Below are positions 1-40,858 of a stretch of 40,858 bases of DNA, one piece after another. Origin of the DNA: Candidatus Kapaibacterium sp. (GTDB lineage: Bacteria; Bacteroidota; Ignavibacteria; Kapaibacteriales; Kapaibacteriaceae); assembly GCA_018882585.1 (NCBI GenBank), contig VFFB01000008.1, forward strand, positions 1-40,858, written 5' to 3'. The translations under genes and the position numbers were made by a program. Every line of letters begins with the position of its first letter. Within the stretch, counting starts at the first letter, position 1. Below the pieces are notes generated by a model. It was not told the DNA's origin. It made no database searches and saw nothing but the letters and a program-made list of their open reading frames with translations.

Positions 1-2
1 CC

Positions 3-1424
3 GGTAAGACGGTGCGCGAGTTCGTCGAAGAAGGCGCTGCCGAAGCCGTAGGCCTGCTGCGCGAGTACAACGCCATCAGCGAACAATTCGCTGATCCCGA
101 TGCCGACTTCGACGCGCTGCTGGACAAGCAGGCAAAGTTGCAGGACAAGATCGAGCATCTTGGAGCCTGGGACATCGACTCGAAGTTGGAGATGGCCATG
201 GACGCACTGCGCTGTCCGCCTCCCGACTCGCTGATCAATAACGCCTCCGGCGGCGAGAAGCGTCGCGTCGCCCTTGTGCGCCTGCTGCTGCAGAAGCCCG
301 ACGTGTTGCTGTTGGACGAGCCCACGAATCACCTTGATGCCGACAGCGTGGCATGGCTCGAGCAGCATCTTGCCAAGTACGAAGGTACCGTCATCGCCGT
401 CACCCACGACCGTTATTTCCTTGACAACGTGGCAGGCTGGATCCTTGAGCTCGACAACGGCCATGGCATTCCGTTCGAGGGTAACTACACGCGCTGGCTG
501 GAGCAGAAGAGCGAGCGACTTGCCCTCGAGGAAAAACAGGAGAGCAAACGGCAGAAGGCCCTGAAGGAAGAACTCGAGTGGGTGCGCATGAATCCCAAGG
601 GACGTCATGCAAAGAGCAAGGCTCGCATCAGCGCCTACGAGAAGCTGCTGGCCGAGGAGACTGTCAAGCGCAACGAGGAGATGGAGATATTCGTGCCGCC
701 GGGACCGCGTCTTGGCGACGTTGTAATCGACGCAAATGGCATCTCGAAGGCCTTCGGCGATCGACTGCTGTACGAGAATGTGAACTTCTCGCTTCCGCCC
801 GGAGGGATCGTCGGTATCATCGGTCCGAACGGAGCAGGCAAGACAACGCTGTTCAAAATGATCACCGGCGAACTGCAGCCCGACAACGGAACATTCACCG
901 TTGGCGATACCGTCAAGCTTGGCTACATCGATCAGAACCGTCCGCTCGACCCCACGAAGTCCATATGGGAAGAGATCTCGGACGGACATGACATGATCAC
1001 CCTTGGCACCCGCGAGATGAGTTCGCGTGCCTATGTGGCACGCTTCAACTTCAGCGGAAGCGACCAGCAGAAGAAGGTCACGCAGCTTTCCGGCGGTGAG
1101 CGCAATCGTGTGCACCTTGCCAAGATGCTCAAGGAAGGTGCCAACGTACTACTGCTGGACGAGCCCACGAACGACCTTGATGTGAATACGCTGCGCGCTC
1201 TCGAAGAGGCCTTGCAGAGCTTTGCCGGTTGTGCCGTTGTCATCAGCCACGATCGTTGGTTTCTGGATCGTGTCGCCACCCATATATTGGCATTCGAAGG
1301 CGACAGCCAGGTTGTATGGTTCGACGGTAACTACTCGCAGTACGAGCAGGACAGACGCGAACGCCTGGGTATCGAAGCCGAGCGTCCGCATCGCATCACG
1401 TATCGCAAACTCATGAGAGACTGA
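3..1424 (+). CDS. ettA: Energy-dependent translational throttle protein EttA (ABC-F ATPase), 5'-truncated by the window edge
   Basis: Frame is open from the window start (GKTVREFVEEGAAEAVGLL...). Two ABC signature/Walker B pairs (NNASGGEKRRVALVRLLLQKPDVLLLDEPTNHLD; QLSGGERNRVHLAKMLKEGANVLLLDEPTNDLD), second Walker A GPNGAGKTT, and EttA-like linker with GDVVIDANGISKAFGDRLL. Confidence 0.95.
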   Translation, partial: GKTVREFVEEGAAEAVGLLREYNAISEQFADPDADFDALLDKQAKLQDKIEHLGAWDIDSKLEMAMDALRCPPPDSLINNASGGEKRRVALVRLLLQKPDVLLLDEPTNHLDADSVAWLEQHLAKYEGTVIAVTHDRYFLDNVAGWILELDNGHGIPFEGNYTRWLEQKSERLALEEKQESKRQKALKEELEWVRMNPKGRHAKSKARISAYEKLLAEETVKRNEEMEIFVPPGPRLGDVVIDANGISKAFGDRLLYENVNFSLPPGGIVGIIGPNGAGKTTLFKMITGELQPDNGTFTVGDTVKLGYIDQNRPLDPTKSIWEEISDGHDMITLGTREMSSRAYVARFNFSGSDQQKKVTQLSGGERNRVHLAKMLKEGANVLLLDEPTNDLDVNTLRALEEALQSFAGCAVVISHDRWFLDRVATHILAFEGDSQVVWFDGNYSQYEQDRRERLGIEAERPHRITYRKLMRD

Positions 1425-1459
1425 CGCGGCAGCCGTGCCGCCTCGGCAAAAGGATCACC

Positions 1460-2095
1460 ATGAAGAACATCGTAAGGATCGCACTTGCGGTCATGCTCTG
1501 CACAGGCAGTGCGCTTGCACAGCGTTTGCCCAAAGATGTACCCATGCCCCCGATCAATGCCGGCCCCGGGCGGACGGTCGAGGTAAAGAGCGTGGTGAAG
1601 CACTACAACTTCTGGGGTCTGAAGCGCGAAGTGCCGCTTCCCTGGGACCAGATCGTGATGAAGAAGTCCGCTATTCCTCAGGGTGTCAAGCTGGTGTCCA
1701 CCACGATGTCGCCCTCACCGGCGCTCACCAAACTGATCGCGAGTCCGTCGATCATGCTTGGGGGTATCGAATCACCGGCAAAGAAGGAAGTACAGCATTT
1801 CAAAGGGACGAATGCGGCTGATAACGGCACCATCGTTTACATGCACTGGAACAAGAAGCTGCCTGCCGATATGCGCGAGCGTTTGGCGAAGATCTTCTAC
1901 AGCAAGAACGTGCGTCCCGATGGGCCGCAGCTCGTGGAGTTCATCGTCAACGACAACACATTGATCATCTGGGGCTTCACCAAGCACGAGAGTGCAGTGA
2001 AGCAGGGACATCAGGAAGAGATCTTCAACGTGGTGTCGGATCTTGCCAACAAGATGTTTCCGCCGACTGATGCAAAGACACCGCCGGGACGTTGA
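1460..2095 (+). CDS. Hypothetical secreted protein (211 aa)
   Basis: ORF with N-terminal signal peptide MKNIVRIALAVMLCTGSALAQ; no family recognised. Confidence 0.75.
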   Translation: MKNIVRIALAVMLCTGSALAQRLPKDVPMPPINAGPGRTVEVKSVVKHYNFWGLKREVPLPWDQIVMKKSAIPQGVKLVSTTMSPSPALTKLIASPSIMLGGIESPAKKEVQHFKGTNAADNGTIVYMHWNKKLPADMRERLAKIFYSKNVRPDGPQLVEFIVNDNTLIIWGFTKHESAVKQGHQEEIFNVVSDLANKMFPPTDAKTPPGR

Positions 2096-2165
2096 TGAGC
2101 CTTGGCGTCGTGACCATTGTTGCGGCTGACGAATTTTACTTGGGACCAGGGAACAGGAGACCATC

Positions 2166-2429
2166 ATGATTATGCTGGCAACGTTTACGAACGAGATCGA
2201 CGCGCAATTGCTGGAGTCACAGCTGAAGAGTAACGGCATCGACTACCGCGTTGTCCGTGAGGACCCGACGGGTGTCATGAGCGACACCATTCGCATCATG
2301 GTGTTCGAGGACGACATCGACGAGGCGCGCGAGATCATGCAGTCGCGCGAGATGGACGATGACGATTATCTGCCTGGTCTTGGCGAGGATACTGACTTCG
2401 ACAAGCTCAGCGACGAAGACTTTGGATAA
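2166..2429 (+). CDS. DUF2007-like putative signal-transducing protein (87 aa)
   Basis: MLATFTNEIDAQLLESQLKSNGIDYRVV...IMVFEDDIDEAREIM resembles DUF2007 proteins. Confidence 0.75.
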   Translation: MIMLATFTNEIDAQLLESQLKSNGIDYRVVREDPTGVMSDTIRIMVFEDDIDEAREIMQSREMDDDDYLPGLGEDTDFDKLSDEDFG

Positions 2430-2460
2430 GTCTGAAGCGAGACCATACGAATAACAGAAA

Positions 2461-2484
2461 CGGGCAACCCTTGTGGGTTGCCCG
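2461..2484. terminator. Hairpin between convergent genes (probable bidirectional terminator)
   Basis: Perfect 10-bp inverted repeat CGGGCAACCC-TTGT-GGGTTGCCCG followed by a T-rich stretch, between the stops of the DUF2007 gene and pckA. Confidence 0.8.
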
Positions 2485-2510
2485 TTGTCGTTTCGGATAT
2501 GTTGTCCGGT

Positions 2511-4103
2511 TTACTTCATGGCATTGCGGACGCCTTCGTCCACGCTGTCGGCAAACTGCGCAAAGTTGTCTTCGAACAGCTTCACCAAGTGCGCTGCCTG
2601 TGCATCGTAGGCTGCCTTGTCTGCCCAGGTGTTACGTGGGTTCAGCACTTCCGAGGGAACGCCGGGGCAGGACGTTGGGATGCTAAGGCCGAAGAATCCG
2701 TCCTTGACGAATTCCACGCCATCAAGGTCGCCATTGATGGCAGCCTTCAGCATGGCCCGTGTGTGGTAGATCTTCATGCGGTCGCCTACGCCGTAGGGGC
2801 CGCCGCTCCAGCCGGTGTTCACCAGCCAAACATGCGAGCCGTGCTTGTTGATCTTGTCGCGCAGCAGGTTGGCATAGACACTGGGATGGTGCACCATGAA
2901 GGGGGCGCCAAAGCAGGTCGAGAATGTGGCCGACGGTTCCTTCACGCCGGCTTCGGTACCGGCGACCTTGGCCGTGTAGCCGCTCAGGAAGTGGAACATA
3001 GCCTGTTCGGGCGTCAGCCGTGCGATGGGCGGCATCACGCCGAAGGCGTCGGCCGTCAGGAAGACGATGTTCTTCGGATGTCCGCCGCGATTGCCGGGGG
3101 CGATGTTGGGGATGTTCTCGCGCGTGTACGAGGCTCGTGTATTCTCGGTGTACTTCTGCGAGTTCAGGTCGATCACGCGGGTGTCTTCGTCGATGTCCAC
3201 GTTCTCGAGGATCGTACCGAAGGTGCGCGTGAGCGAGAAGATGATAGGCTCGGCCTCGGCGCTCAGGTTGATAACCTTGGCATAGCAGCCGCCTTCATAG
3301 TTGAACACGCCTTCGTCGCTCCAGCCGTGCTCGTCGTCGCCGATCAGGGCGCGCTCGTGGTCGGTCGACAACGTCGTCTTGCCCGTGCCCGACAGGCCGA
3401 AGAACAGGGCGACGTCGCCGTCGTGGCCGATGTTGGCCGAGCAGTGCATCGACATCACGCCGAGTTTCGGCATCAGGTAGTTCAGCACGGTAAAGATCGA
3501 CTTCTTGTTTTCGCCGGCGTAGGATGTGCCGCCGATCAGCACAAGCTTCTGCTTGAAGCTCAGGATGATGAAGACCTCGGATGCAGTGCCGTCAACTTCG
3601 GGGATTGCCTTGAACTCGGGCACGGTGATCACGGTGAAGTCACTGCTGAAGTTCGCCAGTTGTTCAGCCGTGGGCTGGATGAACATGTTCTGCACGAACA
3701 GCGAATGATAGGCATGTTCCTGGATGAAGCGTACGTTCAGCGAGTACTTCTCATCCGAGCCTGCCACAAGGTCTTGCACATAGACGTCACGTCCTTGCAG
3801 GTAGGCCTGAACGCGTGCTTTCAGCGCGTTGAACTTCTCTTCGGAGAACGGGCGGTTCACCTTGCCCCACCAGACATCGCCCTTGGTATCGTCCTCTTCA
3901 ACCACGAATTTGTCGTTCGCCCGACGTCCGGTATATGGCACCGAGTTCACGGACAATGCACCGTGTTCGGTCAGCATGCCTTCGCCGTAGGTAACGGCAT
4001 GCTCGTACAGGTCGGCGGCCGTCAGGTTATAATTGATCTCGCCAAGGTTAGCAAGACCTGCAGCTTCAAGGGCCGAACGAACGGCATCAGCTCCGTTGCT
4101 CAT
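2511..4103 (-). CDS. pckA: Phosphoenolpyruvate carboxykinase (ATP)
   Basis: Translation from MSNGADAVRSALEAAG... with kinase-1a loop FFGLSGTGKTTLS, GDDEHGW, and the conserved YTAKVAGTEAGVKEP region. The upstream part of the 655-aa ORF is probably not coding. Confidence 0.95.
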   Translation of the reverse strand: MSNGADAVRSALEAAGLANLGEINYNLTAADLYEHAVTYGEGMLTEHGALSVNSVPYTGRRANDKFVVEEDDTKGDVWWGKVNRPFSEEKFNALKARVQAYLQGRDVYVQDLVAGSDEKYSLNVRFIQEHAYHSLFVQNMFIQPTAEQLANFSSDFTVITVPEFKAIPEVDGTASEVFIILSFKQKLVLIGGTSYAGENKKSIFTVLNYLMPKLGVMSMHCSANIGHDGDVALFFGLSGTGKTTLSTDHERALIGDDEHGWSDEGVFNYEGGCYAKVINLSAEAEPIIFSLTRTFGTILENVDIDEDTRVIDLNSQKYTENTRASYTRENIPNIAPGNRGGHPKNIVFLTADAFGVMPPIARLTPEQAMFHFLSGYTAKVAGTEAGVKEPSATFSTCFGAPFMVHHPSVYANLLRDKINKHGSHVWLVNTGWSGGPYGVGDRMKIYHTRAMLKAAINGDLDGVEFVKDGFFGLSIPTSCPGVPSEVLNPRNTWADKAAYDAQAAHLVKLFEDNFAQFADSVDEGVRNAMK

Positions 4104-4176
4104 GATGGTAATCGTTTGGTAATGACACAAAGGGTCGAATGCGACGCAAATATCGGGGATTTCGCCCAAGCAACAC

Positions 4177-5400
4177 ATGACGTTCCTCAGGATGGAAGAA
4201 ACGTTTCTCAACGAACTGCGTCGGCCGGACCTCATCGACCTTATCGAATCGATGTCGGCCATTGTTGACGCACACGGTACGGACCTTGGTCCGTCGGCCG
4301 TCGAGGCCGTCCGTCGCGCCGTTCCGGCGGTCTGGCAGCAGCACATTCCCACGTTACTCGACATCGTGATGGGCACGCGTCGGGCGGCACGTCTTGGCAA
4401 GCACGTCGACGGATGGTTGTTCACCGAGACGTCGTCGCAGCAGGCAACGCATCCATCCATCGCCGAATACCACGCCACGCGGTTCTCGGGCTGCCGTCAT
4501 GTTGTCGAGGTATGTCAGGGGGCGGGGCTCGACACGCGCGCGCTTGCGCGCGCGTGTGATACGGTGACGTCCTTCGAGGCCGACGCCGTGACGGCGGCCA
4601 TCGCCCAGGGGAACTTTGCTCGCACGGGCATTACCAACGTCTCCGTCGTCTGCGCCCACGTTCCACACGAGCAATACCGTCAGGCTCTTGCCACGGCTGA
4701 CGCCGTATGGGCCGACCCTTCGCGGCGCGACTCCCGCGCGACGCGTCAGCGTCGCGGCGGGTCCTACGATCCGCCGATCGCCTTGTTCACCAATGCCCCT
4801 TCCCACCTTCGTGTGGTTGGTGTGAAGGTTGGACCGGGCGACGAGATCGATTCCGAGATCGCGCGCGCGTTCACGTCGGAGTACATAGGCTGGCGCGACG
4901 AATGTCGCGAGCGCGTGCTGTGGCGCGGCGTCGACGCTCCGGCGGTGGCGCTGGTCGATGTCGGCACCGAATGGCGTCCCCACGAATCGTCATACGCCGT
5001 GGTCCCGGTCGACCCGCAGCCGGACATGGTGTTGGTAGAGCCGCATGCGGCCATCATGGCAAGCGGCAAGGTGACGGCATACTTCCGGCATATCGGCGCT
5101 GCTGTCATTGATCATCGTATCGGCTATGGTCTGTGCGCAGCCGATCCCGGGGCTTCTGCGTTGCACCGGCGCTTCAGGTTGGTGCAAGTCGAGCATGGCA
5201 TCGACGCAAAACGCATCCAGCGTCAGATCCGCTTGCTTGGCTGGGGCCGCTCCACCGAAGTGAAAAAGCGTGGCGTCGACATCGAACCAATGACGCTGCA
5301 CCGCAGCCTCGACTTCGCTCCTGACGGTCCTGCCGGTGTGATCCTGCTTGCGCGCGGTCCCGCTTCGCGGCTTACGCTGTACGCAGTGCGGCTGGGGTAA
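4177..5400 (+). CDS. Class I SAM-dependent methyltransferase with THUMP-like C-terminal domain
   Basis: VVEVCQGAGLDTRALARACDTVTSFEAD (SAM-binding pattern), DAVWADPSRRD, and the RLLGWGRSTEVKKRGVDIEP type tail of THUMP-like methyltransferases. Confidence 0.8.
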   Translation: MTFLRMEETFLNELRRPDLIDLIESMSAIVDAHGTDLGPSAVEAVRRAVPAVWQQHIPTLLDIVMGTRRAARLGKHVDGWLFTETSSQQATHPSIAEYHATRFSGCRHVVEVCQGAGLDTRALARACDTVTSFEADAVTAAIAQGNFARTGITNVSVVCAHVPHEQYRQALATADAVWADPSRRDSRATRQRRGGSYDPPIALFTNAPSHLRVVGVKVGPGDEIDSEIARAFTSEYIGWRDECRERVLWRGVDAPAVALVDVGTEWRPHESSYAVVPVDPQPDMVLVEPHAAIMASGKVTAYFRHIGAAVIDHRIGYGLCAADPGASALHRRFRLVQVEHGIDAKRIQRQIRLLGWGRSTEVKKRGVDIEPMTLHRSLDFAPDGPAGVILLARGPASRLTLYAVRLG

Positions 5401-5420
5401 TGGGGTAATGGGGTAATGGA

Positions 5421-5468
5421 CAATGGACGATATGGACACGATGGACGAAATGGACGATTGACGATGGA
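5421..5468. repeat. Degenerate 9-bp tandem micro-repeat (ATGGACnnn)
   Basis: ATGGACGAT-ATGGACACG-ATGGACGAA-ATGGACGAT-tgacg-ATGGACATT read directly. Confidence 0.8.
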
Positions 5469-5521
5469 CATTGCCCAACGGAACAACATGGTCGGGTAAC
5501 TAACGCGCTACCCAGGCCATA

Positions 5522-5907
5522 CTTCCAGCCAGGCATTGCTAAGCATGTGCTTCCGGCCAGGCATTGCCAAGCATGTGCTTCCAGCCAGGCATTGCCAAGC
5601 ATGTGCTTCCAGCCAGGCATTGCCAAGCATGTGCTTCCGGCCAGGCATTGCCAAGCATGTGCTTCCGGCCAGGCATTGCCAAGCATGTGCTTCCGGCCAG
5701 GCATTGCCAAGCATGTGCTTCCAGCCAGGCATTGCCAAGCATGTGCTTCCGGCCAGGCGTTGCCAAGCATGTGCTTCCGGCCAGGCATTGCCAAGCATGT
5801 GCTTCCGGCCAGGCATTGCCAAGCATGTGCTTCCGGCCAGGCATTGCCAAGCATGTGCTTCCGGCCAGGCATTGCCAAGCATGTGCTTCCGGCCAGGCAT
5901 TGCCAAG
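5522..5907. repeat. 28-bp tandem repeat array, about 13.8 copies
   Basis: Unit CTTCCRGCCAGGCATTGCCAAGCATGTG repeated head-to-tail at exact 28-bp spacing with no spacers; only a few substitutions (A/G in CTTCCRGCC, one T in unit 1, one G in unit 9). Confidence 0.98.
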
Positions 5908-5981
5908 CCACGCGTTGCCAAGCATGTGCGTGCGTGGCTGTGCATGGCTGTACATGGCTGTGTGCATGGCTTTTCGTTTCA

Positions 5982-6040
5982 TCCGTCCATCGTCCATATC
6001 GTCCATTGTGTCCATATCGTCCATCGTCCATCGTCCATCA
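5982..6040. repeat. Degenerate GTCCAT micro-repeat, inverted relative to 5421-5468
   Basis: ccgtccatcgtccatatcgtccattgtgtccatatcgtccatcgtccatcgtccatc; shares GTCCATATCGTCCATTGT with the reverse complement of the left copy. Confidence 0.8.
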
Positions 6041-6115
6041 AGCGTCACACCTTCAGGTGGTTCCGCCACGTAGCAGCAACGGAACAACCATTCAAGTTCA
6101 ACGAAGGAGTGACTT

Positions 6116-6775
6116 ATGGGCACAGCCAGAGGAGATTCGCAGCCGTCAAGGCTGATAAAGCCGCATGGCGGCTACCGAAAGCTGAAGAGCTTTCAGTTGT
6201 CGCAGCTTGTGTACGACGTAACTGTGCGATTCTGCGACGCCTATGTACCCAAGCGGAGCCGAACGCACGGCCAGATGGTACAGGCAGCGCGAAGCGGTGT
6301 GCAGAACATTGCTGAAGGCAGCCAGGCCAGCGGTACATCGAAGAAGATGGAGCTCAAGCTGACCAACGTTGCACGTGCAAGCCAGGAGGAGCTACGTTTG
6401 GACTACGAGGACTACCTGCGACAGCGAGGGTTCGAGCCGTGGGCGACCGATGACTCACGACGGTATGACCTTGTGGCAAAGCGTTGCACGACGGTCGACG
6501 AAGTGTCTGCTTGGGTGGCACTTCAGTATGCCGCACTTCAGGAGCAACTGCATGAGCGACTGATTGACACACCCGGTGACCACCCAGTCGAACTACCCAG
6601 CTATCCCGTCATTACGGCCAACGCTGCGCTGGTGCTGATCGGGGTTTCATGCTGGCTGCTCGACCGGCAGATCCAAGCACTTGAACGCCAGTTCCTTCAC
6701 GAAGGCGGCTTCACGGAACGGTTGTATCACGCACGCCGCAACCGTCGCGACAACAACGCGCAATCGGACGCGTGA
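6116..6775 (+). CDS. Four-helix-bundle protein of the 23S rRNA-intervening-sequence type, with suffix domain
   Basis: YRKLKSFQLSQLVYDVTVRFCDAYVPKRSRTHGQMVQAARSGVQNIAEGSQASGTSKKMELKLTNVARASQEELRLDYEDYLRQRG is characteristic of the four helix bundle (S23/IVS) family. Confidence 0.85.
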   Translation: MGTARGDSQPSRLIKPHGGYRKLKSFQLSQLVYDVTVRFCDAYVPKRSRTHGQMVQAARSGVQNIAEGSQASGTSKKMELKLTNVARASQEELRLDYEDYLRQRGFEPWATDDSRRYDLVAKRCTTVDEVSAWVALQYAALQEQLHERLIDTPGDHPVELPSYPVITANAALVLIGVSCWLLDRQIQALERQFLHEGGFTERLYHARRNRRDNNAQSDA

Positions 6776-6790
6776 CGCTCCGTGCGCGGC

Positions 6791-7210
6791 TTAGCTACGC
6801 TTGCGCAACTCGTCGCGAATCTCCGTTAGGAGAACGATGTCTTCAGCCGGTGCTGCTGGCGCTGCTGGCGCCTCGGCCTGCTTGCGGCGAAATACATTCA
6901 TGGCCTTGATCACCAAGAAGATGGCAAAGGCGACGATCACGAAGTCAATGATGGCATTCATGAAGATGCCGATGTTCATTGTCACCGCCGGCGTCACCAC
7001 GTTGCCTCCCTCAACGACGGCTGCCTTCAGCGTCAACTTGATGTCCTTGAAATCGATCCCACCCATGATCATCCCGACGGGTGGCATGATGACGTCGTTG
7101 ACAAACGACGTCACGACCTTTCCGAAGGCGGCACCGATGACAACGCCAACGGCAAGATCGACGACGTTACCTTTGGCGGCAAACTCTTTGAACTCGGAGA
7201 TAAGACCCAT
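6791..7210 (-). CDS. mscL: Large-conductance mechanosensitive channel MscL
   Basis: [44 protein letters not shown]... and C-terminal [16 protein letters not shown]. Confidence 0.97.
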
Positions 7211-7361
7211 GGAGGATTCCTGACGTTGTTGGATGTAACGCGGTTGTAAACATACAACGCGAACGTCAGGAATGACATCCGAACCAGACCGTAGGTGGTT
7301 TCTCTGGGTATCGGCTACGCAACGAGCAGTGCGCAAACATGGGAATGCGTTCAGTCAGGCT

Positions 7362-7784
7362 TCAGTCGCGCTGATCGCGCGTGCGGCGGTCTGTGCAGCC
7401 GCATTGTTGCGCGAGCGTTTCGCGCAGACGAGCTTTCTCGTCGGGGCTTAGCTGCGCGCACGCCGAGTGCATCGCCGGCGAAGTGCCCGCCGTCACAACG
7501 TCGTAGTCTGGCGCCATTGTCGAATCCACTTGCTGCTCGGATGTGATCTTCACTTCGATCGGCGCGGCCTTGCGTCGAACCTGCAAGGCATGCCTGGCGC
7601 CAAACACTCCGATATAGGCAAAGGCTGTTATCCCAGCACCCTCAAGGAACGTCAGCGCACGGTCAGTCGTGATCACCGACGTCAGCACCTGGTTCCACAA
7701 GACCATGACGACAAGGGCATTACATGCCAACAGCCCGCCGATGCATAGGATGTATACGATCGCGCGGGCTGTTGAAGACATCAT
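7362..7784 (-). CDS. Hypothetical membrane protein (140 aa), probably co-transcribed with the ECF sigma gene
   Basis: Two hydrophobic helices (IVYILCIGGLLACNALVVMVLW; ALTFLEGAGITAFAYIGVFGA), then a soluble tail ending CAQLSPDEKARLRETLAQQCGC; starts 15 bp after the sigma-factor stop. Confidence 0.65.
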   Translation of the reverse strand: MMSSTARAIVYILCIGGLLACNALVVMVLWNQVLTSVITTDRALTFLEGAGITAFAYIGVFGARHALQVRRKAAPIEVKITSEQQVDSTMAPDYDVVTAGTSPAMHSACAQLSPDEKARLRETLAQQCGCTDRRTRDQRD

Positions 7785-7799
7785 CGAAGGTGGGGTCGG

Positions 7800-8360
7800 T
7801 TAGCTTTCGTTGACCGTGTCGTACAGGTCCTGCAATTTCTTGCGAAGGTACAACACAGCGTAGCGTTTCCGAGCGAGCAGCGTGTTGATGTTCACACCGG
7901 TCTCTTCGGACATCTCTCTAAACGAAACACCTTCGAATTCATTTTTGACGAAGACCCATTTCTGCTCCTTCGGGAGCTCCTCGAGGCCTTCCAAGACGGC
8001 TTCCCAGATGGTCTTGCGCACCAGGTCGCTCTCGGGGTTGTACGAGAAGTCGCCCAAGAATCGCTCCACATGGTCCAAACTGCCGTCATCCTTCGTGTCC
8101 GAACCGCCGATGTCCGAGAAGTTGTCAGCGCGCTTCTTGCGGTACGAATCGATGATGCGGTTGCGCACCGAGGTGAACACCCATGAAGCAATGTTCTCGA
8201 TCGGCTTGTTGACGTCCTGCGAGGCTGCAAGAACGTTGGCAAACACGTCCTGAAGGATGTCTTCAGCCTCTTCCTGGCTGCGGACGCGCTGGCGAATGAA
8301 GCCTAGGTACTTCTTCCGATCGTTGCGGAAGAGTTCTTCGATCTGCAAGGCGAGGTCCAT
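7800..8360 (-). CDS. ECF-type RNA polymerase sigma factor
   Basis: QEEAEDILQDVFANVLAASQDVNKPIENIASWVFTSVRNRIIDSYRKKRADNF (sigma region 2) and GVSFREMSEETGVNINTLLARKRYAVLYLRKKL (region 4). Start inferred at MDLALQIEELF; the ORF extends to 8456. Confidence 0.9.
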   Translation of the reverse strand: MDLALQIEELFRNDRKKYLGFIRQRVRSQEEAEDILQDVFANVLAASQDVNKPIENIASWVFTSVRNRIIDSYRKKRADNFSDIGGSDTKDDGSLDHVERFLGDFSYNPESDLVRKTIWEAVLEGLEELPKEQKWVFVKNEFEGVSFREMSEETGVNINTLLARKRYAVLYLRKKLQDLYDTVNES

Positions 8361-8555
8361 AGAATCGCTCCCTTCTGACAATGTGAAACCTTGTTGACGC
8401 ACGTTTGCCGACACCGGGGTGATACCGGTTTTCCGACGGAATTCTGCGGTCTTCATGACGACTCCTTGCTACAGACTGACAAATTGACACAGTAGAGTCG
8501 CTGTGTCTGATGAATTGGCGTAGCAGTCGTGCCATTATGTCCGAGATTTGTGCAA

Positions 8556-10223
8556 CTAGTGTTGTTCAGAGAGTAGCGGTATTTCTATGCCAAATTTCCT
8601 TGCGTTGTGAATAGCTCGATCGTAGCCGGCATCAGCGTGTCGCAATATGCCCATTAGTGGGTCATATGTCAATACGCGTGCCAATTTTTGTGCTGCCAAG
8701 TCTGTTCCGTCGGCCACGGCGACCATCCCTGCGTGCAGTGACAGTCCCATGCCGACACCGCCGCCGTGATGGAGCGACACCCAAGTTGCTCCGCCCAAGG
8801 TATTCAGGGCGAAGTTCAGGTACACCCAGTCAGCGATGGCATCCGAGCCGTCCTTCATGGCTTCGGTTTCGCGGTGCGGTGATGCCACCGAACCGCAATC
8901 AAGGTGATCGCGGCCGATGACGATCGGCGCCGACACTGCTCCTGAACGTACCAACTCGTTGAACAAGTTCCCGGCCTTGGCGCGGTCGCCGTAGCCAAGC
9001 CAGCAGATGCGGGCGGGTAGACCTTGATAGCCGATGTGCTGCTGCGCTTCCCGGATCCACATATGCAGTTGCTCGTTCTCGGGGAATAAACGCATGATGG
9101 CGTCATCGGTTACACGGATATCTTCAGGATCGCCCGAAAGGGCCACCCAACGGAACGGTCCTTTGCCGTCGCAGAACAGCTCGCGCACAAAGGCCGGAAC
9201 GAAACCCGGGAAGTCAAAGGCATTGGCAACACCGGCATGGTCGCGAGCGATGCCCCGAATGTTGTTGCCGTAATCGAAGACCACTGCCCCCTTCTGCTGG
9301 AATGCCAACATGGCGGAAACATGTGCCCCGATTGAGGTGTGTGCACGTTCGATGTAGGTGGCGGGGTCCGACAGACGTAGCGTGTCGGCATCGGCCTTCG
9401 ACATGCCGGCGGGATAGTAGCCATGCAAGGGGTCGTGGGCCGACGTCTGGTCAGTGACCACGTCGGGCGTGATACCGCGGCGGACAAGTTCCGGCAGGAT
9501 CTCGGCCGCGTTGCCAACCAGTCCGATCGAGATCGGTTCGCGTCGCTCCTGATACTCGCGGATCACGGCCAAGGCCCCATCAAGATCGTCCATCCTGCGG
9601 TCTAGGTAGCCGTCACGGATCCGTTTGTCGATACGCGATGCATCGATTTCGATACAGAGAGCCGCAGCACCGGCAATGGTGGCGGCAAGGGGCTGTGCGC
9701 CACCCATCCCGCCGAGGCCGGCGGTCAGGAGGAAGCGGCCGTGCAGCGTGCCACCGAAGTGCTGCCGCGCGCACTCGGCGAACGTCTCGTAGGTGCCTTG
9801 CACAATGCCTTGCGTGCCGATGTAGATCCATGAGCCTGCCGTCATCTGGCCGTACATCATCAAGCCAAGAGCATCAAGACGGCGGAACTCGTCCCACGAA
9901 GCCCACTTCGGCACAAGGTTGGAATTCGCGATGATGACGCGAGGCGCACCCTCATGTGTAGGCACGACGCCGACGGGCTTGCCGCTTTGCACCAGCAGCG
10001 TCTCGTCGGGATGCATGTCTCGCAGACAGCCAAGAATGGCATCAAACGACTCCCAGTTACGTGCAGCCTTGCCAAAGCCGCCGTAGACGACAAGGTCTTC
10101 CGGCCGCTCGGCATTGTCGGGATCCAGGTTGTTCTGGATCATACGATATGCCGCTTCGATCTGCCAGTTCTTGCAGGTAAGCTGCGAGCCGCGCGGGGCG
10201 CGGACGATGCGAGAGGTGCTCAT
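8556..10223 (-). CDS. hutU: Urocanate hydratase
   Basis: Start [28 protein letters not shown]; contains [41 protein letters not shown] and [19 protein letters not shown]. Confidence 0.97.
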
Positions 10224-10296
10224 AGGGCTTGCTGGGTTAGGTTCGAACTGCTGGCGAAAACACCGGTTCAACGGTCGACGTTCCTGGGGGTATCCG

Positions 10297-10335
10297 TCCG
10301 ATCGGTCCGATCCGTCCGATCCGCCTTATCCGCCG
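10297..10335. repeat. 9-bp tandem micro-repeat (TCCGATCSG)n
   Basis: tccgtccgatcggtccgatccgtccgatccgccttatccgcc; a related run occurs at 26321-26350. Confidence 0.75.
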
Positions 10336-10337
10336 GC

Positions 10338-10694
10338 TCATCCCTTGGGGAACTGCTGGTCGATCTCGGCGATGGTTGCCGCTGTGAGTTTCTTCGACTC
10401 GAACACCGTACGGAGCATCTCCCAGGTGTAGATGCCCGAGTCGTGTCCGTCGTTCCACGCCGCCTGTACGCCGTAGTTGCCTACGGGCACCAGCGAGGCC
10501 AGCTCGTTCATGCCGGGCGCGAAGGTCTTGATGCCAACGAAGACCTGCTGACCCATGATCTCTTCGCCCGTGCAGTAGGCGCACGGACAAGCATCGCGAA
10601 GGTCGCTCAGCAGGATGCACGATGTGAAGCCGTCAGACCACGAACTTTCAAGGACGGCGGCATTGCGGCGTTTGAGCGAGGTAGGGCGTATCAT
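10338..10694 (-). CDS. DUF971 domain-containing protein
   Basis: LESSWSDGFTSCILLSDLRDACPCAYCTGE...VGNYGVQAAWNDGHDSGIYTWEMLR is typical of DUF971. Confidence 0.88.
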   Translation of the reverse strand: MIRPTSLKRRNAAVLESSWSDGFTSCILLSDLRDACPCAYCTGEEIMGQQVFVGIKTFAPGMNELASLVPVGNYGVQAAWNDGHDSGIYTWEMLRTVFESKKLTAATIAEIDQQFPKG

Positions 10695-10766
10695 GCTTCA
10701 AAATTACATGGTTGCAAGTCATTCATCGCGCATGCATGTTTGTCCGTGGAACGTGGGAGGCATCAG

Positions 10767-11678
10767 ATGCGAAACTTCATGATCGCTGTGCTGACGGTCA
10801 CGGCTCTGCCGGTGTACGGTCAGGCGCTCGTCAACCTCGACTTCGAAGAATGGAAGTTGTTCAAGGGGCAGTTGCTGTTCCGTGATTACGAGGAACCTAC
10901 CGGCTGGACCTCGGGCAACGGCGTCATCCACGTTGCACCGAACACCGATGCGCTGACGTCGAAGTCGTCAGACGCGTCCAGCGGCAGCTACTGCGTGCAG
11001 ATGACAACACGCAACATCTTTGGACAGATCGCCGCAGGGACGTGCTATACGGGGAAGTTCGAGATCAACCTGAGCGACCCGGTGAAGAGCGCGAAGCTGG
11101 GGATACCGTACACGGACAGACCCGCTGTGTTTGCCGGTATGCATCGCTATGCTCCCGTGAACAATGACTCGGCCACGCTGTACTGCGTCCTGTCAAAATG
11201 GGATGGCTCGGCACAACGACGCGTTACCGTCGGCGAGGCGCGCCACGTGGTCTATAAGTCTGTGCCCACATGGACGCCGTTCTCGTTTCCGATCGAGTAT
11301 GGATCGTCTGACGCCCCAGATACGATCACGGTCGTATTCGCCGCAAGTGCAGGAGGCGACCTGATGAAGGGCGAGGTGGGCAGTACGCTTTGGATCGATG
11401 CGGTACACATAGGCGCGGCCACGTCGGTGGCTGTTACGCCGGAAACGCACGGCGCGGTTACGGTGGTTGACCGTATAATGTCGACGCAGGTGTCAGACCA
11501 TGCAATGTCGACCGTGACGGTCTATGCGCTGGACGGGCGTCGGCTGTGGCAAGAGGACGTCAACGGGCCGACGCTCTACCTTGGCGGAATACCTTCGGGT
11601 CCCGTCCTGATCGAGATCGGCCTGCAAAGCCCAGACGGGTCGCACGTCTGCCACCGCCTGATGACCGTACTGCCATGA
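10767..11678 (+). CDS. Secreted protein with PCMD-like (carbohydrate metabolism) domain and sorting-domain-like C-terminus
   Basis: Signal peptide MRNFMIAVLTVTALPVYGQ, NLDFEEWKLF...GWTSGNGV, and a C-terminus STVTVYALDGRRLWQ...GGIPSGPVLIEI resembling T9SS type A sorting domains. Confidence 0.65.
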   Translation: MRNFMIAVLTVTALPVYGQALVNLDFEEWKLFKGQLLFRDYEEPTGWTSGNGVIHVAPNTDALTSKSSDASSGSYCVQMTTRNIFGQIAAGTCYTGKFEINLSDPVKSAKLGIPYTDRPAVFAGMHRYAPVNNDSATLYCVLSKWDGSAQRRVTVGEARHVVYKSVPTWTPFSFPIEYGSSDAPDTITVVFAASAGGDLMKGEVGSTLWIDAVHIGAATSVAVTPETHGAVTVVDRIMSTQVSDHAMSTVTVYALDGRRLWQEDVNGPTLYLGGIPSGPVLIEIGLQSPDGSHVCHRLMTVLP

Positions 11679-12385
11679 AATGGCTTGTTGCAGCGCTGAC
11701 GCTCCTGCTGCAGTTGGCAGCGTCGCAAGCGCAGCCGCTGATGCTTCAGGCAGGCATCACCGTGGGTACGCCTATTCCCATGGGCGATATCCCGGAAGGC
11801 GCCACGGGGGCGCCAGTGCCGAAACTGACGTTTGCCATGGAGACGTTGTTCGATATCGGCGGACCTTGGGCCGTGGCCACGGAGATACGCGCCTGCGGCT
11901 ATGGTTCGACGTTTTCGACGCCCCTTATCAACCAACCGATCATTGACAAAGTGCCGGTGCGGATCGCTGACGGTTCGACGGTGATCTACGAGGTCGAAAC
12001 GATCTTCAATGGTTCGTCGACGGGAACCTTCGACAACACGTATGTGCAGGTGCCCGTGCTGTTGTCGTACCGGCTGAGCGACGCGTGGGACGTCCTTGCC
12101 GGTCCATACGTGGCTTGGATGGTGGCCACACGGTCGAATGCGCGAGGCGTAGGAACGGTGGGCATCAGGCCTGAGATTGTAGAGCGCGACATGGAGTTCG
12201 GCGACCGCCTTGCAGAGATCGATTACGGCGTGCAGATCGGTACGCAGACGTCGCTGAGCAGTTCCGTTGTGCTTGATACGCGCATGGTCGTGGGACTTGT
12301 GAGCGTCTTCGACGCATCGTACAAAACCGTCGACCAAGCCCTGCACAACCTGTACCTGCATGTCGGCCTTGGATATCGGCTTTAG
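11675..12385 (+). CDS. Outer-membrane beta-barrel (PorT-like) protein
   Basis: Signal peptide [20 protein letters not shown]; alternating strands, [28 protein letters not shown], terminal LHVGLGYRL; start overlaps the preceding stop (ATGA). Confidence 0.75.
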
Positions 12386-12423
12386 CCGACAACTGTGTCG
12401 TCGTGCCGCCGTATGTTTGCGGC

Positions 12424-13776
12424 ATGGAATCGCGTTACAAGTCATTTGTTGCCATCGAGCAGCTTGCCGACAAGGTTGGCGAAACGGTAACCCTACATGG
12501 TTGGGTCTACGACAAGACCGAAAAGGGTAAGCTCATTTTCATCAAACTGCGGGACGGATCGGGCACCGTGCAAGGTGTTCTGTTCAAGCCGAATGTGGCC
12601 GAAGATGTCTTCGCTGCCGCGTCGTCGCTGACGCAGGAATCAAGCGTGTCGATCACGGGTACTGTCCGCGCTGAACAGCGCGCGCCAGGCGGCGTCGAAG
12701 TCGATGTTACCGAGGTGCGCGTATGGCAGATCGCCCGCGACTATCCGATCACGCCCAAGGAACACGGCGTCGAGTTCCTGATGGAGCACCGCCACCTGTG
12801 GTTGCGCTCGGCCAGGCAGCACGCCATCATGCGCGTGCGCGCACAGGTGATCAAGGCCATCCGTGACTTCTTTGACGGCAATGGCTTCAAGCTGATGGAC
12901 TCGCCGATCTTCACGCCGAATGCCTGCGAAGGCACGTCGACGCTGTTCGAGACGGAGTACTTCGATCTTGGCAAGGCCTACCTGACGCAGTCGGGTCAGC
13001 TCTACGCCGAAGCATCAGCCATGGCCCTTGGCAAGGTCTATACCTTCGGTCCGACCTTCCGCGCCGAGAAGTCAAAGACGCGGCGTCACCTGACGGAGTT
13101 CTGGATGGTCGAGCCCGAGATGGCCTACTTCGACCTGAACGACGACATGGACCTTGCGGAAGACCTCGTGGTATATATCGTCGAGCAGTGTCTGAAGAAT
13201 TGTCAGCGCGAGCTGGCAACACTTGGCCGTGACATCGCGAAACTCGAGAAGATCAAGCGTCCGTTCTACCGCATGAGTTACACCGAAGCTGTCGATTGGC
13301 TGAATGCGAACAACGTGAAGCTCAATCGCAAGCAGGCAGACGGATCGGAGATCCAGATTGACTTCCCCTGGGGTGAAGACTTCGGCGCTCCGCAGGAAGA
13401 GGCGATCATGACGCAGTTCGATCGGCCCTGCATCATCCATCGGTATCCGTCGGAGGTCAAGGCCTTCTACATGAAGCGCGACCCAGAGAATTCGAAGGTC
13501 GTTCTTGCGATGGACATGCTGGCTCCCGAAGGTGCCGGCGAGATCATCGGCGGCTCGCAACGCGAAGACGATCATGACCTGCTGCTTGAGCGGCTGCGTC
13601 ACGAGGGTCTTCCCGAAGAAGCTTTCCAATGGTATCTCGACCTTCGCAAGTTCGGATCGGTACCGCATAGCGGCTTCGGCCTTGGCGTCGAACGCACCGT
13701 GAAGTGGATCACCGGCGCCGAGCATATCCGTGAGGTGATTCCGTTCCCGCGGATGATCTATCGCATCGTACCCTGA
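12424..13776 (+). CDS. asnS: Asparagine--tRNA ligase
   Basis: [29 protein letters not shown] (OB fold), [25 protein letters not shown], and [27 protein letters not shown]. Confidence 0.96.
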
Positions 13777-13869
13777 CGGAACTGCGCGACAATACTCTGA
13801 CACCACACCAACCACGGTGGTTCTGCCTTTGTGGTATCACCGAGCATCTCTGAACGAACGAAATACGAC

Positions 13870-15651
13870 ATGGAAGCCACAGCGAAGACCGGCGCAGAAC
13901 ACGTAATATGGGACCTTTCGGACCTCTATCCCTCCACCGAAGACGATCGCTTCAAGAGCGACCTTTCGGGCATTGCCCAACGCGCGGAAGCGTTCCGCGC
14001 CGCTTGGTCGGGACGGTTCCCGACGGCGACGGATGCCGAAATGGTGACGTTCATCGAGGAGTACAGCGATATCGTCCAGACGGCCGACCGGCTGGGATCA
14101 TTCTCGCATCTGCGGTGGACGACGAACACCGACGACCCCGAGTACGGCCGGACGCTGCAGACAGTCCGCGAAACGCTGACGTCGGCCTGGCAGTGGCTCG
14201 TCTTCGTGTCGACCGAAATGAACACCCTCGAAGAGTCGCGCCTGGACCACTTCATCAACGCCCCTTCCCTTGCCCCTTGGAAGCACTGGTTCGAAGTAGT
14301 GAAGAATACGCGAAAGCACGTGCTGAGCGAAGACGTCGAGAAGGTGCTGAGCGAGAAGAGCCTGACGTCGCGCGCTGCGTGGGTGCGGCTGCATGACGAA
14401 CTGATGGCTGCCGAGTCGTATTCGCTGGACGGGCAGGACTATACCGAAGCGCAGATCCTGAAGATGCTCCACGACCCTGATCGTGCGAAGCGGAAGGCTG
14501 CGGCAGAGGTGTTCTCGAACGGTCTGAAGAAGGGCTCGAAGACGCATGCCTTTATCTACAACACGGTGATCGCCGATGTTGCCAGCAACACCCGCATGCG
14601 CAAGTACAACACGTGGGTCTCGTCGCGCAATGAAGACAACGAAGTCAGCGATGCTTCGGTGCAGGCATTGATCGACGCCGTCGTGGGTCGCTACGGCATC
14701 GTCGAACGATTCTACACCCTGAAGCGCCGTCTGCTTGGCCTTGACGAAATGTTGGACTACGATCGCTACGCACCTGTAGGTGGCGACTCGGGCTGGTGGA
14801 CGTGGGATCAGTGTCGCGAGCTGGTCGTGAAGGCCTATGGCGACTTCCATGCCGAGGCAGGCGAGATCGCATCCATGTTCTTCGACAAGCCGTGGATCCA
14901 CGCCCCCGTCTTGAAGGGCAAGAATGGCGGTGCCTACAGTGCCGGTACCGTTCCCTCGGCCCACCCCTACGTCTTCCTGAACTACATGGGTACGAATCGT
15001 GACGTCCAAGTCGTGGCACACGAACTTGGTCACGGCATCCATCAATACCTGTCACGCCGTCAGGGACAGCTGCTGGCAGACACGCCGCTCACGATCGCCG
15101 AAACGGCCAGTGTGTTTGGCGAGATGTTGACGTTCCAAACGTTGCTCGACCGCATGACGTCGAAGGAAGAGCGTCTTACGCTGATCATGGGTAAGCTGGA
15201 CGATATCATCGCCACCGTGTTCCGCCAGATCGCCCTGAACCGTTTCGAAGATGCCATGCACGTGACGCGTGCTGCCGAGGGCGAACTCAGCGTCGACCGT
15301 CTGTGCGAACTGTGGATGTCTACGCAACAGACGCAGTTCGGCTCCAGCGTGACCTTCACCGAAGGCTATCGCTACTGGTGGTCGTACATCTCGCACTTCA
15401 TGCATGTGCCGGGCTACGTGTACGCCTATGCCTATGGCGAGCTGCTCGTCCTTGCACTCTACGGCATCTACCGCCGCGAAGGAGCGTCCTTCCCCGAGAA
15501 GTACATGGACCTGTTGCGTGCCGGTGGTTCCAAGTCGCCCGAGGAGCTGCTGGCTCCATTCGGTTGCGATATCAACGACCCATCGTTTTGGAATGTGGGT
15601 CTGGACGCCATTGAGCAATTGTTGCAGGAAGCCGAATCGCTGGCTTCGTAA
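13870..15651 (+). CDS. pepF: Oligoendopeptidase F family M3 metallopeptidase
   Basis: Zinc motif VVAHELGHGIHQYLSRRQG and M3B-type EGYRYWWSYISHFMHVPGYVYAYAYGELLVLALY. Confidence 0.95.
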   Translation: MEATAKTGAEHVIWDLSDLYPSTEDDRFKSDLSGIAQRAEAFRAAWSGRFPTATDAEMVTFIEEYSDIVQTADRLGSFSHLRWTTNTDDPEYGRTLQTVRETLTSAWQWLVFVSTEMNTLEESRLDHFINAPSLAPWKHWFEVVKNTRKHVLSEDVEKVLSEKSLTSRAAWVRLHDELMAAESYSLDGQDYTEAQILKMLHDPDRAKRKAAAEVFSNGLKKGSKTHAFIYNTVIADVASNTRMRKYNTWVSSRNEDNEVSDASVQALIDAVVGRYGIVERFYTLKRRLLGLDEMLDYDRYAPVGGDSGWWTWDQCRELVVKAYGDFHAEAGEIASMFFDKPWIHAPVLKGKNGGAYSAGTVPSAHPYVFLNYMGTNRDVQVVAHELGHGIHQYLSRRQGQLLADTPLTIAETASVFGEMLTFQTLLDRMTSKEERLTLIMGKLDDIIATVFRQIALNRFEDAMHVTRAAEGELSVDRLCELWMSTQQTQFGSSVTFTEGYRYWWSYISHFMHVPGYVYAYAYGELLVLALYGIYRREGASFPEKYMDLLRAGGSKSPEELLAPFGCDINDPSFWNVGLDAIEQLLQEAESLAS

Positions 15652-15660
15652 GGGGCGGCG

Positions 15661-16578
15661 TTACTTCACCTTATCGGCCAACGTCAGCACGGCATTGACG
15701 TAGGCGCCGCTGTTGTTGTAGTGGCGAACGGCGGCGCGATGACTCTCGTCGGTTTCGGCCCAGCCGTTCGACCGAAGGTAGTTGCCAACGCTATGCATGG
15801 CGTCGGCGCGGTTGAACAGGTCGATACGTCCGTCGCCATTTCCATCACGAGCCCACCGTTGGTACGACGAGGGCAGGAACTGCGGCAAGCCGAAGGCACC
15901 GGCCCATGAGCCGTACAACGACATGATATCCAGGCCATGCTGTTGCTCGACAGCCTGCATGGCCTTGAGTTGTTCGATGGCCCAATTGGTCTTGCGCGCG
16001 GCCTTGGCCATGACGAGCGCTCGCACAGAGTCGACCTGCTGCGGCGTGAGCGTCGTATCCTGCGCGACGGCCCGAACATTTTGTTCGATGAACTCCGGTT
16101 CCGACGCAAGGGCAACGCTCAGGTAGACGCTTGGCAGGTGGTGCCGACCAAGAACACGGCCATATTTTGTTTCGACCCAGATGATGGACGCGATCACTTC
16201 CTTGGGAACGCTGTACGTGCGCTCGCAGGCGCTGAGCAGCGAATCATGATCGGCAATGAACTGGCGCACCCGCCGCACGCTGGCAGCATCGTAGTTGTGC
16301 GCGTAGTTCGGCTTGATGGCAAAGTTGGTCACGTTGATGCGGACCAGGTCGCGATTGAATCTCGTCTCGGGCTCCGTGATCAGTCTGATCGCAAACGACG
16401 AATCGACGCCGCGCGCAGTCACAACGTCGAGCGCGCGACCCAACATCGACCGTTTGACCACGACATTCCTCGAGGCAGGGTCGGGGTCGGGTGCACCGGT
16501 CGACAAGATGCTGACTCCAAGAATGACGGCGAAAAGAGCTGACAGAGAGATCATGAAGATGGCTGCATGTTGGCGCAT
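15661..16578 (-). CDS. Lytic murein transglycosylase (MltB-like)
   Basis: YSVPKEVIASIIWVETKYGRVLGRHHL...SLYGSWAGAFGLPQFLPSSYQRWARDGNGDGRIDLFNRADAMHSVGNYLRSNGW; hydrophobic N-terminus. Confidence 0.92.
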   Translation of the reverse strand: MRQHAAIFMISLSALFAVILGVSILSTGAPDPDPASRNVVVKRSMLGRALDVVTARGVDSSFAIRLITEPETRFNRDLVRINVTNFAIKPNYAHNYDAASVRRVRQFIADHDSLLSACERTYSVPKEVIASIIWVETKYGRVLGRHHLPSVYLSVALASEPEFIEQNVRAVAQDTTLTPQQVDSVRALVMAKAARKTNWAIEQLKAMQAVEQQHGLDIMSLYGSWAGAFGLPQFLPSSYQRWARDGNGDGRIDLFNRADAMHSVGNYLRSNGWAETDESHRAAVRHYNNSGAYVNAVLTLADKVK

Positions 16579-16646
16579 GACGCACGAAATAACGAAGTTG
16601 TATCGTCTTGGAAGGGCCGAAAAAACACACAGTTGTCCACACCCCG

Positions 16647-17402
16647 ATGCACACACACACCGCAACATCCCAACGCATCGCGATCATGCTGATCGCAATC
16701 TGTTCCATCACCGCAGCAGCAGTTGCTCAGCCGCGATTGTCGATGCCGGCCGTGCACGATTGGGGAACGGTCACGGCGTCGAATTCGACGGTCGACGTGC
16801 AGCAGGTGTCTGCCGTGATACCACTGGTCAACACGGGCACGTCACCGCTGAAGATCAAGGAAGTCCGCACAAGTTGCGGCTGCACGTCGGCGCCGCTCGA
16901 CAAGGACTCGCTCGCCCCGGGCGATACCGCGCGACTGAGCGTAACGTTGAATCTTCCGAACGGCAACGGTCCTATCGAGAAGTACATCACGATCTTCACG
17001 AACGAGGTCGAGACAAAGCCCCATATCCTTTCCATCAAGGCGAATGTGCAACGCGCCCTGCAGCTTTCGTCCAGCCATATCGCATTCCCTCCAGGTGTGG
17101 TGAATACTCCGCACACAGGTACAATCACCGTGACATCGAACAATGCCAAGCCAGTGACCATTACGTTTTCTTCGGACATTCCAACATTGTCGATCGGGCC
17201 GGCAAAGACATTTGTCCTTAATAAGGGCGAATCAAAAGACGTGTTCTTCACGTTCACGCCCGACGCTGTTGGCACGTATTCGGTCAAAGCTCTGCTCACA
17301 ACCGATCTTGCCGGCTACGAGATGATTGCCCTATCGGGATTCGGCACTGCCACGTTGAATGCAAGTGACCCAGCACCAACCTTCATGAAGATCGGCGACT
17401 GA
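16647..17402 (+). CDS. DUF1573 domain-containing secreted protein
   Basis: HDWGTVTASNSTVDVQQVSAVIPLVNTGTSPLKIKEVRTSCGCTSAPLDKDSLAPGDTARLSV is the DUF1573 pattern; signal-like N-terminus. Confidence 0.88.
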   Translation: MHTHTATSQRIAIMLIAICSITAAAVAQPRLSMPAVHDWGTVTASNSTVDVQQVSAVIPLVNTGTSPLKIKEVRTSCGCTSAPLDKDSLAPGDTARLSVTLNLPNGNGPIEKYITIFTNEVETKPHILSIKANVQRALQLSSSHIAFPPGVVNTPHTGTITVTSNNAKPVTITFSSDIPTLSIGPAKTFVLNKGESKDVFFTFTPDAVGTYSVKALLTTDLAGYEMIALSGFGTATLNASDPAPTFMKIGD

Positions 17403-17428
17403 TCGCAGCGCCTTCGCATAAACGCAAA

Positions 17429-19651
17429 TCAGCGCTTCTGCCAACGAGCAGCGGTTGAATGGATGCCGGTAGTGATTAAGGCAGACAATGTCATGCCAAG
17501 AAGAACATCCTGCAACGCTGCCCCCTGCATCGTGTCCATCTCGAAGAATACTCGCACCCATTCGACTGGTGGTAAGGAGGGGGCAAGGAGTACGCCAAGG
17601 AAGAGCGCTGCAGCACCTGTGGCAAAACGTGCGATCATGCGGCGCGTGGGCGCATGCGTATCGACATAGGGGAGGGACGCAAGCACCGACGCGAGAAGTG
17701 CCGAATAGGTGGTGAAGGCTGTGATGCCGGTTGCCGAGGGCAGCGTGCCTGTCGCAAGCACGGACAGTGCGGCGGCCAAGCTCGTCAAGCCGCAGTAGCG
17801 GGCGATCTCGCGATAGGCCGACCTCACGGCAGTGTCTGACCGGGAACGCGCGGCCAGAACGGTCGACGGTATGGCCACAGCCAGGATGGCGATCAGGCCA
17901 CCACGTCGCGGCGTCAGCATGGCGGGTGTCCACGATGCTGCAGCCAGTAGCGCCGCGATCAGCAGTACTGCATTCTTGGCTAAAAAGATCTTGGCAATAT
18001 GCATGATGGTGCGCATCGTGATGCGCCCCTCGTAGATCAATGATGGCAGTACACCGATCGAGGCTGCATCAAGAACGATGTCGGCAACGTGCTGTGCCAC
18101 CGGAGCGGCATCGGGGGCAGCAATTCCTACATGCGCTTCGCGCAAGGCGGGGATGTCGTTGATGCCATCGCCGACGAAGGCAACGTGGTGGCCGCCGTCC
18201 TGCAATGCGCTGACGTAGACCTGCTTGTCCGACGGGAACATGCGCGCCTTGAGATACGTCCGGGGCAGGAGAACTCCGGCGCTGTCCAGCCGGCCCACCC
18301 GCGACAATACGCGGAGCGCTGACTCCGGAGCGTCGCCGGTAAGGACATGCACATCGATGTGAGATGCATCAAGATCACGAAGCAGGCGTGCGGCATCATC
18401 GCGCATAGTGTCGTCGAGAACAACCCAGCATAGCGGCCGAAACGAGGCTTGCATGCCGTCGATGGACGATGCCCTGCCGAACATTACGACACGGTCTGTC
18501 GAATGGGCAGCGGGAATCTTCACGCCGGGTGCCAGAACGTGGCCGGAGCCAAGGACGTACCAATCGCCGCTACCTTCGCGCACCGCGCTGAAGCGCCGTT
18601 GCGACGTGAAGGGAATCCGGTCGACGATGTTCAACGTCTCGGCGTGATCTACGTGCAGCTCCTGCAGGGCGCGCATCGTGGGCTGCGCATCGTCCATGCC
18701 CACGGCAAACGCGCGCAGCGTGGATGCAAGCTGCTGCTGCGAGAGATCGGCAAGCGGCACGATGGCTGCCACTGATGTCCGACGCTCGGTGAGCGTTCCG
18801 GTCTTGTCGAAACAGACATCGGTGACCGAGGCAAGATGTTCGATGCTTGACAGGTGCTGCGCGAACACGCCTACCTTGGCCACTCGGGCAACGCACAGCG
18901 CAAAGGTCACCGTCGAAAACAAGACCAAGCCCTCGGGAATCAGCCCAAGGACGATGGCCGCCGTCTGGCGTATCGCATCTGCATCAAGGTCGTGCCGCTG
19001 CAGGCGAAACACAAGGTCGATCACGGCGATGGCGACGGCCAGCACGAACGACGCTTCGAACAGACGGTTGATGCGTCGTTGCATCGGTGATGTAGCAAGC
19101 GACAGATGCGACGCCGACTGTGCGATATGTGCCGCCGCCGTGTCGGCGCCGGCACTGGTCACTCGGACGCTGCCGCTCCCGGCCACGCACACGGAGCCGG
19201 CCATGAGCGCGTCGCCTACGCCGCATGCATGCGGTGCCGCCTCGCCCGTCAGCATACTCGTGTCGATCTCAAGCGCCGCCGACGTCACAACGTTGCCGTC
19301 GCCCGGCAAGATGCTTCCGGGCGCAAGCACGACGGTATCGCCAACGACCACCTCGTCGCTGTCTGCCGTCAGGCGCTGCCCGTTCCGTTCGACCATGACG
19401 GTGTGCCGCAGTGCTCGTGCTGCGCGTTCCACGGCGCGATGCGCCCGCACTTCCTGCGCAACAGCCAGGATGTTGTTCGAGATCACGGAGAGCACAACGC
19501 CGACAGCGTCGAGCAGGAAACGTACATCCTGCTTCCAGATGTAAACGGCTGCTAGCGCTGCGAGCAACACGACGTTCAACGCATTGAATGGTGTGAACGT
19601 ATTCGATAGGATAATCGATCGCAGCGATCGGTTCGCGGGGGTAGGACTCAC
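17429..19651 (-). CDS. P-type (HAD-IC) cation-transporting ATPase, CtpE-like
   Basis: CFDKTGTLTERR phosphorylation motif, DTSMLTGEAAP, VAFVGDGINDIPALREA, and LGLIPEGL in M4 with no CPx motif; N-terminus LSNTFTPFNALN...QEVRAHRAVERAA. GTG start at 19651 inferred; the ORF extends to 19753. Confidence 0.87.
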   Translation of the reverse strand: MSPTPANRSLRSIILSNTFTPFNALNVVLLAALAAVYIWKQDVRFLLDAVGVVLSVISNNILAVAQEVRAHRAVERAARALRHTVMVERNGQRLTADSDEVVVGDTVVLAPGSILPGDGNVVTSAALEIDTSMLTGEAAPHACGVGDALMAGSVCVAGSGSVRVTSAGADTAAAHIAQSASHLSLATSPMQRRINRLFEASFVLAVAIAVIDLVFRLQRHDLDADAIRQTAAIVLGLIPEGLVLFSTVTFALCVARVAKVGVFAQHLSSIEHLASVTDVCFDKTGTLTERRTSVAAIVPLADLSQQQLASTLRAFAVGMDDAQPTMRALQELHVDHAETLNIVDRIPFTSQRRFSAVREGSGDWYVLGSGHVLAPGVKIPAAHSTDRVVMFGRASSIDGMQASFRPLCWVVLDDTMRDDAARLLRDLDASHIDVHVLTGDAPESALRVLSRVGRLDSAGVLLPRTYLKARMFPSDKQVYVSALQDGGHHVAFVGDGINDIPALREAHVGIAAPDAAPVAQHVADIVLDAASIGVLPSLIYEGRITMRTIMHIAKIFLAKNAVLLIAALLAAASWTPAMLTPRRGGLIAILAVAIPSTVLAARSRSDTAVRSAYREIARYCGLTSLAAALSVLATGTLPSATGITAFTTYSALLASVLASLPYVDTHAPTRRMIARFATGAAALFLGVLLAPSLPPVEWVRVFFEMDTMQGAALQDVLLGMTLSALITTGIHSTAARWQKR

Positions 19652-19771
19652 GACCGAAAGATACGTCCGCGCTTGAGCTTCCGCCTCTAATCGTCGACAG
19701 CAACAGCGGGTATTAAACTTTTGCATGTTACCATTGGTCGATTGCGCGGTCAATGATAAACTGGAGCCTCT

Positions 19772-21322
19772 ATGGCACTACTTGACGCTTATACAGGTCC
19801 ATGGACCGAGGCCGAAGCGGCCCATCTGCTGCGGCGGACGACTTTTGGATGCAATCCGCAGCAGACTGCGCAGGCCGCATCGCTTGGCCTTACAGCAACG
19901 CTCGACGCGTTGCTGAAGGTACAGCCCGCGCCCGAGCCACCGGTCGATCCAACGACGGGCAAGACGTTCGTGACGGGTACGATCGATCTGACCGGAGGAA
20001 ATCCCGGCAGGTATAGGGCCTACGTCAAAGCCTGGTGGGCCGACCTGATGGCAACGCAGCCGCCGTCGATCACCGAGAAGTTGACGCTGTTCTGGATGAA
20101 TCACTTCGTGGTGGAAGCGACCGCGGTCGGACATCCGCAGATCCTGTTTACCTACCTGGCCTACATGCGGAGCAATGCCCTGGGCAATTTCAAGGGCATG
20201 GCTCGGCAGGTGACCATCGAGCCGGCTATGCTGCGCTACCTGAATGGCAACACGAACACCAAGGGCAATGCCAACGAGAACTATGCCCGCGAACTGCAGG
20301 AACTGTTTACCATCGGCAAAGGCCCCGAGCGCGCGTCGGGTGACTACACGACGTACACCGAGCGCGATGTTCGCGAGGCCGCCAGGGTCCTGACGGGATG
20401 GCGTGACGCGCGGTTGACGTTGCAGACAACGTTTCTTGCAACGCAGCACGACACAGGCGACAAACAGTTTTCGGCCTCCTACGGCAATCGCATCATCAAG
20501 GGCCGCTCCGGTGCTGACGCCGGCAACGCAGAACTCGACGAACTGATCGCAATGATCTTCGATCAGCAGGCGACGCGGTATACCATCGTTCGGAAACTCT
20601 ACCGGTGGTTCGTCGACTGTGACATTACGCCCGACATTGAGCAGAAGGTTATCGAGCCTCTTGGCGATCTCCTGCACGCCTCGGATTGGAACGTCACTCC
20701 CGTGCTGCGAAAGCTCCTGATGTCGCGCCACTTCTTCAGCGACGACATCCGCGGCGCCCAGTTGAAATCGCCGGCTGATTTCGTCATCGGCTTGCTGCGA
20801 AGCATCAGCTATCAAGCGCCAACCGACGTGCAGCAGCGCTATGCGGCCGGCACCAGTGTTGCCAACACGCTCACAGCACTCCAAATGGATCTGTGCGAGC
20901 CCCCAAGTGTTGCTGGCTATGATGCGACCTATCAGGGTCCCGACTACGACCGTTTGTGGCTGAATACGGCAACGCTGCCATTGCGGAACGGTGCTACCGA
21001 CGTCATCATCTACGGTCAGCGCGGTCGCGGTGGCATCTTCGACAGTATCGCCTACATCAAGAGCATTCCCAATGCATCCGACGCCTACGCATTGGTCGAT
21101 ACCGTCGTACAGCGCCTGTTTACCGTGCCCGTGAGCACCGATATGCGCAAGACACTCGTGATCGACGTGCTGCAGCAGGGTGGACGTGACTACGAATGGA
21201 CCCAGCAATGGGAGGAGTTTCTTGCCAACGAGCAAAACGTTGCCAACCGCAATGCTGTCAAAGCGAAACTGGACCTGTTCTTCCGATACATTTTCCGCAT
21301 GGCCGAGTTTCAACTGCTATGA
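19772..21322 (+). CDS. DUF1800 family protein
   Basis: EAEAAHLLRRTTFGCNPQQ, EKLTLFWMNHFVVE, NENYARELQELFTIG and EAARVLTGW are DUF1800 hallmarks. Confidence 0.93.
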   Translation: MALLDAYTGPWTEAEAAHLLRRTTFGCNPQQTAQAASLGLTATLDALLKVQPAPEPPVDPTTGKTFVTGTIDLTGGNPGRYRAYVKAWWADLMATQPPSITEKLTLFWMNHFVVEATAVGHPQILFTYLAYMRSNALGNFKGMARQVTIEPAMLRYLNGNTNTKGNANENYARELQELFTIGKGPERASGDYTTYTERDVREAARVLTGWRDARLTLQTTFLATQHDTGDKQFSASYGNRIIKGRSGADAGNAELDELIAMIFDQQATRYTIVRKLYRWFVDCDITPDIEQKVIEPLGDLLHASDWNVTPVLRKLLMSRHFFSDDIRGAQLKSPADFVIGLLRSISYQAPTDVQQRYAAGTSVANTLTALQMDLCEPPSVAGYDATYQGPDYDRLWLNTATLPLRNGATDVIIYGQRGRGGIFDSIAYIKSIPNASDAYALVDTVVQRLFTVPVSTDMRKTLVIDVLQQGGRDYEWTQQWEEFLANEQNVANRNAVKAKLDLFFRYIFRMAEFQLL

Positions 21323-21333
21323 GGGACACTACC

Positions 21334-22911
21334 ATGGACCGTCGCCGTTTTCTCCTTCGTACCTCCGGAGCCGTCTCGCTGCCCCTTGTCCTGAATGGCC
21401 TTCCCCTGAAGGCATTTGATGGACCCCTGCTGCAGGACATGTTCAACACGACCGAAGCATCGGATCGTGTGCTGGTGCTGATACAGCTGAACGGAGGCAA
21501 CGATGGTATCAATACCGTCCTGCCGCTGGACCAGTACGACGAGTTGATGAAGGTGCGTGCCAACATCGCCATCGACGAAGCGAAGGCCCTGAAGCTTACC
21601 AACAAGATCGGCCTGCACCCCATGATGACGGGCGTGCGCGACCTGTACACCGAGCAGAAGGTCGGCGTCATCGCCGGCGTTGGCTATCCCAACCCCAACC
21701 TGTCGCACTTCCGCTCGACGGATATCTGGATGACGGCAAGTGCGTCGAACGAGGTGATCTCGACCGGCTGGCTAGGTCGCTACCTGCATCGCGACTATCC
21801 GAACTATCCGGAAGGGTATCCGAACCAGACGATGCCCGACCCGATCGCCATCCAGATGTCGGCCGTGGTCTCTCTGGCCCTTACCGGACAGGATCAACAT
21901 TCGCTGGGCACGGCACTGCAGGATCCCGAGACATTTTATCAACTCGTCTCAGGTACGACATCAGGGGGCGGTGATCTGCCCTCGCAGAAGAACGCACGCG
22001 ACAACGTCATGTATGTGCGTGGTGTCCAAGCAAAGTCGATGTCGTATTCGACGGTCATCAAGGCTGCTGCCGATAAGGCGAACAACATTGGGACGTATCC
22101 GACGGGCAACAGGTTGGCCGACCAGCTGAAGGTCGTGGCTCGACTTGTGGCCGGCGGACTGAAGACGCGGGTCTATGTGGTGTCGCTTGGCGGTTTTGAT
22201 ACGCATGCCGGACAGGTGGTTGACGGTGATACGGCCACGGGCGGGCATGCCAACTTGCTGCAGCAACTTTCGGACGCCGTGATGGCCTTTCAGCGAGACC
22301 TGGAAGCCTTGAAGTGCGATAGCCGTGTGCTGTCGATGACGTTCTCGGAGTTTGGTCGTCGCGTTGCTTCAAACCTCAGTCTGGGTACCGATCACGGCAC
22401 GTCAGCACCGATGTTCATCTTCGGGACGCCGGCGCAGGACGGAGTACGCGGGCCGTATCCAAGTTTGACCGACCTTGACAACGGCAACCTGAAGATGAAC
22501 GTCGACTTCAGGGCTGTCTACGCATCAGTACTGCAGCAATGGTTTGGCGCCGACGCTGCCGTGCTCCGAGAAGTGCTTTTCAACGACTTCACCACGATAC
22601 CAGTGGTCAAGAACAGACCGACGTCAGTGTCCGACAACATCACCGATGCAGGCTGCACGCTGTTTCCCATCGCCCCCAATCCCGTTATTGGTCAGGCATT
22701 GATCAGATATCAGCTTGACCGTCCGCGCACCGTTCATCTTGGCGTCTATGACGCATTGGGGTTCCATGTGGCGACGCTGGCCAATGGTCTGGTCGATGCG
22801 GGTTCGCATGATGCGGTGTTTGCCGCTGGCGGCATGCCGTCGGGAACGTACTACGTGCAACTACGTCGCGACGACGTGCGGCTCGTGCAGCCGATCGTTG
22901 TCATGCGCTGA
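21334..22911 (+). CDS. DUF1501 family protein with twin-arginine-like leader and sorting-domain-like C-terminus
   Basis: MDRRRFLLRTSGAVSLPLVLNG leader; VLVLIQLNGGNDGINTVLPLDQYDEL; MTFSEFGRRVASNLSLGTDHGTSAPMFIFG; C-terminus VYDALGFHVATLANGLVDAG...GGMPSGTYYVQLRRDDVRLVQPIVVMR. Confidence 0.92.
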   Translation: MDRRRFLLRTSGAVSLPLVLNGLPLKAFDGPLLQDMFNTTEASDRVLVLIQLNGGNDGINTVLPLDQYDELMKVRANIAIDEAKALKLTNKIGLHPMMTGVRDLYTEQKVGVIAGVGYPNPNLSHFRSTDIWMTASASNEVISTGWLGRYLHRDYPNYPEGYPNQTMPDPIAIQMSAVVSLALTGQDQHSLGTALQDPETFYQLVSGTTSGGGDLPSQKNARDNVMYVRGVQAKSMSYSTVIKAAADKANNIGTYPTGNRLADQLKVVARLVAGGLKTRVYVVSLGGFDTHAGQVVDGDTATGGHANLLQQLSDAVMAFQRDLEALKCDSRVLSMTFSEFGRRVASNLSLGTDHGTSAPMFIFGTPAQDGVRGPYPSLTDLDNGNLKMNVDFRAVYASVLQQWFGADAAVLREVLFNDFTTIPVVKNRPTSVSDNITDAGCTLFPIAPNPVIGQALIRYQLDRPRTVHLGVYDALGFHVATLANGLVDAGSHDAVFAAGGMPSGTYYVQLRRDDVRLVQPIVVMR

Positions 22912-22930
22912 AGAATGCCGGAATATGAGC

Positions 22931-24202
22931 TCAGGCGTCGGCCTTGGCTCGGCGCTGCGGACGTGCGTCGGCAAGTTCCAGCAGCGGCGAGGCGCCTGAT
23001 TCGACCGTTGCCTTTGTGATCACGCAGCGGCGCACGTTGGTGGCATCCGGCAGCTCGTACATGATGGGGTTCATGATCTCTTCCATCACGCCCCGCAGGG
23101 CGCGGGCTCCGGTGCGGCGCAGCTTGGCACGCTGCACGATGGCCGCCAGAGCCTCGGGCTCGAACTCGAGTTCGATGCCTTCAAGGACGAGCAGTTTCTG
23201 ATACTGCTTCACAAGTGCATTCTTGGGATTCGACAGAATGTCGAGCATCGCCTCGTCGCTCAGCGGCTCCAACGTCGAAACCACGGGCAGTCGTCCGATG
23301 AACTCGGGGATGAAGCCAAAGCGCATCAGGTCTTCCGGTTCGACGAACTTCAGCAGTTCCGGTGTCTCCTCGATGGCCTCGCTCAGCGCTGCCGTAAAGC
23401 CCATCGTTGATGTGCGTTTGCGACGTGCGATGATCTTCTCGAGTCCTTCGAAGGCACCGCCGCAGATGAACAGGATGTTTCGCGTATTCACGTACAGCAA
23501 CGGTTGCTCGGGGTGCTTGCGTCCGCCCTTCGGAGGGATGCCGGCGACTGTACCTTCAAGGAGCTTCAGCAGGCCTTGCTGCACGCCTTCGCCGGACACG
23601 TCGCGGGTGATGCTGGCCGAATCACTCTTGCGGGTGATCTTGTCGATCTCGTCAACGTAGATGATGCCGCGCTCGGCGCGTTCGACGTTGTAGTCGGCAT
23701 TCTGCAGCAGGTTCACGATGATCGACTCGACATCGTCGCCAACGTAACCGGCCTCGGTCAGCGTCGTTGCATCGGCAATGGCGAACGGCACATCCAAGAT
23801 GCGCGCCAGTGTCTGGGCCAGGAGCGTCTTACCCGTACCGGTTGGCCCTAGCATCAGGATGTTGCTCTTCTCGATCTCGACGTCATCGAAGGCGCTAACA
23901 AGTTCCCGCGCCTGGATTCGCTTGTAGTGGTTGTACACGGCAACGCTCAGGACTTGCTTTGCCATTGCCTGACCGATGACGTACTGGTCGAGCTGACGTT
24001 TGATCTCGGACGGTTTCGGCAGCGACTTCGCAGCCGCACGCGTTTGCGTCGGCTCTGCATTCTTCTTCAGAATGCCGACGGAGTTCTGCACGCAGACGTC
24101 GCAGATGTAGACGCCTTTGCCGGCGATCAGGCTTGATACTTCGCGTGCGTTGCGCCCGCAGAACGAGCAGCGTATGTCTTCGTTAGAGCCGTGTGTTTCC
24201 AA
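22931..24202 (-). CDS. clpX: ATP-dependent Clp protease ATP-binding subunit ClpX
   Basis: N-terminal zinc domain [83 protein letters not shown]. Confidence 0.98.
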
Positions 24203-24238
24203 GGCGAGCGTTATCGAAGTGTGCAGGAACCCACGAAC

Positions 24239-24841
24239 TTACGTCGTAGCGGTGGGAGTACGCTCCAGAACGCGATCGATCAAGCCATAGGACAGCGCTT
24301 CCTGAGGCGACATGTAGTTGTCGCGGTCGGCATCCTTCTTGACCGTGTCGTAGTCCTTACCCGAGTGGTGGCAGATAATGCCGTACAGGGTGTCGCGGAT
24401 GCGAAGCATTTCCTTGGTATAGATCTCGATGTCGGTGGCCTGACCTTGTGTTCCGCCAAGTGGCTGGTGCATCATGATGCGCGAGTTCGGAAGGGCGTAG
24501 CGTTTGCCCTTGGTGCCCGCGCAGAGCAAGACCTGAGCCATCGAGGCGGCCATGCCGACGCAGATCGTCGAGATGTCGGGCTTCACGAATTGCATCGTAT
24601 CGTAGATCGCCAGGCCTGCCGTGACGCTTCCGCCGGGCGAGTTGATGTACAGCGAGATGTCCTTCGTGGGGTCTTCGCTTTGCAGGAACAGCAGCTGCGC
24701 GATCGTGAGCGATGCAACCATGTCGTCGATCGGCGTACCGATGAAGATGATGCGTTCTTTCAGCAGTCGCGAGTAGATGTCATAGGCGCGTTCGCCGCGG
24801 CTGGTCTGCTCGACGACCATTGGGACAAGTTGGTTGTGCAT
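24239..24841 (-). CDS. clpP: ATP-dependent Clp protease proteolytic subunit ClpP
   Basis: [55 protein letters not shown] (catalytic Ser), [19 protein letters not shown]. Confidence 0.98.
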
Positions 24842-24884
24842 CGCTGTATCCTTCGGAATTGGGTCGCAGTGGCTGTAAAACACC

Positions 24885-26147
24885 TTAGCCGATCGTATCG
24901 GCGTCCACGTTGACGTCATTGATGATGGCATAGTCTATCAGCGCGTCGATGGCCTTCTCGGCAAGCAGCTGCGTGATGACACTGTTGTTCTGCCGAACGA
25001 GCATCCGAAGCTGATCCTCGGTCATGCCGTAGCGTTCTGCCGCTGCAGCGAAATCCGCATCGGTGATCTCGAGGTTTTCGGCCTCGATGATCTTCTCGCG
25101 GATCAGCTCCCAGCGGACAATACGCTCGGCGGTCGGCTTGAGCTGGTCTTCCAGGTCGTGCGCCGTCAGCTTCTCGATGCCAGGGGCGCCTTCGTTGCGA
25201 CGCTTGAAGTCGTCGAACAGCTGGTGTACCACGGAGTGTACCAAGCTGTGCGGTGCATCAAAGCTGTGGGCTTGGACAAGTTGGTCCACGATCTGGTTTT
25301 CGACCTGCTCGCGTCCGGCGTTGGTGAAGTACGTCTGCAGCTGCGTTGTGATATCCGCGCGCAGCTCCTCGGTCGTCTTGAAGCGTCCGCCGGTGATCTG
25401 CTCGACGAAGTCATTCGTGAATTCGGCCGGGATGACCTGCTGAATGTCAGTCACGGTCACACGGAAGCTCGGAGGAACGGCCGTTTCTTCCGTCGTTTCG
25501 GCCACGTAGGAAAACGTATCGCCGACCTTGGTATTCATCAGCGAGTTCCGAAGGTGCATATCGACGTTGTCGTCGTCGAGGAATACGCGCTCTTCGCGGG
25601 CTTCCTTGCCAAGGATGGGCATTGACGTCTCGGCATCAAGTTCGGTCATCGAGAACGTTGCAATGTGCATGGCATCGCTGGCCTCTTCGGCCGGAGCGAA
25701 GCTCGCGGCGCGCAAACGGATGCGGTCGATCTCGGTCTCGACATCAGCATCGGTCACGGTCTTAATTGGCCGGTTGACCACAAGGCCGCGGTAATCGCCG
25801 AGTTCGAACGAGGGCACGACTTCATAGCGGATCGTGAATTCGACGCCGTCGCCAGACTTGGCAATGTCCGTCAGGGCAGGGCTACCAAGGACGTGAATGC
25901 GCTCGGCGGTAACGAACTCTCGGAAGTTCGTATCGGCGATCGTTTCCAGGGCATCGGCCTCGATCTGGCGTCCGTAGTGTTGCTTGACCAGCGCCAGCGG
26001 AACCTTGCCCTTGCGGAACCCCTTCATTTCGATGCCTGCCTGTGCTTCGACGTAGGCTTTCTCGTAATGCGGTTTCAGTTCGGCGTTTGTAAGACTGATA
26101 CGGACTTCACGGCGGGTACCGTCGAGTTCTGCAACGTTGCGTTCCAA
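24885..26147 (-). CDS. tig: Trigger factor
   Basis: [59 protein letters not shown]; PPIase-like and C-terminal chaperone regions; upstream of clpP as in many bacteria. Confidence 0.95.
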
Positions 26148-26184
26148 GGGGTTAGCTCCGGTGGGAAAGAAGGAGAAACAAGTG

Positions 26185-26266
26185 TGCGGAAGGAGAGACT
26201 CGAACTCTCATGGGTCGCCCCGCCAGATCCTAAGTCTGGTGCGTCTGCCAATTTCGCCACTTCCGC
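26185..26266 (-). tRNA. tRNA-Leu (anticodon UAG)
   Basis: Reverse complement GCGGAAGTGGCGAAATTGGCAGACGCACCAGACTTAGGATCTGGCGGGGCGACCCATGAGAGTTCGAGTCTCTCCTTCCGCA folds as a cloverleaf: acceptor GCGGAAG/CTTCCGC, anticodon arm CCAGA-CTTAGGA-TCTGG, T arm GAGAG-TTCGAGT-CTCTC; CCA not encoded. Confidence 0.95.
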
Positions 26267-26320
26267 GTTCGCACGAGTTGACGCAAGGGCACAAACTTAC
26301 GGAACCGCGGGGAGATTGGC

Positions 26321-26350
26321 CCGATCCGTGCGATCCGTCCGATCGGTATC
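26321..26350. repeat. 9-bp tandem micro-repeat, same family as 10297-10335
   Basis: cccgatccgtgcgatccgtccgatcggtatc. Confidence 0.65.
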
Positions 26351-26357
26351 TTCGCCG

Positions 26358-28619
26358 ATGCTCCTGTGCAATCCTCTGCAGCGTCTTCGCTGCGCGACAG
26401 CGCCCCTGGTGTTGCTGCTGGCTATGGTACAAACGGCGGCGGCCGCCGCCGATAGTGTTTCTACGGCAGACTCGGCCCGGATGGTCGAGGGCCGGCAGGT
26501 GGTGATCAGTGCAAGCCGATGGGCCGAGCGGGCGTCGACGGTATCGCGTCAGATCGCTGTCATCACCCCGGAAGATGTACGAATGCGTAACCCGGCAACG
26601 GCGGCCGATCTGCTGGAGGGCACGGGCGAGGTATACATGCAGCGCAGTCAGGCAGGCGGCGGCAGTCCGCGTCTGCGCGGCTTTGCTGCCAACAACGTCC
26701 TGATGGTCATCGACGGCATTCGCCTGAACAACCTCATTTACCGCACGGGCAATCTGCAGAACCTGATCCAGGTCGATGCATCAAGCATCGCCGGAGCCGA
26801 GGTGCTCTTCGGCCCCGGTTCGGTACAGTACGGCTCCGACGCCCTGGGAGGTGTCATGGTCTTCCGCACCAAGGAGCCCGTGTTTAGCAGTGCCGAACAG
26901 GGATTCACGATAAGGGGCGAGGGGTTTGCGCGGTACGCCTCGGCTGCCGCCGAGCGGACGCTTGGCGCCGAGGTCGACCTGTCGTGGAACAAGGTGGCAT
27001 CATACACGTCCGTCACGGTAAGCCGATTCGACGACCTGCGATCCGGAGGTACGTTTCCGCAGGCCCAGCCGACGTTCGGACGCCGCGACTGGTATGTGCA
27101 ACGAATCGGTGGACGTGACACGATGCTGGTGAATGCGGATCCGTTGCTGCAGAAATTCAGCGGCTACGATCAGCTGAACCTGCTGCAGAAACTTCGCTGG
27201 CAGATTTCAGACAATTGGACACTTGGGCTTACGGCGCTGTTCACCACGTCAGGCGACATACCACGGTACGACCGCCTGTTCGAGCTGCGTACTACCAATG
27301 GCGTTACTCTGCCGCGGCAGGCCGAATGGTATTACGGTCCGCAGTTCCTTAGTCTGAATGCGCTGACGCTGACCGGTCATGCCGTTGCGTCCTTCATGGA
27401 TGACCTTTCGATTACCATCTCGCAGCAGTGGTATCGGGAATCACGACATGCCAGAACGTTCCGAAGTGACGTGCGGCGTGACCAATACGAAGACGTTGCG
27501 GTCACGAATCTGAATGCCGATGCCCGGCTCCGTTTGTATGAAGGAACTGAAGACCGCGACCTCTACTACGGTATCGAGGTCTCCCTGCAGGGGGCATCGT
27601 CGTCCGCCACGGATGTCAACATCGCGAACGGTCAGCAGAATCCCGGAGTGACGCGGTATCCGGATGGTGGTTCGACTTACAACTCGTACGCCGCCTACGT
27701 GCAGACCCGTTGGGACCTCTCGGACGAACTGACCGTTGCGGGTGGACTGCGCGGTACCCTTGTTCAGCTTCGGTCCGAGGTGTCAGACGTATCCGTGTTC
27801 AGGCTTCCGTACGAAACCATTCAGACTGATCCGTCGGCGCTAACCGGTTCGATAGGATTGACATGGTCAACAACGTCATGGCTCACGATCCGTGGTAACG
27901 CCTCGACCGGCTTCCGCGCACCCAATGTCGACGACATCGGCAAGGTCTTCGAGTCGCGCACAGGAAGCGTCGTCGTCCCCAATGCGAACCTTGGCCCCAT
28001 GACCGTGACCACGCTTGAGGGTGGTGTTGAACTTCGACCAATCGATGGCTGGTCGTTGTCTGCAACAGCGTTTCATTCATGGCTGGCGGACGTGATGCAG
28101 ATACGATCCGCGACGTTCAATGGCGCGGATACCATCGTGTTCAACGACGTGCGGAGTCGGGTGACCTCGCTGCAGAATGTTGGCACGGGCTCGCTTGATG
28201 GCATTGCACTCGTGTTGACGGGAACCATACAAACCGTGACCATCACGGCCACGGCATCGGTAACAACCGGTCGCGACGATACGGGCGCCGTATTGATGCA
28301 CATCACGCCTGCCTTCGGCATGACGCGTATTGCGTGGCGTCCGATGCGAGATCTGCATGTCTCGGCCGACGTCCGCTGGTCGGCTGCATGGACAACGTCG
28401 ATGATCCCTCCGGTCGAGGCAACCCTTAACGTCAATTACCCTGCGGGCGGTCTTCCCGCATGGACCGTCGCAGGCGTACGCGCATCATACGACGTGACCA
28501 GAGCGATCACCCTGCAGGCCTCGGTCGAGAATATCTTCGACCAGCAGTACCGTCCTGCCGGCTCGGGAATCTCTGCACCTGGCCGCAACGTCGTGGCGGC
28601 CGTTCGTGTGCGCTGGTAG
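26358..28619 (+). CDS. TonB-dependent outer-membrane receptor
   Basis: Signal-like N-terminus; plug domain VVISASRWAERASTVSRQIAVITPEDVRMRNPATAADLLEGTGEVYMQRSQAGGGSPRLRGFAANNVLMVIDGIRLNN; C-terminal barrel ending SVENIFDQQYRPAGSGISAPGRNVVAAVRVRW. Confidence 0.94.
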   Translation: MLLCNPLQRLRCATAPLVLLLAMVQTAAAAADSVSTADSARMVEGRQVVISASRWAERASTVSRQIAVITPEDVRMRNPATAADLLEGTGEVYMQRSQAGGGSPRLRGFAANNVLMVIDGIRLNNLIYRTGNLQNLIQVDASSIAGAEVLFGPGSVQYGSDALGGVMVFRTKEPVFSSAEQGFTIRGEGFARYASAAAERTLGAEVDLSWNKVASYTSVTVSRFDDLRSGGTFPQAQPTFGRRDWYVQRIGGRDTMLVNADPLLQKFSGYDQLNLLQKLRWQISDNWTLGLTALFTTSGDIPRYDRLFELRTTNGVTLPRQAEWYYGPQFLSLNALTLTGHAVASFMDDLSITISQQWYRESRHARTFRSDVRRDQYEDVAVTNLNADARLRLYEGTEDRDLYYGIEVSLQGASSSATDVNIANGQQNPGVTRYPDGGSTYNSYAAYVQTRWDLSDELTVAGGLRGTLVQLRSEVSDVSVFRLPYETIQTDPSALTGSIGLTWSTTSWLTIRGNASTGFRAPNVDDIGKVFESRTGSVVVPNANLGPMTVTTLEGGVELRPIDGWSLSATAFHSWLADVMQIRSATFNGADTIVFNDVRSRVTSLQNVGTGSLDGIALVLTGTIQTVTITATASVTTGRDDTGAVLMHITPAFGMTRIAWRPMRDLHVSADVRWSAAWTTSMIPPVEATLNVNYPAGGLPAWTVAGVRASYDVTRAITLQASVENIFDQQYRPAGSGISAPGRNVVAAVRVRW

Positions 28620-28920
28620 AACGCACAGCTGTCAGGGATAATGCCGCATAAATTGACGGCGATATTGTCACAGATGTTGTCAGTTGTTTGTGTGATCTTA
28701 TCTCTCGATTTATATTGCAGTTACATGATTATCAATGCCATTTATGGCAGTATTTTTGTCACTCATTGTGATATATTGCGCTGTCTCTTTTGTCATAAAA
28801 GTGACACTCTTCCAACGGTGCAACTAACAGCATGACGGCCAAAGGCATACTATGGGCGTTGGACCGGTACATGGAAGGGGAATCCACGATACAACCGTCA
28901 CGCAGTGCAAAGGCAGCTCT

Positions 28921-30096
28921 ATGTCGGACATCCTGCACCGAGAATATCCGCATGTACAATTCCGGAAACACTGGAACCTGTCGGACCGAGCATTGATGCT
29001 CCTTGGTCAGTGTGAGGCCTATGTAGAAGGCATTTACAACACGCCGATTTTGCCGCCGCAGTATGCGGAACTCATGCAGGTTGCCTTGTTAACGGGGGCT
29101 CAGGCCACTACGGCGATCGAGGGCAACACGCTTTCGGATGAGGACATCCGCTTGATTATGACGGACGAGAAGCTGCCTCCCAGTAAGGAATATCAGGAAA
29201 TCGAAGTACGCAATATCCTTGATGCGTTCAACGTGCTAATGCGCGAAGTGATCACGGAAGGAAAGGATCATCTTGTGTCACCAGACTTGCTTCGTCGGTT
29301 TCACACGATGATCGGCCGAAACCTAGGAGAGCACTTTGCGGCGATACCGGGACGGCTGCGTGAGCATGACGTGGTAGTGGGAGCGTACAGCTGTCCTGAC
29401 TATCGCGATGTACCGGTGCTCATAGAACGTCTATGTGCTTGGCTGCTGCAGGAGTTCCACTACGGACGTAAGCAGCAGTCGTTTTCGGAGGTAGTCATCC
29501 AGGCAGTCGTCACGCACGTCTACATCGCCTGGATCCATCCGTTTGGTGACGGAAATGGACGCACCGGCCGGCTGGTGGAGTTCTATCTGCTCTTGCGTGG
29601 AGGAAATCCGGATATCGCGTCGCACATCCTGTCGAACCATTACAACATGACGAGGCCCGAGTATTATCGGCAGCTCGAGCAGGCGACGGCAACCCGTGAT
29701 CTTACGTCGTTTATCGAGTATGCACTGCTGGGGTTTCGCGATGGTCTCGTGCAGACGCTTGGGACGATTCAGCGCAGTCAGCTTCGAACAACATGGGAGC
29801 GGTTTATCTACGATGCCTTTGACGAGATACGCGGTACTGTGCACAAGGAAACGCTCCGTAGACAGCGATCCCTTGCGCTGGAATTGCCGTTTGATCGGTC
29901 GTTTCAGATCACCGACGTGCCCAATCTCTCAACGCCGCTGGCAAGGATGTACGCTTCTACTGGCGATCGTACCGTTCGGCGGGACGTCGAGCGCTTGATG
30001 AAGCTGTCACTCGTTGTTCGAACAGAACAAGGCTACGCGACAAACACAAATGCATTGCGAAGTATGATCGCAAAACGCCGTTCACGGTTGGCTTAG
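28921..30096 (+). CDS. Fic family protein (class II-like, N-terminal inhibitory motif)
   Basis: Fic motif HPFGDGNGRTGR; inhibitory-helix-like TTAIEGNTL; AIPGRLREHDVVVGAY. Start inferred at MSDILHREYP. Confidence 0.94.
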   Translation: MSDILHREYPHVQFRKHWNLSDRALMLLGQCEAYVEGIYNTPILPPQYAELMQVALLTGAQATTAIEGNTLSDEDIRLIMTDEKLPPSKEYQEIEVRNILDAFNVLMREVITEGKDHLVSPDLLRRFHTMIGRNLGEHFAAIPGRLREHDVVVGAYSCPDYRDVPVLIERLCAWLLQEFHYGRKQQSFSEVVIQAVVTHVYIAWIHPFGDGNGRTGRLVEFYLLLRGGNPDIASHILSNHYNMTRPEYYRQLEQATATRDLTSFIEYALLGFRDGLVQTLGTIQRSQLRTTWERFIYDAFDEIRGTVHKETLRRQRSLALELPFDRSFQITDVPNLSTPLARMYASTGDRTVRRDVERLMKLSLVVRTEQGYATNTNALRSMIAKRRSRLA

Positions 30097-30161
30097 CGGA
30101 CTGGTTTCCGAAGTCGCTTTACGTGGAAATGAGATAAAACGCCGAATACCCCTCCCACCCC

Positions 30162-30494
30162 CTACAGCAGTTTTGTACCATTCGGCACTGCCGAATCGGG
30201 AACGCAAAGTATCACGGCTCCGTCGGCACGGTGGAAGCCTGTCACCAGCACTTCGGACAACCATGGGCCGATCTGCTTGGGAGGGAAGTTCGTCACGCAG
30301 ACCACCTGGCGTCCGACAAGTTCTTCCGGTGCGTACAGCTCCGTGATCTGCGCGCTCGAGGTTTTCACGATGCCCCCTTCGAACTCCACCCACAGACGAT
30401 AAGCAGGTTTACGGACTTCGTGAAAATGCTCGGCACGGATGATGGTGCCCACGCGCAGATCGACGCGCAGGAAGTCGTCGAAGGTGATTTCCAT
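30162..30494 (-). CDS. csaA: CsaA-like tRNA-binding (EMAP/OB) protein
   Basis: FDDFLRVDLRVGTIIRAEHFHEVRKPAYRLWVEFEGG...SSAQITELYAPEELVGRQVVCVTNFPPKQIGPWLSEVLVTGF. Confidence 0.93.
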   Translation of the reverse strand: MEITFDDFLRVDLRVGTIIRAEHFHEVRKPAYRLWVEFEGGIVKTSSAQITELYAPEELVGRQVVCVTNFPPKQIGPWLSEVLVTGFHRADGAVILCVPDSAVPNGTKLL

Positions 30495-30519
30495 GCCGGA
30501 ACTTCCTGAACTTTGCCAA

Positions 30520-31851
30520 ATGACACAACCCATCGTCATCATCGGCGGCGGCTGGGCGGGCATTGCAGCTGCTGTTCACGCCGTCGAGCGCGGACATTGC
30601 GTCGTGCTGGTCGAGGAGCGGCCGTACCTAGGCGGACGCGCGCGCTCGTTCGTTGACCGGACGACGGGCGAGGTGATCGACAACGGACAGCACCTGATGA
30701 TGGGTGCATATCGGCATGCCCTGCAGACCATCGAGCGACTTGGCACAATGTCGAAGCTGCGTCGGCAAACGGCCTTGCATGTGCGTTTTGCCGAACCCGG
30801 CGGGCATACCGACGAGTTGAATGCTCGGGCGTTCGGATTACCAGGGAAGATCGGCGTTGCCATGGGCATCATGGGGCTGCGACGCGTGTCGTTGCGCGGA
30901 CGCCTTGCCGCGATGCGCTTTGCGGTTCGCCTGCAGCTTGGAATGGTCGACCCTGTAGGCAAGACTTGTCTGCAGTTGCTGCAAGAGGAACGACAGCCGG
31001 CCGACGTCATCACACGCCTGTGGGAGCCAATCATCCTGGCAACGCTCAACGCCCCAATGGATCGTGCCGCAGCGTCGTTGCTGACGACCGTCCTATCGAG
31101 GGCCTTCTTTGGCGGAGCCGATGCGTCGGCACTTGTGATACCGACGGACGGACTGTCGGCTCTTATCGAACCGTTGCCGGACCTCATCTGCCAGCGCGGC
31201 GGCGACGTCCTGGTCAGCACCTCTGTCGATGCGATCCATGTCACGGACGGTCGGGCTACCGGCGTCACGCTGTCGGACGGACGTCTGATACCTGTCGACG
31301 GCGTCGTCTGCGCCGTGCCTCCGCGTGCGTTGGTGCGGATCGCGGGAGCGCCTGACGTAGCGATGCCGGATCTGTCCTTTTCGCCGATCGTTTCGATCTA
31401 CCTGTGGTACGACGTGGCCTGGATGGTCGATGAGTTTGTGGCCGTGCTGGGAACGACCGTGCAGTGGGTGTTCAACAGGCGGGCGATGGTCCGTGCCTCG
31501 GCCGACCACGTTGCGCGGTATCCGGGACATGTAGCCCTGACCATTTCGGCGGGAAGTGCACTTGTCGATCAAACGGCTGACGACATCATTGCTGCATGCG
31601 ATGCCGAGTTGCGCAGCGTCTTCGCCCCGATGGCCGGCGTCTCGCTGCTGCACGGCCTTGTGATCAAGGAAAAGGCGGCTACCTTCTTGTCAACGCCAGA
31701 CGTCGAACAACGGCGTTCGCATCCACGTACGGCCATCTCGAACGTCGTACTTGCCGGCGATTGGACGGCGACGGAGCTGCCAGCCACCATCGAAGGGGCG
31801 GCGCAAAGCGGCGTTGCCGCCGTTGACGTTCTGTTGGGTGGACGTCACTGA
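30520..31851 (+). CDS. hpnE: FAD-dependent hydroxysqualene dehydroxylase HpnE-like
   Basis: VIIGGGWAGIAAAVHAVERGHCVVLVEERPYLGGRARSF...IDNGQHLMMGAYRHALQTIERLG and C-terminal VVLAGDWTATELPATIEGAAQSG. Confidence 0.85.
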   Translation: MTQPIVIIGGGWAGIAAAVHAVERGHCVVLVEERPYLGGRARSFVDRTTGEVIDNGQHLMMGAYRHALQTIERLGTMSKLRRQTALHVRFAEPGGHTDELNARAFGLPGKIGVAMGIMGLRRVSLRGRLAAMRFAVRLQLGMVDPVGKTCLQLLQEERQPADVITRLWEPIILATLNAPMDRAAASLLTTVLSRAFFGGADASALVIPTDGLSALIEPLPDLICQRGGDVLVSTSVDAIHVTDGRATGVTLSDGRLIPVDGVVCAVPPRALVRIAGAPDVAMPDLSFSPIVSIYLWYDVAWMVDEFVAVLGTTVQWVFNRRAMVRASADHVARYPGHVALTISAGSALVDQTADDIIAACDAELRSVFAPMAGVSLLHGLVIKEKAATFLSTPDVEQRRSHPRTAISNVVLAGDWTATELPATIEGAAQSGVAAVDVLLGGRH

Positions 31852-31876
31852 GCGTCGCTGCGTTGCAGGATCGTGG

Positions 31877-32401
31877 TCAGAACTTGGCGAATCGGCCGCT
31901 GAGTTTACTCAGGCCGTACCCGGCGAGTGTGCCGATTGCCAGACCACCCACGACATCACTGGGGTAGTGCACGCCGCAGTACACGCGGGTGAAACCTATG
32001 ATGCCGGCGATGGTCCACCACAGCCACGTGTATCGTCGGTAGTACGAAGACAGGATCATCGCTGCCGAGGCGTTGTTCAGCGCGTGGTTTGATGGGAACG
32101 AGCCACCGCCCGACCCAACCAGCTTGATCACATCGCCGAGAGCCTCGTAGGGACGGATCCGCTGGATCGTCTCCTTCAGCAGGTGCGTACTCAGCGGATC
32201 GGTCAGCGCGATGCTCACCAGCAACGTGGCTGCGCACCAGCGTCCGCGCGTGCCACCGCGCCACAGCAGCAGCAGGATGCCGGCGATGTAGCATGGCAGC
32301 CAAAGGCGCGACGACGTCAGCACGGGCATCACCGTGTCGAACAACTCGTTCGACAAGCCGTGGTTGATCGCGTAGAACAGCCAGATATCCAGTGTTTCCA
32401 T
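31877..32401 (-). CDS. PAP2-family phosphatase
   Basis: KETIQRIRPYE, SFPSNHALNN, and RVYCGVHYPSDVVGGLAIG (the three PAP2 motifs). Confidence 0.93.
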   Translation of the reverse strand: METLDIWLFYAINHGLSNELFDTVMPVLTSSRLWLPCYIAGILLLLWRGGTRGRWCAATLLVSIALTDPLSTHLLKETIQRIRPYEALGDVIKLVGSGGGSFPSNHALNNASAAMILSSYYRRYTWLWWTIAGIIGFTRVYCGVHYPSDVVGGLAIGTLAGYGLSKLSGRFAKF

Positions 32402-32415
32402 GGAGTGCAACGTGC

Positions 32416-32456
32416 AAAAAAATACCGCATCATCGCCGTTCCGACGTCTGATGCGG
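32416..32456 (-). terminator. Minus-strand intrinsic terminator just upstream of the PAP2 start
   Basis: On the minus strand: CCGCATCA-(16 nt)-TGATGCGG then TATTTTTTT; arms 32425-32432 and 32449-32456, A7 run at 32416-32422 on the plus strand. Confidence 0.65.
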
Positions 32457-32482
32457 CAGCGTCATTTGCAGCCAAACTATTG

Positions 32483-32491
32483 TTATCCACC
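32483..32491 (+). promoter_or_regulatory. DnaA-box-like site (TTATCCACC)
   Basis: 8/9 match to TTATCCACA. Confidence 0.4.
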
Positions 32492-32507
32492 TACTTGCTT
32501 TTGTTAC

Positions 32508-32516
32508 TTATCCACA
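32508..32516 (+). promoter_or_regulatory. DnaA-box-like site (TTATCCACA)
   Basis: Exact TTATCCACA, 25 bp downstream of the previous site and in the same orientation. Confidence 0.5.
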
Positions 32517-32763
32517 TGCGCTTCTCACTCTTTTTTCCATGGAAACCTCCGTGTTATGTTGGGCCTCGCCGACGCAGACGGCGCAGCATAAAGAGGAAGC
32601 AACGCGAACATCAATCAGGGTTTATTCTTCGACGCGAAAGCAGAAACAAAGGGTGGATCATCCTGTACGCTGCTGCAACGATTCGTGAGTGTCTCCTGTT
32701 ACCTGCTGTTCACCTTGGATTGAGCTGTCTGCCTAGGTGTACGTATTCCTTACTGAACGACTC

Positions 32764-32804
32764 CGACACTGATGCGGCGGCAAGATGCTGTTGGATCGGT
32801 GTCG
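32764..32804 (+). other. Long hairpin in the nrdJ leader
   Basis: CGACACTGAT (32764-32773) pairs with ATCGGTGTCG (32795-32804) over 10 bp with one G-U; an inner CGGCA-AGA-TGCTG stem is also possible; 19 nt before the ATG. Confidence 0.55.
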
Positions 32805-32823
32805 ATACCCGTGGGAGGGTTGA

Positions 32824-35800
32824 ATGAACATTGAGCGTCGATTTACGACGGCCGGCACAAGTGCATACGACCTTGTGCAGTATACGCGTCGGTCATCCGT
32901 GCTGCGGAATCCGGACGGATCGACGGTATTTCAGATGGACGACATCGAAGTGCCGTCGCGTTGGTCGCAGGTTGCGACGGACATACTTGCGCAGAAGTAC
33001 TTCCGGAAGGCCGGTGTGCCGGTTGTCGATGAGAATGGCAATGCCGTTCTTGACGACAAGGGCAACCCCGTGACCGGTCCGGAGCGTTCCGTGCGTCAGG
33101 TCGTGCACCGTCTTGCCGGATGCTGGCGCTTCTGGGGTGAGAAGTACGGCTACTTCAACACGGCCGAGGACGCTCAGGCATTCTACGACGAAGTTGCTTT
33201 CATGCTGTTGAACCAGATGGCGGCACCCAATTCGCCCCAGTGGTTCAACACCGGCCTCAACTTCGCCTACGGCATCACGGGAAATGCACAGGGGCACCAC
33301 TACGTCGATCCCGATACGAAGGAGCTTACGCGTTCGGCCGATGCGTACACGCATCCGCAGCCGCACGCCTGTTTCATCCAAAGCGTCGAAGACGACCTGG
33401 TGAACGAAGGCGGCATCTTCGACCTGGCCACGCGCGAAGCGCGGATCTTCAAGTACGGTTCCGGCACAGGTTCGAACTTCTCGAATCTGCGAGGCGAAGC
33501 CGAGCGTCTGTCGGGCGGCGGTCGCTCCAGTGGTCTGATGTCCTTCCTGCGCATCTTCGACCGCGCTGCCGGTGCCATCAAGTCGGGCGGCACCACGCGC
33601 CGCGCTGCCAAGATGGTCATTGTCAACGTCGACCATCCGGACATTGAGAAGTTCATCGAGTGGAAGGCCAAGGAAGAAGAAAAGGTGGCAGCTCTCGTTG
33701 CCGGCTCGAAGATCGCTTCGACCTTCCTGCAGGCCATCGCCGACGAGGCCGCAGCCAACGGTGTCGACCCCGATACCAACCAGCGCCTTCGCATGATGAT
33801 CCAGCGTGCATTGCACCGCGGTGTGCCATACAACTACATTCTGCGCACGCTTGCGCTGGTCGAACAAGGCTTCACAAACGTCGACTTCCAGACGTTCGAC
33901 ACGCACTACGAAGGCGAAGCCTATGTTACCGTCTCGGGACAAAACTCGAACAACACCGTCCGCGTCACGAACGACTTTATGGACGCGGTGTTGAGCGACG
34001 GTACGTGGGACCTTGTGTGGCGGACGGACAAGACGAAGCGCCGCACCGTTCGTGCCCGCGACCTGTGGAATAAGATCAACATGGCCTCGTGGAAGTGTGC
34101 CGACCCGGGCCTGCAGTTCGACACCACCATCAACGAGTGGCATACGTGTCCGGCGGACGGTCGCATCAACGGCTCGAATCCGTGCTCGGAATACATGTTC
34201 CTTGACGACACGGCCTGCAACCTGGCATCGCTGAACCTTGCCCACTTCTACGACGAAGAGAAGGGCGTGTTCAAGATCGAAGACTTCCGGCATGCCGCGC
34301 GGCTGTGGACGGTGGTGCTCGAGATCAGCGTGCTCATGGCCCAGTTCCCGTCCAAGGAAGTTGCCCAGCGCAGCTATGACTACCGCACGCTTGGTCTTGG
34401 CTATGCCAACCTTGGCACCATCCTGATGGTGTCGGGCGTGCCGTATGACTCACCCGAGGCGCTTGCCATCACTGGCGCGATCTCGGCCATCCTTACCGGT
34501 GAGTCCTATGCCACGTCGGCCGAAATGGCACGCGACGTAGGCCCATTCCCTCGCTACGAAGCAAACAAGGACGCGATGTTGCGCGTCATGCGAAACCACA
34601 GGCGTGCAGCATACGCGGTGGAGGAAGCACAGTACGAAGGCTTGACTATCAAGCCCATGTCCATCAATGCCGACCTTTGTCCGGAGGAACTTGTCGAGGC
34701 CGCCCGCAAGTCGTGGGACCGTGCCCTGGCGTTGGGCGAAGAGTTCGGCTATCGTAATGCCCAGGCAACCGTCATCGCCCCCACCGGTACCATTGGTCTG
34801 GTGATGGATTGTGACACGACGGGCATCGAGCCGGACTTTGCCATCGTCAAGTTCAAGAAGCTTGCCGGCGGCGGATACTTCAAGATCGTCAACCAGTCCG
34901 TCCACAAAGCCCTGTTCCATCTGGGCTATACGGACCAGCAGATCGACGAGATCGAGAAGTATTGCAAGGGGCATGGCACGCTCGTGGGATGTCCGCACAT
35001 CAATCGTGCGGCGCTCAAGGCAGCCAGGCTGGCCGATGACGTGATCGACAGCATCGAGGCACAGCTGGATTCGACCTTCGATATCCGCTTTGTTTTCAAT
35101 CGCTACACGATCGGCGACGATGCGTTGCTGGCGCTGGGCATCACGGCAGAGCAGTTGGACGACCCGATGTTCAACGTGTTGGGTGCCCTTGGATTCGGCA
35201 AGGAGCAGATCGACGAGGCCAACGACTACGTCTGCGGCACCATGATGATCGAGGGAGCTCCGCACATCAAGGACGAGCATCTGCCGGTGTTTGACTGTGC
35301 AAACCGCTGCGGCAAGCGCGGCCGTCGCTACATCGACTACATGGCCCACGTACGTATGATGGCTGCCGCACAGCCGTTCATCAGCGGTGCCATTTCCAAG
35401 ACCATCAACATGCCCGGCGAAGCACAGGTCGACGAGATCGGCGAAGTGCACCTCGCCTCGTGGCGCATGATGCTAAAAGCCATCGCCTTGTACCGCGACG
35501 GTTCGAAGTTGTCGCAGCCGCTCAACGCAAGCAGCGACAACTACGACGAGATCGTGATGCTGGGCGACGAGGACAACCTCGACGAAACCAAGGGCCCTAA
35601 AGAGGTTTACCAACACATCGTCGAACGCGTCTACCACCGCGCCGAACGCCGTCGTCTGCCCAAGCGCCGTCACGGCTTCGTCCGCGAGGCTACGGTTGGC
35701 GGACACAAGGTCTACCTGCGAACAGGCGAGTTCGAAGATGGTACACTGGGCGAGATCTTCATCGACATGTACAAGGAGGGCGCCTCCTTCAAGGGGTTGC

Positions 35801-36285
35801 TAAACTGCTTTGCCGTGCTCACTTCGAAGGCGCTGCAATACGGCATTCCGCTCGACGAATTGGTGGATACCTTCACGTTCACGCGGTTCGAGCCTGCCGG
35901 CTTTGTTGGCGGCCACGAGGCGATCAACAATGCGACGTCGATCTTGGACTACATCTTCCGGACACTCGGATACGACTATCTGAACCGGACTGACTTCGTG
36001 CACAACAAAGCCGTTGATGAGTCCGGTGCGTCAGCAACTGCCGCCCCTGCTGCTCCTCCGGCACCCTCGGCACAGACCGTTGTGGTCGAACCCAGCTATA
36101 CCGGCCCGGTCTACATAGGCGAGACTGCCACGCAGGCATCAGCCGCAGGCCAGTCCGGTAAGATCGACCCACGTGAGCTTGGCTACACCGGCGAACAGTG
36201 TGCCTACTGTCAGTCCTCGCGTGTCCGCCGTAACGGCTCGTGCACTGTCTGCGACGACTGCGGAGCCACCAGCGGCTGCTCGTAA
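32824..36285 (+). CDS. nrdJ: Vitamin B12-dependent (class II) ribonucleotide reductase
   Basis: [129 protein letters not shown], and C-terminal zinc ribbon [27 protein letters not shown]. Confidence 0.97.
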
Positions 36286-36318
36286 GACGGCAGTTGCCCT
36301 CATGAAGAACAAAATCGC

Positions 36319-36350
36319 AGGGGCCTCGTAACCACGGGGCCCCTTTGTTG
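36319..36350 (+). terminator. Intrinsic terminator downstream of nrdJ
   Basis: AGGGGCC-tcgtaaccacgg-GGCCCCT followed by TTGTTGTTG. Confidence 0.75.
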
Positions 36351-36662
36351 TTGATGCAACGATCCCTACCAATGGCCAAGTTTTTGGACAGTTCTTGCCA
36401 ATGCAGGGGTCTGGTGCCTGCTTCTTGGCTTGCGCGGGGCAACGTCGATCGTGTCCACGGTGGAATATCGTCCTCCGTGCGCTGCACACAACAAGGTCGT
36501 GCGACCGACGTCGCCCTGTAGCGTCGGTGCGGCAACGTTCCACAACGGCGTCCTGCAAGGCTTTTTTTCGTTGGAGAACTGTCCCGATTGCGATAAATTG
36601 AGAGCCGTCCGCCCTCTTCCGTGGCTGACCCTGTTTGAACACCCAATATGTCAGGTGAACCA

Positions 36663-37058
36663 ATGACAATCCGCAATTTCATCGTGTCTGCTGCGCTGTT
36701 GTTTGGCGCAATGGCTACCGTGTCGTTCGCCGGTGGCAACTGTGACGAGAAGGCCGCCAAGACCTCGGCAAAGGGCTCGTGCTGCTCCTCGACGGCCAAG
36801 GCCGTCAAGGCCACGAACATGGATGCCGATCACTGTGCAACGACGAAGTCCACTTCGGCAAAGAGCTGTGACATGACAAAGGATGCAGCCTCATGCACGA
36901 CGAAGTCGACGACGGCAACGGCCACGACTTCGTTCAAAACGGTCAAGGCCACAGGCAATGAAGGCAGCTGCTGCTCTATGAAGGGCAAGGGCGCCAAGAT
37001 GACGTCTGCTGACCAGGTAGCCCCCAAGGCTGAACAGGCAGCGACTCCCGAGAAGTAA
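36663..37058 (+). CDS. Small exported Cys/Thr/Lys-rich low-complexity protein
   Basis: Signal peptide MTIRNFIVSAALLFGAMATVSFAG, then a repetitive body with GSCCSS, DHCATTKS, SCDMTK, SCTTKS and GSCCSM. Confidence 0.7.
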   Translation: MTIRNFIVSAALLFGAMATVSFAGGNCDEKAAKTSAKGSCCSSTAKAVKATNMDADHCATTKSTSAKSCDMTKDAASCTTKSTTATATTSFKTVKATGNEGSCCSMKGKGAKMTSADQVAPKAEQAATPEK

Positions 37059-37177
37059 ATCACCACGACAGCACTATGCATTGTCAGGCCTGCCCGAGGC
37101 AAGCTTGACAATGATGCGAAACCAGGGTTGCACCTGGAACACTAGAGCACACACCAGACCAGAGGCCGGAGGAAGCC

Positions 37178-39286
37178 ATGTCTAAGGGCGGAGCGGGAAA
37201 AGTTTATTTCGTGCTGTACCTCGCCGTTATTCTCGAACTCCTGATCATTATCGTGGAGCGAGATGAGGCCGAGGAGCATCTGATTCGGAAACAAAAAGAA
37301 GCCGAAGAAATCGTCGAGGCCGTGATGGCCCAGCTCAATACGGGCTCGGGCTCGAGTGGCGTTAATGCCTTGCCACAGGACGAGATCACGTTGCTGGACC
37401 CGCGCACGATTCAGGGTGTGGCCGAAAAGGATAAGCCGAAAGATGAGCGCACATATCAGATCCGGGTATCGACAGTGCGCGTGAAGGACATCCTTGGCGA
37501 TGCCTTGCCGGACGATCCTGACAACAAGCGTCGGCGTATTGAGGAGATCATCCGTCTGTTCAACGTTTCGAACCTGAACTTGGTTGACAGCGTCAACCAA
37601 TCAAGCATGGTCGAGAACTTGACGCTTGAACTGAAGCAGGAATGGCTCAAAACCAAGGCAGACGAAATCGTGAGGAAAATGGGTGAGCGTAATACGATCA
37701 CCGATGTTCCCGAGTTCAAAGATGGACTTGGTTTCCTGAAGGCAATCACGCCCGATTCCGTTGACTTTACCTCCAATACCGATCTTGCCACCTTCCGATT
37801 CAGTCCGGCACTCACGCTGGCTGATAAGAATCAGTTCGAGGGTGGTATCAAGGTATTCGAGTATACCTTCAAGCAGAAAAACGCCGGTCTATACAAGGTG
37901 ATGTTGCAGTCGAAGACCAACAACATCATCGGTGTGACGGGACTTGACAAGAAGAACAACGAATCGGATGAAGACGTTGTCAGCATCGGTACGATTCAGC
38001 TGACGCGCCGTCAACTTTCAAAGGTTGAAGCACGACTTCGTTCTACACTCGGTGGTACCGTCGAAGCTCTTTGCGACAAGTTTCAGACGTCGTCAGACTA
38101 CAAGTATCCGCAGTTCAGTGCAGACCTCGAGGCAGCACTGGACAAGATCAACCACGAGGACATCGGCCTTCCTTCCAAGTCTGATAAGATTCGTCGCGGT
38201 GAACTTCTGAAGAACATTACCGTGCTGCTGCACGGTGATGCTAACCAGATGGAGCAGAACAACCCGACGTTCCAGTTCGAGATCAATGTCAAGAAGCCGA
38301 ACATTGCAACGGCCGATCCGTGTATCGCGGACCTTGTGAAGTCGCAGCGCGTGCTGTCGGGCGTACGCAAGATCGTGATCCCTCTGACGGTCAACAACTT
38401 CCGCAATGACGTGCCACAGGTAACGATCACGCCAAGCGACGCTACGGTCAAAGTTGTCCCGATGGGCTCGGGAACAGCTGGCGGCGGCGGGCTACGTAAC
38501 CAACCCTATGAGATTCACATTGAAGGAGCTTCGGCGATCGGAGAGCGAAAAGACTACACGGTTAAGGTCACGAATTTGAAGATGTGTGACGACACAGACC
38601 CGATTTCAACCGTGTCGGTTTTCCCGTCTGACCTATCAAACAAATCTACAATTGATGGTATCCTGGAAAAGCGTGTTTCGTACGGAAAAATGGTTAAGCT
38701 ACCCATTTATCCATCTTCGGGCGGTGATATACCAGCGAATCAGTTCGAACTCTCTTACACCCTCGACGGCCAGGAGATAGCATTTGCAGGCACAAATCCA
38801 CTGTTGATTACAGTCCCGTGTGTGCCTAAGAATTTTAGCACATTGAAGGCGTCGGTGAAGTGGATATACAAACCTGTTCCGAACTACAAGGAAGAGGTTG
38901 TTATCTACGAGCGCACGGTAAACCAAGCAAAGCAGTCACCTCCTGAAATTCTACTGGCAAATACCAGTGAGATGCCATTTGAATCGAAAACGATGAGGCT
39001 AGTCATTAGTGGAGTGGAAGTCCTTCCTCCGGTTGTCGACTGTAATGTGAATGCTCAGGATAAAGATGTCAAAGTGGACGTTAAGCCTGATAAACCCAGT
39101 ATTGGAAAATATCAGGTACTTGCATCTATTGAGCCAGAAGGAACAGGTAAATACAAGATTATTGTTCAGTTGAAGGGCCCAAGAACGAAATTCGACGGTG
39201 AGACCATCGAGCTGACTGTTTCCGCTTCGATCGGGGGAGTGCTCATAACCGAAACGAAGACAGTAGCAATCCCTGCATTCCGCTGA
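37178..39286 (+). CDS. Single-pass membrane-anchored periplasmic protein, GldM-like in architecture
   Basis: Short N-terminal cytoplasmic stub, one TM helix VYFVLYLAVILELLIIIV with an embedded Glu, then about 670 aa predicted periplasmic with beta-rich repeats; no confident family match. Confidence 0.7.
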   Translation: MSKGGAGKVYFVLYLAVILELLIIIVERDEAEEHLIRKQKEAEEIVEAVMAQLNTGSGSSGVNALPQDEITLLDPRTIQGVAEKDKPKDERTYQIRVSTVRVKDILGDALPDDPDNKRRRIEEIIRLFNVSNLNLVDSVNQSSMVENLTLELKQEWLKTKADEIVRKMGERNTITDVPEFKDGLGFLKAITPDSVDFTSNTDLATFRFSPALTLADKNQFEGGIKVFEYTFKQKNAGLYKVMLQSKTNNIIGVTGLDKKNNESDEDVVSIGTIQLTRRQLSKVEARLRSTLGGTVEALCDKFQTSSDYKYPQFSADLEAALDKINHEDIGLPSKSDKIRRGELLKNITVLLHGDANQMEQNNPTFQFEINVKKPNIATADPCIADLVKSQRVLSGVRKIVIPLTVNNFRNDVPQVTITPSDATVKVVPMGSGTAGGGGLRNQPYEIHIEGASAIGERKDYTVKVTNLKMCDDTDPISTVSVFPSDLSNKSTIDGILEKRVSYGKMVKLPIYPSSGGDIPANQFELSYTLDGQEIAFAGTNPLLITVPCVPKNFSTLKASVKWIYKPVPNYKEEVVIYERTVNQAKQSPPEILLANTSEMPFESKTMRLVISGVEVLPPVVDCNVNAQDKDVKVDVKPDKPSIGKYQVLASIEPEGTGKYKIIVQLKGPRTKFDGETIELTVSASIGGVLITETKTVAIPAFR

Positions 39287-39297
39287 GAACACAATCC

Positions 39298-40858
39298 ATG
39301 AGAACATCTGTAATGAAGCACCGAATGATCCGAGCCGTAACCCTGACCGTTGTCACGCTATTTGCGTTGCCAACGATTGGTCAAACGGATGGGGCGTACG
39401 TCGGCAAGTTCAAAAACGTCCTTCGATCACTATCGAATTACCGCTATGGTGACATCTCGGTGTTTCGAATTGAGGGCCAATTGTTTGCCGATCTTCAACG
39501 TTACTTGAATCCCCCACCGGTGGATAAAACAGGGTCGATCGAAGCGCTAACCAAAAAAGACGGCAAGCTTGTAACCGCAATTCAAAAGTCGGTTAAAAGA
39601 TCGCAGAATTATGATAAAATCGTGCAGGACCTTGAGGAGAGAGAGGGGTACTCAGCGGATGACCTGGCCGATCGCGACGTGCAGAACGTCATTCAGTATT
39701 ATCTCGATGAGCGTCAGTACCAAAGCGAACTCTTTACAGGTGCGTACATCGTCACATCGAAGTACCAGCGTGGCGAAACAGGCGACGATCTTGTGATCAT
39801 CGGTTTGATGAAGACACGCGTGAAGCCGGCCGGCAACACTATCCGCGATCTGCGAGGCGTGAACCCAGGCGATGTGATTACGCGATATGAGCTTACAAAG
39901 CTGGACCCCCCCCCGTCATCTTCGAAAGAATATGCTGACAAAATGCAGGGCTATCTTCGCGACCAGGTGATTCAGAATAACGTCACAAACGTTACGCTTG
40001 AAGCACAAGGCATCGACGACCCAGATACACGGTTTGTACGTCCTGTGTTCGGTAATGCTGTTCAAGTTTCGGAAGACGACGTACAGCAGTTCATCAAGAT
40101 CACGAACGGTATTCCCGTTGCGTATACTGGTCCGAATGAACTAACGGTGTCAGCCGCTGATCTTATTTCGTATCGCCGTTACAAGGCTGACCCGACGACA
40201 AAGCTGGTCACGTCCATTGAAAAGGATTCAGCCGGTAACGACGTTGAGGTTGAGAAGGAAGTTGTGACCTACAACAGTCGCCTTCCCCAGTACGGTGGTG
40301 AGATCCGTTATGGCCTCGAGGACGTTAATTATCCTTCGCTCTGGAGTGAGCGGATGACCTTAAACGCAGTATGGAGCCAGGCTCGTCTCGGCGTGATTCT
40401 TCCCACAAACGGTTGGTCTTCGCTGGCATCGTCGTTCGGTAACGAGCGCACGATGACTACAGCGGGCTTCGGTGTGAATACAAACATCGAAGTACCGATC
40501 AAGCTTATCGCGGAATCTGGTGTGTTCAACTTTGCAGCCAGTTACGTGTTCGACGATGCTCGCTCGACAAGCCACAAGCGTTTCGATACATCGGTTCGTC
40601 GTTCGTTTGACCACCTCATTCGCTTTCACGCCTCAGCGCAATACACGTTTGCCGTTCGCATCGATGAGTCGAATCTATTCCGTCTGCGCCTTGGTGGTAC
40701 GGGATATTCGATGGAGCGTTGGTTTGACCGTGATTCTATTTCCACAACTGGAGATACGGTGTCGAACTTCTCGAAGTTTGACAGCGAATTCATTGGTGGA
40801 ATTTCAGGTAAGATCGAATTCATGAATACAAGCTGGTCGACACCGCTGGGTGCATCGC
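39298..40858 (+). CDS. Outer-membrane beta-barrel-type protein, 3'-truncated by the window edge (not in the supplied ORF track)
   Basis: Manual translation from ATG at 39298 (MRTSVMKHRMIRAVTLTVVTLFALPTIGQTDGAYVGKFKNVLRSL...) stays open through 40858. Signal peptide; C-terminal half has alternating barrel-like strands (RMTLNAVWSQARLGVILP, GVFNFAASYVFDDA, IRFHASAQYTFAVRI). Confidence 0.8.
   Translation, partial: MRTSVMKHRMIRAVTLTVVTLFALPTIGQTDGAYVGKFKNVLRSLSNYRYGDISVFRIEGQLFADLQRYLNPPPVDKTGSIEALTKKDGKLVTAIQKSVKRSQNYDKIVQDLEEREGYSADDLADRDVQNVIQYYLDERQYQSELFTGAYIVTSKYQRGETGDDLVIIGLMKTRVKPAGNTIRDLRGVNPGDVITRYELTKLDPPPSSSKEYADKMQGYLRDQVIQNNVTNVTLEAQGIDDPDTRFVRPVFGNAVQVSEDDVQQFIKITNGIPVAYTGPNELTVSAADLISYRRYKADPTTKLVTSIEKDSAGNDVEVEKEVVTYNSRLPQYGGEIRYGLEDVNYPSLWSERMTLNAVWSQARLGVILPTNGWSSLASSFGNERTMTTAGFGVNTNIEVPIKLIAESGVFNFAASYVFDDARSTSHKRFDTSVRRSFDHLIRFHASAQYTFAVRIDESNLFRLRLGGTGYSMERWFDRDSISTTGDTVSNFSKFDSEFIGGISGKIEFMNTSWSTPLGAS

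Follow-up and report, generated by a model that had tools for sequence, protein, structure and literature searches.

The closest described system to the locus reported here is the GldLM proton motor of the T9SS. In this motor two GldM helices are located within a GldL pentamer, and the periplasmic shaft is thought to meet a ring of GldK and GldN (PMC9389320, PMC8986121). The glutamate E49 of GldL is strictly conserved and is required for gliding as well as for secretion of the adhesin SprB; the conserved E31 of GldM is found near the TM helix, and its replacement was without effect on gliding (PMC8986121). A survey from 2016 based on GldKLMN and SprA profiles reported the T9SS in Bacteroidetes only (PMC4793230).

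We analysed a complete contig of 40,858 bases (G000:C158, in the following called the window) from a genome of the Kapabacteria/Ignavibacteria lineage. An initial annotation had read its last two genes as a GldM-like anchored protein and an outer-membrane barrel, belonging either to a divergent T9SS branch or to a separate trans-envelope system. The results favour the divergent T9SS branch: the SprA translocon, cargo signals, co-occurring L proteins and a chain of similarity to GldM all point this way. With a probability of roughly 0.78 the first protein, M, serves a highly diverged proton motor of the GldLM type (T9SS) as its axle and periplasmic shaft. The features of the locus are as follows.

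36648..37058, + strand: small Cys/Thr-rich signal-peptide protein (ORF; cluster c7 in 16 loci)
37168..37172, + strand: Shine-Dalgarno-like GGAGG of M (read from the sequence)
37178..39286, + strand: M, putative GldM-like single-TM axle and periplasmic shaft protein, 702 aa (ORF, homologues, model, profile comparisons)
37178..37279, + strand: ultra-conserved N-terminal segment of M, proposed motor segment, residues 1-34, MSKGGAGKVYFVLYLAVILELLIIIVERDEAEEH (homologue alignment)
37235-37237, + strand: codon of the intramembrane Glu20 of M (read from the sequence)
39298..40858, + strand: B, signal-peptide protein with an N-terminal periplasmic domain and a modelled C-terminal outer-membrane beta-barrel (ORF, model of a relative)
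40138..40858, + strand: barrel part of B, approximate (alignment to the model of the relative)

The ORF of M begins with ATG, and residues 9-26 (VYFVLYLAVILELLIIIV) constitute its sole TM segment. In the AlphaFold model residues 5-53 form a continuous helix, followed by an alpha/beta region, helices and beta domains up to residue 698; with a mean pLDDT of 82 and a pTM of 0.47 the placement of these domains relative to each other is uncertain. Sequence and model thus agree with the earlier description of a 702-aa protein with one N-terminal TM helix and a long periplasmic region, which is multi-domain and beta-rich. Foldseek searches with the model returned generic Ig/cadherin folds, with GldM missing from the top 50. 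The structural comparison with GldM, which the initial annotation had suggested as a check, is therefore neutral, yielding only generic Ig-like matches. M had no NCBIfam match, and PDB sequence searches gave nothing useful. Pfam matches to Ribophorin and Y_Y_Y were rejected, being below cut-off and not common to the homologues. Stand-alone ORFs of 178-318 aa that match the C-terminal domain of M occur in related genomes (L141:8728-9675 in G004:C2; others in G003:C7 and G016:C2); in the canonical-GldM genome G176 similar proteins consist of the GldM C-terminus only.

M is present in 21 of 23 genomes of its family and in 55 of 119 genomes of the class. The named homologues come under the labels Candidatus Kapaibacterium, Ignavibacteria, Chlorobiota or unplaced Bacteroidota, a few of the bins being likely mislabelled, and the relatives compared are mostly metagenome bins. 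Within the homologue alignment residues 1-34 have a mean identity of 95.7%, and the protein past residue 70 one of 24-26%; the named loci had been retrieved with exact peptides from residues 1-16, so that the conservation there is biased. In the family set, which was retrieved without exact peptides, residues 1-33 are invariant too. Such near-invariance within a fast-evolving protein would fit a helix enclosed by a conserved ring. E20, E27, R28 and D29 each occur in 50 of 50 homologues; the buried glutamate noted earlier in the TM helix is E20. It is not the E31 of the GldM literature. E27, located right behind the helix, more likely corresponds to E31, and for this reason Glu20 appears to be an extra feature of M.

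B starts 11 bp past the stop codon of M; the contig end leaves 520 aa of it, against 540-620 aa in most relatives. In the model of a full-length relative, 77% identical to B, the N-terminal domain is helical/mixed and a beta-barrel makes up the C-terminal part (pLDDT 85.5); the best Foldseek matches were porins and AlgE (E about 5e-4). The signal peptide and the barrel-like C-terminal half previously attributed to the second protein are thus borne out. The M-B pair is the opening of a four-gene operon, M-B-C-D, that is conserved in relatives; the module is real but had been taken for one of two genes. In the family neighbourhoods (19 of the genomes) the order M-B-C-D is kept wherever the contig reaches, with few exceptions. 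Of 61 long named loci, 56 have B adjoining M and 52 have all of B, C and D, while the remaining 5 represent a second locus type with an L gene before M and no B after it. Conserved linkage of the pair, on which the earlier reading had been made to depend, was therefore found. Because M occurs in 21 of 23 family genomes and its residues 1-34 are about 96% identical, against about 25% over most of the remainder, the pair lies far beyond chance. C and D are known from relatives, the own operon ending within B at the contig end. C is a second signal-peptide protein, whose barrel-like sequence suggests a second outer-membrane barrel, and D contains VWA and OmpA domains, the latter C-terminal. The small Cys/Thr-rich protein directly upstream of M is a conserved neighbour in the family and at most a putative member of the module.

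In other families of the class a TM-hairpin protein, L, is encoded directly upstream of M (loci L088, L092 and L093 and seven named Kapabacteria/Ignavibacteria loci). In the window no gldL-like gene lies directly upstream of M, in accordance with the initial annotation, which had seen no GldL there; the L partner is unlinked and located on other contigs. The own genome encodes three L proteins, L1 (contig C182), L2 (C46) and L3 (C166), none beside M. An L profile matched in 54 of the 119 class genomes, all of them within the 55 that contain M, and the sole M genome with no detected L is 67% complete. The Fisher value for this co-occurrence, 2e-33, ignores the kinship of the genomes; the pattern spans about 30 genera.

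A TM hairpin is common to the L proteins; its TM1 contains GAA, and its TM2 a glutamate that aligns with E49 of GldL. This residue is Glu59 of the L alignment A10, in which it is invariant; one L3 protein outside that alignment (locus L089) has Gln at the position. L1 and L2 are of the same family as L3 and have two extra N-terminal TM helices as well as an Arg 11 positions past the conserved Gly, where GldL has K27. Downstream of L3 lies another M-like gene, M3, the two abutting or overlapping in most genomes checked. In the own genome the abutting genes of this second GldLM-like pair lie on the minus strand of contig C166 (locus L129:2929-5179); the pair is nearer to canonical GldLM in sequence than the M of the window and is kept across the order and three other families. 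Downstream of L2 (C46, locus L128:4356-10246, minus strand) lie genes for an AAA ATPase (AAA_16) and for a BNR-repeat protein that bears a T9SS sorting tail, and in locus L132 of a relative the ATPase, BNR and sorting parts are fused in one ORF of 1603 aa. In loci L092 and L093 (families f12 and f15) M has just 205-222 aa, and the next genes encode a separate protein of ~365 aa with a signal peptide and further secreted proteins, an arrangement that is possibly a split shaft.

Canonical GldL and GldM sets were gathered from other Bacteroidota and compared with these families using hhalign. Compared directly, window-type M had no significant profile match to GldM: a probability of 0.2% was obtained in one comparison and of 2.1% in a second, the latter exceeding its 60 shuffles but likewise not significant. 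The first six L sequences gave a non-significant 6% against GldL. Significant matches were reached with deeper sequence sets and the paralogues L3 and M3. L3 matched GldL at 93% (E 2.8e-7) with 20 sequences and at 90% with five sequences, where 0 of 200 within-segment column shuffles were as good. M3 matched GldM at 69.5% (E 4.3e-5) over 177 columns, with none of 100 shuffles as good. M3 in turn matched the short M of two other families at 99.3% (E 7e-21; BLASTP down to 1e-19), and short M matched window-type M at 99.9% (E 4e-31), mainly owing to the N-terminal segment. A weak match of GldL to a pooled L set, mostly L1 and L2, was not relied on (shuffles as good: 12 of 150 in local and 1 of 150 in global alignment). 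Judged from these profiles, the L family is homologous to GldL, stepwise through the paralogue L3, and M is homologous to GldM through the intermediates short M and M3, that is, by a chain and by no single test. The remark of the initial annotation that similarity to GldM is not obvious is correct for the direct comparison; homology was found through intermediates.

SprA was found in 118 of the 119 genomes of the class and in the own genome, where the T9SS sorting domain (CTD) yielded 87 matches. The GldM model PF12081 found no match in the own genome, and TIGR03517 had none in the 15 class genomes sampled but exceeded its cut-off in 14 genomes elsewhere in the phylum. The GldL model TIGR03513, searched in all 119 class genomes, had none above cut-off; these searches gave no match in any control genome either and are thus not positive-controlled, GldL elsewhere being confirmed only by position beside GldM genes. 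With regard to the full canonical set that the initial annotation had considered possible elsewhere, the GldL and GldM models find nothing in the own genome. No L or M of the present families was detected in 64 of the 119 class genomes, SprA being found in all but one, and canonical GldL was likewise undetected there at the TIGR03513 cut-off. In three relatives a PorU-type C25 sortase gene comes after the L1 gene, and in the own genome a truncated start of the same sortase family, with a PorU2-like N-terminus (E 1e-14), occupies this place; the PorU matches, though highly significant, do not reach the curated full-length cut-offs. Genes carrying T9SS sorting domains also lie beside L2 and L3. 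Within the window an ORF of 571 aa (21196-22911, + strand) has a weak C-terminal match to the sorting domain (22 and 19.7 bits against a cut-off of 23) and is a possible T9SS cargo.

By analogy with the known motor, L would form the ring and M the axle and shaft. A pair of M helices would be seated inside a ring of L subunits. Protons would pass this ring at the TM2 glutamate, and perhaps also at the intramembrane Glu20 of M, and their flow would turn or re-pack the M dimer. The shaft would carry the motion over the periplasm to the outer-membrane barrels B and C and to the VWA/OmpA protein D, by way of which it would reach the SprA-based T9SS. Because of the gene order, B, C and D are likely, as candidates, to be the outer-membrane and peptidoglycan partners of M, and the M motor probably drives them; its coupling and rotation we infer.

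The presence of three L genes and of both M and M3 in the own genome and order admits a variant of this explanation that is not exclusive with it. Here M and L1 would be a second, specialised GldLM-type motor, e.g. for surface motility or for the assembly of B, C and D, and L3-M3 would power T9SS secretion. The best GldL and GldM matches do come from L3-M3, which is nearer to GldLM in sequence, and the barrels and the VWA-OmpA protein belong to the M operon only. Family f13, however, has a single L and a single M, of the M1 type, together with SprA, such that M1 is unlikely to be merely accessory there. As this family has only the M1/L1 type yet keeps SprA, M1 is likely a T9SS motor in its own right, and the L1 gene moreover adjoins a PorU-type sortase gene. 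We hold the specialised function to be a tentative proposal.

A single-TM axle with a membrane acid, a VWA-OmpA protein and barrels also resembles Tol and Mot layouts, and E20, in the helix of the axle, is reminiscent of the acid found in MotB and ExbD. The locus could on these grounds encode a trans-envelope system coupled to the PMF, of the ExbBD/TolQR/MotAB type and without relation to the T9SS, with B and C as transporters or tethers. We consider this improbable: neither M nor L has an ExbD, MotB, TolR or ExbB Pfam match, the profile links lead to GldL and GldM, and T9SS sortase or sorting-domain genes lie beside all three L genes. A reading without any motor, in which M is a common anchored periplasmic protein of Ig repeats and its neighbour an unrelated porin, would agree with the generic Ig-like and porin-like folds that were all Foldseek returned. 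A TM segment conserved to about 96% within a protein otherwise conserved to about 25% would be unexpected for such a protein, as would the near-strict co-occurrence of M and L and the conserved operon; this reading is disfavoured and very improbable.

A GldLM-type motor at this locus matters in several respects. The class has the SprA translocon almost throughout, and the GldL and GldM profiles do not detect its motor; protein families that have no Pfam or NCBIfam model would obtain candidate names. The diverged axle, ring and outer-membrane partners offer natural variation for testing how GldLM couples proton flow to the outer membrane and for telling its essential partners apart. A search of the open-access literature returned no account of this system; an earlier one may exist. 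A bolder and rather doubtful proposal is that of a distinct class of 5:2-type proton motors in about half of the T9SS-bearing class. It would have an intramembrane acid both in the ring (TM2 Glu of L) and in the axle (Glu20 of M), would drive two barrels and a VWA-OmpA protein instead of a GldK/GldN ring, and would operate beside L3-M3 in the same cell.

Compared by domain content, D shares a C-terminal OmpA domain with PorE and the OmpA-type periplasmic anchors of the T9SS but has a VWA domain in addition; the C-terminal domain of PorE binds a peptidoglycan fragment (PMC7192894). L resembles GldL/PorL (TIGR03513) in its TM hairpin, the GAA in TM1, the basic residue 11 positions past the conserved Gly and the TM2 glutamate equivalent to E49. 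It differs in remaining below the TIGR03513 cut-off, in having up to three paralogues per genome and in the two extra N-terminal TM helices of L1 and L2. With GldM/PorM (TIGR03517, PF12081) M has in common one N-terminal TM helix, several periplasmic beta domains and a partner with a Glu-bearing TM hairpin, and homology between them is detectable through M3. In contrast to GldM, M is unrecognised by the curated GldM models, has 702 aa instead of about 513 and carries Glu20 inside its TM helix, and in place of gldN it is followed by genes for two outer-membrane barrels, one modelled and one predicted, and for a VWA-OmpA protein.
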